In this document: piece by piece, positions 1-64,000 of the stretch
How positions within the stretch are numbered: position 1 is the first letter of the stretch
How the letters are laid out: each line of letters opens with the position of its first letter
Assembly (NCBI RefSeq): GCF_002954265.1
Contig: NZ_PPSL01000001.1
Coordinates: forward strand, 682,001-746,000
Direction: 5' to 3'
DNA: 64,000 nucleotides
From: Flavipsychrobacter stenotrophus
Lineage (GTDB): Bacteria; Bacteroidota; Bacteroidia; Chitinophagales; Chitinophagaceae
Position numbers and translations under genes: made by a program
Notes under the pieces: model-generated
The model's input: the letters and a program-made list of their open reading frames with translations, nothing else
Told to the model about the DNA's origin: nothing
Databases searched by the model: none

Positions 1-3000
1 CAATACCACGTATAGGTAAGGTCTGATGCCGGCCATGAGGTGTTCGTACAAACGATGGTATCGCCCTTACAATTTTTCGTGAGCACATAATTAAAGCCGG
101 GAATAATAGGCGGGGCATCTAATGTGTCGTGACCAAAGGTTGCAGATACGCAGGCAGCAGTTGTATAGGCGAAAATATTTGAATAGATGCCTTCACAAAG
201 ATTAGGAATAACTACAGTGCTATCTGATGGGATGTTCACGCTGATAAGCGGCTGAGGTACACCATTCAAGGAGTATTTGATCGTGTCTATTTGTGATGGA
301 TGTAAACCCAATAAAGTAATGGTTCCGTCGCAGAATCCGCACTTAGTAGGATCGGTATAGGTAACCTTGCGTAGTGTAAATGGCGGATTGACCAATGTGA
401 ATGGACCTACGGTAGCAGTAGCGCATGTACTGAATACTGCAAATATATTACTGTATACGCCCTGATCCAGACCGGTCAACACTACGGTGCCTGCTGCGGA
501 AACCAACAATACTATAGGTGGTTGAGGCACTCCGTTCAATGTGTACTTAATCGTGTCCGCATCGCCTGGATAAAGATTGCTTATTGTTATTTTACCGTCA
601 CGTGCAGCGCAATAGCTTGGGTTGGTGAATGTGGCCGTTGGAATGAGTAGCGGAGGATTGGTGAGGGTGATCGGTCCGATAGGAGTGGTCACACAATTGG
701 CATAGGTGGCAGTGATGTTTGTGTACACACCTGCGCCAAGTCCGGTTAAGGTTACAGTACCGGCGGCAGATACAACAAAAGTCTGGAAGGGTTGCAAGAT
801 ACCGTTCTTATAGAATTTGATGGTATCGAGATCACCCGGATGCAGGTTGCTGATCGTTATGGTTCCGTCAAAGTGACCGCAATAACTTGGGTTGGTGAAT
901 GTACCTGATGTAGCCAGTATGGGTGGATTAACCAATGTATAAGGGCCAATAGCAGGGGTAGCACATGGGCCGTAGGTAGTGATGATGTTGGTATAAACAC
1001 CCGCACCAAGTCCGGTTATTGTTACAGTACCCGATGCTGATACGGTGAGCACTACAAATGGCTGTAGTACACCATTCAGGTAATATTTTACAGTATCGGC
1101 ATCGCCCGCATGTAGTCCGCTAATGGTAATGCTGCCATCGTTATGCCCGCAATAACTAGGGTTGATGAATGTTGCAGTTGGTACAGGTATTGGTGGGTTA
1201 ACTAATGTTACAGGTCCCAAAGGTGTGGTAACACATGGTCCGAAAGTAGCCGTAATGTTAGTGTATAATCCTGCGCCAAGGTTTGGTATGACAATGCTGC
1301 CGGCAGCATTTACAGTGAGTATCAATACAGGTTGCAATACGCCATTGAGGAAATACCTGATGGTATCTGCATCGCCGGGGTGTAGGTTACTTACAGTTAT
1401 ACTTCCGTCATAATGACCACAATAGCTTGGGTTAACGAAAGTAAATGTAGGCGTAGGGATGGGTGGATTTACCAAGGTTACAGGACCTACCGGGCTTGAA
1501 GCACACTGGCCATATGTGGCTGATATATTGGTGTAAACACCGGCATATAGGTTCACAATTGTAACGGTAGAGTCAGCGGCTACGGTGAATATTTGTGGTG
1601 GTTGTATGATGCCATTGTAGGTAAACTTGATGGTATCTACATATCCGGGGTGAAGGTGATAGATCTTAATGGTTCCATCATTGTGTCCGCAATAAGTAGG
1701 GTTTGTGAAGGTTACTGTTATTGGTGGAACAGGTGGATTGGCCAACAGGAATGGTCCTATAGGTGTTGACAGGCAATTGCCGTAAGTGATAATGAAATCG
1801 CTGTATACACCGGACAATAAGCCGGTGAGCACAACTATGCCACCTGCCGTTGCTGTTCTTACAATGGATGGCTGTAAAGCTCCGTTAAGCGTATAGCTTA
1901 TAGATACTGTAGCGCTGGCAGCAATGCCAGACAGCGTAATTGTTCCATTGGCTAATCCGCAATAGGTGGGATTGGTAAATGTACCAGTAATAGCCGGTGC
2001 AACAGGTGCGGCAATATTGATAGGAATTGATGTCATGCAGCCATAAGCGCCTGAACCACGCACTGTTATTGTGTAAGTATTGGGAACAAGACTATCTGTA
2101 ATTGTACCAAATAAACCGGGGAATGTTTGAAAGGTATCTGCGGGAGGGCGTGATACAAGTATGGTCCATGGGGAGCCGAGACCAGATGGCGTAACGGAAA
2201 TAAACGCCTTTCTTAAACACGTAGCGGGCGATATTATAGTTCCTGTCAAACTTGGCGATGGAGAAACGGTGATGGTATAAGCGAGTGTCTGGGTACTGGA
2301 TAGCGGACAGTTATCGTCGGTGTAAGTAATGTAAAAAATGTACGATCCAAGGGCAATACTTGTAGAGGTCCATGTTATGTTTACCTGTGGTGTAGGTGTG
2401 CCATTATTGATAACATTAAAAACCGCTCCGGTAGGCAATCCTGATGCGGATACGGTTATATTGTTTAGCGGATTGGCTTCGGTAGGAAAAATATTCAGGG
2501 TAAAAGGTCCGGAATTCTGGCAAATATGAAAATGTATGGAATCATCTATGACACCATTTGTTGTAGTTGTAAATGCGCCTGTAGGGCCGGTATTGGTGCA
2601 TGTCAGCACAAGGAAGGTCATTTCGCGTTGGCTGGAACCTACGAATACGCCATTTCTATACTCACGTACATTATATACGACCAGCGATCGCTGCAGTGCA
2701 TTAGGGAAAAAGGATATCTGCCCGGTGTGAGAGTCGAATGAAAAGGTAGTGGCAGCCAGTGGAGCGGTTGCTGTGTAAGGTGGAATGTAGACCGGATCGC
2801 CTGAAGTAGCACAAGTGGCAGAAACGCCGCCACCGCCGGGTGAACCACCCCTGCCGGCAACTAGTGCAAATGATAAACTATCTCCATCGGCATCTACTGC
2901 GCCCGGATTGTAATTGTCGTTGTTATTGAGGCAAAAGAAAGGAGTGGGTACAACAGTAAGTATGGGACTGGAATTGTGTGTAATAGTATTGTTCAGGGTA

Positions 3001-3518
3001 TCTACCAATTCAGTGACAGTGCCACTAAGAATGTTGGTAATTGCTGCAGCCCTACCTGCACCGCCTGCAGATCCGCCCATGTATCCATAATAAACAAAAC
3101 GCCAAACTGAAGAGGCATAGGGAACAGTGTAAGTGCCTGTATAGACAAACTTCTTAATGCCGGGAATGGCGTTGGATGTGTTGGTGCACTGTGTATTATT
3201 GATATCAGCTGGACATACCGGGGTTATTTCTACACCCGCAGTTGGTGCCTGTATGGTAAGGTTAAATGAACTTATTGAAGTATTGCCATCGAAAATACAG
3301 ATCTTAGGAACCGCGGAAGGCAATGATGCAAATGCACTGGATGAAGCCGGTCCACAGTCGCCATAAGCGATGAGGGTAATCTTATAGGTATTGCCATTTA
3401 CCCAGGTGTAAAAAAGATCTAATCCAACTATATGAGATGCGAACGCGTTTGAGCTAAGGCACAATAATAACAATGCAGAAACGACATACCGAAAATAGCA
3501 AAATATTTTGCGATGCAT
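1..3518 (-). CDS. Large secreted SHIVG-type repeat protein (C-terminus beyond window)
   Basis: The frame is open from an ATG at 3518 to the window edge, about 1172 codons, so the C-terminus is missing. A signal peptide (hydrophobic ALLLLCLSSNAFA) is followed by mature SHIVGLDLFYTW, the start typical of Bacteroidota gliding-motility-associated surface proteins. Residues ~30-500 are Ig-like β-rich sequence. From ~residue 500 there are seven repeats of exactly 90 residues, each marked by a motif like CGHxDGTI, then NLHPGDADTIKY.LNGV.QP and a GLGAGVYTNI.ATYG.C segment. After the repeats a PKD-like stretch (NCKGDTIVCTNTS) begins. This architecture is usual for cell-surface adhesins exported by the type IX system. 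The sorting domain that would prove this lies outside the window. The exact function is unknown. Confidence 0.85.
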   Translation of the reverse strand, partial: MHRKIFCYFRYVVSALLLLCLSSNAFASHIVGLDLFYTWVNGNTYKITLIAYGDCGPASSSAFASLPSAVPKICIFDGNTSISSFNLTIQAPTAGVEITPVCPADINNTQCTNTSNAIPGIKKFVYTGTYTVPYASSVWRFVYYGYMGGSAGGAGRAAAITNILSGTVTELVDTLNNTITHNSSPILTVVPTPFFCLNNNDNYNPGAVDADGDSLSFALVAGRGGSPGGGGVSATCATSGDPVYIPPYTATAPLAATTFSFDSHTGQISFFPNALQRSLVVYNVREYRNGVFVGSSQREMTFLVLTCTNTGPTGAFTTTTNGVIDDSIHFHICQNSGPFTLNIFPTEANPLNNITVSASGLPTGAVFNVINNGTPTPQVNITWTSTSIALGSYIFYITYTDDNCPLSSTQTLAYTITVSPSPSLTGTIISPATCLRKAFISVTPSGLGSPWTILVSRPPADTFQTFPGLFGTITDSLVPNTYTITVRGSGAYGCMTSIPINIAAPVAPAITGTFTNPTYCGLANGTITLSGIAASATVSISYTLNGALQPSIVRTATAGGIVVLTGLLSGVYSDFIITYGNCLSTPIGPFLLANPPVPPITVTFTNPTYCGHNDGTIKIYHLHPGYVDTIKFTYNGIIQPPQIFTVAADSTVTIVNLYAGVYTNISATYGQCASSPVGPVTLVNPPIPTPTFTFVNPSYCGHYDGSITVSNLHPGDADTIRYFLNGVLQPVLILTVNAAGSIVIPNLGAGLYTNITATFGPCVTTPLGPVTLVNPPIPVPTATFINPSYCGHNDGSITISGLHAGDADTVKYYLNGVLQPFVVLTVSASGTVTITGLGAGVYTNIITTYGPCATPAIGPYTLVNPPILATSGTFTNPSYCGHFDGTITISNLHPGDLDTIKFYKNGILQPFQTFVVSAAGTVTLTGLGAGVYTNITATYANCVTTPIGPITLTNPPLLIPTATFTNPSYCAARDGKITISNLYPGDADTIKYTLNGVPQPPIVLLVSAAGTVVLTGLDQGVYSNIFAVFSTCATATVGPFTLVNPPFTLRKVTYTDPTKCGFCDGTITLLGLHPSQIDTIKYSLNGVPQPLISVNIPSDSTVVIPNLCEGIYSNIFAYTTAACVSATFGHDTLDAPPIIPGFNYVLTKNCKGDTIVCTNTSWPASDLTYTWY
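177..2066 (-). repeat. Seven in-gene tandem repeats of 270 bp
   Basis: The conserved codons for the CGHxDG motif recur at about 1957, 1687, 1417, 1147, 877, 607 and 337, always 270 bp apart. The units encode 90-residue domains. They differ at many positions, so they are old repeats rather than a recent duplication. The middle units (about 600-1700) resemble each other most closely. Outer boundaries are approximate. Confidence 0.85.
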
Positions 3519-3648
3519 ATAGTGTATTATAACAGGGTAGAGAAAATTATGTGTATGTGATAATAAGTATGTAAATATATATATTCTACATGAATAATGA
3601 CGTGATGAGGCCTGTATTAGGGGTGAAATGACAATTTTTATAGGTGTA

Positions 3649-4155
3649 TCAAGTCGCAATAAACTCTTGGAGGTGTGAAACTGCATAGTCAAGCATCAAT
3701 TTTTCCGTAGCCAGGTTAAGGTTGGCATATCGCTGATCAATGATCTCAAACTCTATAAATTCTTCATACAGGCGGGCAAACTCTTCTACTGTAGTGGTAC
3801 GGCCCAACTGTTCCATATTGAGCACATATACCTTCAAAACATCATCTAGCACTATGGCCATTTCAAAAGCGCCAACCATATTGAGTTGTTCGATAAGCGA
3901 GGGCATTAGTCCTATATATCCATTTTGTATAAACTGGATAAAGCCCCCCTGCACTACCTGAGTGCGGAGATAATCGTAACCGAGCAGTAGTTGCTGACCC
4001 GGAGAAAGATCATCCATAAAGTCGAATGATTGCCTTTTGTATAACTCTTCGTGGAGGGGTTCTACCAGCATTTCATAGAGTTCGTCATACATCGCATTTT
4101 TATATGCGACATTTATTTTGTCCTTATCTACAGCAGGTAGAAAATTGCTAACCAT
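3649..4155 (-). CDS. DMP19/DUF4375-like protein
   Basis: A 168-residue soluble protein with no signal peptide. The central part (LSPGQQLLLGYDYLRTQVVQGGFIQF and following) matches the pattern of the DMP19/DUF4375 family: a run ending in GGF.QF, then a helix-rich C-terminal half. Some family members are DNA-mimic proteins, but many bacterial copies have no known role. It is divergent from the YeiH-type gene, with only 18 bp between the two starts, so the two promoters must overlap. Family assignment is by motif only. Confidence 0.6.
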   Translation of the reverse strand: MVSNFLPAVDKDKINVAYKNAMYDELYEMLVEPLHEELYKRQSFDFMDDLSPGQQLLLGYDYLRTQVVQGGFIQFIQNGYIGLMPSLIEQLNMVGAFEMAIVLDDVLKVYVLNMEQLGRTTTVEEFARLYEEFIEFEIIDQRYANLNLATEKLMLDYAVSHLQEFIAT

Positions 4156-4160
4156 AATAT

Positions 4161-4168
4161 TATCTTTG
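4161..4168 (+). promoter_or_regulatory. Bacteroidota -7 promoter element TATCTTTG
   Basis: A perfect TAnnTTTG element ends 5 bp before the ATG at 4174. With the usual 5-7 bp spacing to the transcription start, the mRNA would begin at or beside the start codon, giving a leaderless or nearly leaderless message. No good -33 TTG is seen at the ideal distance. Confidence 0.5.
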
Positions 4169-4173
4169 CGCCG

Positions 4174-5220
4174 ATGAAAAATACATTAATTACAATACCT
4201 GACCAATTTCGCAAGGTAATTTTTATCATTTTATTGGGACTTTGTATTGTATTACCGCTTGATGCAGTGCCGGGTATGCCTGTTTACGTCAGTGCTCCTA
4301 TTGCTTTGTTATTGGGATTAATGGTGGCCATCATTATAGGCCACCCCTATATTAAGCAGAATAAGAAAGCCACTACTATGTTGCTGCAGATATCTGTAGT
4401 GCTATTGGGCTTCCACCTGGATCTGGAACATGCCATGAAAGCAGGTAGCAAGGGGTTTGTATTTACCATTACCACTATTATACTTACACTGGTTGTTGGC
4501 TACTTTTTGGGTAAATGGTTGAAAATTGACAAGAAGACATCTTTCCTTATTTCTAATGGTACTGCTATATGCGGTGGCAGTGCCATTGCTGCTGTAGCGC
4601 CAATTGTTGATGCAAACGACCAGGAAATAAGCGTATCGCTTGGGACTGTGTTTATTCTTAATTCTATTGCCTTACTGATCTTTCCTTCTATAGGTCACTA
4701 CCTGAATATGTCGGCAGAGCAGTTTGGAACGTGGTGTGCTATTGCCATACATGATACCAGCTCGGTAGTTGGAGCTGCCAGTAACTATAAAGATACCATG
4801 GGCAATGAGGCACTAACTATAGCAACAACCATAAAACTGGAGCGCGCTTTGTGGATCATACCCATTGCTTTGATCACGGCATACTTTCAGAAGAATACCG
4901 GCAAGAAGCTAAAGCTGCCTTATTTCATATTCTACTTTATCATTGCAATAGTAGTGTCTACTTATCTGCCGGTTTATGTTCCTGCGCTGAATAGCAAGAT
5001 AGATCTGCGTGGCCCATTTGCAGCTCACTCTGAAACTTTCTTTAACTACCTGTATCTGATAGGCAAGAAAGGACTGGTGGTGACGCTTTTCCTGATCGGG
5101 TCGGGATTGTCGTTGACTACTATAAGGCAGGTAGGGTTTAAGCCAATTTTGCAGGGTGTGTTATTGTGGATATTAATTGGTAGTGTATCGTTGTTTGTGA
5201 TCACGCATACGCTCAGTTGA
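4174..5220 (+). CDS. YeiH/UPF0324 family membrane protein (putative sulfate exporter)
   Basis: A 348-residue integral membrane protein with about ten hydrophobic segments. The signature NGTAICGGSAIAA is at residues ~127-140, the central conserved motif of the UPF0324/YeiH family (Cons_hypoth698). Members are annotated as putative sulfate exporters. The length is normal for the family. The ATG at 4174 is fixed by the promoter element just upstream. The function is inferred from the family; nothing nearby confirms the substrate. Confidence 0.85.
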   Translation: MKNTLITIPDQFRKVIFIILLGLCIVLPLDAVPGMPVYVSAPIALLLGLMVAIIIGHPYIKQNKKATTMLLQISVVLLGFHLDLEHAMKAGSKGFVFTITTIILTLVVGYFLGKWLKIDKKTSFLISNGTAICGGSAIAAVAPIVDANDQEISVSLGTVFILNSIALLIFPSIGHYLNMSAEQFGTWCAIAIHDTSSVVGAASNYKDTMGNEALTIATTIKLERALWIIPIALITAYFQKNTGKKLKLPYFIFYFIIAIVVSTYLPVYVPALNSKIDLRGPFAAHSETFFNYLYLIGKKGLVVTLFLIGSGLSLTTIRQVGFKPILQGVLLWILIGSVSLFVITHTLS

Positions 5221-5244
5221 TGGGGATTTTTGATTTTTCTCAGC

Positions 5245-5294
5245 CGCTTTGGAGACGCACCCTTCGATAAAAACTCAGGGTGACAATGCGTCTC
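5245..5294. repeat. Dispersed intergenic repeat, copy A
   Basis: Bases 5245-5279 are identical to 30777-30811, a 35-bp exact match that includes the core CCCTTCGATAAAAACTCAGG. In this copy GAGACGCA (5252-5259) and TGCGTCTC (5287-5294) pair, so the unit can fold as a hairpin. It lies between convergent genes. Short ORFs read from it are artefacts. Confidence 0.75.
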
Positions 5295-5376
5295 AACCAG
5301 AGGTGTCTGGTGACTAGCCATTCATAGTTTATATTATTCAAAGCGTGCTACTACTGAGTTTTTTGTTCTCGAGTCA

Positions 5377-6564
5377 TTAACGACTGACCGCCTGCCGGTC
5401 ACAAAACATTTTATAGTACTTCTGGTTCTTGATAGCCAGTGTACCGCTAAGGTCTAAAATGTCTCTTTGCCATTGTTGTTTTTTGGCAAATTTTACTAAT
5501 TCGTCGGTAGTTGATGCGGTGAAGTTTCCGCTGCTACGCAGGTGTGCGTAGGCTAACAGGCGGGCCATTTCTTTCGCTACTTCACTTAATCGGCTAAAAT
5601 CCTGATCGAAATATTCTAATGACATTCTATCGGATGAGGGTTGCAGCTCCTTTACAACGTACCAATTGTCGGCCATTTTGTGTGGCACTATGAAGGCTGG
5701 TGGGGTAAACTGCATGAGGTTGCCGGTAGTAATGATGCGCTCAGCGTCGTTTTTGAAACGGGGTTGTTTTATAGTTGTTGATTCGAGGTAGCAAGAGGGC
5801 CTTGACTCTTTTACGTCAATGAGGTATTGCTTGCCCTTGGCTTTAGAGAAGAAGAGCATGCAATAGCGGTTTTGCCCCAGGCTGCCAGTGCCGGCTATGC
5901 GGATGGCTGCATCTTCAAACACCATCTGACTGTACTTTGGACTTTTGGTAAGCAGGGGAGTGATGCTTTCGAATAAGGCGATCTTCCTGTCTTTGTCCAT
6001 GGGCAGGTAGCGCTTACCATCAGTCTTTAATTTAAGTACGCCCTTTTCTTTTACGGTTCTTTTGGCAATAAATGCATCCCTGTTCATGGTGCTCATCTGG
6101 CCGAAATACTTTTTAAATTCTCCGTAAGCAACTTCAGACTCCAGCATCATGGCCTTGCGTTTGGCTATGGTTGCGGTATAGGTGTCCAGTATATCGTGTA
6201 TGGCTTTGTGTACTTTCACATGAGCCACATTCATTTGCGCGGCGGCAACAATTATGCTGGTAATGAAGCGGGTGAGTTCTGTCTCGGGGCTGCCCAGAAA
6301 GGCCTCGTCAAAATCATTAATGTCGAAATACACCTGGCGGTTATCTCCTTTATAAGACCCGAAGTTTTCAAAGTGCGCATCGCCACACGTCCATGTTCTG
6401 ATCTTTGGTTTGTTTTTGTACAGCTTAGCAAAGTCCTCTGCAAATAAATGACAAGTACCCCTGTAAAAACGGAAAGGGCTCTCCTGCAAAGCTTTCCATT
6501 TAAATTGGTGGAGTTGCTCAGGAACACCCATATTATACCTATCCAACCGTTTGATCAGAGACAT
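5377..6564 (-). CDS. DUF2252 family protein
   Basis: A 395-residue soluble protein matching DUF2252. An early FYRGTCHLFAED motif is followed by TWTCGDAHFENFGSY and YFDINDFDEA. The order G-D-x-H-x-x-N then D-F-D resembles the catalytic loop and metal-binding motifs of aminoglycoside-phosphotransferase-like kinases, so an ATP-dependent kinase activity is possible. That is an inference; no substrate is known. Length and motif order are normal. The stop is 156 bp from the convergent YeiH-type gene. Confidence 0.85.
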   Translation of the reverse strand: MSLIKRLDRYNMGVPEQLHQFKWKALQESPFRFYRGTCHLFAEDFAKLYKNKPKIRTWTCGDAHFENFGSYKGDNRQVYFDINDFDEAFLGSPETELTRFITSIIVAAAQMNVAHVKVHKAIHDILDTYTATIAKRKAMMLESEVAYGEFKKYFGQMSTMNRDAFIAKRTVKEKGVLKLKTDGKRYLPMDKDRKIALFESITPLLTKSPKYSQMVFEDAAIRIAGTGSLGQNRYCMLFFSKAKGKQYLIDVKESRPSCYLESTTIKQPRFKNDAERIITTGNLMQFTPPAFIVPHKMADNWYVVKELQPSSDRMSLEYFDQDFSRLSEVAKEMARLLAYAHLRSSGNFTASTTDELVKFAKKQQWQRDILDLSGTLAIKNQKYYKMFCDRQAVSR

Positions 6565-6721
6565 GTATTGAATCTTATTTTAGCTTACAGTAGCGGGGCT
6601 TCTGGTAATCAGTAGATTATAGCCATAACTACTCAATCGCGATATGAAGGTACTCACTTTTGTGGTGTAGGGATAACTGCTGTGTTATTTTTGGATTAAA
6701 TCGGGGAAGAGTAATTTCACT

Positions 6722-7378
6722 TTAGCAATGACGATGCCAGTGATATGGCCGGTTGTGGCGATTAGTGATGCAGATCAAAGACATTACAGGGCCATTAAAA
6801 TCTGAGGCGGTGCTGCCAAATGCAGTCCCATCACCACTGAACAGTGCATCATTAAAGAGGAAATTATATGATGCGGTCAGTGCAAAGTTCTTTTTGTTAT
6901 TGAAGCTGATGGCAGGCCTTACAAACCACATATCATTAGAAAGCAGTCGGTTGAACTTACCACAGTGGCAATCTGCTGTAGTATCTTTTGAGCCAAACTC
7001 CAGTAGTTCTTCTCCAAAGAGTACATGTGCAGTAAAGTCGATATGGTCGCCAGAAAACAATCTTATGCCCAAGTTCAAACCCAGCGCATATTGCCGGTAG
7101 TTATACTTTACTCCGCTTAGGGTGAAGCCATAATCGTCGGGACTGGTGCCGTTAAAAATACTTGCATTGGCACCTGCCAATAACCTTCCTCTATACACAT
7201 TGCCCGAAATCAAAAACTCGCCACCACCTAGTATCGCCTTACCGGCAGCCAGACCACCTAACCCACAATAATAGTAACCACCCTCATCACTACCATATGA
7301 CCGGTAGCTGTTACCCCCGAAGGCATTGACATGAGTTGCCATAAAGAGCAATACAATGGCTAACAAGTTCCTGAACAT
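6722..7378 (-). CDS. Secreted or outer-membrane β-rich protein, possible frameshift near the C-terminus
   Basis: A 218-residue protein with a clear signal peptide (MFRNLLAIVLLFMATHVNAFGG). The rest alternates hydrophobic and polar residues as in small outer-membrane β-barrels, for example YALGLNLGIRLF and NFALTASYNFLF. The last ~12 residues (TNRHNRPYHWHRHC) look unlike a barrel end. In the next frame the same DNA reads IATTGHITGIVIAKVKLLF and stops at 6685, a far more typical last strand. One inserted or lost base near 6760 is therefore suspected. No specific family was recognised. Confidence 0.6.
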   Translation of the reverse strand: MFRNLLAIVLLFMATHVNAFGGNSYRSYGSDEGGYYYCGLGGLAAGKAILGGGEFLISGNVYRGRLLAGANASIFNGTSPDDYGFTLSGVKYNYRQYALGLNLGIRLFSGDHIDFTAHVLFGEELLEFGSKDTTADCHCGKFNRLLSNDMWFVRPAISFNNKKNFALTASYNFLFNDALFSGDGTAFGSTASDFNGPVMSLICITNRHNRPYHWHRHC

Positions 7379-7440
7379 AAGTGTGTGTTATATGGGATTT
7401 ATTAGCAATTGTTGTGCCAAAAAATTATCTACAGAACAAA

Positions 7441-7448
7441 TAACTTTG
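7441..7448 (+). promoter_or_regulatory. -7 promoter element TAACTTTG
   Basis: A perfect TAnnTTTG element 73 bp before the ATG at 7521. It supports a separate transcript for the small gene and argues against the longer in-frame start at 7356, which lies upstream of the element. Confidence 0.45.
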
Positions 7449-7520
7449 AGTAGAGTTGGGGGCTTAATGGTAGTAGTTTGCAGTTTCAGCAATAATCAAC
7501 TATTAATTACAGATCATAGA

Positions 7521-7832
7521 ATGAGCACACAAGAAACGGTTTTAAATGTAAGGTATGATGCTCCCCCGGAAATTTGGGATAAAGTACCTGTAATTTATCA
7601 ACACTTAGAGGGTTGGCTAGGGTACCACGTTGATAGTAACTTGCCTTTTTGGTATAGTTTTGATGAAAATGAAAAACATATTCTCGCTTCAGTGGAACCA
7701 AGCGGTCTTCTATTTACTGGTTTAATGGAAGATGCAGAGTGGGGAATTTGGGTAAGTAATATTAAACGCTTAGCTACTGAAATCTTAGGGTATAAGGTCG
7801 GAGAAATTGAATTGGGTGAGGTTGATTATTAA
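7521..7832 (+). CDS. Conserved hypothetical protein, 103 aa
   Basis: A small soluble acidic protein (MSTQETVLNVRYDAPPEIW…) with no signal peptide or membrane segment. The C-terminus WVSNIKRLATEILGYKVGEIELGE looks like an α/β fold. I do not recognise a named family. The ATG at 7521 is chosen because the frame upstream of it overlaps the neighbouring divergent gene's start and lies before the promoter element. It is convergent with higA, 38 bp away. Its size, acidity and location next to a toxin-antitoxin pair would fit an accessory or immunity-type protein, but nothing proves this. Confidence 0.55.
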   Translation: MSTQETVLNVRYDAPPEIWDKVPVIYQHLEGWLGYHVDSNLPFWYSFDENEKHILASVEPSGLLFTGLMEDAEWGIWVSNIKRLATEILGYKVGEIELGEVDY

Positions 7833-7870
7833 GTATGTTAGACATGTCTCGGCAAGTGTTTTTATTAAGA

Positions 7871-8308
7871 TTAAGCAGTTTCCAAAAGAACATTTCCGTC
7901 AATGCCCAGTTTAGCGTGGATACTCCGCAAAAATTCTACATCCGGTTCACGCTTGCCACTCAAAATTTGCGACACCTTAGCCTCGCCCATATTGAGAAGA
8001 ATGGCCAGGCTTTTTTGATTCAGTTTTTTTTGCAGCATCTTGAAGCGGATGAGGTCTGTAAGGTGAGGTTCGTATCCTAATGCATTGGCTATTTTCTGTA
8101 CATCGGTTTCATTTTCGTGAACAGATGTTACGTCTATTGGGTGCATTCCATTCCTTTCTTCGTACAATGCTACAAGGCTAGCAGTATGCTCAATCCATTT
8201 TAGTTCTGATTCCGTTAGGTTCTCTTCACCTTTGGCGGCAATTTGTTCAAGTAAAGACGACGCTTTATTGTAATTCTCTTTGTCTACAATCTTTAATATC
8301 TTTTCCAT
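7871..8308 (-). CDS. higA: HigA-type antitoxin, HTH protein
   Basis: A 145-residue protein. The N-terminal ~80 residues are acidic and helical. Residues ~85-140 are an XRE-like helix-turn-helix (LNQKSLAILLNMGEAKVSQILSGKR) typical of HigA antitoxins. It follows higB by 12 bp in the toxin-first order characteristic of higBA. It should bind HigB and repress the pair's promoter. The 23-bp inverted repeat at 8687-8709 is the likely operator. Confidence 0.85.
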   Translation of the reverse strand: MEKILKIVDKENYNKASSLLEQIAAKGEENLTESELKWIEHTASLVALYEERNGMHPIDVTSVHENETDVQKIANALGYEPHLTDLIRFKMLQKKLNQKSLAILLNMGEAKVSQILSGKREPDVEFLRSIHAKLGIDGNVLLETA

Positions 8309-8320
8309 AATCCATTGCTA

Positions 8321-8614
8321 TTATAGTTTGCTAATGTTTACTTTATCGTATTCGCTATGTGTGCCGAAAAACCTGATAAATATTGTTCTCGTTCTAAAAA
8401 TTATTCTCACTATCAATCTGTAGTGATTCCCCATGATGTTGAATATAAAAAGCCCGTTACCAAAGTAATCGACTGAATTAAATGTGCTTCGGATCTCATT
8501 TAGATTCGCCCAGTCTGATGTACTTGCTTCCAGAAACCACTTTGTAATTGCATCGGACGCTTCAGGATATTGAATTTTATATTCGTTTAACGTTCCCCGG
8601 CTAATTACAACCAT
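8321..8614 (-). CDS. higB: HigB-type mRNA interferase toxin
   Basis: A 97-residue protein of the HigB_toxin (RelE-superfamily) type. IFNIMGNHYRLIVRI is followed by IFIRFFGTHSEYDK, the family's conserved C-terminal signature with the HSEYDK motif. It cuts ribosome-bound mRNA in characterised relatives and is neutralised by the downstream HigA. Length is normal and no defect is visible, so the module looks intact. Confidence 0.9.
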   Translation of the reverse strand: MVVISRGTLNEYKIQYPEASDAITKWFLEASTSDWANLNEIRSTFNSVDYFGNGLFIFNIMGNHYRLIVRIIFRTRTIFIRFFGTHSEYDKVNISKL

Positions 8615-8673
8615 ACCTAATTAAGTTTTTCATAAGTGTGAAGTGTTTATTTTTCGGTTCATGCCGTTAATTA

Positions 8674-8681
8674 CAAAATTA
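8674..8681 (-). promoter_or_regulatory. -7 promoter element for higBA (TAATTTTG)
   Basis: On the minus strand this reads TAATTTTG, a TAnnTTTG match 60 bp upstream of the higB ATG. The inverted repeat at 8687-8709 sits directly upstream, over the expected spacer and -33 region. Confidence 0.5.
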
Positions 8682-8686
8682 GAAAT

Positions 8687-8709
8687 TTAATTTCATTTTA
8701 TGAAATTAA
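8687..8709. promoter_or_regulatory. Inverted repeat, candidate HigA operator
   Basis: TTAATTTCAT, three bases, then ATGAAATTAA: a perfect 10-bp inverted repeat immediately upstream of the higBA -7 element. A HigA dimer bound here would block the promoter, as in other type II systems. Assignment is by position and symmetry. Confidence 0.55.
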
Positions 8710-8740
8710 GTTGAGCCATAAAGAGTCGAGAAAATACTAA

Positions 8741-8767
8741 AAAAGCCGCTCCTTAAGGAGCGGCTTT
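8741..8767 (-). terminator. Rho-independent terminator of lepA
   Basis: AAAGCCGCTCCTT and its exact complement form a perfect 26-bp palindrome (8742-8767). On the minus strand it ends in a run of six T. It lies 25 bp past the lepA stop. Confidence 0.85.
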
Positions 8768-8792
8768 ACACATATAATTCAATACTTAAATA

Positions 8793-10589
8793 TTACTCAT
8801 CCAGTTTCAGCACCGCTAAAAACGCTTCCTGCGGAACTTCTACATTTCCGAACTGGCGCATACGCTTCTTACCTTCTTTCTGCTTTTCCAATAGCTTGCG
8901 TTTACGCGAGATATCACCACCATAACACTTGGCGGTAACGTCTTTGCGCATGGCCGAAATGGTTTCGCGGGCTACTATCTTGGCGCCTATGGCAGCCTGT
9001 ATAGCTATCACAAACTGTTGCTTTGGCAGCAGGTCTTTCAGTTTGTTACACAACTTGCGGCCAAAATCGTTGGCGCGGCTGCGGTGTATCAATGCGCTCA
9101 ATGCATCCAATGGTTCGCCATTCAACAGTATATCCATCTTGCAGATATCGCTCTCGCGATAGTCGAGTGGGGTATAGTCGAATGACGCATAACCACGGGT
9201 ACATGATTTCAGCCTGTCATAAAAATCGAATACGATCTCTGTAAGTGGCAGGTCGAATATCAGTTCCACACGGGTTGGGGTGAGGTAGTTCTGGTTGATA
9301 AGTACGCCACGCTTGCCCAGACAAAGGCTCATGATGTTGCCTATATAGTCGGGAAGGGTAATGATCTGCGCACGGATAAATGGTTCTTCAATACGGTCAA
9401 TGCTGCTTGGGTCGGGCATTTCCGTAGGGTTGTTTACCGTCAGGCGCTTCAACTTGTCTTTTGTTTTGTAGGCAAAGAAGCTAACGTTGGGAACTGTGGT
9501 GATAACCGTCTGGTTAAACTCGCGCTCCAAACGCTCCTGTATGATCTCCATATGGAGCATACCCAGGAAGCCGCAACGGAAACCAAAACCCAGTGCCTGC
9601 GATGTCTCTGGTTCGTAGGTGAGCGAGGCATCATTCAGCTGCAGTTTTTCCATACAGTCGCGCAGGTCTTCAAAATCGTCTGTCTCTACCGGGAATATAC
9701 CGGCAAATACCATTGGCTTTACTTCCTGGAAACCACGAACGATATCGGTTGTTGGGTTGGCAATAGTAGTAATCGTATCACCCACTTTTACGTCGCGGGC
9801 GGTTTTTATACCGGTAATGATATAACCCACATTACCTACAGATACCTCTTGCTTGGGCGTAAGGGCCAGTTTCATAACGCCAATTTCATCGGCATTATAT
9901 TCTGCATCTGTGTGTATGAAACGGATCTTATCATTCTTACGGAGCGTACCATTAAATACCCTGAAGTACGCAATGATACCACGGAACGAATTAAATACAG
10001 AGTCAAATATTACCGCCTGCAATGGTGCCGCGGGATCGCCCTTTGGGGCAGGTATGCGTGCAATTACAGCAGCCAGAATCTCTTCAATACCAATACCAGA
10101 TTTTCCGCTTGCCAGCAGTATTTCTTCAGGCTTGCAGCCTATAAGTTCTACTATCTGGTCAGTAACTTCAGGAATCATTGCACCATCCATATCGATCTTA
10201 TTGATCACCGGAATGATCTCCAGATCATTGTCGAGCGCCAGGTAGAGATTAGATATAGTTTGTGCCTGTATACCCTGAGATGCATCTACCAGCAGCAGCG
10301 CACCTTCGCAGGCTGCCAGTGCACGGGAAACTTCGTAAGAAAAGTCAACGTGACCGGGAGTATCAATGAGGTTAAGCGTGTACTTAGTACCATTCAGCTC
10401 ATAGTCCATCTGTATGGCATGACTCTTAATGGTAATTCCCTTTTCACGTTCCAGGTCCATATCATCCAGTACCTGCGCCTGCATGTCGCGCGAGGTAATG
10501 GTTTTTGTAAATTCCAAAAGACGATCGGCCAGGGTGCTTTTACCATGGTCAATATGGGCTATTATACAGAAATTTCGAATGTTTTGCAT
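8793..10589 (-). CDS. lepA: Elongation factor 4 (LepA), back-translocating GTPase
   Basis: A 598-residue translational GTPase with the full EF-4 layout. G1 AHIDHGKST is at residues 10-18. The segment [14 protein letters not shown] is the LepA-specific switch I, DTPGH is G3 and NKID is G4. The LepA C-terminal domain ends with [20 protein letters not shown]. It acts on ribosomes stalled by unfavourable ionic conditions. It is a single-gene unit with its own promoter (-7 TATCTTTG on the minus strand at 10607-10614) and a strong terminator. Confidence 0.97.
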
Positions 10590-10606
10590 ATGTTTCTAAG
10601 AGGGCG

Positions 10607-10614
10607 CAAAGATA
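10607..10614 (-). promoter_or_regulatory. -7 promoter element of lepA (TATCTTTG)
   Basis: A perfect TAnnTTTG element on the minus strand, 18 bp before the lepA start codon. Confidence 0.5.
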
Positions 10615-10816
10615 CTATATTAATGCCTTAATACCACCTGCACTATTTCCTTGCTCGATTGTTGTTCAATTGTAATGATTTGTTAGCATTCGGGAAATAT
10701 TTTCATTTTTTTATCTGATTATCAACATTTTCATACATTTGGCGTTGGACTGCACTAATTATATTTATTAATAGTGCCATTTATATTTTATCACCGTAAA
10801 ATTACATGTTGCTACA

Positions 10817-10824
10817 TACATTTG
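10817..10824 (+). promoter_or_regulatory. -7 promoter element TACATTTG
   Basis: A TAnnTTTG match whose expected transcription start (~10830) lies beyond the first two in-frame start candidates. It therefore supports the MarR start at 10852, which also has a GGAGG sequence at 10836-10840. Confidence 0.5.
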
Positions 10825-10851
10825 TATATGAGATTGGAGGATGCACTGAAG

Positions 10852-11283
10852 ATGACAAAGTTTGAAAGCGAAAAACATAAGGCAACATTGAATTTGTTGT
10901 ACAGCACCTATTGGCTGAAAGACCGCATGAGTGCGGCTATGAAAGAGAACGGAATTACAGCAGAGCAGTTTAATGTGCTGCGTATACTGAAGGGAATGCA
11001 CCCGAAGGATATGTGTGTAAAAGATATTGGCAGCAGAATGATCGAAAAAAGTTCTAATGTCCCGCGTATCATAGATAAATTACTTTTAAAGAAGTTAGTA
11101 GAACGACACCCCTCAGCAGAAGATAAGCGCGAGACCATGGTCTCATTAACTGAAACCGGAATTGACCTATTGCAAAAGGCAAATGTGGCAATGGCAGCAG
11201 CACATAATAGTAAGATCGGTATTACAGAAGATGAAGCTATGCAACTGAATGCCTTACTAGAAAAATTGCGGATGGTCGACTAA
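10852..11283 (+). CDS. MarR family transcriptional regulator
   Basis: A 143-residue winged-helix protein. The recognition region VKDIGSRMIEKSSNVPRIID is followed by the wing motif with the conserved D-x-R (SAEDKRETMVSLTETG). MarR proteins are dimeric repressors released by small ligands or oxidation. The start at 10852 follows a good GGAGG ribosome-binding site. Longer in-frame starts lie before the likely transcription start. It stands alone: lepA is divergent and the next gene is convergent 5 bp away, so the targets are not obvious. Confidence 0.85.
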   Translation: MTKFESEKHKATLNLLYSTYWLKDRMSAAMKENGITAEQFNVLRILKGMHPKDMCVKDIGSRMIEKSSNVPRIIDKLLLKKLVERHPSAEDKRETMVSLTETGIDLLQKANVAMAAAHNSKIGITEDEAMQLNALLEKLRMVD

Positions 11284-11288
11284 AGAGA

Positions 11289-12299
11289 TCACCGGCCCAT
11301 AATTCTGTTAAGAAAAAGGCTGATGACATGCTTATCCCAACCACAAAATCTGCCCCGCTGAATAATAACATCATTTGACGCTTTTGGTTGCAAATAGTAA
11401 TAGAAGGAAAAACGCGGGTCTGGTAACAGACCTGCTGTCATTTCACCAAAGCGGAGATCATTGAACACGAGGGTGTCATTATACCTGTTCGCTACATAAT
11501 ACCCTTGTGAAAACCGTTTGAGTTTTGCTAATTCGGTAGTATCGGCAACTCCATTGAATAGCTCATCCTTCTTAGCAACAAACCTGTACTGAATATCTTC
11601 CTTCCTGTCAAGAACCGACCTATAGCCAATATAAAAACCTGAATCGCTCTGTGCGACCACGTACCAGAGAATATTGTTTAGGGCAGTTGGCGTGGTGAAG
11701 TAACGATCTATGTGCATATTCTGCTTCACAAAACCGGCTTCAATTTTACGATCTACATATAATTTGTGGTAGACGGAGTTGAGGATATAAAGCGAACTGA
11801 TTCCCAATGCCGCCATAATTATCTTATTGCGCACCGGACTGGTTTGTTTTAGCAGGATCAATGCGACCATTGCAATTACCGGCCAAATGCTGAAAAGAGG
11901 GTCGAGTACAAAAAAAGTATTTAAGGAAACCCGGTAGTGGCTGAAAGGCTCGAACAAGCCGGTACCGTAGACATTAAATATGTCGAGAAACAGATGCATG
12001 AATATCTGTACGCCCCATATGAACATCCAGCTGTTGAAACTAATGGCCTGTTTACTGAATAGCCTTTTTGAAGCCCATGCCAAAAGTGGGGAAATAAGTA
12101 ACATAAAAAGTATAGAATGGGTAAATCCGCGGTGGGCCAACAAGTCAGATGCCACAGTCATCCAGGATGATGTAACACAATCGATATCGGGAATGCTTTG
12201 CGCCAACGCCCCAATAACCATAGCTTTTTTACCTAGCCGCTTACCTGCAACCAGCTCGCCTATACAGGCGCCAACAGCTATGTGGGTCAATGAATCCAT
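11289..12299 (-). CDS. YdjM-family membrane-bound metal-dependent hydrolase
   Basis: A 336-residue membrane protein. The N-terminal motifs MDSLTHIAVGACIGE, SIPDIDC and LLAHRGFTHSILF are the His/Asp signature of the YdjM/DUF457 family, which also contains LexA-regulated inner-membrane proteins. About four hydrophobic segments follow to residue ~180. The C-terminal ~150 residues are soluble, an arrangement common in Bacteroidota copies. The substrate is unknown. Confidence 0.85.
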   Translation of the reverse strand: MDSLTHIAVGACIGELVAGKRLGKKAMVIGALAQSIPDIDCVTSSWMTVASDLLAHRGFTHSILFMLLISPLLAWASKRLFSKQAISFNSWMFIWGVQIFMHLFLDIFNVYGTGLFEPFSHYRVSLNTFFVLDPLFSIWPVIAMVALILLKQTSPVRNKIIMAALGISSLYILNSVYHKLYVDRKIEAGFVKQNMHIDRYFTTPTALNNILWYVVAQSDSGFYIGYRSVLDRKEDIQYRFVAKKDELFNGVADTTELAKLKRFSQGYYVANRYNDTLVFNDLRFGEMTAGLLPDPRFSFYYYLQPKASNDVIIQRGRFCGWDKHVISLFLNRIMGR

Positions 12300-12623
12300 T
12301 CTATTTCAGGCGTTAAAGAAACAACAGTTTTTTGTAAGGTTTGATATCGCAGCAATATCAAATTTTATTATGCTTTAAGCTTGCCTGTCGATAGCCACTC
12401 CGCACCAAAAATTTTGTATTGAAAGTGCAGGAGCAAGGGTGCCCATTTTATGCAGATAACCACCTACCGCAGTATTTCGGTAGAAAAAGCCGAAATAATG
12501 GGGTACTCCTCCTTCAAAAGGAGGAGAGTGTATAATGTAACTCCCATCTTGATTTACACTGGCATGGTTTTATTTATCTCTTTATCCGAAACATATTCAA
12601 TCAAAAAACAAAAATCAAACAAC
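12300..12623. other. Gene-free stretch with two symmetric sites
   Basis: An intergenic region between divergent genes. TTTGATAT and ATATCAAA form an 8-bp inverted repeat at 12340-12362, upstream of the YdjM-type gene and possibly an operator. CTCCTCCTT and AAGGAGGAG form a 9-bp hairpin with a 3-base loop at 12506-12526. No reading frame here looks coding; the in-frame extension of the YtxH-like gene back to 12450 has no family resemblance. Confidence 0.5.
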
Positions 12624-12923
12624 ATGAAAGCCTGGAAAATTTTGACCGGAGTAGCAATAGGAGCGGGAATCGCTTATTTGTACAACACAGAAAAAGGTGA
12701 AGACCTGCGTGCGGATATTGCTGACAACCTGAAGCAATTGAAGAAGAAAATGGATAAGATGGCCGGCACTGCTGCAACAGAATTGGCTGATGCCAAGAAG
12801 TTGATGAGCAAACAAATTGAAGGCCTGAGCGACGAAGCCCGTGAAAAGATCATGGACCTCTTGGAAGAAGGAACTGAGCAGGCTAAGAAAGGCAAAAATG
12901 CAGTAAACAGAATGATGGCTTAG
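12624..12923 (+). CDS. YtxH-like small protein
   Basis: A 99-residue protein. A short hydrophobic/glycine-rich N-terminus (ILTGVAIGAGIAYLYNTEKGEDLR) is followed by a long Lys/Glu-rich amphipathic helix or coiled coil. This is the pattern of YtxH-domain proteins, which are often linked to envelope or general stress. The ATG at 12624 is preferred because the family signature begins right there. It ends before a strong terminator, so it is monocistronic. Confidence 0.75.
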   Translation: MKAWKILTGVAIGAGIAYLYNTEKGEDLRADIADNLKQLKKKMDKMAGTAATELADAKKLMSKQIEGLSDEAREKIMDLLEEGTEQAKKGKNAVNRMMA

Positions 12924-12998
12924 TTTAAGTGAAAACTTAAATTTTAAAAGTAAAAAGTGTGTAACGTAATAATACACGTAATTTTTTTACATAGTGGT

Positions 12999-13033
12999 GC
13001 GGTCCCGGTCTATTGGTCGGGGCCGCTTTTTTT
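12999..13033 (+). terminator. Rho-independent terminator
   Basis: GCGGTCCCGGTC, loop TATT, GGTCGGGGCCGC (12-bp stem with G·U pairs), followed by seven T. It ends the YtxH-like transcript. Confidence 0.85.
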
Positions 13034-13181
13034 AACTATCAACCCAGAGTAACATCAGAATTGTCAAATTGAAATTGGGTGAAATTCTGTGGTATTTATT
13101 GAATAAGTGCCAAATTGTTAGACACCTTTGCTATATTGCTAGTCCTTGTTTTATAAAAGGACTAAAACAATAGCATTATAA

Positions 13182-15692
13182 ATGAAAAAGTATGTGATCG
13201 CATCACTTTTTGTGTGCATAGCTGTGTCGGCTGTCGCCAAGAAGAAACATAAAGGAGCTACACCTCCGCCTGCAGCAAAATCTGCCGATAGCACCGCATC
13301 TGCAGCAGGGTCAAAAAAAGGACCAAAACCTTATGACAAGGTAATTACAGATAAAGCTGTAACAAAGAAAGGACTGTTCAACGTGCACAAAGTTGAGGAT
13401 AAGTGGTACTTCGAAATACCCGATTCTTTGCTGAAAAGAGAAATGATCGTTACTACCCGCTATACTAAAACTGCTGGTGGTGGCGGTGTATATGCCGGTG
13501 AAATGGAAAATCAGCAGACGATATTGTGGGAAAGAGGCCCCAATAAAAATGTTTTGCTGCGCGTTGTGACAGTAATTGGTGTAGCGGATTCTACAAGTGA
13601 CATCTACAAAGCAGTAACCAATTCCAACCTTAATCCTATTGCGGAATCTTTCGATATAAAGGCTTACGGTAAAGATTCATCGGTAGTTATTGATGTATCT
13701 GATTACTTTAAGGGCGACAACCAGCCTATAAGCCTGGGTGCATATACTAAGAAGCGTTTTAACCTGGGTGGCCAGATAGGCGACAGGTCGTACATTCAGA
13801 GTATCAATTCTTACCCAATTAACACGGAGGTAAGGGTAGTACGCACTTTCGGGTCTACACCTTCTTTCGGCCCATCGGCACCGTCACCAATTCCATCTAC
13901 TACTTTCCCTGCAGCCTATGCTACAGGAGCGGTAACATTGGAAATGAACAACTCTTTCATCCTTTTACCTAAAGTGCCCATGGCCAGGCGTTCTTACGAC
14001 TCCCGCGTTGGTTTCTTTGCCGATGATTTTGTTGAATTTGGAGATAATCAGCAGAAAGCGGAAAACAATGTGTTCATCTGCCGCTGGAGATTGGAAGCTA
14101 AGGATGAAGACATGGTCAAATGGAAGAACGGGGAACTGGTAGAGCCAAAGAAACCAATCGTTTATTATATAGACCCGGCTACACCGAAGAAATGGAGACC
14201 ATACCTTATTGCCGGTATCAATGACTGGCAGAAGGCGTTTGAGCAGGCGGGCTTTAAAAATGCAATTATGGGTAAGGAGTGGGATCCAAAAGATTCTACC
14301 AGCAACCTGGAAGATGCCCGTTTCTCTGTGTTGCGTTACCTGCCGAGTGAGGTGGCCAATGCTTATGGTCCTAATGTACATGATCCGCGTTCGGGTGAGA
14401 TCATTGAAAGCCACATAGGCTGGTACCATAATGTAATGAAGCTGGTACATGACTGGTATATGATACAGGCAGCAGCGGTAGATCCGAAGGCCCGTAAAAT
14501 GGAATTTGATGACGAACTGATGGGACAATTGATCCGTTTTGTATCATCACATGAAGTAGGACATACATTGGGATTAAGGCATAACATGGGTAGCAGCAGC
14601 CGAACGCCGGTAGAAAAACTTCGTGATAAGGATTGGGTAACTGCTCATGGTCATACTGCTTCTATAATGGACTATGCCCGTTTCAACTATGTGGCACAGC
14701 CGGAAGATAACATGCCGGAGACCAACATGTTTCCGCGCATAGGTGATTATGATAAGTGGGCCATACAGTGGGGCTATAAATCATCATTTGCCGCTAACGA
14801 AAAGGAAGATCAGAAGATAACCAACAAGTGGATAGTAGACAGCCTGAAGGTTAATCCGAGATTGTGGTTCGGTACAGAAAGTAATCCATTTGATCCGCGT
14901 TCACAGACAGAAGACCTAGGTGACAACAGCATGAAGGCCAGCGAATACGGCCTTCGTAATCTGAAGCGCATTATTGTGCAGCTGCCTGAGTGGACCAAGG
15001 AAGAAGCAGACAGGTATGAGAACCTGAGGGATGTGTATAGTGCATTGGTAGGGCAGTATGGCCGCTACATGGGTCATGTATTGAAGAATGTAGGTGGTGT
15101 GTATGAGACACCAAAGAGCATAGAGCAAAAGGACGAAGAGGTATATGAACCTACACCAACTGCGATCCAAAAAGAGGCTGTAACCTTCCTCAATAAGCAA
15201 TGCTTTGAAACACCAAGCTGGTTGTTGAATAAGGAGATCCTGAATAAAATAAGCAATCCGGTAGCATCTGAGTCGGTAAGCAATGTACAGGTAGCTATTT
15301 TGAATAACCTGCTATCGGTAGGCCGAATGAACCGTATGGCAGTTACCAGCAATCGCTTTGGTGATAAGAAGACCTATACTGTAGACGTAATGATGGAAGA
15401 CTTGAAGAAAGGTGTGTGGAGTGAACTGACATCACATAAACCGATCGACGGTCTTCGCCGTAACCTGCAGAAGGCTTATGTTGATGCCCTGATCGGTATC
15501 ATTAATCCTGCTCCCGGCCAGTCGCCAACACTCGTGCGCAATAATGATGCGGTATCTGTAGCGCGAGCGCAGCTGGTTGTACTTAAAACACAATCTGCCG
15601 CAGCAGCAAATGGTATGGGAGATAAGATGAGCAAATATCATCTTCAGGACATTGCTGCCCGAATTACAAAGGCGCTTGACCCTAAGAGCTAA
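13182..15692 (+). CDS. Secreted zinc-dependent metalloprotease (DUF5117/DUF5118 type)
   Basis: An 836-residue exported protein: signal peptide (MKKYVIASLFVCIAVSAVAKK), then a low-complexity Pro/Ala/Lys/Ser linker. The N-terminal β-rich region follows, with the DUF5118/DUF5117 features KKGLFNVHKVEDKWYFEIPD and TRYTKTAGG. The metzincin zinc site HEVGHTLGLRH is at residues 457-467 (H457, E458, H461, H467), with a SIMDYARFNYVAQ Met-turn-like segment downstream. Such proteins are common in Bacteroidota, and their substrates are not established. It is single-gene, with its own terminator. Confidence 0.92.
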   Translation: MKKYVIASLFVCIAVSAVAKKKHKGATPPPAAKSADSTASAAGSKKGPKPYDKVITDKAVTKKGLFNVHKVEDKWYFEIPDSLLKREMIVTTRYTKTAGGGGVYAGEMENQQTILWERGPNKNVLLRVVTVIGVADSTSDIYKAVTNSNLNPIAESFDIKAYGKDSSVVIDVSDYFKGDNQPISLGAYTKKRFNLGGQIGDRSYIQSINSYPINTEVRVVRTFGSTPSFGPSAPSPIPSTTFPAAYATGAVTLEMNNSFILLPKVPMARRSYDSRVGFFADDFVEFGDNQQKAENNVFICRWRLEAKDEDMVKWKNGELVEPKKPIVYYIDPATPKKWRPYLIAGINDWQKAFEQAGFKNAIMGKEWDPKDSTSNLEDARFSVLRYLPSEVANAYGPNVHDPRSGEIIESHIGWYHNVMKLVHDWYMIQAAAVDPKARKMEFDDELMGQLIRFVSSHEVGHTLGLRHNMGSSSRTPVEKLRDKDWVTAHGHTASIMDYARFNYVAQPEDNMPETNMFPRIGDYDKWAIQWGYKSSFAANEKEDQKITNKWIVDSLKVNPRLWFGTESNPFDPRSQTEDLGDNSMKASEYGLRNLKRIIVQLPEWTKEEADRYENLRDVYSALVGQYGRYMGHVLKNVGGVYETPKSIEQKDEEVYEPTPTAIQKEAVTFLNKQCFETPSWLLNKEILNKISNPVASESVSNVQVAILNNLLSVGRMNRMAVTSNRFGDKKTYTVDVMMEDLKKGVWSELTSHKPIDGLRRNLQKAYVDALIGIINPAPGQSPTLVRNNDAVSVARAQLVVLKTQSAAAANGMGDKMSKYHLQDIAARITKALDPKS

Positions 15693-15713
15693 GACCTCTA
15701 TTGGTAATTTACT

Positions 15714-15754
15714 AAACAGTAAGCCCTCGCTTGTCGGTGGCTTACTGTTTTAAC
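15714..15754 (+). terminator. Rho-independent terminator
   Basis: AAACAGTAAGCC (15714-15725) pairs perfectly with GGCTTACTGTTT (15739-15750), followed by a short T/A tract. It lies 21 bp after the metalloprotease stop. Confidence 0.75.
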
Positions 15755-15788
15755 ATGATTATTGTACATTTATAAAAACTTAACTGCT

Positions 15789-16079
15789 ATGATAGAAATT
15801 ATTGTGCTCATTTTTTTGAGCCGAAACATAGGTTACCTTGCTCAGGATAAAGGTTTGAAGCCGGGATTATGGAAGTTTTATGTGGTATTGGCATGGATAC
15901 TTACTGAGTTTTCGGTAGCGGTTGTTGGTGGAATGCTACAGTTGGAAATAGTTCCAATTCTCCTGATCGCTTATCCGCTTGCTTTTGTTTCTTATCTGAT
16001 CCTCAAAACGATGTTGAAACGTATGCCGGACAAAGACGAATGGATCAATGATATCGGGAGTAGCAATGAAGGAATTTAG
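15789..16079 (+). CDS. Small membrane protein, unknown function
   Basis: A 96-residue protein with three hydrophobic segments (IEIIVLIFLS, FYVVLAWILTEFSVAVVGGML and VPILLIAYPLAFVSYLIL) and a charged C-terminal tail. ATG 15789 is preferred to an upstream TTG. No named family was recognised. The next T9SS cargo gene starts 53 bp later on the same strand but may have its own promoter. Confidence 0.6.
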   Translation: MIEIIVLIFLSRNIGYLAQDKGLKPGLWKFYVVLAWILTEFSVAVVGGMLQLEIVPILLIAYPLAFVSYLILKTMLKRMPDKDEWINDIGSSNEGI

Positions 16080-16132
16080 CATTAAAGAGCAATGACTATC
16101 ACCTATTAATTCATTAACTATAAGTCTTTATT

Positions 16133-17806
16133 ATGAAAAAGATATACTTTGTTGTTTTGTTTTGTCTTGTATCCTACAGTGCTTTTTGTACTATTGGGCC
16201 AATAAACGGTACTAATACTATGTGTCATGGAGCTACTTCTGCACTAAGTGATACCACTATTGGCGGCATATGGTCAAGCAGTGATACATTTATAGCGGCT
16301 ATTGATCTGGCAGGTGTCGTATCGACTCCTTATGCAGCCAGCGGCACAGTTACGATCACCTACACGGTGGGGACATCTTTTGTTACTACATCATTTACTG
16401 TCAATCCATTGCCCTATATCGCTAGTGTCAGTCCAACTATTTGTGGCGTGGGAACGACTGTTTCTTTGAGTGCTTCGCCCATTGGTGGAAGCTGGTCAAC
16501 TTCTGTGCCTGCCGTTGCAACAGTTGATCTTTCTGGTCATGCTACTTCCCTAGCAGGAGGGAATACTATCATTTCCTACTCTCTTCCCACCGGCTGCTCC
16601 GATCAGATCAGCATTATCGTTGATAGTAGTCCGGTCATCACCATTACCCATACCGGATTATGTTCCTTAAATGATACTTTGCTGGCGCATGGGGGCTCGG
16701 GTGTGTTTATGTGGACAAAAGCCTCGGGAATTTCATCCGGATTGAGTTGCTCAGTTTGCAATCCGGTTATTGTACACACGTTTGTTACAGATACCCTAAT
16801 CGCGCATGAAACATCTTCCTTTGGCTGTGCAGATTCGGGAATCATTGTGATTAATGGCGACCGTATCTCAGGGAGACTTTTTTATCCATCTCCTGCCCCC
16901 ACAAACACAGAGTCGAAAGTATGGTTAATACATTATAATCCTACCGATAGCAGCATTGCTGCGGTCGACTCTATAACTACTTGTGAGATGGGAGCGGGCT
17001 ATGCCGATTATTTATTTTATAATCAGCCGCCGGGCAATTATCTTGTCAAAGCAAAATTAATTTACGGAAGTGCACCCGGCACAAGCGGTTTTATTCCTAC
17101 TTACGGTTTGTCAACTCCATATTGGGATTCTGCTGAGACTATTATACATACTGCAGGTGCCACAGATGGTTTAACTACTTCTATTACCATGCGTTACGGT
17201 ATCGTTCCTGCGGGCCCGGGCTTTGTAAGTGGTTATGTATATACAGGCGCGGGTAAAAATACTACTACGGAAGTACCTGCCAGCAATATGCTTGTATATC
17301 TTAAAGATGCTACAGGAAAGGTGCTGACCTATACTTATACAGATGCCCTGGGAGTGTATACCTTCAGTGGACTGGCGAGTGGTACATATTATATCTATCC
17401 TCAGGAATTTAGCTATTATACTTCTCAGTCTGCTCCGGTAGTATTGTCTTCGTCGTCTATCTCGGCCACAGCCGTTAACTTTAAGCAACATACTACCTCT
17501 GGCACTATCACGCCATATGCGTGGGCTGCCAGCGTGCCTAATACCAATAATAAGAATCATTTTGAAATCAACCCCAATCCCGCAAATAGTTATTTAAATG
17601 TGGAATGGGATAACCTTGCAGTAGGCGCAGGGACTGTTACGCTCACAGACATTATGGGGAGAGTAGTTTTGACTAGTGCTATCAATATAAATGATAAAAA
17701 CGGCACACTAAAACTGGATCTTGAAGGGCAAAAGGAAGGCATTTACTATATAAATATTACTTCTGCAGCAACAAATTTCAATGAAAAACTAGTCATTGTA
17801 AGGTAG
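16133..17806 (+). CDS. T9SS-exported Ig-like repeat protein
   Basis: A 557-residue secreted protein. The signal peptide (MKKIYFVVLFCLVSYSAFC) is followed by two Ig-like repeats of the type G-x-W-S-S-S-D..A.ID..GVVST (residues ~20-170), then an uncharacterised β domain (~245-345). A carboxypeptidase-regulatory/Cna-B-like domain follows (SGYVYTGAG…YTDALGVYTFSGL, ~365-440). A type A sorting domain closes the protein (INPNPANSYLNVEW … GIYYINITS … EKLVIVR). The last part targets proteins to the type IX system and is removed at the surface. The role is probably structural or adhesive. Confidence 0.88.
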   Translation: MKKIYFVVLFCLVSYSAFCTIGPINGTNTMCHGATSALSDTTIGGIWSSSDTFIAAIDLAGVVSTPYAASGTVTITYTVGTSFVTTSFTVNPLPYIASVSPTICGVGTTVSLSASPIGGSWSTSVPAVATVDLSGHATSLAGGNTIISYSLPTGCSDQISIIVDSSPVITITHTGLCSLNDTLLAHGGSGVFMWTKASGISSGLSCSVCNPVIVHTFVTDTLIAHETSSFGCADSGIIVINGDRISGRLFYPSPAPTNTESKVWLIHYNPTDSSIAAVDSITTCEMGAGYADYLFYNQPPGNYLVKAKLIYGSAPGTSGFIPTYGLSTPYWDSAETIIHTAGATDGLTTSITMRYGIVPAGPGFVSGYVYTGAGKNTTTEVPASNMLVYLKDATGKVLTYTYTDALGVYTFSGLASGTYYIYPQEFSYYTSQSAPVVLSSSSISATAVNFKQHTTSGTITPYAWAASVPNTNNKNHFEINPNPANSYLNVEWDNLAVGAGTVTLTDIMGRVVLTSAININDKNGTLKLDLEGQKEGIYYINITSAATNFNEKLVIVR

Positions 17807-17830
17807 GATTGTAGGGCACAGAATTATAAT

Positions 17831-17865
17831 AAAGAAGGGGTACCAACGGCGCCCCTTCTTTATTA
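17831..17865. terminator. Bidirectional terminator hairpin
   Basis: AAAGAAGGGG pairs with CCCCTTCTTT (17831-17840 and 17852-17861) between convergent genes. The A/T flanks allow it to serve both the T9SS cargo gene and the DPP-IV gene. Confidence 0.7.
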
Positions 17866-17866
17866 A

Positions 17867-20044
17867 TTAGAGATTATCCAGTATGAACTGTGTCATTCTT
17901 CTATACAAGTGATTGCGGGTATTGCCTCCCGATATGCCGTGGGCTTTGTCGGGGTAGTACTCACTGTCGAAGTCTTTGTCGGCTTTTATCAGGGCTGTAG
18001 TGAACATTACCGAGTTCTGGAAATGTACATTGTCATCGGCGGTGCCGTGTATGTAGAGGAACTTACCTTTCAGCTTATCTGCCATTTTCTCCGGTGAGTT
18101 GTCGTCGTAACCTGTCGGGTTTTCCTGAGGGGTACGCATGTAACGCTCAGTGTAGATATTGTCGTAATAACGCCAGTTAGTAACGGGTGCTACTGCTATA
18201 GCTGTTTTGAATACATCATTACCTTTCAATATGCAGGTGCTGCTCATAAAGCCGCCATAGCTCCAACCCCATATACCGATTCGGCTCTTGTCTACATAGG
18301 GTAGGTTAGCAAGATTCTTAGCTACTGCTATCTGGTCGGCGCTTTCGTACTTGCCAAGTGTCAGGTAGGTCTTCTTGCGGAATGCCTCGCCACGGTATCC
18401 TGTACCAGTTCCGTCTACGCAGATAACAATGTAGCCTTTCTGAGCCAGCATCTGGTGCCACCAATAGTTACCTACGGGGAATTTGTCTGCAACCTCTTGT
18501 GATCCGGGTCCGCTATATTGGTACATCAAAACCGGATATTTCTTATGCTTGTCGAAATCGGGTGGGGTTATCATCCAGCCATTAAGGCTGTTGCTTGCAC
18601 CTCTGAATTTCATGAACCTGATATCGCCCATGGCGTATTCTTTCATTTTGTCGGCAAGTACCTTGTTGTCTTCCAGCGTGCGTATGATGTTGCCCGATGC
18701 ATTGATCAAACGGTATACCGGCACCTTATCCAGTCTTGAATATTTATCAAGAAAGAAGTTAAACCCTTCGCATGGGGTGATGTTGTGCATGCCGGGAGCA
18801 GGAGTAAGGCATCGTTTGCCGCTGCCGTCCCAATTTACAACATACAGATTCCTGTGCATTGGCGATACTTCAGCTGCTGTATAATATACCAGCTTTCTGT
18901 CCAGATCAACACCCGTCAGCGATTCAATATCAAAGTTGCCGGGGGTAAGGTCTGTGATCTTATCATTGTCCCAATTGTATTTGTACAGGTGGTTCCAGCC
19001 GTTCTGTTCACTGCCCAGTATCATAGAGTGGCCATCGGGTAGGAAGGTGATCTCGTCATTGATAGAGATATAGCTTTTGTTCTTTTCCCTATATATAACC
19101 CTTGTAACTCCGGTATTTGCATTGGCCATCAGTAGCTCCAGCTTGTTCTGCAGGCGGTTCATCCGGTATACGCAAAGCCTTTTAGCACTCTCTGTCCATT
19201 TGATGCGGGGGATGTAAACATTTGTCTCAGGGCCAATGTCAGCCTTTACTACCTGCTTACTTTGCAGGTCGTAGATCTTGATCTCTATTACAGAGTTACG
19301 CTCACCCGCCTTAGGATATTTGTAAGTGTATTGCTCGGGGTAAAGGCCTGTGTACTTAGCCATGTTATATTCTGGTACCTTGCTTTCATCGAAGCGAAAC
19401 CATGCCAGGTGGGAACCGGTGCTGTTCCATTCAAATGCGCGGGTAAAAGAGAATTCTTCTTCATATACCCAATCACAATTACCGTTGATGATGCTGTTCT
19501 TTTCACCATCAGTAGATACCTGCACCAATTCGTCTGTCTTCAAGTCTTTATAGAAAAGGTTGTTGTTTTTTACGAAGGCCACTTTAGTGCCATCGGGTGA
19601 GAAGGTAGCATGCAGCACCTTGTCTTTGTCAAGTAGCTTTATGTCGCCCGATGCTATGTCATAAACATACACATGCTGCAGTATGGAGCGGCGATATATA
19701 TTCTCATTGTCAGTCTTGAGCAACAGTTTGTGCTCATCTTTACTGAAGGTGTATTCACTTACCTTTATTTCAGTGCCGTTGTATGTCTGGGTACTGTTGT
19801 CAAATATAGTCTTGCTCACCTTTCCTGTTTCCAGATTGTAGATGCGTATATACTGATGCTTGTTCTCTTCATCCTGCTGGGTGTACCGCTTGCCATCTTG
19901 CATGGCATTAAAGCCCGGAACATCCTTTACCCTGAAAGTATAATTTTTGTAGAGGTCATCTAGGGTGATCTTCTTAGAGCCGTTCTGGCCATAAGATACC
20001 TGTACAGACAATACGGCTATTACCAGCCACAATGATTTGCGCAT
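17867..20044 (-). CDS. dpp4: Dipeptidyl-peptidase IV (S9B serine peptidase)
   Basis: A 725-residue exported protein with signal peptide (LWLVIAVLSVQVSYGQ), an N-terminal β-propeller and a C-terminal α/β-hydrolase. The diagnostic Glu motif DWVYEEEF binds the substrate N-terminus. The catalytic elements are GWSYGG (Ser595), HGTADDNVHF (Asp at 670/671) and DKAHG (His702). It removes X-Pro or X-Ala dipeptides from peptides in the periplasm. Length and motif order are normal for bacterial DPP-IV. It is a separate transcription unit, convergent with the upstream cargo gene. Confidence 0.95.
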   Translation of the reverse strand: MRKSLWLVIAVLSVQVSYGQNGSKKITLDDLYKNYTFRVKDVPGFNAMQDGKRYTQQDEENKHQYIRIYNLETGKVSKTIFDNSTQTYNGTEIKVSEYTFSKDEHKLLLKTDNENIYRRSILQHVYVYDIASGDIKLLDKDKVLHATFSPDGTKVAFVKNNNLFYKDLKTDELVQVSTDGEKNSIINGNCDWVYEEEFSFTRAFEWNSTGSHLAWFRFDESKVPEYNMAKYTGLYPEQYTYKYPKAGERNSVIEIKIYDLQSKQVVKADIGPETNVYIPRIKWTESAKRLCVYRMNRLQNKLELLMANANTGVTRVIYREKNKSYISINDEITFLPDGHSMILGSEQNGWNHLYKYNWDNDKITDLTPGNFDIESLTGVDLDRKLVYYTAAEVSPMHRNLYVVNWDGSGKRCLTPAPGMHNITPCEGFNFFLDKYSRLDKVPVYRLINASGNIIRTLEDNKVLADKMKEYAMGDIRFMKFRGASNSLNGWMITPPDFDKHKKYPVLMYQYSGPGSQEVADKFPVGNYWWHQMLAQKGYIVICVDGTGTGYRGEAFRKKTYLTLGKYESADQIAVAKNLANLPYVDKSRIGIWGWSYGGFMSSTCILKGNDVFKTAIAVAPVTNWRYYDNIYTERYMRTPQENPTGYDDNSPEKMADKLKGKFLYIHGTADDNVHFQNSVMFTTALIKADKDFDSEYYPDKAHGISGGNTRNHLYRRMTQFILDNL

Positions 20045-20139
20045 AAGCAGATTTGATTATCTGCCGTAAAAGTAGTGCGTAATACCCAAAATGTCTGCAT
20101 ATTGGGTATCACCCTAAGAGAGGGAGTTTAGAAAGTAAT

Positions 20140-20169
20140 ATATGCCCGATGATTTCGCATCGGGCATAT
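20140..20169 (-). terminator. Hairpin after the peroxiredoxin gene
   Basis: ATATGCCCGATG (20140-20151) pairs perfectly with CATCGGGCATAT (20158-20169). It lies 26 bp past the peroxiredoxin stop at the end of the comA operon. The T tract after it on the minus strand is weak, so termination efficiency is uncertain. Confidence 0.6.
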
Positions 20170-20194
20170 CAGGTGGGTATTCTTCATTAAAAAT

Positions 20195-20833
20195 CTAGTC
20201 CTTATCCGGCTGCGGGGTATACCTCAGATACGGCTTTACGATTTTTACGCCCTTCGGGAATTTTGTCTGAGCATCTTCGGTGCTTACAGAAAGGGCTATG
20301 ATCACATCTTCACCGTGCTTCCAGTCGGCAGGAGTAGCCACGCTATATTCTGCAGCTAGTTGTAGTGAGTCAATAACGCGAAGCACTTCCGTAAAGTTGC
20401 GGCCGGTAGAGGCAGGGTAGGTGAGGGTCAGCTTTATCTTCTTGTCTGGGCCTATAATAAATAGTGAGCGAACAGTTGCGGTGGCCGATGCATTAGGATG
20501 TATCATATCATACAGTTCCGCCACATTGCGGTTTTCATCGGCTATTATCGGAAAGTCGACAATTGTATGTTGTGTTTCGTTGATGTCCGCTATCCAGCCA
20601 AAGTGTTTGTCTATCGGGTCTACACTAACAGCCAGTACTTTCACATTGCGCTTTGCGAACTCATCTTTAAGTTGCGCTGTTCGCCCTAGTTCGGTCGTAC
20701 AAACCGGCGTGTAGTCGGCTGGGTGCGAGAATAATATACCCCAGCTATCGCCCAGGTATTCATGAAACCTGATGTCGCCCACCGATGTGATGGCGCTGAA
20801 ATCGGGAGCGGTATCTCCGAGTCTTAATGACAT
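20195..20833 (-). CDS. 1-Cys peroxiredoxin (Prx6 type)
   Basis: A 212-residue peroxidase with the peroxidatic motif HPADYTPVCTTE (Cys45). It has no second cysteine, so it is a 1-Cys enzyme. The C-terminal extension (ADWKHGEDVIIALSVS…KPYLRYTPQPD) is that of the Prx6 subfamily. It reduces H2O2 and organic hydroperoxides with a thiol donor. It is the last gene of the leader/thioesterase/comA operon, 52 bp after comA. That context fits thiol or sulfite-related redox control. Confidence 0.92.
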   Translation of the reverse strand: MSLRLGDTAPDFSAITSVGDIRFHEYLGDSWGILFSHPADYTPVCTTELGRTAQLKDEFAKRNVKVLAVSVDPIDKHFGWIADINETQHTIVDFPIIADENRNVAELYDMIHPNASATATVRSLFIIGPDKKIKLTLTYPASTGRNFTEVLRVIDSLQLAAEYSVATPADWKHGEDVIIALSVSTEDAQTKFPKGVKIVKPYLRYTPQPDKD

Positions 20834-20885
20834 AAACTTATATTTTAAATGAGGATGATAATTTACTGATTATGAATGTAGACAT

Positions 20886-21671
20886 CTAAATTTTCTGTTT
20901 CGCTTCTTTGTTTTTATTGAGGTATAAGTAGAAAGTGTCACCCCTCAGTCCTATGCGCATGGCTTCCAGTGCTATGAGTTCTGAAGGCGCTATATTGCCC
21001 AGGTTCACATTAGCTCCAAGTAGTTCGAGGAAGTACAGTTGCTGCGCCTTCTGTGGAGCCTCCCATATTATCTGCTCCGCAGGAATCTGGGTGAGTATTT
21101 CCTGCACCAGTCCTTCACGAACTTCACCTGTGCCCCTGTATATACCTACATTGCCTGCTTCGCGTGCTTCCGCTATCACATAAGATGAGCCAGCTTGTAG
21201 CTCTGCCCGCATCAGTTCTATCCATTTGTAAGGCGGAATGATGTGCTCAGCATCTTTAGATCCCACTTCAGATAATACGGTCACATGTTTGGCTAGCTGC
21301 TCTATATACCGGCACTTGTCGGCATGCGGTATGGTTATAGATCCGTCCGATACTTCTACATATTGCAGGTTGTATTCCTTTACGAGGTTTAGGTAATCTT
21401 CAAATTGACCACGGACTATAAAAGCTTCGAACAGTGTTCCGCCAAAGTACACCGGTATATCAAACTCGCGGTATATCTCCATTTTACCGATAAGGTTATT
21501 GGTAACGAATGCAGTACCAAAGCCTAGTTTTACAATGTCGGCATATGCGGCAGATACAGATAGGAAATCTCTTACCCCTCTTAATCCCAGTCCTTTGTCC
21601 ATTATCATGGTTAGTCCATTTACTCTCGGTTTGGCTGTGCGGGCAGGTATGCTATTTAATTGAAAATTCAT
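20886..21671 (-). CDS. comA: Phosphosulfolactate synthase (ComA family)
   Basis: A 261-residue TIM-barrel enzyme that joins sulfite to phosphoenolpyruvate, giving (R)-phosphosulfolactate. Recognisable family segments are TMIMDKGLGLRGVRDFL near residue 22, DIVKLGFGTAFV, YFGGTLFEAF, YVEVSDGSITIPH and EVGSKD. In methanogens the product leads to coenzyme M, and in Bacillus to sulfolactate. Bacteroidota do not make coenzyme M, so the product here probably feeds sulfolactate or cysteate-type sulfonates, perhaps sulfonolipids; that last step is inference. It is the middle gene of an operon behind a Cys-rich leader. Confidence 0.88.
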   Translation of the reverse strand: MNFQLNSIPARTAKPRVNGLTMIMDKGLGLRGVRDFLSVSAAYADIVKLGFGTAFVTNNLIGKMEIYREFDIPVYFGGTLFEAFIVRGQFEDYLNLVKEYNLQYVEVSDGSITIPHADKCRYIEQLAKHVTVLSEVGSKDAEHIIPPYKWIELMRAELQAGSSYVIAEAREAGNVGIYRGTGEVREGLVQEILTQIPAEQIIWEAPQKAQQLYFLELLGANVNLGNIAPSELIALEAMRIGLRGDTFYLYLNKNKEAKQKI

Positions 21672-21712
21672 GTGTGCTGTTATTTTTTAGATTGACAATA
21701 TTTATGGTTATT

Positions 21713-22102
21713 TTATGCGAAAGCCGGCATTCGCGTGGTAACGTGGTCTTTCGATTGGAAGACGAATCGCCCCTCACCAATGGTTATTTTTTTATTGGTT
21801 CGCTTGCGGATAATGATGTCTATCAGCAGACTGTCGTTTCTGGTAGTAGTGTATTGCGACTCAATTTCAACGGCATCTCCCAATGCTGCCTGATCAATAA
21901 AATCAATCTCATAATGAGATGCAGATATACGATCGTAATTGATACTGCCGAAAGCCTTTTTAATTGCCTGGTCGTTCAGCTTTATCATTTCATTAAGTAG
22001 CTTGCACACTGCCAGTACGCCTTCTTTGTTCAGATTCTCATTGCCTACTATAAAACGTTTGGTCAGTAGGCTATAGTTCTTTAGTTGTTCTGTAAATTCC
22101 AT
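21713..22102 (-). CDS. Hot-dog fold thioesterase-like protein
   Basis: A 129-residue protein. The central helix is followed by HYEIDFIDQAALGDAVEIES and TIGEGRFVF, the pattern of acyl-CoA thioesterases (4HBT type: D/N-F, then A-x-x-GD-x-V-x-IE). The start is placed at 22102. The frame stays open to 22174, but those extra codons are the terminator hairpin itself and have no family resemblance. It is the first structural gene of the comA operon, 41 bp before comA. The substrate is unknown; the link to ComA suggests an acyl or sulfonate conjugate. Confidence 0.7.
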   Translation of the reverse strand: MEFTEQLKNYSLLTKRFIVGNENLNKEGVLAVCKLLNEMIKLNDQAIKKAFGSINYDRISASHYEIDFIDQAALGDAVEIESQYTTTRNDSLLIDIIIRKRTNKKITIGEGRFVFQSKDHVTTRMPAFA

Positions 22103-22140
22103 TGTGTTTTTTTTTGTTGATTGAAGGTATTGCCCAAACG

Positions 22141-22176
22141 AAAAAATGGCTTCACGCTGTGTGCGTAAAGCCATTT
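22141..22176 (-). terminator. Attenuator terminator between Cys leader and operon
   Basis: On the minus strand AAATGGCTTTACGC (22176-22163), a 5-base loop and GCGTGAAGCCATTT (22157-22144) form a 14-bp stem with one G·U pair. A run of six T follows directly (22146-22141). It sits after the leader ORF and before the first structural gene, the position of a transcription attenuator. Confidence 0.75.
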
Positions 22177-22203
22177 AATAAAATGTTCATTAAATAAAAG
22201 CTT
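22168..22203 (-). promoter_or_regulatory. Candidate antiterminator helix
   Basis: In the minus-strand RNA, AAGCU (22203-22199) can pair with GGCUU (22172-22168), and AUUUAAU (22195-22189) with AUUAAAU (22179-22173), leaving a 3-base bulge and a 9-base loop. This helix uses nine bases of the terminator's 5' arm, so the two folds exclude each other. Its 5' arm overlaps the leader stop codon, so a ribosome finishing the leader would prevent it and one stalled at the first Cys run would allow it. Confidence 0.55.
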
Positions 22204-22294
22204 AACAGCTACAACAGCATCCGGTTATTGTTTTACAACAACAACAGATATTCTGTGCAGCAATTTTGCTATTTAATGTATTGATGTTTTTCAT
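22202..22294 (-). CDS. Cysteine-rich leader peptide, 30 aa
   Basis: A short ORF read on the minus strand from ATG 22294 to TAA 22204-22202. It encodes an N-terminal MKNINTLNSKIAAQN followed by ICCCCKTITGCCCSC: eight Cys codons in the last 14 codons, in runs of four and three. It lies ~25 bases after the predicted transcription start and just before a terminator hairpin, ahead of a sulfur-metabolism operon. This is the layout of an amino-acid attenuator leader that senses charged Cys-tRNA. Alternatively the peptide could bind metal in its own right. No homology search was possible. Confidence 0.72.
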   Translation of the reverse strand: MKNINTLNSKIAAQNICCCCKTITGCCCSC

Positions 22295-22317
22295 GGTTAA
22301 GTACCTTGTAATTTCTT

Positions 22318-22331
22318 TTTGACCGGTCAAA
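22318..22331. promoter_or_regulatory. 14-bp perfect palindrome at the leader promoter
   Basis: TTTGACCGGTCAAA is fully self-complementary. It overlaps the end of the -7 element and the expected transcription start of the Cys-leader operon, a classic repressor position. Confidence 0.55.
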
Positions 22332-22360
22332 GATAATGATAAATATTTTAGTCCACCAAA
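22328..22360 (-). promoter_or_regulatory. Promoter of the Cys-leader/comA operon
   Basis: On the minus strand -33 TTTG (22360-22357), a 21-bp spacer and -7 TATCTTTG (22335-22328) match the Bacteroidota TTG…TAnnTTTG consensus. Expected start of transcription is ~22322, giving a ~28-base lead to the leader ATG. Confidence 0.65.
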
Positions 22361-22371
22361 TTAGTAGACTA
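22349..22371. promoter_or_regulatory. Inverted repeat centred on the -33 element
   Basis: TAGTCCAC, seven bases, GTAGACTA: an 8-bp inverted repeat with one mismatch whose spacer contains the -33 TTTG. A dimeric regulator bound here would block RNA polymerase. The neighbouring Rrf2 gene is the obvious candidate. Confidence 0.55.
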
Positions 22372-22483
22372 TTTTATTTTGAACTGTTTTTTATATTATT
22401 ACGTACATTATTAACTTAGCATGAATTGTTAAGGATGATTTTGTATTATTGTCATTTCAATGTCAGAGAAAAAATAATTAAAT

Positions 22484-22906
22484 ATGCTCTCAAAGAAAGC
22501 TCAGTATGCACTTAAAGCCACCGGATACCTTGCTACAAGGTTTAACGGAGGCCCTGTGCAGATATCAGAGATATCAGAAAGGAAGAAGATCCCACTAAAA
22601 TTCCTTGAAAATATTCTGCTGGAGCTTAGAAAAGCCGGTGTACTGGAAAGTAAAAAAGGTAAGGGTGGGGGATACTACCTGCTTGAATCGCCCGAAAAAG
22701 TTTCTTTGGCAAAGATCATCCGAATAGTGGATGGTCCCATCTCTATGCTGCCATGTGTGAGTCTACACTTCTATAAGAAATGCGCTGATTGCGAGGAAGA
22801 TGTATGCAAGATCAACCAGGTATTCATTGAAACACGAGACGCAACTATAGGCGTGCTGGAGCATAAGACCCTAAACGATATCATAGAAGGAGTAGCGAAA
22901 AAATAG
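22484..22906 (+). CDS. Rrf2 family transcriptional regulator
   Basis: A 140-residue winged-helix protein beginning MLSKKAQYALKATGYLA, the standard Rrf2 N-terminus. It carries the GxGGGYYL wing motif. A Cys cluster (C91, C100, C103, C108) lies where IscR/NsrR-type members hold a Fe-S cluster. Other Rrf2 proteins (CymR) sense cysteine supply through protein partners. It is divergent from the Cys-leader/comA operon, whose promoter carries two palindromes, so it probably controls that operon and perhaps itself. The specific signal is not determined by sequence. Confidence 0.9.
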   Translation: MLSKKAQYALKATGYLATRFNGGPVQISEISERKKIPLKFLENILLELRKAGVLESKKGKGGGYYLLESPEKVSLAKIIRIVDGPISMLPCVSLHFYKKCADCEEDVCKINQVFIETRDATIGVLEHKTLNDIIEGVAKK

Positions 22907-22938
22907 TTTGGCAATTAATAGTCAAGTATTTAACTTTG
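22907..22938 (+). promoter_or_regulatory. Consensus promoter TTTG-N20-TAACTTTG
   Basis: -33 TTTG (22907-22910) and -7 TAACTTTG (22931-22938) are close to consensus. Transcription is expected at ~22944-22946, which coincides with the MarR ATG at 22946, suggesting a leaderless message. Confidence 0.6.
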
Positions 22939-22945
22939 TGTGGCT

Positions 22946-23422
22946 ATGAGCGATGCAAAGAATGAGATCATTGCTGAATTTACTAAAGAGATCCTCAGGG
23001 TCAATCTTGCATTTAGGCAATATATACAGGCCAAATTGAGGGCTGAAAATATGGACCTGACCTTCGAGATGGTTCAGGTGCTCGGCTGCCTTTGGACTTC
23101 TGATGGCATCAATCAGCAGGAAATAGCCAATATTACGGTGAAGGATAAGGCCAGCATGACCTACCTTATAGATAACCTCACCAAACGCAGGCTGGTATAC
23201 CGCCAGGAAGATACCAACGACAGAAGAAACAAGATCATATTTTTAACGGACACGGGTAAGGCATTGCAAGCAAAGATGCAACCCTGGCTTTGGGAGATGC
23301 ATGACTTTGCCGGCTCTGATATGCCTGCCGAAATGATAACCGGCTGCATGAAAGTACTGGAGAAATTCAGAGAGAATCTGAGACCGGCATGCGATGGATG
23401 TACCGAAAAACCACACAATTAA
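22946..23422 (+). CDS. MarR family transcriptional regulator
   Basis: A 158-residue winged-helix protein. INQQEIANITVKDKASMTYLIDNL is the recognition segment and EDTNDRRNKIIFLTDTG the wing with the conserved D-x-R. The C-terminus contains CDGC, a possible redox pair. The ATG at 22946 is chosen over a GTG two codons earlier because it matches the predicted transcription start. It is followed after 11 bp by a universal-stress gene, so the two are probably co-transcribed, and it may regulate that stress operon. Confidence 0.88.
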   Translation: MSDAKNEIIAEFTKEILRVNLAFRQYIQAKLRAENMDLTFEMVQVLGCLWTSDGINQQEIANITVKDKASMTYLIDNLTKRRLVYRQEDTNDRRNKIIFLTDTGKALQAKMQPWLWEMHDFAGSDMPAEMITGCMKVLEKFRENLRPACDGCTEKPHN

Positions 23423-23433
23423 AAACCACACAC

Positions 23434-24255
23434 ATGACACCAACCATAATCATTACCAACGATTTTTCTGAATCTGCACACAATGCAATTGACTATACCT
23501 GCAAATTGATTGGCGACAGTCAAATAAACATTCAATTGCTGCATATTTATACAATGCCGGTCAATTATACTTCTGATGCCGTTGCCCTGTCTTCCTTGAA
23601 AGATGACTATGACATAAACCAGGATAATCTGGACCATGATGTAGAACGCACCCGGGAAAAGTATCCTCACTTAAATATCTTGGGTAAGACTGTAGTCGGT
23701 GGATTGATAGAGACCTTAAGAGACCAGATAGATGAGGTAAAACCGGAGATAATAGTGATGGGTGCCGTTGGCGATTATGAGAACCTATGGATGTGGGATA
23801 GCGAACTGTTGAACTCATTGACCAGCCTGGCTGTACCATTGTTACTGGTACCTGCTCACGTAGCGTTTACGCCTATCACTAATATTGGTTTTGCATGTGA
23901 TTATCGTACCGTCCTTGCATCGCGCCAGGTGAGTTTTCTTAAATGGCTGGTAGGGCACACCAAGGCCGGCTTGCATGTGGTACATGTATCTACTACTAAA
24001 CTGGAGGTTACAGCGGTTGAAAAAGAAAATGAGGCCATTGTACATGATCTGCTGGATGATGTGAAGCCGCAGTACTATGGTATCGAAAATCCGCATGTAA
24101 TAGAGAGTATTGCATCTTTTGTAAAGGAGCACAACCTCGATTTTCTTGTTGTTATTCCGCATAGCCATGGTGTTTGGTATAATATCTTCCATCAGAGCCA
24201 TACCAAGCAACTGGCCAAATTGAACAATATGCCTATTCTGGCATTGCACGATTAA
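23434..24255 (+). CDS. Universal stress protein, tandem-domain type
   Basis: A 273-residue cytoplasmic protein with two Usp-like α/β domains. The first starts TIIITNDFSESAHNAIDYTC and contains PEIIVMGAVGDYENLWMWDS. The second starts ~residue 145 (ITNIGFACDYRTVLASR) and ends FLVVIPHSHG…NMPILALHD. A canonical G-x2-G-x9-G-S/T ATP motif is not complete in either half, so ATP binding is doubtful. ATG 23434 fits the domain start. It is co-transcribed with the MarR gene upstream. Confidence 0.82.
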   Translation: MTPTIIITNDFSESAHNAIDYTCKLIGDSQINIQLLHIYTMPVNYTSDAVALSSLKDDYDINQDNLDHDVERTREKYPHLNILGKTVVGGLIETLRDQIDEVKPEIIVMGAVGDYENLWMWDSELLNSLTSLAVPLLLVPAHVAFTPITNIGFACDYRTVLASRQVSFLKWLVGHTKAGLHVVHVSTTKLEVTAVEKENEAIVHDLLDDVKPQYYGIENPHVIESIASFVKEHNLDFLVVIPHSHGVWYNIFHQSHTKQLAKLNNMPILALHD

Positions 24256-24371
24256 GGGCTAGCAATTTCTTCACACGCCTACAACCTCGGTAAAGCAATA
24301 ACGATATTACTATTTCAAATAAATGTACGTACATACGTTTCTTGCATTTGTATTCAATTTCAGACACAAAA

Positions 24372-24941
24372 ATGATAAAACAAGCAAATACAAATGGTCC
24401 CGTTTTGGACCTTATACGCAACAGGTGGAGCCCACGTTCATTCTCTGATAAACAGATCTCGCAGACAGACCTGGATACAATACTTGAAGCGGCCAGTTGG
24501 TCGGCAAGTGCTGCCAATGAGCAGCCGTGGGAGTATTATTATGCATTTAATGGTACAGATGGTTTTCAGAAACTGCATGACGGATTAGCTGTCTTCAACC
24601 AGACCTGGGCTAAAAATGCATCGGTATTGATCGCTGCTGTAGCCAGAAAAAACATGGCGGCAAACGGCAATGAAAACAAATGGGCGGTACATGATCTGGG
24701 TATGGCTAATACGACTATGTTTCTGCAGGCGTCTTCTATGGATATATATGCACATGGTATGGGTGGTTTCGATCAACATATTATATCATTGGCATTGAAT
24801 TTAGGTGAGGATAAGGAGTTGGTTTGTATGATAGCCCTCGGCTACCTTGGTGAGGCTGATAAACTACCTGAACCATACAAAACAAGGGAATTGACGCCAA
24901 GGGATAGAAAGCCATTAGCTGATTTTACTACAAAGCTTTAA
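24372..24941 (+). CDS. Nitroreductase family oxidoreductase
   Basis: A 189-residue FMN-dependent enzyme. The signature NRWSPRSFSDKQIS (residues ~16-29) is followed by ASWSASAANEQPWEYY, the FMN-binding loop. The C-terminal VCMIALGYLGEADKLPEPYKTR is typical. Members reduce nitroaromatics or quinones with NAD(P)H. It is 2 bp before the next small gene, so they form one transcript. Confidence 0.9.
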   Translation: MIKQANTNGPVLDLIRNRWSPRSFSDKQISQTDLDTILEAASWSASAANEQPWEYYYAFNGTDGFQKLHDGLAVFNQTWAKNASVLIAAVARKNMAANGNENKWAVHDLGMANTTMFLQASSMDIYAHGMGGFDQHIISLALNLGEDKELVCMIALGYLGEADKLPEPYKTRELTPRDRKPLADFTTKL

Positions 24942-24943
24942 AT

Positions 24944-25276
24944 ATGTTGCAGATTCTTGTTGTTTCGCATAATGAGGAATTATTGACAAAGATGCTGGGC
25001 ATTATTGCAACAGAAGAAGATTGGCATGCAGAAGGGGCAGGTGATGACGAAAAGGCAATTGAACTATTTCAAAGTCACCAGCACGATCTGGTGGTAATTT
25101 CGGGTGTGAATGAACAAAGTGAGGCAAAGTTGAAGGCGATAATGAGAAGGGTTTGTCCGCAGGTGAATATACTGTTATATGCGGGTGGTGATGATTGGTT
25201 CTTAAAGGCGCAGATCAATACCATAATGGGGATGAATGACGAACAGGCACCTGTTTTGGATAATCCGTTTAAATAG
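24944..25276 (+). CDS. Degenerate response-regulator receiver-like protein
   Basis: A 110-residue protein folding like a receiver domain: β1 MLQILVVSHNEEL, α1 to EDWHAEGAGDDEKAIELF, β3 HDLVVISGVNEQ, β4 NILLYAGGDDWFLK. The β3 end reads VVISGVN, where an aspartate is needed for phosphorylation, so the acceptor is missing. The N-terminal acidic pair is also lost (SHNE instead of DD). It is probably a non-phosphorylated pseudo-receiver. It starts 2 bp after the nitroreductase stop (translationally close) and ends before a terminator. Confidence 0.65.
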   Translation: MLQILVVSHNEELLTKMLGIIATEEDWHAEGAGDDEKAIELFQSHQHDLVVISGVNEQSEAKLKAIMRRVCPQVNILLYAGGDDWFLKAQINTIMGMNDEQAPVLDNPFK

Positions 25277-25296
25277 GAATTAGTGATCTGAGTTGG

Positions 25297-25335
25297 AAAT
25301 GCCCTGAGTAACAAAGTTGCTCAGGGCATTTTTAT
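25297..25335. terminator. Bidirectional terminator
   Basis: AAATGCCCTGAG (25297-25308) pairs perfectly with CTCAGGGCATTT (25320-25331), followed by T on the plus strand and preceded by A. It serves both convergent units. Confidence 0.8.
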
Positions 25336-25361
25336 GATTGTACTTTTTAGAATTTTACCTG

Positions 25362-26672
25362 TTATGCGACTACTTCACCTTCCAGATCGTAATCGAATGC
25401 TTTGGTGATACGTACATTAACGAAATCGCCAATTGGCAGGGCTTTTTTGCTTTCAATAACTACTTCGTTATCTACTTCAACACTGTCGAATTCGGTACGG
25501 GCAAGGTAACGGCCGGCTTCTTTTTTGTCGATGATCACTTTGAAAACTTTACCAACTTTCTCCTGGTTCTTTTCAAGCGAAATTTCCTGCTGTACCTCCA
25601 TTATTTCCTGCGCACGTTCTTCCTTTTCTTCAGCAGAAATGTTGTCGACCAATCCGTATGCTGATGTGTTTTCCTCGTGGGAGTAAGTAAAGATACCTAC
25701 GCGATCCAGGCGTTCTTCTTCCAGGAAGTTTTTCAGATCTTCTACATCGTCACGTGTTTCGCCGGGGAAGCCTGTGATAAGGGTGGTGCGGATACAGATA
25801 CCCGGAACACGATCACGAACATTGGCCAGCAATTCAGTAATATCCTTGCGGGTGATCTGGCGCTTCATGGCAGTAAGCATGTTGTCGGAAATATGCTGCA
25901 ACGGCATATCGAGGTAGTTGCAGATATTATCCCTTTCACGCATTACATCCAGTATTTCCAACGGAAATTTATGCGGGTAAGCGTAGTGTAGACGGATCCA
26001 AGTAAGGCCCGGCACATCGCTCAGGTGCTTCAATAATTCAGATAAAGCACGTTTTTTGTAAATATCAAGACCGTAGTAAGTAAGCTCCTGCGCTATGAGC
26101 ATGATCTCTCTTACACCCATGTTTACAAGGCGCTTAGCCTCTGCTACTACTTCTTCTATTGTCTTAGATACATGCTGGCCACGCATCAGAGGGATGGCGC
26201 AGAAAGAGCAGGTACGGTTACAACCTTCAGATATTTTGAGGTACGCGTAGTGCTTTGGTGTTGCCAGCATACGTTCGCCGATCAATTCCGCACGGTAGTC
26301 AGCATTGAACTGTTTCATCATCAATGGCAATTCCATTGTGCCGAACCAGGCATCCACCTCTGGTATTTCGTTCATCAGGTCGTTGCGGTAGCGTTCGCTA
26401 AGGCAACCAGTAACATATACTTTATCCAGCTTACCACTGCGCTTCAGATCTACCTGCTGCAGTATGGTATTGACGCTTTCTTCTTTTGCCTTATCAATAA
26501 AGCCACAGGTATTCACCACCACAATGTTGTGGTCCAGCTTACGGTTCTCGTGCACAGATTCTATGCCGTTGGCCTGCAACTGTCCGCTAAATACCTCGCT
26601 ATCAACCATATTCTTGGAGCAGCCGAGTGTAATGATGTTTACCTTATCTTTTTTTAATGTTCTTGCCTTCAT
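25362..26672 (-). CDS. rimO: Ribosomal protein S12 methylthiotransferase RimO
   Basis: A 436-residue radical-SAM enzyme that adds a methylthio group to an aspartate of ribosomal protein S12. N-terminal UPF0004 cysteines appear as GCSKN, NTCGF and GCLSE. The radical-SAM triad is CNRTCSFC near residue 150, and a TRAM domain ends the protein. The segment LNYA-type HYAYP and the DMPLQH motif are RimO-like rather than MiaB-like. It is separated from der by 122 bp of short repeats. Confidence 0.95.
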   Translation of the reverse strand: MKARTLKKDKVNIITLGCSKNMVDSEVFSGQLQANGIESVHENRKLDHNIVVVNTCGFIDKAKEESVNTILQQVDLKRSGKLDKVYVTGCLSERYRNDLMNEIPEVDAWFGTMELPLMMKQFNADYRAELIGERMLATPKHYAYLKISEGCNRTCSFCAIPLMRGQHVSKTIEEVVAEAKRLVNMGVREIMLIAQELTYYGLDIYKKRALSELLKHLSDVPGLTWIRLHYAYPHKFPLEILDVMRERDNICNYLDMPLQHISDNMLTAMKRQITRKDITELLANVRDRVPGICIRTTLITGFPGETRDDVEDLKNFLEEERLDRVGIFTYSHEENTSAYGLVDNISAEEKEERAQEIMEVQQEISLEKNQEKVGKVFKVIIDKKEAGRYLARTEFDSVEVDNEVVIESKKALPIGDFVNVRITKAFDYDLEGEVVA

Positions 26673-26678
26673 TGTTTA

Positions 26679-26712
26679 GTCGTAAGTCGTAAGTATTAAG
26701 TCGTAAGTCTTC
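26679..26712. repeat. AGTCGTAAGT short repeats
   Basis: Three close copies of AGTCGTAAGT lie between der and rimO, within the rimO upstream region. The same word occurs at 30923-30956 and, inverted, at 31211-31230. Confidence 0.65.
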
Positions 26713-26794
26713 ACGCTTCATACATACCGGTTAATATTTCACATTCTTTGCACGGATCAATCCATCTACTATGTACTAACTACTATCTACTGTC

Positions 26795-28120
26795 TTATTT
26801 CTGCCTCATAAAGATACGAACCGGAACACCGCTAAAGCTGAAGTGTGCGCGGATCTTATTTTCGAGGAAGTTCTCGTATGGTTTCTTAACAGAATCGGGG
26901 TGATTGCAATAGAATGCGAATGACGGCACGTGCGTAGGCACCTGCTGCACAAACTTGATCTTAACTGCATAACCACGGGTCATTGGCGGCGGGAAGTTTT
27001 CAATTTCCTTCAGCATAACCTCATTCAATACCGATGTAGCGATGCGCCTTGTGCGGTTCTCGAATACTTCCAGTGCTTTTTCCATACCCTGAAAAATACG
27101 GGTCTTCTCAGACGCGGATACGAATATTACGGGGAAGTCGGTAAATGGTGCCATACGTTCCTTGAGCATTTTTTCGTAGTCGCGGGCGGTATTGGTTTCT
27201 TTTGGAACCAGGTCCCACTTGTTGACCAATACCACAACGCCTTTACCTTTTCTTGTAGCCAAACTGAAGATACTTACATCCTGTGCGGTAACACCTACAC
27301 TTGCATCTATCAGCATCATACAAACATCGGCTTCATCCATAGCGCGGATGGCACGGATAACGGAGTAGAACTCCAGATCTTCGTGTACGTTCTTTTTCTT
27401 ACGGATACCCGCGGTATCTATCAGCATGAATTCTTTACCGAACAGCTTGTAGTGCGTATGAATAGTATCGCGGGTAGTACCTGCAATATCTGATACAATG
27501 GTACGTTCCTGATTGATCAAAGCATTCAACAGGGTAGACTTACCTGCATTTGGCTGACCTATGATAGCAAATTTAGGCAACGGGTTGCCTTCTGCATCCA
27601 GGTTCTCGGTAGGTTCTTCATCGTCCTTGATATGCGTAACTACTTCATCCAGCAATTCACCACTGCCGCTTCCTGAGATAGAGGAGATCATGAATGTATT
27701 GTCGAAGCCCAGAGAGTAAAATTCTGTAGCGTATAAAGCTCGTTCGGGGTTATCTACTTTGTTTACAACCAGCAACACCGGTTTGGTAGAGCGCCTGAGG
27801 AGGTCAGCCATATCCTGATCCTGACCGGTTATACCTGTGGTGGTATCGCAGACAAATAATATAAGATCAGCTTCATCAACGGCTATATGTACCTGCTTGC
27901 GTATCTCGCGCTCAAATACATCTTCAGACCGGCTAACGAAACCACCAGTATCGATAACATTGAATACCTTTCCTGCCCAGTCGGCAATACCGTACTGGCG
28001 ATCGCGGGTTACACCGCTCACATCATCAACAATAGCCTTGCGCTGTTCTAATAAGCGATTGAATAAAGTTGACTTACCTACATTGGGCCTTCCTACTATT
28101 GCAACTGTAAAACCAGACAT
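26795..28120 (-). CDS. der: Ribosome biogenesis GTPase Der (EngA)
   Basis: A 441-residue protein with two consecutive GTPase domains, the hallmark of Der. The first P-loop is GRPNVGKST (residues ~9-17) with DTGG and NKVD. The second is GQPNAGKST (~190) with DTAGIRKK and NKWD. A KH-like C-terminal domain follows. It acts in 50S subunit maturation. Its own promoter (-7 TACCTTTG on the minus strand, 28146-28153) lies 26 bp upstream. Confidence 0.97.
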   Translation of the reverse strand: MSGFTVAIVGRPNVGKSTLFNRLLEQRKAIVDDVSGVTRDRQYGIADWAGKVFNVIDTGGFVSRSEDVFEREIRKQVHIAVDEADLILFVCDTTTGITGQDQDMADLLRRSTKPVLLVVNKVDNPERALYATEFYSLGFDNTFMISSISGSGSGELLDEVVTHIKDDEEPTENLDAEGNPLPKFAIIGQPNAGKSTLLNALINQERTIVSDIAGTTRDTIHTHYKLFGKEFMLIDTAGIRKKKNVHEDLEFYSVIRAIRAMDEADVCMMLIDASVGVTAQDVSIFSLATRKGKGVVVLVNKWDLVPKETNTARDYEKMLKERMAPFTDFPVIFVSASEKTRIFQGMEKALEVFENRTRRIATSVLNEVMLKEIENFPPPMTRGYAVKIKFVQQVPTHVPSFAFYCNHPDSVKKPYENFLENKIRAHFSFSGVPVRIFMRQK

Positions 28121-28145
28121 TTAATTAAAATTTAATTTAAGGGTG

Positions 28146-28153
28146 CAAAGGTA
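28146..28153 (-). promoter_or_regulatory. -7 promoter element of der (TACCTTTG)
   Basis: A TAnnTTTG match on the minus strand 26 bp before the der ATG. Confidence 0.5.
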
Positions 28154-28355
28154 CGTGTTATTAGTGGGATATGAGCGCGTTAAGGTTTTATTGTGATATG
28201 GGTGCTAAGGTGATCATAAGACAGGGCATTGCTGACCAAAACAATAGTGATACATATGGCCAAATTAATCCATTAATTTATGCAGCAGAGCCGGTAGGTT
28301 TTCATTCAATTTTGTATTTTCGTTTTCTTATTTAGCATTCCTAATTATCACCACC

Positions 28356-28949
28356 ATGAAGTTTAAATTCCTCCTGTTTGCCCTCACTGTAGTGGCATAC
28401 ACGCACACCGGCTGCAGAAACGTTGAACAAGAACAGCGGAAGCTGGCACTCGATTCCCTAGCCGCAATAAGAAGAGTTGCAGATAGTGTGGAGCAGATAT
28501 CTGCTATTCCCGGAGCACTATTTGGAAGTAAAGAAGATGACGTAGCGTTTGCTATTAGTAATTTAGATATCGTTGATCACAACTCATTTAACGGTTTTCA
28601 GTACGACCATATTGAACCTTATTATTTTGAAAACGGATTGATGGAGGTGAAAATTATTGGCAATGCGTATAGTTGGTCGGAGTATGATAGTGTGTACGAA
28701 ACAATATCAAACTGTGTAGAAATTTTTAACGGCAAGTATGGTAATCCGACAGATATGGATTCTACTTTGCAAATGAAGATGAAGTATGATGAGGCGAGAC
28801 TATTTGGATGGAAAAAGGGGGATAAGGGTGTAAGTATTCGTATAATTTCTGATTATTATAAGTTTCTTTTTGAGATAGATATATGGTCAGATAAGATGCA
28901 AAAGGCATATGCCCGTAGTATTGCTGATAGGGTGAGAAACCCGTTGTAG
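28356..28949 (+). CDS. Lipoprotein, unknown function
   Basis: A 197-residue protein with a lipoprotein signal (LLFALTVVAYTHTGC, lipid Cys at ~20), a short charged helix and a soluble β-rich domain (FENGLMEVKIIGNAYSWSEYD, VSIRIISDYYKFLFEIDIW). I do not recognise the family. It converges with the next gene, the stops being 2 bp apart, so little room exists for a terminator. Confidence 0.65.
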   Translation: MKFKFLLFALTVVAYTHTGCRNVEQEQRKLALDSLAAIRRVADSVEQISAIPGALFGSKEDDVAFAISNLDIVDHNSFNGFQYDHIEPYYFENGLMEVKIIGNAYSWSEYDSVYETISNCVEIFNGKYGNPTDMDSTLQMKMKYDEARLFGWKKGDKGVSIRIISDYYKFLFEIDIWSDKMQKAYARSIADRVRNPL

Positions 28950-28951
28950 GA

Positions 28952-29695
28952 TTATTCAGTCACCCCCACCATAACCCCAAAATCACCATCCAGGTCCATA
29001 CGTTTCAGTTCCGGCAGATAGGTACGGCTGATGCCACCATCGAGGAAGAGGGCTTGCGGGCAATGTAACTTGTCTTTAAAGATCATTGCAAAGTCATATA
29101 GGTTGACCAAGCCATCTGATATAACAAAATAAACCCGGCCGTCTTTATCTATGCCCACTCCATTGCGGATGTTGATATTGGCTGAGCCTTTTGTGAACTG
29201 GCTATTGACTACGCCGTCTACTACTAGCATGGGGCCGGATTGTGTGGCGAATACTACCTTTTCCTTTTTATTGAATGTCTCGGATGTTGTTATATAAGCA
29301 TGTTGGGCGGTGGTGTAGAAAACACCATTGGGCTGCATATAGAAATTGGTCTTTGGTCCTTTTTTCAGGTCTATCCGTCTAAGTTCTTTTCCATTTTCTA
29401 TGTATAAACCTTTAGGGCCATTTTCAGTTGTGTACATGCCGGCGTTGGCGGCAAAGAGCAATTTTTTCCCTTTTGATGCGGTATAAGCCTTCAGATTACC
29501 CAAGCTTCTCAATATTGCTCCGTTGGCTCCTTTCCAGAAAAGCTGAATGTTTTGTGCAGGATTGTTGACCACGAATACATCGTAACGAGCGCCTGCGTAG
29601 TTCAGCTGCATAGCGTTGGTCTTACCACTTTTGGTGGTGGGCTTCATTACCTTAGGTTGCTGTGCAATTGATACTGTGCAGCAAATAATGAGCAA
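28952..29695 (-). CDS. Phosphodiester glycosidase (NAGPA-like) domain protein, start uncertain
   Basis: A 247-residue protein with the NAGPA/phosphodiester-glycosidase pattern: FAANAGMYTTENGPKGLYIENGK, FYMQPNGVFY, ATQSGPMLVVDG, RNGVGIDKDGRVYFVISDG and ALFLDGGISRTYLP. Relatives cut GlcNAc-phosphodiester bonds or exopolysaccharide. The start is a TTG at 29695, which gives a signal sequence that is too short. The frame is open further upstream (IVIIALLIICCTVSIAQ would be a good signal peptide) but has no ATG, GTG or TTG there. An ATT start or a small 5' lesion is possible. Confidence 0.75.
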   Translation of the reverse strand: MLIICCTVSIAQQPKVMKPTTKSGKTNAMQLNYAGARYDVFVVNNPAQNIQLFWKGANGAILRSLGNLKAYTASKGKKLLFAANAGMYTTENGPKGLYIENGKELRRIDLKKGPKTNFYMQPNGVFYTTAQHAYITTSETFNKKEKVVFATQSGPMLVVDGVVNSQFTKGSANINIRNGVGIDKDGRVYFVISDGLVNLYDFAMIFKDKLHCPQALFLDGGISRTYLPELKRMDLDGDFGVMVGVTE

Positions 29696-29781
29696 GGCAA
29701 TAATGACAATTCGATCGAGGGTTTTTAAGGGGATTATGAGACTTGTGGAAGTGGCATGGTATTTTTTATGGTCACAGTATT

Positions 29782-29997
29782 ATGATACTACAACTTAATC
29801 CGACTATACTTGTAGATACGCCGCTTGGCCGGGGGCATGCCATTTTTCTTATTGACTATGGTATGCACCAAAACACCTGCTGGGTGGTGACCCTACAAGA
29901 CAATGGGGTGGTGAAGCATTTTGACTGTAATGACATCATCGTTACTACGAACTATACCTACCATATTAATACAGAGCGGAATATTAATCATAAGTGA
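29782..29997 (+). CDS. Small conserved hypothetical protein
   Basis: A 71-residue soluble protein: ILVDTPLGRGHAIFLIDYG, WVVTLQDNGVVKHFDCNDI, then NYTYHINTERN. The pattern of a short β-rich domain (PLG.G.A.FLIDYG … WVV … FDNNDI) recurs in small Bacteroidota and phage proteins as I remember them; no function is known. ATG 29782 is chosen because the conserved block begins there. Confidence 0.5.
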   Translation: MILQLNPTILVDTPLGRGHAIFLIDYGMHQNTCWVVTLQDNGVVKHFDCNDIIVTTNYTYHINTERNINHK

Positions 29998-30044
29998 GAT
30001 GAGATTTTTTAACCTATAAGTATTGGTTTGTCGGCTTGCATAAT

Positions 30045-30133
30045 TATGTCGCCCTTACAGGGCTTCTGACATGCTGTATTTTTGGTTTGAGGGGTTGAAA
30101 CCCCTCGCTATTTATGTCGCTCTTTCAGAGCTT
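30045..30133. repeat. TATGTCGCCC-family intergenic repeats, copies 1 and 2
   Basis: TATGTCGCCCTTACAGGGCTT at 30045-30065 and the variant TATGTCGCTCTTTCAGAGCTT at 30113-30133 are each small hairpins (GCCCTT…AGGGC; GCTCTT…AGAGC with compensating changes). Between them lies GGGGTTGAAACCCC, another hairpin. Further copies are at 41133 and 41352. Confidence 0.7.
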
Positions 30134-30211
30134 GTTAGTTTGATTATATCAATGACATTGACTTAACGGGGTCAAAACATTTAAGGCGCAAATTCTACCG
30201 TGTAAGGATCA

Positions 30212-30520
30212 TTATTTCTCCGCCCACTCAATACGTTCCAGTAGTTGTTGGTAGGAGGTTTCTGATGAAACGCCGTAACCGGTAACCAACACGCCTTTTT
30301 TCCCTTCCCTGGAGATTAGTGCATAAACGGCTGATTCTTCATCGGGGTCGGAATCGCCTTCGTAGCGATAGACATCAACTATCTTTAATTCTTCTGGCAT
30401 GTATACCCCTCCTGTGTGGCCAATACCCTCATCGCGAAAACTGAAGCTGTTGGTGAAGCCTTGTTTCTTAAATTCTTCGAGTGCTTCTGCAACCGGTCCG
30501 TAGTGAACTTGCTTTTCCAT
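30212..30520 (-). CDS. Small conserved protein (often labelled phosphoribosylpyrophosphate synthetase)
   Basis: A 102-residue protein: an N-terminal VAEALEEFKKQGFTNSF helix, MPEELKIVDVYRYEGDSDPDEESAVYALIS and KKGVLVTGYGVSSE. The family is widespread in Flavobacteria and Chitinophagaceae and is commonly labelled a PRPP synthetase. At about 100 residues and without a PRPP motif it cannot be that enzyme. Its real function is unknown. Confidence 0.65.
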   Translation of the reverse strand: MEKQVHYGPVAEALEEFKKQGFTNSFSFRDEGIGHTGGVYMPEELKIVDVYRYEGDSDPDEESAVYALISREGKKGVLVTGYGVSSETSYQQLLERIEWAEK

Positions 30521-30631
30521 GATGGTGTGTTTGGTGAGTGGTAATAAAGTTAAGGATTTTTATAGAGAGTATTAAGTCTAAAGTAGAAGGTAAAAAGCTT
30601 TGGTTGTTGCGGGTTAATTGTGGGGTTCGGA

Positions 30632-30763
30632 AAAGTGGCAGTTTTTCATAAAAGTGGCAGTTTGCACTTGGTGTTTTGGCGGTATGTGTTTGTAGGTAAG
30701 GTTTTTGGCGGATTTTAACGAACTGCTACTTTCTGCCACTTTCTGCCACATGCTGCCACTTTT
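30632..30763. repeat. Inverted clusters of AAGTGGCAG words
   Basis: AAAGTGGCAGTTT occurs at 30632-30644 and 30651-30663. Its complement CTGCCACTTT, or a close variant, occurs four times at 30723-30763. The two clusters could form a branched stem about 60 bp apart. Confidence 0.6.
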
Positions 30764-30776
30764 TGTGTGGCCCTGA

Positions 30777-30811
30777 CGCTTTGGAGACGCACCCTTCGAT
30801 AAAAACTCAGG
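30777..30811. repeat. Dispersed intergenic repeat, copy B
   Basis: 35 bp identical to 5245-5279. Downstream the two copies diverge, and the hairpin arm seen in copy A is degraded here. Confidence 0.75.
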
Positions 30812-30960
30812 ATGATAATGAGTCGCTACCTGAGTCCGCACAAGTGGTTGGTATTCCGGTGCAATTTACAACGGGGTTTTTGTCTGGCAAAGGACATTAA
30901 CAAAATGTGGATGTCTTCTTTTAGTCATAAGTCGTAAGTTATAAGTCGTAAGTCGTCGGA

Positions 30961-31132
30961 GTGTGGGTGTGGGTGAGAGTGAGAGTATGAGTATGAGTGA
31001 GAGTATGAGTATGAGTGTGAGTGTGAGTGTGAGTGTGAGTGTGAGTGTGAGTGTGAGTGTGAGTGTGAGTGTGAGTGGGAGTGGGAGTGGGAGTGGGAGT
31101 GGGAGTGGGAGTGGGAGTGGGAGTGGGAGTGT
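30961..31132. repeat. Hexanucleotide satellite (GAGTGT)n(GAGTGG)n
   Basis: About 172 bp of uninterrupted GAGTRN hexamers in three blocks: mixed GAGAGT/GAGTAT, then ~10 GAGTGT, then ~10 GAGTGG. Strand bias is extreme (almost no C). It lies upstream of no start codon: both flanking genes point left, so it sits between the downstream side of the kynA unit and the upstream side of the 102-aa gene. Confidence 0.9.
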
Positions 31133-31156
31133 ACTGATGTAGTACTGCCGTTATAA

Positions 31157-31195
31157 TAGTAAAAGGTAGAGAGCTGTGCTCCCTACCTTTTACTA
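31157..31195 (-). terminator. Hairpin downstream of kynA
   Basis: TAGTAAAAGGTAG (31157-31169) pairs perfectly over 13 bp with CTACCTTTTACTA (31183-31195), 33 bp past the kynA stop. There is no strong U tract on either side, so it is a terminator-like or mRNA-stabilising hairpin. Confidence 0.5.
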
Positions 31196-31227
31196 TTTAC
31201 GAAAGACTCACGACTTATGACTTACGA

Positions 31228-32259
31228 CTAATTACAATACCCCAAATCCTTTACCAGCGCTTCGGGAAGCTTTGGCAGCATGTTGCGGGGAAGGAGGAAT
31301 GAGGTGAGTTCGGCCAGTTCTTTGAATATATAGTGGCTATCGGCGGCGCCCTTCAGGTATTCTGCACCTGTGCTGCCACCGGTACCTACGCGCTTGCCAA
31401 TGGTGCGCTGTACCATATGTATGTGCCTATGGCGCCACATGCTGAGGTTCTGGTCAATCTCCAGCAACAGGCTCAGCAGGTTGTATGGCAGTTGCAATAG
31501 CGGATGGTCTCTGTAGAGCATGATGAACAGTGCGCTTCGGCTGGCATCGGCACTGAATGAGCGGCCTTCAGGGTACTCGGCATCGTTGGTGAATAGGGTG
31601 TCGAACATTTTCATATTTACCTGTTCTATTTCGCTGAGGCTGTTCTTATATGCCTCGCGGTAGTTGGTCCAGAAGTTACCGGTGTTGTTTTCCCAGTATT
31701 CTGCGTTTTTGGTAAATGGCATACGTTCCAGCCAGCTGTTGAGCAAGGTAAGCAGTGATACTTCGCTCTCGGCCTGCTTTACGCGGTTTACATCGGCCTG
31801 GGTAAGTTGAGACAGGTAATAGGCTTTGCCATGGCGGTTGTCGTACTTCAGGCCCAACGTAGCTTCTATCATCTTGAACTGTATGCTCTGGAAGCCGGAT
31901 GCTGGGCGTAACAGGTCGCGGAAATCGAGGAAGTCGAGCGGGGTCATTGTTTCAATGATGCCCATTTGGGTAACAGTCAATTCGAGTATAGAGCACACAC
32001 GCTTAAGGCGGTGTACACTATTATATATATCGGGTGTGTTATTGTGGATGTTGGGCTGCATGAATACTTCACGCACCACACGTAGTTCATGGAGTATCTG
32101 CTTGAACCAAAGCTCATATGCCTGGTGAATAACGATGAACAGCATTTCATCGTCGGCTTTTATTCCTTCTTTGGCGCTTTCAGGCTCCTGGGCATTCAGT
32201 ATTTTATCTAGTTGCAGGTATTCGCTATAGTATACCGGCTTACGGTCTTTCATTTCCAT
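31228..32259 (-). CDS. kynA: Tryptophan 2,3-dioxygenase
   Basis: A 343-residue heme dioxygenase opening the indole ring of tryptophan to N-formylkynurenine, the first step of the kynurenine route. The family signature DEMLFIVIHQAYELWFKQI is near residue 35. LDFLDFRDLLRPASGFQS, MWRHRHIHMVQRTIG (heme-ligand His region) and GTGGSTGAEYLK follow. Slightly longer than proteobacterial forms, as in other Bacteroidota. No other kynurenine gene is adjacent. Confidence 0.95.
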   Translation of the reverse strand: MEMKDRKPVYYSEYLQLDKILNAQEPESAKEGIKADDEMLFIVIHQAYELWFKQILHELRVVREVFMQPNIHNNTPDIYNSVHRLKRVCSILELTVTQMGIIETMTPLDFLDFRDLLRPASGFQSIQFKMIEATLGLKYDNRHGKAYYLSQLTQADVNRVKQAESEVSLLTLLNSWLERMPFTKNAEYWENNTGNFWTNYREAYKNSLSEIEQVNMKMFDTLFTNDAEYPEGRSFSADASRSALFIMLYRDHPLLQLPYNLLSLLLEIDQNLSMWRHRHIHMVQRTIGKRVGTGGSTGAEYLKGAADSHYIFKELAELTSFLLPRNMLPKLPEALVKDLGYCN

Positions 32260-32394
32260 GGGCGAAAATTACGAAGATTTTCGGGAGGTGGGTAGTGATT
32301 TTTGTCAGGGGGGCGTGAACTGTCAACTTACGGTTGATGCAGGCAGTATCAATGGGATTAGGTGAAATTGTAATTATGTATTTTAAAATTAGAC

Positions 32395-32440
32395 GGGCGT
32401 TACAAACGCCCAACCGTGGCATCCGCGTTGCAAACGCGGA
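32395..32440. repeat. Two REP-like hairpins
   Basis: GGGCGTT/AACGCCC at 32395-32411 and TCCGCGTT/AACGCGGA at 32422-32440, each with a 3-base loop, eleven bases apart. They lie between divergent genes and are typical of dispersed intergenic hairpin units. Confidence 0.65.
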
Positions 32441-32474
32441 CGAGGTGGTCTATCGGGTATATTCGCCAAAACAA

Positions 32475-32504
32475 TTGATAATTAGTTTCCCGTTTCTATA
32501 TTTG
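32475..32504 (+). promoter_or_regulatory. Consensus promoter TTG-N19-TATATTTG
   Basis: -33 TTG (32475-32477) and -7 TATATTTG (32497-32504) with the ideal 19-bp spacing; the ATG follows 19 bp later at 32524. Confidence 0.6.
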
Positions 32505-32523
32505 TGTTATAAAACCTGTTTCT

Positions 32524-33198
32524 ATGAAACTCACCACCATCTCCAGGCCTTTATATTCTAATGAGATTGCACTCCTAAGGCAAGCACAGGCAGATGCACT
32601 CAGCCAGTTGCAGCCTAAGGTGAAGCAATATCATTATTTGGTGGCGGTATTGTTGGGGATATTATTCTTTTACCTAGCCTATCTTTCTGCTTCGCATTCC
32701 AATTTTCTTTTCTCTTTCCTGGTATTGATTGCTGTTCTGTGTGGTGCCTTTGTGGTCTTTATTCCATTTGAAGAGCGGAGACAGATAGAAAAATCGAGGG
32801 TAAAGGCTGCAAAAATTGAGGATTTGATAGCTATTAATGAGGTCGAAGTGACACCGGTGGCTGCGACACGAGTTGCTATAGCGCCTGAATTCGAAGATGA
32901 GTGTAACATGTATGTATTAGAGATCGCTACGGATAATGTATTGTACTTGTGGGACTATGATTATAACCTGGAAGAAATATTCCCTTGTCTGGAGTTTGAC
33001 GTTTATGACGATGTAGTGCAGGGACTTATTGGATATGCTGTAAATCCACTTAGCGAGAAGGTGGACCCAGTAGTTTTGGATAGGGAAAAGAAATGGAAGG
33101 CAATGACTGATTCAGGTTTGCCAAAAGATATGTCTATTGAGCATATTAGGTTTGATGAGGTGGTGGAGCAGTTTGGATTGGCTATTGATGTGGAGTAA
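32524..33198 (+). CDS. Two-helix membrane protein with acidic cytoplasmic domain
   Basis: A 224-residue protein. A charged N-terminus (~37 residues) is followed by two hydrophobic helices (YLVAVLLGILFFYLAYLSA and LFSFLVLIAVLCGAFVVFIPF) and a soluble acidic domain (ECNMYVLEIATDNVLYLWDYDYN …). No family was recognised. It has a near-perfect promoter, so it is expressed as a single-gene unit. Confidence 0.65.
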   Translation: MKLTTISRPLYSNEIALLRQAQADALSQLQPKVKQYHYLVAVLLGILFFYLAYLSASHSNFLFSFLVLIAVLCGAFVVFIPFEERRQIEKSRVKAAKIEDLIAINEVEVTPVAATRVAIAPEFEDECNMYVLEIATDNVLYLWDYDYNLEEIFPCLEFDVYDDVVQGLIGYAVNPLSEKVDPVVLDREKKWKAMTDSGLPKDMSIEHIRFDEVVEQFGLAIDVE

Positions 33199-33697
33199 TT
33201 GTCTGAATCAGAATGGCCAGAATTTTAGAATAAGGAGAATGCTCAATTATTTGCGCTATTCAAAGAGAATCGGCCTGATCCTGTATTTATCACCCCCGAC
33301 ATTCGACAACTGGCCTGTGGCCGGTCGAATATCGTCCCCTCTTAAAATAAGAGGGGAGTTTGTTGTTACGTACTCAAAGAAAACCGGCGCGATGCGAAAT
33401 GTCGTGGTTCGGCACTTCGATAAACTCAATGTAAACTCTGGCTCACCATGACATTCGGGTTCTTGTTTAGTGCATTCGAAGAGAACCGGCCCGACGCGCC
33501 AAAGATTGTCGCGGTTCGAGAACCTCACCGTGACAATCTTAGGCGATATTTATGATTATCAGGTGGGCATTTAGCTACGTCGCCATTAAGCAATTACGCC
33601 ATTTGAAAAAATCTCCCCCGATTTATCCACCTATATAAATTATGTGTTACCATATGGTTATTGTACTTTTGATGCGGTAAAAACCACAATTATTATT
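33199..33697. other. Gene-free stretch with three ~105-bp repeat units
   Basis: TTCAAAGAGAATCGGCCTGA (33259) recurs in variant form at 33373 and 33475. Between them are hairpins ATTCGAC/GTCGAAT (33301-33330) and CCCCTCTTA/TAAGAGGGG (33336-33356), and a segment like the dispersed CCCTTCGATAAA repeat (33413-33450). The M13 promoter (-7 TACTTTTG, 33664-33671) ends it. Confidence 0.6.
33664..33671 (+). promoter_or_regulatory. -7 promoter element TACTTTTG
   Basis: A TAnnTTTG match 26 bp before ATG 33698. It rules out the longer in-frame start at 33644. Confidence 0.55.
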
Positions 33698-35743
33698 ATG
33701 TATATCAAGAACACACTTCTTGCAGGTGCCGCAGTAGTTGCTATGGCGTCTTGTCAGCAGCCCGGTGGAAAGACTGAGGTTAAGGACAATAAGTTCATTG
33801 ATCTCGCTAATATGGATACTACTATCCATCCGGGAGACAACTTCTTTATGTATGCTAATGGTGCATGGCTAAAGGCTAATCCGGTTCCGGGCGACCAGAG
33901 CCGCTGGGGTAGCTTCAACATTCTTGCAGAAAACAATCTGAAAGCGTTGCATACTATCCTTGACAGTGCAGCCGGTATAAAGGATGCAGCTAAAGGTAGT
34001 GCAGTACAGAAAGTGGGCGATTTCTACCGCACAGGTATGGACAGCGTTGCTATTGAAAAAGCAGGTATCACTCCACTTAAGGAAGTAATGGCGCGTATAG
34101 ATGCAATAAAGGATGTAAATGGCCTGATGGCTGAACTTACTTTGGAGCAGACTGAAGGAATAGGTTCTGCATTTGGTTTCGGTATCTCTCCTGATGATAA
34201 GAATGTAACTAAGGAAATTTGCCAGTTCGGTCCGGGTGGATTGGGTATGCCTGGTAAGGAATACTATTTTGACAAGGACGAGCGCACTGCAGGTATCCGC
34301 GAAGCATATAAGGCTTACATACCGCAAATACTGACGCTGATGGGTACTGACAGCAACGCTGCTAAGAAAGATGGTGCACAGATATATAACCTGGAGCAGT
34401 CTCTGGCAAGTGCATGGTTGACCCGCGTAGAAATGCGTGATCCTATCCGTTTGTACAACAAATTCAATATAGATGGTATCAGCAAACTGACTCCGGGTCT
34501 TGACTGGAAGATGTTGCTTGCGGGCCTTAAGGTTACCGGCCAGGATTCTATGATCATATCTATTCCTAAGTTCTATACAGAACTGGCTAAGCAGATGAAG
34601 GCTACGCCAATAGAAGTTTGGAAGAAATATCTGAAGTTCCACCTGGGTAACAGCATGGCTCCTTACCTGACTCACGATTTCGTGAATGCACGTTTTGCTC
34701 TTTATGGCACTAAGATGCGTGGCCAGAAGGAACAGAGTGCACGCTGGAAGCGCGTATTGAATGAAGTAGATGGTTCTATAGGTGACCTTTTGGGTCAGTT
34801 GTATGTAGACAAGTACTTCAAGCCGGAAGCTAAGAAGCGCATGATGGAACTGCTGGATAACCTGCAGGCTGCATATAGCGCACGTATCCAGAATCTGGAG
34901 TGGATGAGCCCTGAAACAAAGAAGCTGGCAACTGCTAAGTTGAACGCAATAGTAAAGAAGATAGGCTATCCTGACAAGTGGAAAGACTATGGCGCAATTA
35001 CTATAGTGAACAATGACTATGTAAAGAATGTAATGGTTGCATCGGCATGGGAATATAACTATGAGCTGAGCAAACTGGGCAAACCGGTTGACCGCGCAGA
35101 GTGGGGTATGACTCCGCCGACAGTTAATGCATATTATAATCCGGCTTTCAATGAGATCGTTTTCCCTGCAGGTATACTTCAATTTCCATTCTTTGATGGC
35201 GATGCTGATGACGCGGTGAACTATGGTGGTATTGGTGCGGTAATAGGCCATGAGATCACTCACGGTTTTGATGATCAGGGCCGTTTGTATGATGCTACCG
35301 GTAACCTGAACAACTGGTGGACATCTGTAGATTCTGCCAACTTTGTAAAGAAAGCAGATGTTATGGTAATGCAGTTCAACCAGGTTATTGTTATAGATAC
35401 GTTCCATGCAAATGGTAGCCTTACAGAAGGTGAGAACCTTGCTGACCTAGGTGGTATCAACATAGCTTATGAGGCATTCAAGAAGACCAAGCAAGGCCAG
35501 GATTCAACTAAGATCAACGGGTTTACTCCTGATCAGCGTTTCTTCCTTAGCTGGGCTCAGGTTTGGAGAGCTAATACTAAACCGGAAGAATTGGCTAACC
35601 GCCTGAAGACAGATCCGCACTCTGCAAGCGAGCAGCGTTGCAATCTGCCTGTGAGCAATGTAGCCGCATGGTACAAGGCATTTAACATCAAGCCTACCGA
35701 TAAAATGTATCGCCCTGAAAATGAGCGTGCAAGGGTTTGGTAA
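33698..35743 (+). CDS. M13 (neprilysin/PepO) family zinc endopeptidase, lipoprotein
   Basis: A 681-residue peptidase with a lipoprotein signal (LLAGAAVVAMASC). The M13 N-terminal domain begins NMDTTIHPGDNFFMYANGAWL. The substrate-binding VNAYYNPAFNEIVFPAGILQ precedes the zinc site HEITH (H518, E519, H522). The third ligand is E579 in GENLADLGG, with D583. The closing YRPENERARVW is the usual M13 end. It degrades oligopeptides at the periplasmic face. Start set by promoter and lipobox. Confidence 0.95.
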   Translation: MYIKNTLLAGAAVVAMASCQQPGGKTEVKDNKFIDLANMDTTIHPGDNFFMYANGAWLKANPVPGDQSRWGSFNILAENNLKALHTILDSAAGIKDAAKGSAVQKVGDFYRTGMDSVAIEKAGITPLKEVMARIDAIKDVNGLMAELTLEQTEGIGSAFGFGISPDDKNVTKEICQFGPGGLGMPGKEYYFDKDERTAGIREAYKAYIPQILTLMGTDSNAAKKDGAQIYNLEQSLASAWLTRVEMRDPIRLYNKFNIDGISKLTPGLDWKMLLAGLKVTGQDSMIISIPKFYTELAKQMKATPIEVWKKYLKFHLGNSMAPYLTHDFVNARFALYGTKMRGQKEQSARWKRVLNEVDGSIGDLLGQLYVDKYFKPEAKKRMMELLDNLQAAYSARIQNLEWMSPETKKLATAKLNAIVKKIGYPDKWKDYGAITIVNNDYVKNVMVASAWEYNYELSKLGKPVDRAEWGMTPPTVNAYYNPAFNEIVFPAGILQFPFFDGDADDAVNYGGIGAVIGHEITHGFDDQGRLYDATGNLNNWWTSVDSANFVKKADVMVMQFNQVIVIDTFHANGSLTEGENLADLGGINIAYEAFKKTKQGQDSTKINGFTPDQRFFLSWAQVWRANTKPEELANRLKTDPHSASEQRCNLPVSNVAAWYKAFNIKPTDKMYRPENERARVW

Positions 35744-35768
35744 TTGAGTTAATGATATAGTTTTTGAA

Positions 35769-35805
35769 CGAGCCGCAGGTTTTACCTGCGGCTCGTTTGT
35801 TTTTG
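35769..35805 (+). terminator. Rho-independent terminator
   Basis: CGAGCCGCAGGT, TTT, ACCTGCGGCTCG (12-bp perfect stem), followed by TTTGTTTTT. It ends the M13 peptidase transcript. Confidence 0.9.
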
Positions 35806-36083
35806 CCTTGACTGCTCATATACTTTAGCCCACCGCTTCTTTACTTTTCTTTGTTCCCGAAGTGTCGGGATGTACCAGCATGCCGTCCCGCAATGAGCGG
35901 GATAAACTCCGAAAAGTAACAAAAGAAAACGGTCCCGAAATTTGTTGGGACGAATTGCTCCACGCGCAAAAGGAGCTAAACTGCACGTTATTGTGGTTGG
36001 CCAGACCGCTCTTCGCAAGCTCAGCCAACGCTTCTTTCAACCTAAAAAAAATGAGAGTCGATGTCCAAGCCAATTGTGGAGTT
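35806..36083. repeat. Candidate dispersed element with three hairpins
   Basis: A ~280-bp non-coding block. Hairpins TCCCGA/TCGGGA (35855-35870), TCCCGC/GCGGGA (35886-35902) and GTCCC/GGGAC (35932-35951) follow in a row. ORFs run through it on both strands without family resemblance. Only one copy is in the window, so multi-copy status is a guess. Confidence 0.4.
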
Positions 36084-36182
36084 TAGGCATTTTCTGTATT
36101 ATGTTAAAGTAATGATGATGAGAGTGGGTGAGGGGAATACGGCACGTTTTTTAGTACATTTAGGACAACCAACTTTTAAATA

Positions 36183-37148
36183 ATGCATAGTAGCATTCGA
36201 TCGATATTTTTTCTGTTATTAGTGTTCTGTTCCGGATCGGCGCATGCGCAGATGCGTGCGTTTTTTGGTCGAATAGTTAATAAGGATAATAAGGGGATTA
36301 TCAATTCGTTTGTGAAGGTGGAAAAGGCTAATCAGACCTTCTTGTGCGATGCTAAGGGGGAATTCTACTTTAAAGCCGACATTGCCGCCGACGATTCTTT
36401 TAGTTTCTACGGACAGGGGTACGATAAGACGACGATAGAGCTGGATGTATTACCTGAAGACTCAATTATTGTGGAGTTGCAGAAGAAGTCGAACCGGCTG
36501 CAGGAGGCCGTAATTGGGGCGCATGGAGGCCGTAAACGGGAAGCAGTAGCTGGTGCCGGCCGAACGAGTCATGATGCCGGATGCTACCTTACTTTTAAAG
36601 ATGAGACAGCTTTGTTTCTACCAGTAGATTCGCTGAGGAATGGTTTATTGAATGAGGTGAATGTATTTGTTACAAAGAATGGCGAGGCAGTTACCAACAA
36701 GTTTATTGTACATATTTATGAGCGGGACTCTACCGGTGCGCCGGGTGAAGAGGTAACAGATAGTACGCTGGTATTGAGTGCGCGAAAAGGAAATGAGTGG
36801 GTGAGCGCTGACCTGAGTAATAAAAAGATACAAGTGAAGGGTGGGCTGTTTGTTTCAGTAGAATGGGTGGTGGGCTATAAGAATGATGGCTATCCGTGGC
36901 TTATAAATGGAGCTAGTAATTATTATTCGGGTAATGATTCTTTAAGAACCTTTTACAATGGCCAGGTGCTTGGGTTAACTTGGTTACACGATGTGAAGCC
37001 GGTTGTTTATCGCCGTTATGCGCGCACCACATTTGAAAACTCAGCACCCGATAAGTGGTTTTTAACTCCGCCGCTGGTGGGCGGGTGCAAGCGCAATGAG
37101 TGTATTACGCCAATGATGTACTTTACGTATACTTATGTGGAGCATTGA
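36183..37148 (+). CDS. Secreted protein with carboxypeptidase-regulatory-like domain
   Basis: A 321-residue exported protein: signal peptide (IFFLLLVFCSGSAHAQ), then a CarboxypepD_reg-like β-sandwich (FGRIVNKDNKGIINSFVKVEKANQTFLCDAKGEF, residues ~25-105). The C-terminal ~190-residue domain is unrecognised and resembles those found in surface-carbohydrate proteins (NKFIVHIYERDSTGAPGEEV, VKGGLFVSVEWVVGYK). No TonB box or T9SS sorting domain is visible. Confidence 0.7.
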   Translation: MHSSIRSIFFLLLVFCSGSAHAQMRAFFGRIVNKDNKGIINSFVKVEKANQTFLCDAKGEFYFKADIAADDSFSFYGQGYDKTTIELDVLPEDSIIVELQKKSNRLQEAVIGAHGGRKREAVAGAGRTSHDAGCYLTFKDETALFLPVDSLRNGLLNEVNVFVTKNGEAVTNKFIVHIYERDSTGAPGEEVTDSTLVLSARKGNEWVSADLSNKKIQVKGGLFVSVEWVVGYKNDGYPWLINGASNYYSGNDSLRTFYNGQVLGLTWLHDVKPVVYRRYARTTFENSAPDKWFLTPPLVGGCKRNECITPMMYFTYTYVEH

Positions 37149-37263
37149 CGCCATCAATTTTCCTAGCATATGCTATGTAGCGGTGATAAGTATGCAATAG
37201 TGTATAAGGAAGCTAAAAACTTTGGCACGCAAATTGGAATATGCTAACTAAAATCAGAAAGTT

Positions 37264-37557
37264 ATGAAGACATCAATTGTTTCGATCGTTTTAGTTGCCG
37301 TGCTTATGGTTATTGGTAGCCATGCCGCAATTGCACAAGGCAGGTATGGCCACCACGGTGGCTACAACAGGGGTTACCATCAGGGGTTTAACCAAGGATA
37401 TAACCGTTGCAGACCAGTAGTACGTTATTGCCCGCCACCTGTGCAGGTATATGCCCCGCCGGTAGCCTATTATAGTGCGCCTCAATATTATCAACCGGCG
37501 CCACCTCCACCACCGCGCTACTACAGAAGACATTATCACAGACATTGTCGTTATTGA
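37264..37557 (+). CDS. Small secreted Tyr/Pro/His-rich protein
   Basis: A 97-residue exported protein: signal peptide (VSIVLVAVLMVIGSHAAIAQG), then Gly/His/Tyr repeats (YGHHGGYNRGYHQGFNQGYN) and a Pro/Tyr-rich C-terminus ending RRHYHRHCRY. It could bind metal or associate with the wall, by composition only. Confidence 0.65.
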   Translation: MKTSIVSIVLVAVLMVIGSHAAIAQGRYGHHGGYNRGYHQGFNQGYNRCRPVVRYCPPPVQVYAPPVAYYSAPQYYQPAPPPPPRYYRRHYHRHCRY

Positions 37558-37736
37558 TTTACAGGTTACATTTTGAGGGGTTGCATTCGGCAACCCCTCT
37601 TTTTATTGAGTATAAGGAGTGTATAAAATGAGTACTTTTTGAGATTGGAAACTTATTATAATTATTTGTAAAAAATACTTATCTTCATTAGGATATTAAA
37701 TGCAGTTACTGCATATTTGTGTACTAATCCGTTTAT

Positions 37737-38588
37737 ATGTCTTACCTCATAGCTGATAGCGGCTCCACTAAAACCGACTGGTGTTTACTGAAAAAAAACA
37801 AGAAACCTGTGCACTTTCACACGCAGGGTATCAATCCTTTTTTGCAGACACCTGAATCGATTGCAGCCATGCTGCAGGAGGAGTTGCCGGCAGCCATTCT
37901 TAAAGATGTTCCCGATGCCATATATTACTATGGTGCCGGTGCAGCTAGTAAGCCTAAACAGGTGCTGATGCAAGGCATTTTAAGAAAGCACTTCGGAGTA
38001 AAGAAGGTAGAAGTGCAAAGCGATATGATGGCTGCGGCCCATGCGCTTTGCGGAGACAATAAGGGAATAGTATGCATATTGGGTACTGGAAGTTCTTCCT
38101 GTTATTACGATGGTGAAAAAATAAAAGAGCGCCAACCATCACTTGGGTATATTGCCGGAGATGAAGGTAGTGGCAACCATATGGGTAAGCGGGTACTACA
38201 ATACTTTACCTACGGTACTTTTGATACCCAATTGATGATGGATTTCGAAATGCGCTTTGGTGGTGATATCACGGAGATCGTAGATCGCTTGTACCATCAG
38301 CCGTACCCTAACCGATATCTGGCATCCTTTGTGCCGCTGCTCAAAGAAAACAGGGGACATTACATGGTGGAAAACATCATTGAAGATTGCCTTAATGATT
38401 TCTTCCAGACAACTATTCTTAAATATCGTCAAAGTTGGAAGAAACCATTGTATTTCTCAGGTTCAGTAGCCTACATGTTCAGCGATATTATACAGAGCCT
38501 TTGCGACCAGTATGAACTGGAGGCAGGTGAGATAGTGCAAAGCCCAATGGAGGGATTGCTATCTTACTATAAAGCTATGATGAAGTAG
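37737..38588 (+). CDS. BadF/BadG-type N-acetylglucosamine kinase-like ATPase
   Basis: A 283-residue ASKHA-fold kinase. Phosphate 1 motif is IADSGSTKTDWCL at the N-terminus, phosphate 2 is ILGTGSSSCYYDG, and the family loop GYIAGDEGSGNHMGKR follows. Relatives phosphorylate GlcNAc or related amino sugars released from peptidoglycan or chitin. The protein is close to the short Bacteroidota form. It is a single gene, convergent with the 69-residue membrane protein. Confidence 0.88.
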   Translation: MSYLIADSGSTKTDWCLLKKNKKPVHFHTQGINPFLQTPESIAAMLQEELPAAILKDVPDAIYYYGAGAASKPKQVLMQGILRKHFGVKKVEVQSDMMAAAHALCGDNKGIVCILGTGSSSCYYDGEKIKERQPSLGYIAGDEGSGNHMGKRVLQYFTYGTFDTQLMMDFEMRFGGDITEIVDRLYHQPYPNRYLASFVPLLKENRGHYMVENIIEDCLNDFFQTTILKYRQSWKKPLYFSGSVAYMFSDIIQSLCDQYELEAGEIVQSPMEGLLSYYKAMMK

Positions 38589-38595
38589 TGTCTAA

Positions 38596-38805
38596 CTACT
38601 TCTTCCTACCCGCAACTAAAACAACAACCCCCGCAATCAGAACGATGCCACCTGCATAAGTAGGCCATCCTATGTGGTTGTTCTCTTCCTTATTGATCTC
38701 GATAGGCCCAATGTCTGCGACCTTTTTCTCTGTCTTGAAATTGATGCCACTAAATACCATTAGCAGAATTCCCATTACTATTAATATTATTCCTGTTACG
38801 CGCAT
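38596..38805 (-). CDS. Small two-helix membrane protein (DUF3185-like)
   Basis: A 69-residue protein: hydrophobic helix VTGIILIVMGILLMVFSGI, a polar loop KTEKKVADIGPIEINKEEN, a second helix YAGGIVLIAGVVVLVAG and a basic tail. It resembles small DUF3185-type inner-membrane proteins. Function unknown. Confidence 0.6.
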   Translation of the reverse strand: MRVTGIILIVMGILLMVFSGINFKTEKKVADIGPIEINKEENNHIGWPTYAGGIVLIAGVVVLVAGRKK

Positions 38806-38903
38806 ATGTTTAGTTTTTCATTACTACTATAAAAACCGTGCACAGGGTGGGGAATTGTAACAATTGCTATAATTTGCAATCCATGTCAACTGTACCAAAA
38901 CGC

Positions 38904-38936
38904 AAAAAACTGGCCATCGGTTTACCCGATGGCCAG
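38904..38936 (-). terminator. Rho-independent terminator of mqnE
   Basis: On the minus strand CTGGCCATCGG, GTAAA, CCGATGGCCAG (11-bp perfect stem, 38910-38936), followed by six T. It is 28 bp past the mqnE stop. Confidence 0.9.
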
Positions 38937-38964
38937 CAAGATTATTAACAGATCGACCTAGCGA

Positions 38965-40113
38965 TTAGGCCATTTCCTTATCATAAACATGGATCTCATT
39001 ATACAGTGTACCTCTTTCTACAGGTATTCTGCCTACGCTGCGGATCATGTCGCAGAGTTCTTCGGTAGATAGGGCAGGATTCTGCTCTTCGCTGCCGGCC
39101 ATTGAGTAGATCTTGGTAGAATCGTCGATAGTGCCGTCGAGGTCATTAACGCCAAAAGAGAGTGTGAGTTGAGCGCTCTGACGGCCCAGCATAGGCCAGT
39201 AAGCTTTCAGATTGCGGAAGTTGTCCATAAATATGCGGGCTATAGCATACAGGCGCATATCTTCTACTATTGTTGATTCTGCAATGTGGCTCATATCATT
39301 GCCCTGATTGCGGAATTTAAGCGGTATAAAGCAATTGAAACCACCCGTTTCGTCCTGTAGTTGACGCAGGCGGCTCATGTGGTCAACACGGTGTTCGTAC
39401 TTTTCTACATGCCCGTAGAGCATAGTTGCATTAGAATGCATACCCAGATTATGTGCAGTGCGGTGAATATCTAACCAACCCTCGCCGTCTACCTTGTCGG
39501 GACAAATGATATTACGTACATCGGGATGGAAAATTTCGGCCCCACCACCCGGCAATGATTGAAGGCCGGCATCATTCATTTTCTTCATGCCTTCGGCACG
39601 GGTCAGCTTTGCTTTGTTGAACATATAGTCCAGCTCTACGGCAGTGAAACCCTTAATGTGCAGATCAGGACGATGTGCGCGGATCTTGCTCAATAATTCA
39701 CAGAAGAACTCAAGGTTCATTTTAGGGTGAACGCCACCTACTATGTGTACTTCAGTAACAGGCTGTCCATTATACTTACGCACGATATCCAGCATCTGTT
39801 CCATGGTCAGTTCCCAACCCTCGTCCTTGTTTTTATATAAGCGGCTATAAGAGCAGAAATTGCAGGTAAACAGACATACGTTAGTAGGCTCGATATGGAA
39901 GTTGCGGTTGAAGTAAACCTTACCGTGATGCAGTTTGTCGGCTATGTAATTAGCCAATGATCCCAGGTAACCAAGCTCACCTTTTTCAAAAAGCAGAATC
40001 CCTTCTTCTTCGGTAATACGCTCTCCGTTCTGTACTTTTTCTGCAATACGCAGCAGACCTTTATCTAAATTTGATTGTTTGAAAACTTCTGAAAGATTGA
40101 ATGGGTGGACCAT
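38965..40113 (-). CDS. mqnE: Aminofutalosine synthase MqnE
   Basis: A 382-residue radical-SAM enzyme of the futalosine menaquinone pathway. It couples an adenosyl radical to the enolpyruvyl substrate. The cluster motif is CLFTCNFC in HIEPTNVCLFTCNFCSYSR. MqnE-type segments are GGVHPKMNLEFF, LQSLPGGGAEIFHPDVR and FGVNDLDGTIDDSTK. ATG 40113 is used because the promoter (-7 TACCTTTG, 40137-40144 on the minus strand) excludes the ATG at 40149. No other mqn gene is nearby. Confidence 0.93.
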   Translation of the reverse strand: MVHPFNLSEVFKQSNLDKGLLRIAEKVQNGERITEEEGILLFEKGELGYLGSLANYIADKLHHGKVYFNRNFHIEPTNVCLFTCNFCSYSRLYKNKDEGWELTMEQMLDIVRKYNGQPVTEVHIVGGVHPKMNLEFFCELLSKIRAHRPDLHIKGFTAVELDYMFNKAKLTRAEGMKKMNDAGLQSLPGGGAEIFHPDVRNIICPDKVDGEGWLDIHRTAHNLGMHSNATMLYGHVEKYEHRVDHMSRLRQLQDETGGFNCFIPLKFRNQGNDMSHIAESTIVEDMRLYAIARIFMDNFRNLKAYWPMLGRQSAQLTLSFGVNDLDGTIDDSTKIYSMAGSEEQNPALSTEELCDMIRSVGRIPVERGTLYNEIHVYDKEMA

Positions 40114-40136
40114 ATTTGAGGTAATATTTGCGGGTA

Positions 40137-40144
40137 CAAAGGTA
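40137..40144 (-). promoter_or_regulatory. -7 promoter element of mqnE (TACCTTTG)
   Basis: A TAnnTTTG match 23 bp before ATG 40113; it decides the mqnE start. Confidence 0.55.
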
Positions 40145-40377
40145 AGCATAATGCAGCAAGTGCAAGTAGAAAATGAACCGGAATGACATATATCAGCATA
40201 GGGAGAATCTATAGAGTAGATAGTAGATTGAATATAATGGCTAGTGGATAATGGCTAGTGGATAGACGGGCAAGGGACGATTGTGTTGGAAAGGTGTATA
40301 AGAAAAAGGCCCACCGATGGGCAGGCCTTATAAAATTATGTATAATGACTGATAATTATGTGGAATATGGAATATCT

Positions 40378-40980
40378 CTACTTTCTGCTGTTTATCTCGT
40401 CGCGGATTCGGATGGCCTTAACGTAGTCTTCGGCTTCAAGGACCTGCTGCAGGAGCGTATTCAGCTCTTCTATGCTTAGGCTTTTCATTTCAGAGTCGGC
40501 AACGGTGCTGCTACTTACGTTTACTGAACCACCGCCTGTGCCGCCTTCGGCAGCAATTGCACCTTCGGTGTTTTCGAGGAATAGGCCTGCTGTTTCAAGG
40601 ATGTTTTCGTAAGTATATATGCGGCAACCGGCGCGCACAGCCATTGCCAGCGCATCTGATGTGCGGGAGTCGATCTCGGTTACCTCATCGTGGCTCTTGC
40701 AGATGAGTTTGGCGAAGAAGATACCTTCTTCCAGTTTGTAAATGACAACTTCTGTGAGTTCTACGCCATACGTATTCATGAAATTGGCAAACAGATCGTG
40801 TGTAAGTGGGCGGCTGGGTTGCATACGCTCCAGTGCTACGGCTATAGCCTGTGCTTCAAATCCACCTATCACAATAGGTAGTCGGCGGAGGCCGCTTACT
40901 TCGCCCAACACTACTGCATAAGAATGCGTCTGGGTGATGCTATGTGATAACGCTACAATTTCAAGTTCTATCTTTCTCAT
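40378..40980 (-). CDS. Bifunctional nuclease (DUF151) domain protein with UVR motif
   Basis: A 200-residue protein. Residues 1-~130 are a DUF151/BFN domain (VVLGEVSGLRRLPIVIGGFEAQAIA, RPLTHDLF, IDSRTSDALAMAVRAGCRIY). The C-terminus carries a UVR-like hairpin (LNTLLQQVLEAEDYVKAIRIRDEI) that binds UvrB-type partners in other proteins. DUF151 members have reported DNase/RNase activity. The combination is common in Bacteroidota; the biological role is not settled. Confidence 0.87.
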   Translation of the reverse strand: MRKIELEIVALSHSITQTHSYAVVLGEVSGLRRLPIVIGGFEAQAIAVALERMQPSRPLTHDLFANFMNTYGVELTEVVIYKLEEGIFFAKLICKSHDEVTEIDSRTSDALAMAVRAGCRIYTYENILETAGLFLENTEGAIAAEGGTGGGSVNVSSSTVADSEMKSLSIEELNTLLQQVLEAEDYVKAIRIRDEINSRK

Positions 40981-41132
40981 TAATCTTTTCGGGCGTAAGT
41001 TGTATTAATTGGCGAAGTTACAAATTTTATAAAAAAAACTCTGCCACCGGAAATAAAGCAATAATATGTTTTTGTGAAGATAGCATATTGTGTCTGGTAG
41101 CAATGAAATTAATATAGGATGTGTTCCGCAGT

Positions 41133-41153
41133 TATGTCGCCCTTACAGGGCTT
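41133..41153. repeat. TATGTCGCCC-family repeat, copy 3
   Basis: TATGTCGCCCTTACAGGGCTT, identical over 21 bp to 30045-30065. Confidence 0.8.
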
Positions 41154-41192
41154 TTCTATTTTTAATATATTCCGAGGAGTTAAAACCCAATG

Positions 41193-41327
41193 TCATTTAG
41201 TTAAGAGAAATTTGCTTAATTAGACGTCCGATACCTTCGGCATCGTTTCCAAATTAGTATCTAATTTTTCTACAGACATCTGATACCTTCGGCATCATGA
41301 CATGCTATCTGTACCTTAACTAAATGA
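41193..41327. mobile_element. MITE-like 135-bp element
   Basis: Bounded by perfect 13-bp inverted repeats TCATTTAGTTAAG (41193-41205) and CTTAACTAAATGA (41315-41327). Inside are two ~23-bp direct repeats with the core GATACCTTCGGCATC (41229 and 41282). No coding capacity. It lies inside a repeat-rich region, with TATGTCGCCC-type units on both sides, as expected for a non-autonomous element inserted into another repeat. A clear target duplication is not seen. Confidence 0.5.
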
Positions 41328-41351
41328 TATAGTGTTAAATCCATTCACTAT

Positions 41352-41394
41352 TTATATCGCCCCTGCCTACCGGCAGGCAGGCTTACAGGGCTTT
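41352..41394. repeat. TATGTCGCCC-family repeat, copy 4, split by a palindrome
   Basis: TATATCGCCCCT … CTTACAGGGCTT is interrupted by ~19 bp containing GCCTACCGGCAGGCAGG, itself a hairpin (CCTGCC/GGCAGG). Confidence 0.6.
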
Positions 41395-41407
41395 TTACAA
41401 TAATAAT

Positions 41408-43924
41408 TTAGAATAATGTAGGTGCTTCAGGTTCGCCTGTGTCTTCACTTACCGCAGGTACCAGAGAGATTTCCTTCATATTTACATCGGCAATGAAAGT
41501 ACCAATAGTGCGCCAGCCGGTTACATCTATCGTTTCATGAAGTGCTACTTGTTCTTCCGTCAGTTCGTTCTTTTTCTTGCCGGTTCTTATGATTACAATT
41601 GGTTCAGGCATTGTTGTTACGAACTCCAGATAGTTACCTTCGCCTTCTTTAATAAATAGGTAACGTGTCTTAAGTGTCTGACTTTCAATGATAAACCTTT
41701 TAGCATTGAATTGGTTGCTCTTAGCTTCCCAGTACACAGCAGTTACTACACGCTTAGGGTGGAACTTTTCTATCAGTACCAGGCTGTCGGTATCGTATCT
41801 GTTGGTAAGCTCATAGTCGGTGATCTCATAGGTGCCGTCTTTGTAGAAGGCGATCACGCGGTCCTTTTCATCAAATCGGCCGAGCAAGGTACCCTTTTCC
41901 TCTTTATTCAGTCGACCTACTGTATCATCATACCAGATCTTCATAGCCGAAAGGGTAGAGCGACCTTTTTCTTTAAAGCGGGTACTCTTTACCGGGTATT
42001 TGGTTACCTGGTTGCCCTGAGCTGAACGTGCCTTAATTTCCAATTCTTCAAAGTAGTAGTCGAACACCTTTACACGTGCCTTGCAGCCAGGGTTCAGGGT
42101 TACGGTGATCACCTCTGCCTCGCCATTGGGATTGGCGGAGAAGTGTAATACCTTACTGTCTGGGTTGCCTTTGGTAAGGTCATACTCTTTGTCGCGGGTA
42201 ATACCTGTGACATTAAAACGCTTACCGTAGGTAATACCGGTCTTGCCATCCACGTACATCATATTGTAGGTGGTTCGCTCATCGTTCTTCTGGAAGATGG
42301 CGACATGGCTGATGTCTTTGCCCACGAAGGTCTTTTCTGCAACCTTGGTCACCATCATTCTGCCGTTCTTACGGAATGTGATGATCATGTCCAGATCAGA
42401 ACAGTCGAAAAGGAATTCATCCTTCTTCAGGCTGGTGCCTATAAAGCCTTCCTTCCAGTTCACGTAAAGTTTGGCATTGGCAATGGCAACCGTATTGGCA
42501 TTGATGGTCTCAAACGGACGAATCTCTGTCTGGCGCTCGCGGCCCTTACCGTATTTCTTCAGCAGGTTCTCATAATAGCGGATAGAGTAGTCGTTGAGGT
42601 TCTCAATATTATTCTTAACCTCACCAATGTTATTCTCTACACCACGTATATGTTCATCAGCTTTAAATGCATCGAACTTAGAGATACGTTTGATGCGGAT
42701 CTCGGTCAATTTGATAATATCGTCCTGGGTGATCTGACGGCGCAAGAGTTTTTTGAAAGGAGTCAAGCCCTTGTCGATAGCTGCCAATACACCCTCCCAG
42801 GTTGTTTCTTCTTCAATATCTCGGTAGATGCGGTTTTCGATGAATATCTTCTCCAGAGAAGAGTAGTGCCAATCATCTTCGAGTTCACCCAATTTTATTT
42901 CCAGCTCGCGAAGTAACAAAGCCTTTGTATGCTGCACCGAGTGGCGGAGCATATCGCTGACTGTTATAAAGTGTGGCTTATCGCCGATGATCACACAGGC
43001 ATTAGGAGATATACTGATCTCACAATCGGTAAATGCGTACAGTGCATCGATGGTCTGGTTGGTATCTACACCCGGAGGTAAGATAATAGACAGTTCAACA
43101 TCTTTAGCAGTATTGTCTGTAACGCTTTTTATTTTGATCTTGCCACTTTCATTGGCCTTAAGAATGCTATCTACCAAAGTAGATGTAGTGATACCATAAG
43201 GAACACTCTTTATTAATAACGTCTTCTTGTCGGCCTCTTCAATTTTTGCTCTTACCCTTATTTTGCCACCACGTGCGCCGTCGTTGTAATTGCTTACATC
43301 AACCATACCGCCATGCAGGAAGTCGGGATACAATTCAAACTTCTTGCCTTTAAGGTGCTTAATAGCACAGTCCAGTATTTCGCAAAAGTTGTGTGGTAAT
43401 ATTTTGGTACTCAAACCAACTGCAATACCATCAGTACCCTGAGCAAGCAGCAAAGGGAACTTCATTGGCAGGGTGGTAGGCTCGTTCTTACGACCATCAT
43501 AGCTCAACTGCCAGTTTGTGGTCTTGGCATTAAAAGCTACTTCAAGGGCGAATTTGGAGAGACGTGCTTCTATGTAACGGGCAGCAGCAGCAGGGTCGCC
43601 TGTGCGAATATCGCCCCAGTTTCCCTGGGTCTCTATAAGCAGGTCTTTCTGCCCCAGGCCTACCATTGCATCGGTGATGGAGGCATCGCCATGCGGGTGA
43701 TACTGCATGGTTTGACCTATGACATTGGCAACTTTATTGAAGCGGCCATCGTCCATCTCCTTCATAGCGTGCAATATGCGGCGCTGTACTGGTTTCAGAC
43801 CATCTTCAATGGCCGGAACCGCACGTTCTAGAATTACATAGCTGGCATAGTCTAAGAACCAGCTCTCGTACATATCGTTAATCATCACCGAGCCTAACCC
43901 GGAAAATTCATCTTGTTCTGCCAT
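41408..43924 (-). CDS. parC: DNA topoisomerase IV subunit A
   Basis: An 838-residue type IIA topoisomerase A subunit. Residues 1-~450 are the breakage-reunion domain: VILERAVPAIEDGLKPVQRRIL, YHPHGDAS, and catalytic AAARYIEA with Tyr117. The C-terminal β-pinwheel is degenerate and lacks a clear GyrA-box, which favours ParC over GyrA. It decatenates daughter chromosomes with ParE, which is not in the window. Start 43924 is supported by promoter TATTTTTG (43950-43957, minus), which excludes the longer frame. Confidence 0.93.
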   Translation of the reverse strand: MAEQDEFSGLGSVMINDMYESWFLDYASYVILERAVPAIEDGLKPVQRRILHAMKEMDDGRFNKVANVIGQTMQYHPHGDASITDAMVGLGQKDLLIETQGNWGDIRTGDPAAAARYIEARLSKFALEVAFNAKTTNWQLSYDGRKNEPTTLPMKFPLLLAQGTDGIAVGLSTKILPHNFCEILDCAIKHLKGKKFELYPDFLHGGMVDVSNYNDGARGGKIRVRAKIEEADKKTLLIKSVPYGITTSTLVDSILKANESGKIKIKSVTDNTAKDVELSIILPPGVDTNQTIDALYAFTDCEISISPNACVIIGDKPHFITVSDMLRHSVQHTKALLLRELEIKLGELEDDWHYSSLEKIFIENRIYRDIEEETTWEGVLAAIDKGLTPFKKLLRRQITQDDIIKLTEIRIKRISKFDAFKADEHIRGVENNIGEVKNNIENLNDYSIRYYENLLKKYGKGRERQTEIRPFETINANTVAIANAKLYVNWKEGFIGTSLKKDEFLFDCSDLDMIITFRKNGRMMVTKVAEKTFVGKDISHVAIFQKNDERTTYNMMYVDGKTGITYGKRFNVTGITRDKEYDLTKGNPDSKVLHFSANPNGEAEVITVTLNPGCKARVKVFDYYFEELEIKARSAQGNQVTKYPVKSTRFKEKGRSTLSAMKIWYDDTVGRLNKEEKGTLLGRFDEKDRVIAFYKDGTYEITDYELTNRYDTDSLVLIEKFHPKRVVTAVYWEAKSNQFNAKRFIIESQTLKTRYLFIKEGEGNYLEFVTTMPEPIVIIRTGKKKNELTEEQVALHETIDVTGWRTIGTFIADVNMKEISLVPAVSEDTGEPEAPTLF

Positions 43925-43949
43925 GTATTGTTTTTCCCACTGGGAGGTG

Positions 43950-43957
43950 CAAAAATA
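43950..43957 (-). promoter_or_regulatory. -7 promoter element of parC (TATTTTTG)
   Basis: A TAnnTTTG match 25 bp before the chosen parC ATG. Confidence 0.5.
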
Positions 43958-44140
43958 TTGATACCCACCGATATTTTCTGATAAAATTATGCACAAATGA
44001 AAATATTGGATTATAGGGAGTCAATAAGTTAGATAGCTAAATTTTATTAATACTATAATGCAGATCATACATGGCATAGTTTTTAAAAAGTCTACAATGA
44101 TCGGTGCAAACAAATATTATCTGATCTAAATATAATTATC

Positions 44141-44770
44141 ATGAAAAGTGTTACTAAAAACATCATTTACCTCTTCATTGCTACAGTGTTCATAACCTCT
44201 GTTTGCTCGTGCAGGGGAAAGAAATATGCCGGTACCAATGAAGAGGATTCTGATTCAGTAATTCTTGCCAGGGCCAACAACATAGCTGACAGTATAGCCA
44301 AAGTGAACTATAAGCCCGATACTACCTACAGGCTAGATACGGTAAAAATTCTTAGCAATCCTGATTATGCATTTGTACATAATTGCATAAAAAGTAATTG
44401 CAAGCAAATGGAAGTTATTCATTTTGGAATAGTTAATGGGTTTGATAAAAAGATCAAAAACGCATCGAAAGGAATGATGAGTGACTATGTTCACCTTAAT
44501 GCCCAGTTGCGGGAGTATGCTACCCGAAACAATATTCCATTGTCTAATGATACAACTATTGATCTGAGTTTTGCCAATACCATGGACGGGTATACATGGG
44601 ATAGCACCTGGGTAGACCTTGTATTAAGGGATCAGACAGCCACTTTAGCAGACTTTCAAAAAGCAAAGGCAGTGGTAAAAGATGCACAGCTACAGGCGAT
44701 GATAGATAACCACATGCCTGCAATTAACAAGCATTTACAAGTTGCGGACAATCTTAAGAAGTCGTATTAA
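44141..44770 (+). CDS. DUF4142-like lipoprotein
   Basis: A 209-residue protein with a lipoprotein signal (LFIATVFITSVCSC). The C-terminal half is helical and like DUF4142 (MEVIHFGIVNGFDKKIKNASKGMMSDYVHLNAQLREYATRNNIPL, then TWVDLVLRDQTATLADFQKA). DUF4142 proteins are ferritin-like helical bundles of unknown function. The typical DUF4142 opening is partly missing, so assignment is tentative. Confidence 0.55.
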   Translation: MKSVTKNIIYLFIATVFITSVCSCRGKKYAGTNEEDSDSVILARANNIADSIAKVNYKPDTTYRLDTVKILSNPDYAFVHNCIKSNCKQMEVIHFGIVNGFDKKIKNASKGMMSDYVHLNAQLREYATRNNIPLSNDTTIDLSFANTMDGYTWDSTWVDLVLRDQTATLADFQKAKAVVKDAQLQAMIDNHMPAINKHLQVADNLKKSY

Positions 44771-44831
44771 TTGTAAATGATTTTTTAAAGTTACCTGTTT
44801 TGATTATTGCCTGATTTTAGTATTTTTAAGT

Positions 44832-45521
44832 ATGGCAAAACAAAAAATTGTAGTGTTGACGGGTGCCGGGATAAGTGCAGAGAGTGGTTTAAGAACATTC
44901 AGAGACAGTGATGGGCTGTGGGAGGGGTATAATGTGGCGGATGTAGCTACGCCCCGGGCATGGCGAAAAGATCCCCAACTTGTCCTCAATTTTTATAATG
45001 AACGCAGGCGAGATGTGATGCTTGCCAATCCGAATAGTGCACACAAGGCTGTTGCCGAATTGGAACAGCAATATGATGTACAAATAATTACCCAAAACAT
45101 AGATGACCTGCATGAACGAGCCGGAAGTACCAAGGTGCTGCATCTGCATGGAGAGATAGTGAAAATGCGCAGCGAACGCGCCGAACACCGTTTATACCCC
45201 GTACTTAAAGATATACAGTTAGGCGACGTCGCATTTGACGGAGGGCAGTACAGGCCTCACGTAGTTTGGTTTGAAGAGCCGGTGCCAATGATGGAGGAGG
45301 CTATACCACTAATGTATGCAGCCGATATATTTGTGCTTATAGGAACATCACTAGCAGTATATCCTGCTGCCAGCCTTGTTGATTATGTGAAGGACAACGT
45401 GAAGAAGTATATAATAGACAAGAAGATTCCGGAGGTGACAAGGCATAAGAATGTTATACCCATAGAAATGCCTGCTACGGAGGGAATGGTGGAGTTGAGG
45501 AGGTTGTTGGGGCAGAAGTGA
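44832..45521 (+). CDS. Sirtuin-type NAD-dependent protein deacylase, no cysteines
   Basis: A 229-residue Sir2 fold: VLTGAGISAESGLRTFRD (NAD loop), QNIDDLHERAGS, LHLHGE (catalytic His), RPHVVWFEEPVP and LIGTSLAVYPAA. YNERRR matches the Y-x-x-R pair that selects acidic acyl groups (desuccinylase/SIRT5 type). The segment that normally carries four zinc-binding Cys has none, and the whole protein has no cysteine. It removes acyl groups from lysine, likely succinyl or acetyl. Zinc-free structure is inferred. Confidence 0.88.
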   Translation: MAKQKIVVLTGAGISAESGLRTFRDSDGLWEGYNVADVATPRAWRKDPQLVLNFYNERRRDVMLANPNSAHKAVAELEQQYDVQIITQNIDDLHERAGSTKVLHLHGEIVKMRSERAEHRLYPVLKDIQLGDVAFDGGQYRPHVVWFEEPVPMMEEAIPLMYAADIFVLIGTSLAVYPAASLVDYVKDNVKKYIIDKKIPEVTRHKNVIPIEMPATEGMVELRRLLGQK

Positions 45522-45584
45522 TGACAGTTTATAATGATAAATGCCCCGCTAAAGCGAGGCATTTCAAATATTGGGGATAGAAAA

Positions 45585-46562
45585 TTACTTATTGAGATTA
45601 AACAGGCTATCTACAAATTCTTCCTTTTTAAAGATCTGGAGGTCTTCCATGCGCTCACCGACCCCAATATATTTAACCGGTATTTTGAACTGGTTGGCTA
45701 TGGCCAGTACTACGCCGCCTTTGGCTGTACCATCTAGTTTAGTAATAGCTATGGCAGTAACCTTGGTCGCTGCTGTAAAGTGTTTGGCTTGTTCTATGGC
45801 GTTTTGACCGGTACTGCCATCGAGTACCAAAAGGACTTCGTGAGGAGCATCAGGCATTTTCTTTGAGATGACCCTGCGAATCTTGCTGAGCTCATCCATA
45901 AGATAGGCTTTGTTGTGCAGGCGGCCTGCTGTGTCTATGATCACTACATCGCTACCACGGGAGATGCCGGTTTCCACAGCTTCAAATGCTACTGCACTAG
46001 GATCACTGCCCATTTCTTTCTTTACAATGGGAACGCCCACGCGCTCACTCCAAATTACCAGCTGATCTACCGCCGCGGCCCTGAAGGTGTCTGCGGCGCC
46101 CATTAATACGTTTTTGCCTCTTTTCTTAAAGTTATACGATAGTTTGCCTATAGTGGTTGTCTTACCAACGCCGTTGACACCAACTACTAGTATTACATAT
46201 GGGTGTTTGCCGGGTGGGGTATCGAAAGTTGCAAACTCATCAGACTGTGCATCTGTGAGCATAGACATGATCTCTTCCTGTAAAATGCCATTGAGCTGAG
46301 CTGTACCAATATATTTGTCTTTGGCGACTCTTTCTTCTATGCGCTTTATGATAGCTACTGTGGTTTCTACACCTACATCAGCGCCTATCAATGCATCTTC
46401 TACCTGGTCCAATACTTCGGAATCGACGGTGTCTTTACCGGCAATAGCCTTGGTCAATTTAGAGAAAAATCCTTCTTTGGTTTTTTTAAGTCCTTCGTCC
46501 AGCGCTACTTTTTCTTCTTCCTGCTCTTTGTTGCGTTTAAAGAGTTTATCAAATAACCCCAT
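45585..46562 (-). CDS. ftsY: Signal recognition particle receptor FtsY
   Basis: A 325-residue SRP GTPase. The short acidic N-terminal region is followed by the N domain. The G domain has GVNGVGKTTTIGKL (P-loop), DTFRAAAVDQL, DTAGRLHNK and TKLDGTAKGG, then the closing GERMEDLQIFKKEEFVDSLF. It docks ribosome-SRP complexes at the membrane. Promoter TACTTTTG (minus, 46583-46590) lies 20 bp upstream. Confidence 0.97.
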   Translation of the reverse strand: MGLFDKLFKRNKEQEEEKVALDEGLKKTKEGFFSKLTKAIAGKDTVDSEVLDQVEDALIGADVGVETTVAIIKRIEERVAKDKYIGTAQLNGILQEEIMSMLTDAQSDEFATFDTPPGKHPYVILVVGVNGVGKTTTIGKLSYNFKKRGKNVLMGAADTFRAAAVDQLVIWSERVGVPIVKKEMGSDPSAVAFEAVETGISRGSDVVIIDTAGRLHNKAYLMDELSKIRRVISKKMPDAPHEVLLVLDGSTGQNAIEQAKHFTAATKVTAIAITKLDGTAKGGVVLAIANQFKIPVKYIGVGERMEDLQIFKKEEFVDSLFNLNK

Positions 46563-46582
46563 GATGTATTTTTAGAAACACT

Positions 46583-46590
46583 GCAAAAGT
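46583..46590 (-). promoter_or_regulatory. -7 promoter element of ftsY (TACTTTTG)
   Basis: A TAnnTTTG match on the minus strand 20 bp before the ftsY ATG. Confidence 0.5.
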
Positions 46591-46805
46591 AATAAATATA
46601 AAAATGGAGCAGGTAAGGAATTCTACCGAAAATGTTAAGAAAATCAATGTTGTAGGGATAATTGCTGCATTATTTTAGCTATTTGGTTTCGGGTAGTTGA
46701 TTTTTATACGCTATGCAGTACAATTTAGGCCGTATATGTGCGTTTGAAGCAGATAACACCGGGGACAAACCGATGCCATTTTATATAAAACCTTATTTTA
46801 GCGGA

Positions 46806-49781
46806 ATGAAGCCATTTTTTTCAGCACTTATACTTTTTACAACGCTACATACTTCAGCACAAACATACTGGCAACAACATGTTGCTACCAAGATAGATGT
46901 ACGATTGGATGACGAAGCTCATTTTCTTCATGCCAGAGAGGAGTTTGTTTACACCAATAATTCACCCGATACCTTAAGAAACCTGTATATTCATGTGTGG
47001 CCAAATGCTTACAAAAACGACCATACCCCCTTTGCACAACAGCAAGATAGAAATGGTAATACCTCATTTTATTATTCACCCAACAAAGACAAAGGTTATA
47101 TAGATAGCCTGGACTTTACAGTTGATGGCAAGAATGTGGATCATTATATTGCTGAAAATACACCTGATATTGCCCGAATCGACCTGGCTTATCCGCTGTT
47201 GCCGGGTAAAAGTATTAAAGTGGCTACACCTTTTCTTGTGAAGATACCCAAGGTATTTTCGAGGTTGGGGCACACCGACCAGGCCTATTTTATATCTCAG
47301 TGGTTTCCCAAGCCAGCGGTATATGATCAGAAAGGCTGGCATCCGATCTCTTATTTGGATCAGGGAGAGTTTTTTAGTGAATTTGGGTCTTATGATGTTA
47401 CCATAACGCTGCCTAAGAATTATGTAGTAATGGCAACGGGTAACTGCATGGATGAAAAGGAAAATACGTGGATGGATGGTTTGTCTAAGTTGCCCGTCTC
47501 TGATTCTGCAAATGACAATACCCCTACAAGCAGCACAGAACTGAAGACCATCCACTTTCATGAAGATAATGTGCATGATTTTGCCTGGTTTGCCGACAAG
47601 CGGTGGATAGTGAGAAAGGATTCGGTAAAGTCTCCGGGAACGGAACATCTTGTCTATACCTGGGCTGCCTATTTACCTTCTTATAAGAAAATATGGGCTG
47701 ATGCTACTACTTACCTTGGTGAGACAGTGAAGCACTATGGCAAGTGGGTGGGACCATATCCATACAATACTATTAAGGCCGTGCTGGGTGATATGCATGC
47801 GGGTGGCGGTATGGAGTATCCAACTGTTACGATCATAGATAAAACTGCAGCACTAAATTTCAGAACGGTAGTGATACACGAAGCAGGCCATAACTGGTTT
47901 TATGGTATGCTGGGCAGCAACGAGCGAGACCACCCATGGATGGACGAGGGAATGAACACTTTTTATGAGAAGAAGACCACGGAGGCATTAACACCTGATA
48001 CCGGTATATTGTCTAAACTGAGCAAGCTAAATGAAGAGTTGCTGTATTATCAACTGGCAGCATCACATACCGACCAAACGATCGACCAGACCGCATCTAA
48101 GTTCACCAAATTGAACTACGGACTGGATGTGTATTATAAGACATGGCTTATGCTGCGTGTGCTGGAGCAGTACATGGGTGAGGCCGATTTTGAGAAAGGA
48201 ATGAAGAATTACTACAACAACTGGCACTACAAACATCCATATCCGGAAAATTTCAGGGACTGTATGCAGCAGAGCACTACGAAAAACCTGGATTGGTTTT
48301 TCCCCGGAATGTTGTTTACTGATAAAAAGATTGACTTTACTATAATAAATGCGCGGAGAGAAAATGATAAGACGACAGTGAAATTGCGCAACAATAGTTC
48401 TGTACTGTCGCCTGTGCTGATCAATGCCTTCAGCAATGACAGCCTGGTGTGCAAGAAGTGGACAGCGCCATTTACAGGTACTACAACAATTGACTTGCCA
48501 GTTACTGAATGGGACAAGCTGAAGATCGATCACTTCTTTCCTGATGCAAAATCGGCCAATGATATCTACACAAAAGGTGGTTTGTCGCATAGGTTCCACC
48601 TTGGTATTCGCGGATTTTTTGGTGTGAATACCGATGAAAAGTACAAACTTTTTGTTGCGCCAGCTGTCGCATATAACCAATACAATGGAGTAATGGGGGG
48701 CTTAGTAATACATAACCTGACCATGCCTGAGAATAGGCTCCGCTTTATATTGACACCGCTTTATTCCGGCGCTACTAATAGCTTTACGGGCGCGGGATCG
48801 ATGGGGTATATGTGGTATCCTAAAAGAGCGTTCCAGGAGATATTGCTGCAGGCAGATGCGAAATCATTCCATTACAACGAATCGTATGCGGGCCTTACTG
48901 ACAGAGCGTATACGCGTTATATAAAACTGGAGGTAGGACCGAGTTTTACACTTAAGGAAAAAGACCCTCTAAGTGATGCCACAAAAATGCTATCGGTTAA
49001 GGGGTATAGCATATGGGAAGACCAGTTTGCAGGGGCCAGCGCAGGGATAGAAAAGATAAATGTAAAACAGCATTTATATGGAGTTGTGAGGTATGAGCAT
49101 TTTAATGAGCGCACCTACAATCCATTCAGCTATACAAGTGAAGTGCAAGTGGGCGCTGACTTTGCTAAGGTGACCCTTGAGGGCAAGGCGAGAGTAGATT
49201 ATAATACCCGTAAAAAATCACTCTATGTGAGGGCGTTTCTGGGTAAGTTCTTCGCTATTAATGGCGACCCGGCTGTTACAAGCAGATACCAGCTTAATTC
49301 ATCTTACTCAGCCACTAATGATTATTTGTATGATGGTACATATATAGGTAGGAATGCAACCGGAAATGTAGCAGCACAGCAGGTGTCGATACAGGAGGGT
49401 GGCTTTAAAGTGCCTGTGTTTGGCAGGGTAAGTCGTAGCGACAACTACATGGCGACTATCAATCTCGAGACCGATCTGCCATTGGGCAAGTTGCCAATAA
49501 GAATATTTGCGGATGCAGGACTTATCCCAAACATTAAAGCAACAATAGCTAACAATAGCAGTACTACATTTTTATATGAGGCTGGTCTCTCTGTGCATCT
49601 CATTAAAGACGTAGTGTACATCTATTTGCCTATAGTAATGAGCGGTGATTTCCAGAATTATCTCCATGACACTTATGGCAATAGGAATGCATTTAAACAC
49701 GGCATATCATTCACCATGATGTTTCAGAATATAAACTGGCTGCGTAGTCCTACGAGTTTGTTAAAGAAGCTGGTGAATTGA
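46806..49781 (+). CDS. Secreted M1 family metallopeptidase
   Basis: A 991-residue exported protein. Signal peptide MKPFFSALILFTTLHTSAQ fixes the start at ATG 46806. The M1 N-terminal β domain follows. The exopeptidase motif GGGMEYPT precedes HEAGH (H358, E359, H362) and the third ligand E381 in WMDEG, the gluzincin spacing. The C-terminal ~370 residues are β-rich, as in large Bacteroidota M1 proteins with a membrane-protein-like end (YLPIVMSGDFQNYL…ISFTMMFQNINW). The substrate is unknown, probably peptides at the cell envelope. Confidence 0.92.
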   Translation: MKPFFSALILFTTLHTSAQTYWQQHVATKIDVRLDDEAHFLHAREEFVYTNNSPDTLRNLYIHVWPNAYKNDHTPFAQQQDRNGNTSFYYSPNKDKGYIDSLDFTVDGKNVDHYIAENTPDIARIDLAYPLLPGKSIKVATPFLVKIPKVFSRLGHTDQAYFISQWFPKPAVYDQKGWHPISYLDQGEFFSEFGSYDVTITLPKNYVVMATGNCMDEKENTWMDGLSKLPVSDSANDNTPTSSTELKTIHFHEDNVHDFAWFADKRWIVRKDSVKSPGTEHLVYTWAAYLPSYKKIWADATTYLGETVKHYGKWVGPYPYNTIKAVLGDMHAGGGMEYPTVTIIDKTAALNFRTVVIHEAGHNWFYGMLGSNERDHPWMDEGMNTFYEKKTTEALTPDTGILSKLSKLNEELLYYQLAASHTDQTIDQTASKFTKLNYGLDVYYKTWLMLRVLEQYMGEADFEKGMKNYYNNWHYKHPYPENFRDCMQQSTTKNLDWFFPGMLFTDKKIDFTIINARRENDKTTVKLRNNSSVLSPVLINAFSNDSLVCKKWTAPFTGTTTIDLPVTEWDKLKIDHFFPDAKSANDIYTKGGLSHRFHLGIRGFFGVNTDEKYKLFVAPAVAYNQYNGVMGGLVIHNLTMPENRLRFILTPLYSGATNSFTGAGSMGYMWYPKRAFQEILLQADAKSFHYNESYAGLTDRAYTRYIKLEVGPSFTLKEKDPLSDATKMLSVKGYSIWEDQFAGASAGIEKINVKQHLYGVVRYEHFNERTYNPFSYTSEVQVGADFAKVTLEGKARVDYNTRKKSLYVRAFLGKFFAINGDPAVTSRYQLNSSYSATNDYLYDGTYIGRNATGNVAAQQVSIQEGGFKVPVFGRVSRSDNYMATINLETDLPLGKLPIRIFADAGLIPNIKATIANNSSTTFLYEAGLSVHLIKDVVYIYLPIVMSGDFQNYLHDTYGNRNAFKHGISFTMMFQNINWLRSPTSLLKKLVN

Positions 49782-49811
49782 TAAGTGTAGTTTTTTGACT
49801 TAAATTTCCTT

Positions 49812-49840
49812 TAGTGAATTGATTTAGAATCAGTTCACTA
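49812..49840 (+). terminator. Hairpin after the M1 peptidase gene
   Basis: TAGTGAATTGATT (49812-49824), TAG, AATCAGTTCACTA (49828-49840): a 13-bp stem with one mismatch. The T tract is poor, so termination is uncertain. Confidence 0.5.
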
Positions 49841-49953
49841 AGCAGCTGAATTTAAATACATGGCTTTTATTTTAGTTTTTTAAAACATGTCATAAAAAAT
49901 TTTGGTTATTTAACAAAAGGTTATTAAATTTAGGTTAATAAAACAACCAATTT

Positions 49954-51267
49954 ATGAAACACATATTACGCAAATCGTTTACAGCAGCAATGCTGGCAGT
50001 AGCATGCGGCAGTGTTGCGCATGCACAGGGTACGATATCGACAATAGCTGGTAACGGATTGTCGGGATTTGGTGGTGATGGTGGACCTGCCGTGGGCAGT
50101 GTGTTGAGCAGTCCGAGCGGTGTTGCGCTGGATGCGTCAGGCAATGTTTTCATAGTTGACAAATATAATTACCGACTCAGGAAGATTGATGCAGCAAGTG
50201 GTAATATTTCTACTTATGCAGGTGGTGGTACATCTACGGCATATGATATTGATCCTACAACGGCAATGTTTGAAATGCCAACCAGTGTTTACATCAACGG
50301 TTTAAATGATATTCTTGTAACGGATCACTTTTTTGATATGACGTTCAAGATCGACCATTCATCAGGTCATCTATTCTCTCGTTGTGGCAGCCACTCTCAG
50401 GGATGTGATGGAGATGGCGGATCAGGCGAAGGTGCAAGAATGATGTTGCCGGCTGCTTCATGTGAAGATGCTGCAGGAAACGCTTATATGGCTGATCAGG
50501 GCTGCGGAAAGATCCGTAAGGTTGACGGAGCTACTGGCCTGGTAAGCACATTGGCTACTTTATCTGGTGTCAACGCGGTTTTCTTTGATCCAACTACAAC
50601 TACCGATCTTTATGTATCACAGATGTATACTCACCAGATCCTGAAGATAAATGTGGCTACAGGTGTAACTACAGTAGTAGTAGGTACTGGTGTAGCTGGT
50701 AATACAGGTAATGTAGGTTATGCGATCAATGCAACAATTGGTATGCCTACAGCAATATTTGTAGATAATCACCATGGTCTGTACTTCACAGATGCTACTT
50801 ACAATGTAGTGCGCAAAGTGAACCTGACCACAGGACAGATATACAATATAGCAGGAACAGGTGTTGCAGGATATTCAGGCGACGGTGCTGCTTCTCAGCT
50901 GGCTGAATTGAATAATCCTCAGGGAATATGGGTAGACAATTCAGGCTACATATACATCGCTGATGCAGGTAACAATGTTATTCGTAAGATCAAGCCAAAA
51001 GGCCCTAAAGCAAATGGTGCAATGACGGAAATCAGCGAGGTAAGTGTTTATCCTAATCCTACTTCAGGTGTATTCACATTGTTCACAGACGAAGAGTTGA
51101 GCAATACCAATGTAACTGTTTACAATGTTGTAGGCCAGCAGGTTTATTCAACTGTTCTTAGCGGTAATTCAAACAACATAGACCTTGGCCAACAGGCTCC
51201 GGGCTTGTATACTGTAGCATTTAAAACTGCTTCAGGTATGCATACTGAAAGGGTTACTATTCAATAA
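49954..51267 (+). CDS. T9SS-exported NHL-repeat protein
   Basis: A 437-residue secreted protein: signal peptide (AAMLAVACGSVAHAQG), then six-bladed NHL-type β-propeller repeats. Each repeat reads roughly G-x-x-DASGNVFIVDKYNYRLRKID with GNGLSGFGGDGGPA. A type A sorting domain follows (VYPNPTSGVFTLF … LYTVAFKT … ERVTIQ). It is probably surface-attached; its ligand is unknown. The next gene encodes a paralogue, suggesting tandem duplication. Confidence 0.9.
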   Translation: MKHILRKSFTAAMLAVACGSVAHAQGTISTIAGNGLSGFGGDGGPAVGSVLSSPSGVALDASGNVFIVDKYNYRLRKIDAASGNISTYAGGGTSTAYDIDPTTAMFEMPTSVYINGLNDILVTDHFFDMTFKIDHSSGHLFSRCGSHSQGCDGDGGSGEGARMMLPAASCEDAAGNAYMADQGCGKIRKVDGATGLVSTLATLSGVNAVFFDPTTTTDLYVSQMYTHQILKINVATGVTTVVVGTGVAGNTGNVGYAINATIGMPTAIFVDNHHGLYFTDATYNVVRKVNLTTGQIYNIAGTGVAGYSGDGAASQLAELNNPQGIWVDNSGYIYIADAGNNVIRKIKPKGPKANGAMTEISEVSVYPNPTSGVFTLFTDEELSNTNVTVYNVVGQQVYSTVLSGNSNNIDLGQQAPGLYTVAFKTASGMHTERVTIQ

Positions 51268-51477
51268 TCAGAATGTTGAAATGATATTCAAATGCTCCCG
51301 CCTGGGAGCATTTGTTTTTTAAGCGATTTTGAATTAAATTGTATGATGATGTTGCAACAGTTGTTATCACTAAAAAAACACTTGAAATTGGTAATGCACC
51401 CATCGTTGCGTACCTACACCACGCCGTGTGACGGGGGAAGAATGCGAGGCTACGAACCTTTTGCACCAAACGGCGAT

Positions 51478-52863
51478 ATGACGAGTTCCTGTTTGCACAC
51501 AACGCAAGGACTGAGTTTGAAATCTGTGGTTATAACACTCCTGGTCTTTTGTTTCATATCTGAGCAATCCAGGGCGCAGGGCGGATATATAACTACTATT
51601 GCGGGTAACGGAGTTACACAATATATTGGTGATGGGTATCCGGCAACAAATTTATCGTTGGCTACACCCTCAGGGTTGTGTATGGACAGGCAGGGTAATA
51701 TATACTCAACAGATTTTGCCAGTCATAGAATAAGGAAGATAACGCCATCTGATTCGATCTATACAATTGGGTTGACCGGTGTGCCAGGATATACGGGCGA
51801 CAACGGACCGGCAACCAATGCAACAATGGACAGACCTTATGGTATAACCATAGATACTTTTGGTAACCTGTATATTATAGATCAGCGGGATGATGTGGTG
51901 CGGAAAATAACCCGGTCCACAGGTATCATTACCACCATTTGTGGGAATGGTGCAGGAGGATTCTTTGGTGATGGCGGCCCTGCTACGGCTGCGCATATGG
52001 AACAGCCCGCAGGTTTGTGTATAGACAATGCAGGTAATTTGTACATAGCGGATAAGGGTAATAACCGTATACGTAAGGTAGATGCAGCATCGGGCATCAT
52101 TAGTACGGTGGCAGGTATGGGGATTATAGGCTATAATGGCGATGATAGTGCGGCTACAGCAGCAAAATTATCTAATCCGCGGGGAGTGTGCCTGGATATA
52201 GCCGGCAATATATACATAGCTGATTACGGCAATCACCGTATTCGGAAGGTAGATGCGATAACTGGTATCATTACAACCTTTGCCGGCACAGGAGTAGCAG
52301 GCAACTCGGGTAATGGCGGGCCTGCTACAAACGCACAACTGACACAACCCACTGGTGTATTTATGAGCAAACAGGGCAATTTGTATATATCGGACTACGG
52401 GAATAATGTGATACGGATAATAGGGTCGGATGGCGTGATCAACAAAATTGCTTGTACGGGTGGGTATGGATATACAGGAGATCATGGACCTGCGCAGGAT
52501 GCTACCATGATAGGGCCATTGGCCGTGTTTACAGATGACTCTGAGAATATATATATAGCCGATGGCACTAACTCCGCAATAAGGAAAATACAACATTCAC
52601 CGGTGGGCATTACAGATGTAAAGAAGTTGGGTAATCTTCCTGTATATCCTAATCCTACCGCGGGAGCATGTTATATAGATGCCGGTAGGGTAAGTACTAA
52701 TGCAAGTGTGTTAGTATGTAATATGCTTGGTGCAGTGGTTTATAGTGCGCCGGTTACGGAAGTACAGCATCGTATAGACATGACTGCATTGCCAGCAGGG
52801 GTATATTTCGTTCGGGTGTTTAGTGGGAATGAAGTGAGGTTAGGGAAGGTGGTGAAGGAGTAG
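51478..52863 (+). CDS. T9SS-exported NHL-repeat protein, paralogue
   Basis: A 461-residue protein: signal peptide (SVVITLLVFCFISEQSRAQG), NHL propeller blades (GDGYPATNLSLATPSGLCMD, DNAGNLYIADKGNNRIRKVD, DIAGNIYIADYGNHRIRKVD) and a sorting domain (VYPNPTAGACYIDAG … GVYFVRVFSGNEVRLGKVV). The frame is open back to 51292, but the extra ~60 residues have no signal or domain character, so ATG 51478 is preferred. It is ~40% like the gene before it by eye. Confidence 0.85.
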   Translation: MTSSCLHTTQGLSLKSVVITLLVFCFISEQSRAQGGYITTIAGNGVTQYIGDGYPATNLSLATPSGLCMDRQGNIYSTDFASHRIRKITPSDSIYTIGLTGVPGYTGDNGPATNATMDRPYGITIDTFGNLYIIDQRDDVVRKITRSTGIITTICGNGAGGFFGDGGPATAAHMEQPAGLCIDNAGNLYIADKGNNRIRKVDAASGIISTVAGMGIIGYNGDDSAATAAKLSNPRGVCLDIAGNIYIADYGNHRIRKVDAITGIITTFAGTGVAGNSGNGGPATNAQLTQPTGVFMSKQGNLYISDYGNNVIRIIGSDGVINKIACTGGYGYTGDHGPAQDATMIGPLAVFTDDSENIYIADGTNSAIRKIQHSPVGITDVKKLGNLPVYPNPTAGACYIDAGRVSTNASVLVCNMLGAVVYSAPVTEVQHRIDMTALPAGVYFVRVFSGNEVRLGKVVKE

Positions 52864-52864
52864 C

Positions 52865-54205
52865 CTACAACCTCACCTTAGCAATATAACACCCCTTATC
52901 AGCATAGCCCAGGATATATAGATAATTGCCCTGACGTTGCATGTCTACGTAATCGATGATGGGATAATTTTTTAGTATGATAGTCTTTGTAATGGTGTTG
53001 TTCTCTATGAAGTGCAGTTGCATTGCTTTTTCGTGATGGTCTTTGAGCGCTACCGCGTATTTGCCGGTGCCGACCTTTGCTATTCCCGGATAACTGAATA
53101 CGTCTCCATCCATACGTACTACCGCAATGGTATCGAAGGTTTCGCGGTCAATGAGCGCTGTAAAGCAGGGTGGATGGCCTATCTGGGCAACGCCGGTAAG
53201 AGCGATAGCTTTTTTGCTGACTGCTATGTTGCCACCAATGAATTCATATTGTGTGTATTGTTCTCTGAATAGCGTGTAGGTTTTCTTACGAAGCGGTTAG
53301 AAGTCTTTGTCCGTTTCCATTAGCAGGGCAGCATATCTACTAACTGAGGACCCTATAGATCTTTGTTTTACCGTGCCGGAGAAAAGATAGCCTGTTGGCG
53401 TTTCTACAAATGATGTTGCTTCGCCTGCCAGGTAAGTATGTTTATCTGTGTCGTCCCAATACATATCCTCCCTCGACGGCAGATCCTGCAATAAGGTATC
53501 AGTGAGTAGTTTTCCCTTAGCTGAAACCTTTAAGATTCTTGGTGTCACTGTGTTCTCGGACAGGTATTTGCTTACCTCAACAGTTTTGATGAGAGACGTG
53601 CCTAGAATAATGAATTGACCATCTTCATTTTCAATCGCTTTCTGGGGAGTAGAATTATAGAATGATGGGTACATCTTATCCCACTTCAGCATAAAGTTGG
53701 TATCGAGCATCATTGCAAATATGCCTTGTGCGCGGTCTGTCTCATAGTTTTTCTCCCTGTATCCATTGGCAAAGCCCGTTATGAATAGATTGCCTGTTGA
53801 GGTTACCTGTATGGTGTTGCCTTCTACCACGCTCGGTAGCATCAGGTGATCTTTACGAAAATCTTCGGGTTTCAATTTTCTATATTCAGAAGCCAATCCG
53901 CCGGCGAAGGAGCGGTTGGCCAGCTTGCCGTCGCTTGTAAATTTATAGACGAACATAGAGCCAAACATGCCAATGTTGGGCATCGTTGAGTCTGCAATTA
54001 CAGTAACGCCATCTACGGTCTTATAATACTCGGTACCGTGTTGGTACTTGCCGGTAACATAGAAAGTTCCCGAAGGTGCTACCGCTAAAGCAGTAGGGTG
54101 AAATTCTGCAATGGGATTGTGTGTTTCCAATATCTCCCATTCCAGCGTTTGCGCGTGACTACATAGGGAAATGCTAAGCATCGTTACAAGTAAGGTCAAT
54201 TTCAT
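52865..54205 (-). pseudogene. Secreted protein gene interrupted by one in-frame TAA
   Basis: From ATG 54205 (signal peptide LTLLVTMLSISLCSHAQ) the frame runs 302 codons to TAA at 53299-53297. The same frame continues without any other stop for 143 more codons (PLRKKTYTLFREQYTQYEF … MDGDVFSYPGIAKVG … GCYIAKVRL) to TAG at 52865. Both parts have the same β-propeller-like style (TVVE/VSSTGNLFITGFANG upstream; KYAVALKDHHEKAMQLHF downstream). A single base change or sequencing error at 53297-53299 is the simplest reading. The protein's function is unknown. Confidence 0.75.
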
Positions 54206-54269
54206 AACAGGAACGAAGATAATAATTCCCGAAAGGTAGAGCGCTATTTTCCGGGGGTATTCTGTTGGC

Positions 54270-55178
54270 TCAGTATGGCACATCAAGTGCTGATGCATTT
54301 ACCTGTATTTTTACCGTTTTCAATTTCCTCTTCATCTTGAATTTCATTGTGAGTTTCGGATCAAAGAAGTCTTTTACAAGTGCAGGCCTTGGGGAATTCA
54401 GCAAATACTCTCTTGGCAAGCCATTGATATGATTCGGAAACTCAAGTAAGGGATTAGTCACGTTCCTTACCACAACCGGAATCTCTTTTATGCCGAGTGC
54501 CCTACAGGCAAATACGCGATGAAAACCATTGTGCAGGACTATCTTTGTTGGCGTCCGCAATACGTTTACCGGAGCTACTCCATACCCTATAAAAGATATT
54601 ATCGCTGCTACAGGCAACCCACCACCCGCAAACTCCATATCGTCTTCTGTAAGATCTTTTACGAAAGAACCCAGATAGCGCATGTCACTGCTGGGCGACG
54701 TGAAAATGTGCGTACCCGCGGTTTCAAGATGTTGGATAGGATCCTGGTATCTATCGGGCGACAGGCAGGCTTTTATCAGGTCTTTCATGCCTGTAGCACC
54801 TTTCATGTCGTCTATCAATTTCTGGCAAAAATCAAAATTTACCATCTTCTGAGGGGCAACCAGTTTATCTATTTCTACGAGAGCGATCTCTGTATTGTGT
54901 GGCTGAAATGTTTTGGAAAAACGGGGGTCATTGCGGTATACATCCAACAGCTTGTTGTAGCGCGCGGGTATTTTTTTTACACTTATTGTATTGGCCAGAT
55001 CTTTTTCGTCGGCACATAACTGCTGCACATAAGGCTGCACCAGTCGCAGGTTTTCAAATATTTCGTCCTGCCTATCGTATTCAGATTCGGCAAAATGCTG
55101 TTTGATAAAAGCTGCCAATTCATTGTTGGAAGAGAACCCGTAAACATTCAAAGCGTTTTCTGTATGTGTGTTGAGCAT
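54270..55178 (-). CDS. Protein with ParB-like domain
   Basis: A 302-residue soluble protein. The N-terminal ~140 residues are helical and unrecognised. Residues ~160-240 hold a ParB/sulfiredoxin-like core, with the motif LHNGFHRVFACRALGIKEIPVVV matching the ParB GxxRxxAxxxLG-x-xxxPV pattern. Such domains can be nucleases or ATP-dependent kinases. It is 81 bp downstream of the Gly-rich 170-residue gene, with a strong hairpin between. The function is unknown; a modifying or toxin-like enzyme is possible. Confidence 0.6.
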   Translation of the reverse strand: MLNTHTENALNVYGFSSNNELAAFIKQHFAESEYDRQDEIFENLRLVQPYVQQLCADEKDLANTISVKKIPARYNKLLDVYRNDPRFSKTFQPHNTEIALVEIDKLVAPQKMVNFDFCQKLIDDMKGATGMKDLIKACLSPDRYQDPIQHLETAGTHIFTSPSSDMRYLGSFVKDLTEDDMEFAGGGLPVAAIISFIGYGVAPVNVLRTPTKIVLHNGFHRVFACRALGIKEIPVVVRNVTNPLLEFPNHINGLPREYLLNSPRPALVKDFFDPKLTMKFKMKRKLKTVKIQVNASALDVPY

Positions 55179-55205
55179 TGTTGGTAGATTAAAATGGATA
55201 AGTAT

Positions 55206-55240
55206 TTAATACCTGCCCGGAGTAACCGGGCAGGTATTAA
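55206..55240 (-). terminator. 15-bp perfect hairpin between the two genes
   Basis: TTAATACCTGCCCGG, AGTAA, CCGGGCAGGTATTAA. It lies 20 bp past the stop of the 170-residue gene and likely ends or weakens its transcript, although a T tract is lacking on the minus strand. Confidence 0.6.
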
Positions 55241-55259
55241 GAATTTAGCAGATCCCGGA

Positions 55260-55772
55260 TCAGTCACGAATTATTGTTCCCGGTGCCGAATCCACAGCAA
55301 ACACACCGGCGCCCTCTATCGAGCCCAGGAATTCACCATAGTAAGTATTACCAGAAGGGCTGTAAACTGTTAAGGAGACACCTCCTACAACTTCTGTTTC
55401 CCCGATTACCGTAACCTGACAAGGGCCGATAATGCCGGATGTAGAAACTGTGAACCAGCCAGCAATGTCGCCCACACCTATACCAGCTCCCATGCCAGAG
55501 TTTACAGCTTCAATGATAACATTGGGAGGAGTACCGATTATAGTAAGGGATGCCTGCATAGCGAAACTGGGTCCGTCGGCTGCTATACCAATGGTGCCAT
55601 AGGCGTAATAGTCTGACCAAGCCCAACCCGGCTCCATGATGTGTTTGTTTTTTACCGACTTAATGTGATCTTTCGGTAATGCTCTTAGCTCGGCTATCGT
55701 AGCATTCATTTTCTTTTTCGCTTTAGCCACTAATTCGGGATTCTTTGGCGCTGCGCTTTTTTTGTTTTCCAT
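55260..55772 (-). CDS. Gly-rich β-barrel-like protein, unknown
   Basis: A 170-residue protein with a basic/helical N-terminus (~45 residues) and no signal peptide. The C-terminal ~115 residues are Gly/Ser/Val/Ile-rich: VNSGMGAGIGVGDIAGWFTVST, VVGGVSLTVYSPSGNTYYGEF and LGSIEGAGVFAVDSAPG. The closing pattern recalls the Rhodococcus Vap virulence β-barrels, but this is resemblance only. Promoter TAGATTTG (minus, 55798-55805) lies 26 bp upstream. Confidence 0.55.
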   Translation of the reverse strand: MENKKSAAPKNPELVAKAKKKMNATIAELRALPKDHIKSVKNKHIMEPGWAWSDYYAYGTIGIAADGPSFAMQASLTIIGTPPNVIIEAVNSGMGAGIGVGDIAGWFTVSTSGIIGPCQVTVIGETEVVGGVSLTVYSPSGNTYYGEFLGSIEGAGVFAVDSAPGTIIRD

Positions 55773-56142
55773 AAAAAATTAATTTTTTGGTGAACAACAA
55801 ATCTATTCTGCTTATCGGTTGACAATTATTCAATGAGGTCGAGCATAGACATTATGTATCTCAATGGCCTGAAATTGGGGATGGAGGGTATTGTGAGGAG
55901 TTAATTAAATGGGGTAATTAACCGGGTATATACTCAAAAAAAGCCATCGTAGATGAACCTTCAAAACATGGTTGTACGATTCCACTTATGCTAAGGGAAT
56001 CGTACAATCGTTATTAATAATGAACAAGAAAAAATTACAGATGTTCAAGCTGGTAGTTCTTGATTGGCATTGCAATGCATGATAGCACCTTAGCGAAGTA
56101 AATTGCATCATTTAGTACCACCAATTTTAAGTACAGCTGTTT
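55773..56142. other. Gene-free stretch with a 12-bp hairpin
   Basis: Holds the promoter of the Gly-rich gene (-7 TAGATTTG at 55798-55805). TTGTACGATTCC (55972-55983) pairs perfectly with GGAATCGTACAA (55996-56007) around a 12-base loop, possibly an operator or terminator. Nothing else is seen. Confidence 0.5.
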
Positions 56143-56382
56143 TTAGTCTTCCATTTCCAGCTCTGTAACCAGGTCGTGCCCTGAAACAGAGTGGCCAATG
56201 CCTGCTGCAAACAATGATATGTTGCCCAACGCCAACAATGCGTAAGCGATACCCAAAGCCATAAGCATATAATTAGCAGATTCGGGCTTGCCCATGAAGC
56301 CTAGCAAAAATATACCAATACCTACCAATACTCTTAAAATTCTTCCCGCAACACTCGCCATAAACCTGAAATAGCTTTTCAT
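56143..56382 (-). CDS. Small DUF2892-like membrane protein
   Basis: A 79-residue protein. GRILRVLVGIGIFLLGFMG is followed by a second hydrophobic segment (MLMALGIAYALLALGNISLFAAG) and an acidic tail (TELEMED). The R-I-L-R-V-x-V-G start is the DUF2892/YgaP transmembrane pattern. Start set at ATG 56382; a GTG two codons earlier is possible. Confidence 0.65.
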   Translation of the reverse strand: MKSYFRFMASVAGRILRVLVGIGIFLLGFMGKPESANYMLMALGIAYALLALGNISLFAAGIGHSVSGHDLVTELEMED

Positions 56383-56534
56383 AATCACACGTTTTAATTA
56401 TTAGTATAGACGGTAAAACCATGCCATTTATTGGGTGCTAGATTTGTTTTAACATAGTGTTTTAGTTGGGCTAAAGTAGCATCCCACTCCAGTAATGAAT
56501 GGAACAGACGCAAGTGTAGAAAGTAGTGAAGTGA

Positions 56535-57767
56535 TTAACTTATTGTAATTAATGTCTTTGAGCCTTTCACCAATTGCCAATAGAGATAGTTACCGTATAC
56601 AACTGTTGCGGTGTACCAAAGTGCGAGGATCTTATCGGCATAGATGATCTTGTAGTGGACTATGGGCAGGTAGTTGGGGAAACACTTATCCAGGCTGAGG
56701 AAGTAGGGTATTGATGCGAGTATGTATAGCTTATAGTTCTTAGATACTACCGCATAAAAGAAGAAAAAGATAATGATGGGGTTGGCATAGCGTTCATGCA
56801 TCTGAGTGTTGAAGTAGAAGAAATAGAGACACAACAAGCCGGTGCCAAGGAAGATGTATTGGTACATTTTGGAGTCTGGTGGTAATGCCTTCCTGCGTTG
56901 CTGCCAGACCACCTTCAGCATAGGCCAGAGAATAAGCGCTGAAGATGTACAAAACATAATCAGTCCCGTAGTTTTATAGGAGAGTAGTATGAAGGTGTCT
57001 TTATCATTAATGAAGTAATGATTGGCCGGCACCAAAAGATACCAAATGTTGAAAGCGCAGATAGTGAGCTTGTTATAGAGGTCTACTGAGTGAGTAGCAT
57101 AAGATATGAGTTTGGGTAAACCGCCATTGCTTAACCATGGCAGAAAGATCAATAACTGTAAAACAGCCGCTGACATAAGGATGTAAATCACTGTTTTGAT
57201 ATTACGGACGCTGTAGATCAATACCAATCCCATTACCGGTAGAAACTCTATGGCTTGCGGCTTGGTGTTAAGCGCCAATAGGTAGAGCAGTGTAGCGGGT
57301 ACAGGGTATAGCAGGCCAATTACAATGGCCAGAAAACTCAGGTTGGTATACATACTATCTATCTGCCCCCACATCATTGAGTTGAACACATATGCAATGT
57401 TGATGAGGAGGAATAGGTAGGGAATTTTAAATGACAAGATCTTTTGTCTGAAACAGCAGAGGACAAACAGGGGGAGAAAGTCGAAAAAGACAAACAACAT
57501 TTTTATATCGCTGATGTGAGCAGTGATATTGACTGTTGATCCTTGAATTAGATCAAAGAGATAAAGGCCATAAATGTAAACGGGAAAGTAGTTGATAACC
57601 CCACCATCGTAAGCACCGGTAAGTCCATGTTCATGAATATGCAACGCCCATATGCGCCAGTAATTCATGTCATAGTCCATAGAAGCCCTTGGCAACACAA
57701 AGAGATACAGCGCAAAAATGAGCAGTATCTCTATGCGGTTGCGGGTGAGGCTATTTTCATGCGTCAT
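56535..57767 (-). CDS. GT-C family membrane glycosyltransferase-like protein
   Basis: A 410-residue polytopic protein (about nine hydrophobic helices) with DYDMNYWRIWALHIHEHGLTGAYDG in the first periplasmic loop, the acidic-loop pattern of GT-C (GT87/PIG-M-like) polyprenyl-phosphate-sugar transferases. Its ATG overlaps the upstream TPR gene's stop by 4 bp (57764-57767), so translation is coupled. The two likely act together in surface glycosylation. Confidence 0.7.
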   Translation of the reverse strand: MTHENSLTRNRIEILLIFALYLFVLPRASMDYDMNYWRIWALHIHEHGLTGAYDGGVINYFPVYIYGLYLFDLIQGSTVNITAHISDIKMLFVFFDFLPLFVLCCFRQKILSFKIPYLFLLINIAYVFNSMMWGQIDSMYTNLSFLAIVIGLLYPVPATLLYLLALNTKPQAIEFLPVMGLVLIYSVRNIKTVIYILMSAAVLQLLIFLPWLSNGGLPKLISYATHSVDLYNKLTICAFNIWYLLVPANHYFINDKDTFILLSYKTTGLIMFCTSSALILWPMLKVVWQQRRKALPPDSKMYQYIFLGTGLLCLYFFYFNTQMHERYANPIIIFFFFYAVVSKNYKLYILASIPYFLSLDKCFPNYLPIVHYKIIYADKILALWYTATVVYGNYLYWQLVKGSKTLITIS

Positions 57768-59890
57768 TTCTTAGGAGCACTGCCTGCGTTATTATAGAAT
57801 ATTTGTGGCTGTTGTTGCACCATACCCATTGCTGCGCCCATGCCTTGCTTTGCCTGGTTATGGTTCGGATTAAGCTTCAAGGTCATATTCCAGGCGTTTA
57901 TAGCCTCGCTATATTGTTTGTTAGAGAAGTAAGCACCTCCGAGGTTGTACCATAGTTCGGCGTTGGTGGAGTCAATTTCTATCCCCAACTGAAACTCCTT
58001 AATAGCTTCAGGGTATTTGCCATACTGGCCATAATTGTTCCAACCATTTTTCATATGGTAGTCACCCAGCAGGGTATACAAGGTTTTCAGACTAGGGTAG
58101 TTAGGGTAGTTGGCCCGTACACTGTCGAGGCACATTTTTGCACTATCCAATTGTCCGAGTTTGTAATAAGCAATACCCCTGTTAAGGAATCCTGCCACGA
58201 ATTTAGGGTGTACTTCAATTGCCTTACCCAGCAAACTAATTGATTTATGAAGCAGCTCATTCTTTATTTTTTCGTTCTTCTCCAGGTCGCTCATGGTGAT
58301 CATTGCGGCAGCCACGTTGCCATTTACCAGTACAGAGTTAGGAACCGTTTTAATATCCTGGAAGAATAGGGACTTATCATTTTTCCAGTCGATGTTGCGG
58401 GTTATGGTTTTGAAACCGCACAGCACAATAATAACGCCCATCAGCCCGACCAGCGCCATTTGAGCAGTTGCCAGTGGCTTTATATAGTCCATTCCCTTTA
58501 CCAGGAGGTATGCCATCACTATGGAGAAACCAACAGATGAATGGAATATCAAACGTTCGCCCATGGTAGCACCAATATTAAAGACCAGGTTATTGACCAA
58601 CAACAAATGCAACATGTAGAAAGCAATGGCAAAGCCAAATATTTTGTACTGTTTCTTTACGAATACAAAAACAAACATTGCCCCCATTATAGCCAGATGG
58701 ATGATGATAGACAACCACACCTGTAGATCTCCGAATGATTTATATGGGATACTGTTGTAAGAGTAATCCGCAGATAGTGGGTGCGGGAATATCAGTAGTT
58801 TAAGGTAGTTAAGTGTAGTAGATATTTCTGTAGCGATCTTCTGCGAATGTGAGGCGAAGAAGTATGGGTTATTCAATACCTCTTTATCGGCATTAACACC
58901 TGTCGACTTGATGGCATCCATGATCTCGGGAATAGACATGTTAGCGCTGTCTTCAATACCGGCCACGTGTATGGCCATCCTGATGCGAATGTATATGTAG
59001 AGACATATCACCAGCATGTAGGGTATGGTGCGGATAATGCTCTTCTTAATAGGGTAGTCTCTGAATAGGAAAAACGACAAAGGCAAGAGTATAGCCATTG
59101 TAATTGCGTACTCTTTAGATAGGAAAGCCAGGAAGAAACATACCAATGCGCCGGCAAGAAAACCATATTGTTTCCTGTTCTCTTCATACTTGAAAGCCAG
59201 TATGAAAGTAAGGCACATAAAGAAGAGCGACATGATCTCATCGCGGCTCTTTACGTTGGCTACCACCTCTGTATGAATAGGGTGAATGGTGAACAGCACC
59301 GTAGCTACTAAGGCCATTAAAGGGTTGTTTCTGAATATGATATAGCGCAGGAAGTAAAGCAATAATACTGCAAGACCCATGTACCAGAATACATTGAACA
59401 AGTGCCTGATGTGCATATTGAATACTAACTTCTTTTCGGCCGGGCCACGTATACCATAAGAAATATTCATTGCAAGTACGCTGTCTACTTTGTCTTTAGG
59501 AACAGCTCCAAAAAACTGTTGTTCTATTGCAAAAGTTGCAATAGACAATGGTCTGTAACGGCCACCTGAAAGTTGGTTAACGGTATTCAACTGGCGATAG
59601 TAGCTAGCATAGGCATCTTCAGTAAATATGCTTGGAATGCCGGCAAAACCTTCCTGTACAAACTCGTTCTTAACGATTACAATGCCGTCATCGTGTGCAA
59701 ACTCGTTGGACCAGGTATTGATATAAAATATGAATGCAAGGAGGGCTACAATAATAGCCTGCACCTTAAAATCGTATATGGAAAAAGTCATTGGGGCTGC
59801 CGGGTCAACTACCAGTTGATCTTCGGCTACTACCTGCTCAATGTTGTTGTTAAGGTCTGTCGGAGGGGTAATCTTTTGCTTTTTGGCCAT
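57764..59890 (-). CDS. TMTC-like GT-C glycosyltransferase with TPR repeats
   Basis: A 708-residue protein. About ten to eleven membrane helices (residues ~30-480) carry FAHDDGIVIVKN, GGRYRPLSIATFAIEQ and TIHPIHTEVVANVKSRDEI, the signature of DUF1736/TMTC O-mannosyltransferases. The C-terminal ~200 residues are TPR repeats (VAGFLNRGIAYYKLGQLDSAKM, AELWYNLGGAYFSNKQYSEAINAW). In animals TMTCs O-mannosylate cadherins; bacterial roles are inferred to be protein O-glycosylation. Promoter TACTTTTG (minus, 59908-59915) lies 18 bp upstream. Confidence 0.8.
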   Translation of the reverse strand: MAKKQKITPPTDLNNNIEQVVAEDQLVVDPAAPMTFSIYDFKVQAIIVALLAFIFYINTWSNEFAHDDGIVIVKNEFVQEGFAGIPSIFTEDAYASYYRQLNTVNQLSGGRYRPLSIATFAIEQQFFGAVPKDKVDSVLAMNISYGIRGPAEKKLVFNMHIRHLFNVFWYMGLAVLLLYFLRYIIFRNNPLMALVATVLFTIHPIHTEVVANVKSRDEIMSLFFMCLTFILAFKYEENRKQYGFLAGALVCFFLAFLSKEYAITMAILLPLSFFLFRDYPIKKSIIRTIPYMLVICLYIYIRIRMAIHVAGIEDSANMSIPEIMDAIKSTGVNADKEVLNNPYFFASHSQKIATEISTTLNYLKLLIFPHPLSADYSYNSIPYKSFGDLQVWLSIIIHLAIMGAMFVFVFVKKQYKIFGFAIAFYMLHLLLVNNLVFNIGATMGERLIFHSSVGFSIVMAYLLVKGMDYIKPLATAQMALVGLMGVIIVLCGFKTITRNIDWKNDKSLFFQDIKTVPNSVLVNGNVAAAMITMSDLEKNEKIKNELLHKSISLLGKAIEVHPKFVAGFLNRGIAYYKLGQLDSAKMCLDSVRANYPNYPSLKTLYTLLGDYHMKNGWNNYGQYGKYPEAIKEFQLGIEIDSTNAELWYNLGGAYFSNKQYSEAINAWNMTLKLNPNHNQAKQGMGAAMGMVQQQPQIFYNNAGSAPKK

Positions 59891-59907
59891 GTTTGTAATA
59901 TGCTACT

Positions 59908-59915
59908 CAAAAGTA
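59908..59915 (-). promoter_or_regulatory. -7 promoter element of the TPR/GT-C operon (TACTTTTG)
   Basis: A TAnnTTTG match 18 bp before the ATG at 59890. Confidence 0.5.
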
Positions 59916-59942
59916 ATTATTTTATATCATAGGTCAATGAAC

Positions 59943-60512
59943 CTAGCAGCCCGTAAAATCCTCTATTACCTGCATCAGTTCTGTAGTTGCTGTATCCAGG
60001 TTTTCGTTAATGATGATCCTTTCAAACTGAGGGGCGAATTTGAGTTCTTCTTCTGCCTTTGTAATTCTTTCCTCAAGTGTATGTTCAGTTTCAGTACCGC
60101 GGGCTATCAATCTCTTCCTCAACTCTTCTATAGACGGTGCTTCAATGAAGATAGTACGGGTTATGCCGGGGAATTTCTTCTTGATGGCTAATGCACCCTG
60201 CACATCAATGTCTACCAGTGGCGACTGGCCATTGTCCCATATCCGCTGTAATTCGGTCTTTAGTGTGCCATAGTATTTGCCTGTGTACACCATTTCCCAC
60301 TCTATAAAGGCATCTTCAAGGATCAGCTGTTTGAATTCCGCTTCGGTGTAATAGTAATAATCTTTGCCGTGTACCTCGCCCGGTCTTGGTGTGCGTGTGC
60401 ATGCAGATATGGAGAAGGCGAGTTGCGGGCAGGAAGCCAGCAGTCGCTTTACTAGTGTTGTTTTACCTGAGCCCGATGGAGCTGTTATAACGATGATCTT
60501 ACCTGTAGCCAA
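59943..60512 (-). CDS. gmk: Guanylate kinase
   Basis: A 189-residue kinase, GMP + ATP to GDP + ADP. The P-loop is APSGSGKTTL. FSISACTRTPRPGEVHGKDYYY and WEMVYTGKYYGT bind GMP, and LVDIDVQGALAIK with RLIARGTETE is the lid region. Length is normal. Confidence 0.97.
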   Translation of the reverse strand: MATGKIIVITAPSGSGKTTLVKRLLASCPQLAFSISACTRTPRPGEVHGKDYYYYTEAEFKQLILEDAFIEWEMVYTGKYYGTLKTELQRIWDNGQSPLVDIDVQGALAIKKKFPGITRTIFIEAPSIEELRKRLIARGTETEHTLEERITKAEEELKFAPQFERIIINENLDTATTELMQVIEDFTGC

Positions 60513-60694
60513 TTTGAAGGGGTGATTTCCTGCGAATTAAGCAAAAAAAAATGACTTTTTTGTATGTCAGCTGCTAAAGGTTAATGTAAAGGAGGCATAA
60601 CGTGACGCAAGGGCTAGTTTGATTAAGGATGTAACCCGAACTAAATGATGTGTCTGCAAGAGAATCGATATGCTCTTGCTGTGCGGAATAAACG

Positions 60695-60727
60695 CCAAAA
60701 GCCACGAACCGGAGGCCGTGGTTTTGG
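60695..60727 (-). terminator. Terminator-like hairpin
   Basis: CCAAAAGCCACG (60695-60706) pairs with CGTGGTTTTGG (60717-60727) with one bulged base, 19 bp after the stop of the 206-residue membrane gene. Confidence 0.55.
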
Positions 60728-60745
60728 TTGAAAATGATATTTGAA

Positions 60746-61366
60746 CTATGACATTTTCGCAATAGATTGCTTGTAAAGCTGGTAAAAGAATATGGGCAGG
60801 AAGACAAAGTTGAGTACTACCATTCCCAGCATGGTCTGGATATTTGCTGAAGGTAAATACATGATCTTGAACATGCTACCTGAAGATATCAAAACCCCTG
60901 CAACAAAGCCGGCTATCACCCGTACTTTATAGTCAGCCGCATAGTTCTTCATATACCTGATAGAGTTGGCCAATATGGCTGTAAGGGTTATGATCAATGC
61001 GCCGAAGCCGGAGAATAGCATACCACTTGCACCGGGCCAATGGAAGATCTTGAACATAAGACCCATAGAAATGAGGAATGCGGCCAGGAAGCCGGTTCCA
61101 TAGATGACTCTTTTCATGTTAGTTTGTTTTTTAAAGGTTAAGAGAAAAAATAGCTCCTCCTGTATCTCGTGGCTGCCATTGGGCGTTATGGCCATAAACG
61201 CCTGCTGGTAGGCAGCTTCGAAATCGATGCGTTGGGCATCCATCGCTTCTTCTATGAAACAACAATAGTGGTCAAGTAATCCCTGCTGCAGGCCGGGATC
61301 AATGTTACCATCCAGGTTTATACGTTCCAGGATGGTATCTACCTGTTCATCAGTTAGCTGCTGCAT
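60746..61366 (-). CDS. Membrane sensor partner of PadR regulator
   Basis: A 206-residue protein. The N-terminal cytoplasmic ~90 residues (TDEQVDTILERINLDGNIDPGLQQGLLDHYCCFIEEA) recall the HAAS/DUF1700-like domain coupled to PadR regulators. Four hydrophobic helices follow, in two related pairs marked SMGLMFKIFHWPGA and SSGSMFKIMYLPSA. The first motif resembles the GldL-like FKI.HWPGA sequence. Its ATG lies inside the 3' end of the PadR gene (17-bp overlap), so they are translationally coupled. Confidence 0.65.
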   Translation of the reverse strand: MQQLTDEQVDTILERINLDGNIDPGLQQGLLDHYCCFIEEAMDAQRIDFEAAYQQAFMAITPNGSHEIQEELFFLLTFKKQTNMKRVIYGTGFLAAFLISMGLMFKIFHWPGASGMLFSGFGALIITLTAILANSIRYMKNYAADYKVRVIAGFVAGVLISSGSMFKIMYLPSANIQTMLGMVVLNFVFLPIFFYQLYKQSIAKMS

Positions 61367-61703
61367 AAGAAGTAAGCGGTTCTGAGGTGACTAAACTATG
61401 TATGGTGTTGAGGAATGCCAATAATTCATCAACCGATTTTTGTGCTGCGCTTTTGCCGGGTTGGGTAAGGCTGTAGTACTTGCGAACTCTCTTACCAATA
61501 AATACCTCTTCGGCTGTGACCAATCCTTCTGCTTCCAGCTTATGGAGGGCGGGGTAGAGCGATCCCTCTTTTACCAGTATGGTACCGTCGCTCATCTCTT
61601 TCACCATCTGCGTAATCTCGTAGCCGTACATCCGGTCTCTTTGCTCAAGAAGCCTTAGGATAATAGTGCCCAGTGTTCCCTTTAATAATTCGCTCTGATT
61701 CAT
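61350..61703 (-). CDS. PadR family transcriptional regulator
   Basis: A 117-residue winged-helix protein. LLKGTLGTIILRLLEQRDRMYGYEITQMV and VKEGSLYPALHKLEAEGLVTAEE are the diagnostic PadR blocks. The ATG at 61703 fits the family start; earlier in-frame ATGs give unsupported extensions. Overlap with the membrane gene indicates a sensor-regulator pair, the membrane protein probably being its target or controller. Confidence 0.9.
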   Translation of the reverse strand: MNQSELLKGTLGTIILRLLEQRDRMYGYEITQMVKEMSDGTILVKEGSLYPALHKLEAEGLVTAEEVFIGKRVRKYYSLTQPGKSAAQKSVDELLAFLNTIHSLVTSEPLTSYAAAN

Positions 61704-61776
61704 AGCATGTTGTTGCATTTCGTTGTAATGCATCACAAATCTATGTATTAAAATTGAAACAGCAAAAATAATTTTA

Positions 61777-61808
61777 TAAAAAAAGCTGCGGATACAAATC
61801 CGCAGCTT
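61777..61808 (-). terminator. Rho-independent terminator of the bestrophin gene
   Basis: On the minus strand AAGCTGCGGAT, TTGT, ATCCGCAGCTT (11-bp perfect stem, 61783-61808), followed by seven T counting the stem end. Confidence 0.9.
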
Positions 61809-61842
61809 ACACCACTCATAAACAACCACTATTTTTTAAGTA

Positions 61843-62769
61843 TTACATAAGATAAAAAGCGGGAGTAGATGCTGGTACCGGAACCGCAGGTTCAGCCCTT
61901 CCGTTTTCATCCTCCATCATTTGCTTCAAGTCACGTTCAATGTTTTTAGCAATAGCAGTGACGGGAGTATCAGTAGGCTTATTCTCGAATGGATCCTGTA
62001 GATGTATCGCCATCTTTTCGATAAGCATAAAGCAGGCTGAAATCGCTGTAACAACAAGTACTTCTAATATTCCAAATATCTCAATGAACCCAAATGGCAA
62101 CAGGCAGATAAACAGCAAGAGCGAGAAATGAATATACAGGCTGTAGGTAGAAGGGAACACAGTGTTCTTGATTCGTTCACACTTGCCCTGCGAATCGCAT
62201 AACCTGCTTATGGTCCTGTCCAGTTCCACCTGCTGAAATCTGTTGATGTAGCCACTGTTTAGCGCATCTCTTATGTCATGAGCATGAAGATTAAGAATTG
62301 CCGCAGGAACATTGGTGTATCGTGATACCGTTTCTATATCCTTTCTGGACAGAAATCTTTCCAGCCCTGTAAGTGGACTATGGCCCCGTAAGTTTTGGCC
62401 CAGGCTGTGTGTCCAAGCTATCTGCCGCTTTACAAAACGGTTACGCAGCTGCTCCAATTGCTCACTTTCAAATTCTTCCTGCATAAAACAGAACACCTGC
62501 CGGGCAAGGCTTCTGGAGTCGTTAACGATTGCTCCCCATATATGGCGTGCTTCCCACCACCTGTCATATGCCTGGTTAGATCTGAAGCCAAGCAGCAGCG
62601 ATATTACAGTGCCCAGTATTGCCGGCACTGTAAGGGGAATAGAAATGCGGATGACATGAACATTATGATATAGTGCCCATACTAATACCGAATAGGCCAT
62701 CACATAGGCAACCTCATACTTTATCTCGCCAAAAATGTATTTGAACGGTATCTTATCTTTAAGTAACAT
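61843..62769 (-). CDS. Bestrophin family channel
   Basis: A 308-residue membrane protein of the bestrophin/UPF0187 family. LLLGFRSNQAYDRWWEARHIWGAIVNDSR is the family signature. Helices at residues ~15-60 and ~215-260 and the FGFIEIFGILEVLVVTAISACFML block follow. Bacterial homologues are pentameric ion channels. It is a single gene with its own terminator; a Usp gene lies upstream on the same strand. Confidence 0.93.
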   Translation of the reverse strand: MLLKDKIPFKYIFGEIKYEVAYVMAYSVLVWALYHNVHVIRISIPLTVPAILGTVISLLLGFRSNQAYDRWWEARHIWGAIVNDSRSLARQVFCFMQEEFESEQLEQLRNRFVKRQIAWTHSLGQNLRGHSPLTGLERFLSRKDIETVSRYTNVPAAILNLHAHDIRDALNSGYINRFQQVELDRTISRLCDSQGKCERIKNTVFPSTYSLYIHFSLLLFICLLPFGFIEIFGILEVLVVTAISACFMLIEKMAIHLQDPFENKPTDTPVTAIAKNIERDLKQMMEDENGRAEPAVPVPASTPAFYLM

Positions 62770-62814
62770 GATATTAGATTTATTTGGTTCACAAAGTCTC
62801 TTCTCTTATTAGTA

Positions 62815-63327
62815 TTACATGTGCTGCAACATGGCAACAGGCTGCAAGTCTCTATCTTTCTTAATGGTAACAACCGGCTGCGCCACTTCTTCCTTTACGA
62901 CCTTTCTTGGTGTAAGGCGCCTCATGATCTCAATGCCCGATTTTTTGAACATACGCTCAGGGTTCACGCTCTCCCTTACCACGGGCATAAACGTGTAGCC
63001 TTCGGGATAAACTATGAGATCTATATCGTTTGCTTCTGCATAATTTTCAAATACCGCCGGTGTACTGCCATGCATTATCTTGAAGCTGATATTATTGATG
63101 TTGTTGTACATCGACTTCAGTTTCTTACACTTGATACGCAGCGTTTCAGATATGAGCTGGTTGTGGTCTTTAAGTCCGGCCCGGCGCATTGCGTCTATAA
63201 GGTTATCGGGCATTTCAAGAGCGTGGAATAATAGAATGTTGATCTTGCCCGGAAGCGCCTGCGCCACATTGGCAATAAGATCAAGAGAAGCAGGCGAGAA
63301 GTCGGTTGGAATTAATACGTTTTTCAT
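62815..63327 (-). CDS. Universal stress protein, single-domain type
   Basis: A 170-residue protein: MKNVLIPTDFSPASLDLI is the usual Usp β1 and ILLFHALEMPDN is β2. DIDLIVYPEGYTFMPVVRESVNPERMF covers β4 and the ATP-loop region. The G-x2-G-x9-GS motif is missing, so ATP binding is doubtful. The C-terminal basic tail is unusual. The bestrophin gene follows on the same strand after 45 bp. Confidence 0.75.
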   Translation of the reverse strand: MKNVLIPTDFSPASLDLIANVAQALPGKINILLFHALEMPDNLIDAMRRAGLKDHNQLISETLRIKCKKLKSMYNNINNISFKIMHGSTPAVFENYAEANDIDLIVYPEGYTFMPVVRESVNPERMFKKSGIEIMRRLTPRKVVKEEVAQPVVTIKKDRDLQPVAMLQHM

Positions 63328-63457
63328 GACTCTATTTTTTAGTGTTGAATTGATGAATTATTTACACTGCAAAAATGAGTCGGCGGTATTAGTAGGTTAT
63401 AAGACCTGCATTAGATTGTATTAAAATGTAGATTAGAATGAGATAAGAAAAGGCGCA

Positions 63458-64000
63458 TCAGGCCGTCAGTAAAGGGATGGAGAGCATCACTTTTACACCA
63501 TTACCTGCGCTGGAGTGCACATTGATCTCACCTTTATGCAGTCTGAATATATTGCGGGTAAGGGGTAGCCCAATACCATATCCCTCATACTTACCAGTAT
63601 TAGAAGCCCTGAAGAACGGGTCATAAATATATTTCAGCTCGTCAGTTGGTATGCCGATCCCTTCGTCCAGTATAGTTAACAGTAGCATTTTATTGATGAT
63701 AGTTGCTTTTACAGATACTTTGTCATTATTGGAATATTTGCATGCATTTTCCATTACATTGCTCAGTCCAAGCTTTAATAAGTGATAATTGCCTTTTATG
63801 ACAACTGGTTCGTTTGCCGGTAATTCCGATAGATCAATATGTATCTGGTTTTCGGGAATAATGTTATTGATGGTGTCTTTTACATCCATCAATAGATCCT
63901 CAATTCTTATTTGCTGCAGGTTATGCTTTTTGCCGTCAAAGCCGGTCTGTGCAAGGTTTAGTAAGCTGTTGGTGAGGTGTTGTAGTTTTTCTGCCTGTTT
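63458..64000 (-). CDS. Sensor histidine kinase, 3' part (5' end beyond window)
   Basis: The frame is open to the window edge, 180 codons. It starts inside the dimerisation helix (LTNSLLNLAQTGFDG). The ATPase domain has the N box LSNVMENACKYSN, G1 ILDEGIGIP, F box YDPFFRAS and G2 YGIGLPLTRNIF. The phospho-acceptor His and sensor region are outside the window. An internal ATG at 63892 is not the true start. Confidence 0.88.
   Translation of the reverse strand, partial: KQAEKLQHLTNSLLNLAQTGFDGKKHNLQQIRIEDLLMDVKDTINNIIPENQIHIDLSELPANEPVVIKGNYHLLKLGLSNVMENACKYSNNDKVSVKATIINKMLLLTILDEGIGIPTDELKYIYDPFFRASNTGKYEGYGIGLPLTRNIFRLHKGEINVHSSAGNGVKVMLSIPLLTA

Follow-up and report, generated by a model that had tools for sequence, protein, structure and literature searches.

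A candidate cysteine-codon attenuator ahead of a thioesterase-comA-peroxiredoxin operon in Flavipsychrobacter stenotrophus, with similar leaders in related Bacteroidota

The question raised by this locus is what a short reading frame rich in cysteine codons, followed by a strong hairpin, does ahead of an operon that encodes a thioesterase-like protein, a ComA-type protein and a peroxiredoxin. The window, that is, the whole stretch of 64,000 nucleotides of F. stenotrophus DNA that was analysed, had been interpreted in a first-pass annotation as containing the logic of an amino-acid attenuator. That logic is supported by conservation in four of four genomes, by tandem cysteine leaders with complementarity in relatives, and by cysteine leaders at cysC-cysD and sulfite reductase genes. 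The preferred reading, to which a probability of roughly 0.83 is assigned, is that the frame encodes a leader peptide whose cysteine codons govern a ribosome-mediated transcription attenuator, that its promoter is overlapped by an Rrf2-type operator, and that relatives carry likewise constructed devices. Anatomy, conservation, complementarity and gene context were observed directly; the start site, translation, stalling, termination, read-through and the signal are inferred, and there are no expression data.

Classical attenuators such as those of trp, his, leu and ilv combine a leader ORF containing runs of the regulatory codon, switching helices, and a terminator with a U tract. The leader ORF of the window has the first of these features, being short and containing runs of a single regulatory codon. 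It lies on the minus strand at 22202..22294 (MKNINTLNSKIAAQNICCCCKTITGCCCSC followed by the stop; ATG at 22294, TAA at 22202) and is kept in four genomes. Its 30 codons include eight for cysteine, arranged as a run of four (codons 17–20, 22235..22246, minus strand) and a run of three (codons 26–28, 22211..22219, minus strand), with codon 30 (22207–22205) likewise specifying cysteine; the ORF of this composition had been described earlier without a strand and is confirmed here on the minus strand. Given the codon frequencies of the window, the probability of at least eight Cys in 30 codons is 1.3e-5. The window contains 882 ATG-initiated ORFs of 8–45 amino acids, 11 of which have at least four Cys including a CC pair, and only one of these 11, the leader itself, has a terminator-like hairpin 3–80 nt downstream. 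Four consecutive TGY codons occur twice in the window (0.17 expected) and at 119 sites in the whole genome, versus 26 for a reversed control pattern. As a leader finder the genome scan for this pattern was too unspecific and was dropped (the first 30 of the 119 sites were fetched). A strict leader detector applied to 1.77 Mb of strand (loci L001–L118) gave four matches, namely the window copy (L112) and L031 and L032, all at the thioesterase-comA operon, and a marginal match in L012.

The intrinsic terminator expected of a ribosome-mediated attenuator is present behind the leader. The hairpin, AAATGGCTTTACGC-ACACA-GCGTGAAGCCATTT, occupies 22144..22176 on the minus strand and has 14 pairs, one of them G.U (dG -20.4); its U tract of six T lies at 22141..22146 (minus strand), three of the T being within the stem. 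The competing antiterminator helix joins AAGCT...ATTTAAT (22203–22189) to ATTAAATGGCTT (22179–22168) with dG -6.2. Its 5' arm, region 2 (AAGCUUUUAUUUAAU, 22188..22203, minus strand), starts on the leader stop codon TAA, and nine bases of its 3' partner, AUUAAAUGGCUU, belong to the 5' arm of the terminator stem, region 3 (22163..22179, minus strand) being common to the antiterminator and the terminator. Folding of both structures, which the first-pass annotation had proposed as a check, bears out its 14-bp terminator ending in six U as well as its antiterminator that takes up nine bases of the terminator arm and has its 5' arm on the stop codon. A further helix absent from that annotation pairs region 1 (CATTAAATAGC / CAUUAAAUAGC, ORF codons 6–9, 22268..22278, minus strand) with region 2 at dG -8.1, and the classical 1:2 / 2:3 / 3:4 order is therefore possible. 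The leader RNA as a whole folds better than 200 of 200 shuffled sequences (z -5.8). An antiterminator that excludes the terminator thus exists by sequence, but in the window group its pairing does not exceed that of shuffles in the arm-only test given below. A known riboswitch or T-box is ruled out, since no Rfam family reaches its gathering score in the window and none does so at the leaders of the related loci scanned, where only two tRNAs and a TPP riboswitch were matched. The TPP riboswitch (RF00059, 63.5 bits) is in a locus of the same genome without a leader (L114, 1608–1699, contig C11), where it precedes an ORF that by eye resembles an outer-membrane receptor and stands beside a weak match to the Rrf2-type box.

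Upstream of the leader, a palindrome typical of Rrf2 operators, TAGTCTACTAATTTGGTGGACTA, is located at 22349..22371 between the leader and a divergent Rrf2 family regulator gene (22484..22906, plus strand, PF02082); binding by the Rrf2 protein is inferred. The operator pattern is found without mismatch at two sites in the genome, and with up to three mismatches at 12 sites versus two for the reversed control pattern; palindromes that resemble it by eye are also found in L031, L032 and G262. The second perfect copy lies at position 43633 of contig C5 (L111), ahead of a PF03458 gene (annotated in Pfam as glycine transporter), and relatives of that gene follow tandem cysteine leaders and a thioesterase gene in other genomes. 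Between the operator and the leader, TATCTTTG at 22328..22335 (minus strand) is a putative -7 box, for which there are no transcript data; it resembles the -7 motif of Bacteroidota, TAnnTTTG. A transcript start near 22321, about 27 nt before the ATG, is no more than a guess from that motif. cysH is also present in 15 of the best 30 Rrf2 loci fetched (loci of up to ~3.4 kb), and its presence beside many Rrf2 relatives ties the regulator to sulfur. Protein searches matched PF03458 in 141 and Rrf2 in 244 of 294 genomes; no new cysteine leader was recognized by the detector in the best 30 loci of each, which gave only weak flags in L184, L185 and L199.

Put together, these elements would operate as follows. 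Transcription would begin near 22321 from a promoter overlapped by the Rrf2-type operator. When charged Cys-tRNA is ample, the ribosome is expected to finish the 30-codon leader and to cover most of the 5' arm of the antiterminator, in which case the 14-bp terminator would form and the transcript would end at about 180 nt. When Cys-tRNA is short, the ribosome would stall in one of the two cysteine runs, which start 45 and 18 nt short of the ORF end, the free arm could pair with the 5' arm of the terminator, and polymerase would enter the thioesterase-comA-peroxiredoxin genes. In relatives, devices of this type, frequently arranged as a series of two, are presumed to act before the thioesterase gene (with a PF03458 gene next in four cases) and before cysC-cysD and sulfite reductase genes. 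The device of the window and the similar ones before cysteine-making genes in relatives together suggest that these bacteria probably sense cysteine shortage by ribosome stalling near the beginning of the mRNA.

The first gene of the operon (21713..22102, minus strand) encodes a hotdog-fold thioesterase-like protein of 129 amino acids. It has no Pfam or NCBIfam match; its AlphaFold2 model (mean pLDDT 81.4) has as best PDB match 5kl9, a putative acyl-CoA thioesterase (E 4.4e-7, TM 0.63, 16% identity). The second gene, comA (20886..21671, minus strand), belongs to the phosphosulfolactate synthase family (PF02679, E 3.6e-89). Its product scores 260.7 bits on TIGR03849, under the archaeal equivalog cut-off of 280 bits, and its nearest named relative, at 97%, is in a metagenome-assembled genome of F. 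stenotrophus. The third gene (20195..20833, minus strand) encodes a peroxiredoxin with a 1-Cys type C-terminal domain (PF00578, PF10417) and is likely part of the same operon, the intergenic gaps of 41 and 52 bp suggesting one transcript by inference. None of these genes serves cysteine biosynthesis, which counts against the attenuator reading, and cysteine-making genes (cysC-cysD, sulfite reductase) are found behind cysteine leaders only in relatives. No match to PF01507 was found in the genome, which is 98.85% complete, so that sulfate reduction by the PF01507 route is probably absent. Genes of stress type lie around the operon between 20195 and 24941: the peroxiredoxin, a MarR regulator, a universal stress protein and a nitroreductase.

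Four genomes carry the thioesterase-comA pair with an Rrf2 gene: that of the window, G595 (L031), G593 (L032) and G262. A search for a Cys-run ORF with a hairpin at this pair in other genomes had been proposed with the original annotation, and both elements are retained in all four. The order of leader, thioesterase, comA, peroxiredoxin and divergent Rrf2 gene is kept in G262, G595 and G593. Within the runs the codons swap TGT for TGC and cysteine is retained; the first run is reduced to three in G262 (Tyr at one end) and L032 (His at one end), and in L032 the last Cys is replaced by Arg. The sequence after the stop has diverged in L032 and by eye is still able to pair (GCTTTTG with CAAAAG-GC), with no significance in the shuffle tests. 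A device specific to comA is ruled out: 78 of 80 comA loci lack the thioesterase gene, the Rrf2 gene and the leader (more than 700 nt of upstream sequence being available in 78 of the 80), and the leader therefore goes with the thioesterase gene. The earlier placement of the attenuator ahead of comA was correct for this operon and too narrow as a description, as the leader tracks the thioesterase gene. A thioesterase profile (A2) searched in 396 genomes of the order gave 22 weak matches beyond the genome's own gene, none of which had a comparable leader in the sequence fetched.

Outside this group, two short leaders in series, each with a terminator, occur in eight further genomes. In seven of these (G221, G079, G089, G062, G251, G171 and G596) they precede relatives of the thioesterase gene, and in G169 a DUF2721 gene (PF11026); one such pair reads MITIKHTCRCKTTFR and ...KKHTTRCCIGLTARC, both up to the stop. 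An extra ORF separates the leaders from the thioesterase gene in G062 and G079. Only one Cys is present in the first leader of G062, which counts against the attenuator reading, and the first leader of G079 is irregular, without a clean frame up to the hairpin. A PF03458-type gene follows the thioesterase gene in G089, G079, G171 and, by eye, G596. In the sampled genus (g1) the thioesterase query matches six of 11 genomes, all six with cysteine leaders; in the family sample it matched 10 of 294, eight with cysteine leaders. The remaining two are weak matches (G206 and G282; E 7e-5 and 2e-4) without a leader plus terminator, and only 338 nt of upstream sequence were available in G282.

The peptides of these relatives are alike beyond their cysteines. 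A KH-x-CC motif is common to several leaders, and seven of the eight second leaders end in Arg-Cys-stop, always encoded by CGA TGT TGA, the eighth ending in Gln-Cys-stop. The end CGATGTTGA (Arg-Cys-stop) is identical in seven of the eight tandems (L129–L134, L227, L252), and pairing explains this identity incompletely. A lone ORF, MVCKLNSKARC followed by a stop, is found after an Rrf2-like palindrome in G076 (L239, about 950), without a Cys run or evident terminator; its end, TCA AAG GCA CGA TGT TGA, is identical to that of the second leader of G079.

A covariance model (R1) built from the ends of second leaders and their terminators was searched in 396 genomes of the order and led to two loci in other families, CCCC before cysC-cysD in G409 and CCCCC before sulfite reductase in G323. 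The model is weak, as its best family match outside the training set (L226, 3.3e-5) has no cysteine leader and the leader of the window was missed; its negatives therefore mean little. Among 15 new terminator-matched loci, four (L259, L261, L264 and L267) contain short ORFs with Cys that a lax detector picked up as well; these are taken for chance occurrences. PF01507 was then the basis for reading 25 regions (758 kb of strand) around matches in 18 chosen genomes; G409 and G323 were chosen for their leader matches, and the other 16 were chosen blind to leaders, most of them from earlier match lists. ORFs were filtered for CCC, or CC with four Cys, so that leaders with few Cys would escape. Within the 25 regions, seven Cys-run ORFs are followed by a terminator, and every one of them precedes a cysC or sulfite reductase gene of its own strand. 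G409 accounts for three, a single leader at cysC and a tandem pair at sulfite reductase (...CCCCCCCMSNWEAL and ...LCCCCCYCCCCNRAWKAYVSSITLSKK, up to their stops), G470 for two, in tandem at sulfite reductase (CCCCCC each), and G546 (CCCC) and G323 (CCCCC) for one each; the runs are of four to seven Cys, and two of the cases are tandem. Six of the 25 regions contain a sulfite reductase match, and four of these six have terminator-bearing cysteine leaders. In the other two, G085 and G055, a Cys-run ORF lies 84–93 nt before a cysH match, behind boxes that by eye are Rrf2-like, and no terminator was found behind it by the scan. No sulfate-assimilation leader was found in the stretches read of 12 of the 18 genomes, which counts against the attenuator reading, though several of these stretches hold no sulfite reductase; among these genomes, G572 has no PF01507 match, G357 has a single match below the cut-off, and G320 has a four-Cys ORF before cysC with no run of three and no terminator.

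To measure complementarity, the end of each leader, from -30 to +20 relative to the stop, was paired with the terminator 5' arm of its own unit and with those of other units. For 15 units at thioesterase or DUF2721 genes the mean is -13.07 kcal with the own arm versus -9.15 kcal when permuted; for 22 units it is -12.44 versus -8.73 kcal, and in a 20-unit run (without L031 and the first unit of G079) -13.46 versus -8.91. In all three, p is 5e-5, the floor of 20000 permutations. The 15- and 22-unit sets do not include L031, G262, the irregular first unit of G079 or either unit of G596. The seven sulfate-assimilation units alone reach a permutation p of only 0.076, which counts against the attenuator reading. 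In the arm-only test, in which leader ends were shuffled, 15 of 22 units give p < 0.05 and seven fail; the four units of the window group are not better than shuffles (p 0.28, 0.28, 0.19 and 0.24). With the 12 nt spacer included, 14 of 17 units give p < 0.05 (window 0.038, G262 0.088, L032 0.246), and spacer bases could then occupy both sides. The units were selected for having a hairpin, and neither complementarity test corrects for kinship.

The position of the ribosome was modeled by comparing a ribosome stalled at the first Cys run with one at the stop, with respect to the chance that the 5' arm of the terminator pairs upstream before the 3' arm exists. The model is one of equilibrium folding and not of kinetics, and the irregular G079 unit was excluded; the leading edge of a ribosome lies 16 nt from the first P-site base. 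For 25 of 26 units (21 of 21, and four of the five added later) these computations give the arm a higher chance of being sequestered when the ribosome is stalled at the Cys run than when it has reached the stop. For the window the values are 0.79 and 0.27; the effect is marginal in the first unit of G171 (0.61 versus 0.57) and the second of G062 (0.59 versus 0.47), and in G546 there is no effect (0.27 versus 0.27). Shuffled upstream sequence also sequesters the arm (0.24–0.59), which indicates that part of the stall effect is due to length; the stalled value is higher in 20 of the 21 units that this control covers, the five later ones not being among them. In the second sulfite reductase leader of G409 and of G470 the best arm lies 26–45 nt before the end of the ORF, so that a ribosome at the stop would leave it uncovered.

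Several other explanations could account for parts of these data. The cysteine-rich peptide might itself bind metal or become oxidised and so stall the ribosome, in which case metal or redox state rather than Cys-tRNA would be sensed. The non-cysteine residues shared by relatives (KH-x-CC with its His-Cys pair in several, KHxCC...RC before the stop), the uniform ends of the second leaders, the lone G076 ORF that has such an end behind an Rrf2-like box without a Cys run or evident terminator, and the peroxiredoxin in the operon would all fit such a sensor. The leaders of cysC and sulfite reductase, however, share the Cys runs and neither KHxCC nor the Arg-Cys-stop end, and RNA pairing can account for part of the conservation of CGATGTTGA; this explanation is regarded as unlikely, though worth keeping in mind. 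It is also conceivable that the main target of the leader is translation or Rho-dependent termination, an idea put forward for mycobacteria, and that the hairpin is incidental. Mycobacterial leaders are described, in the part of the source available, as lacking conserved terminators (PMC1262725), and the cysH-linked Cys-run ORFs of G085 and G055 likewise show none by the scan; the strength of the terminator behind the window leader and the fit between leader end and own terminator arm across 22 units speak against an incidental hairpin, and the probability of this explanation is judged to be quite small.

More simply, the ORF might be a gene for a small functional cysteine-rich peptide, since its CCCC and CCC might serve to bind metal and a terminator after a gene is normal. 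Peptides from different loci have little but Cys in common, tandem copies each with a terminator precede sulfur genes, and the leader end is complementary to the terminator, all of which render a peptide gene hardly credible. Pure coincidence, with TGTTGTTGT being a common repeat and the hairpin unrelated to it, could draw on the excess of four-codon runs in the genome over the control and on the short ORFs flagged by the lax detector in four loci; it would have to explain why the leader is kept in four genomes, recurs before sulfur genes and is one in 882 among the short ORFs of the window, and can for practical purposes be set aside.

The attenuator reading invites a wider proposal, which is offered tentatively and with odds somewhat below even. 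Cysteine attenuators, often in tandem and with an Rrf2-type operator, would be a standing system of the Chitinophagales. In sulfate assimilation the tandem form would sense cysteine in a graded manner or with two thresholds, and the fixed Arg-Cys-stop end of the second leader might contribute an effect of the nascent peptide or of slow termination. After losing sulfate reduction, one lineage would have moved the device to the comA operon, for sulfonate formation and thiol stress. A possible reason, for which there is no test, why cysteine shortage should turn on the sulfite-fixing ComA is a fall in usable cysteine under oxidative or sulfite stress, to which the thioesterase-comA-peroxiredoxin operon would respond. 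If the attenuator reading is true, leader-peptide control would be extended to a phylum where the sources found mention it only in passing, and to an amino acid whose described leaders, as far as the sources available extend, lack conserved terminators. With the tandem form, the effect that placing two similar sensors in series has on a response could be tested directly. The device would connect promoter control by Rrf2 with cysteine supply and the formation of sulfonate, and would suggest that the thioesterase and the PF03458 protein may take part in sulfur metabolism.

Leader-peptide attenuation itself is known; what would be new is a terminator-antiterminator cysteine attenuator, tandem in relatives, in another phylum. 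A literature search, with most subscription journals and supplements outside it, turned up no cysteine attenuator in Bacteroidota, in agreement with the first-pass annotation, which knew of no described case; absence remains unproven. The mycobacterial polycysteine ORFs of Canestrari et al. 2020 are said, on the strength of a title, to be leaderless, and the lack of an intrinsic terminator that marks such leaderless small ORFs is not a trait of the window leader. Within the phylum, clues to leader-peptide attenuation at other genes in Flavobacterium psychrophilum (PMC9723704) and short ORFs in long 5' UTRs of Bacteroides thetaiotaomicron (PMC7366714) are comparable as attenuation-like leaders, and no cysteine leader is named in the portions of these two sources that were available.

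A close likeness is to Actinobacteria. Cys-rich leaders upstream of sulfur genes are known there, as the first-pass annotation had stated: a 2005 study predicted Cys-run leaders that lacked terminators (PMC1262725), those of mycobacteria were called in 2015 a possible first case of cysteine-directed attenuation (PMC4633059), and polycysteine attenuators in mycobacteria are the subject of Canestrari et al. 2020, cited in PMC9094748, each of these sources having been available in part. Common to both groups are a short Cys-run ORF before cysteine or sulfur genes and a proposed response to cysteine (PMC1262725; PMC4633059). The actinobacterial leaders, according to the accessible text, have no conserved terminator hairpins (PMC1262725), whereas the window has an intrinsic terminator and an antiterminator; the Bacteroidota devices differ further in belonging to another phylum, in the Rrf2-type operator at the promoter and in their tandem arrangement in relatives. 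With the trp, his, leu and ilv attenuators, to the extent that these are covered in the excerpts available, the window leader shares the codon run, a possible 1:2 / 2:3 / 3:4 order and a U-tract terminator (PMC1262725, PMC2965389). It departs from them in the use of the Cys codon, in an operon that is not biosynthetic for that amino acid, and, in relatives, in two units in series. Such a series is paralleled by mgtCBR of Salmonella, where a single leader contains a pair of short ORFs with separate switches, tandem attenuators for different signals, ATP and proline, in the account partly available (PMC3641672). The mgtCBR ORFs thus respond to two signals, whereas in the Bacteroidota tandems cysteine codons are found in both leaders in nearly all cases.
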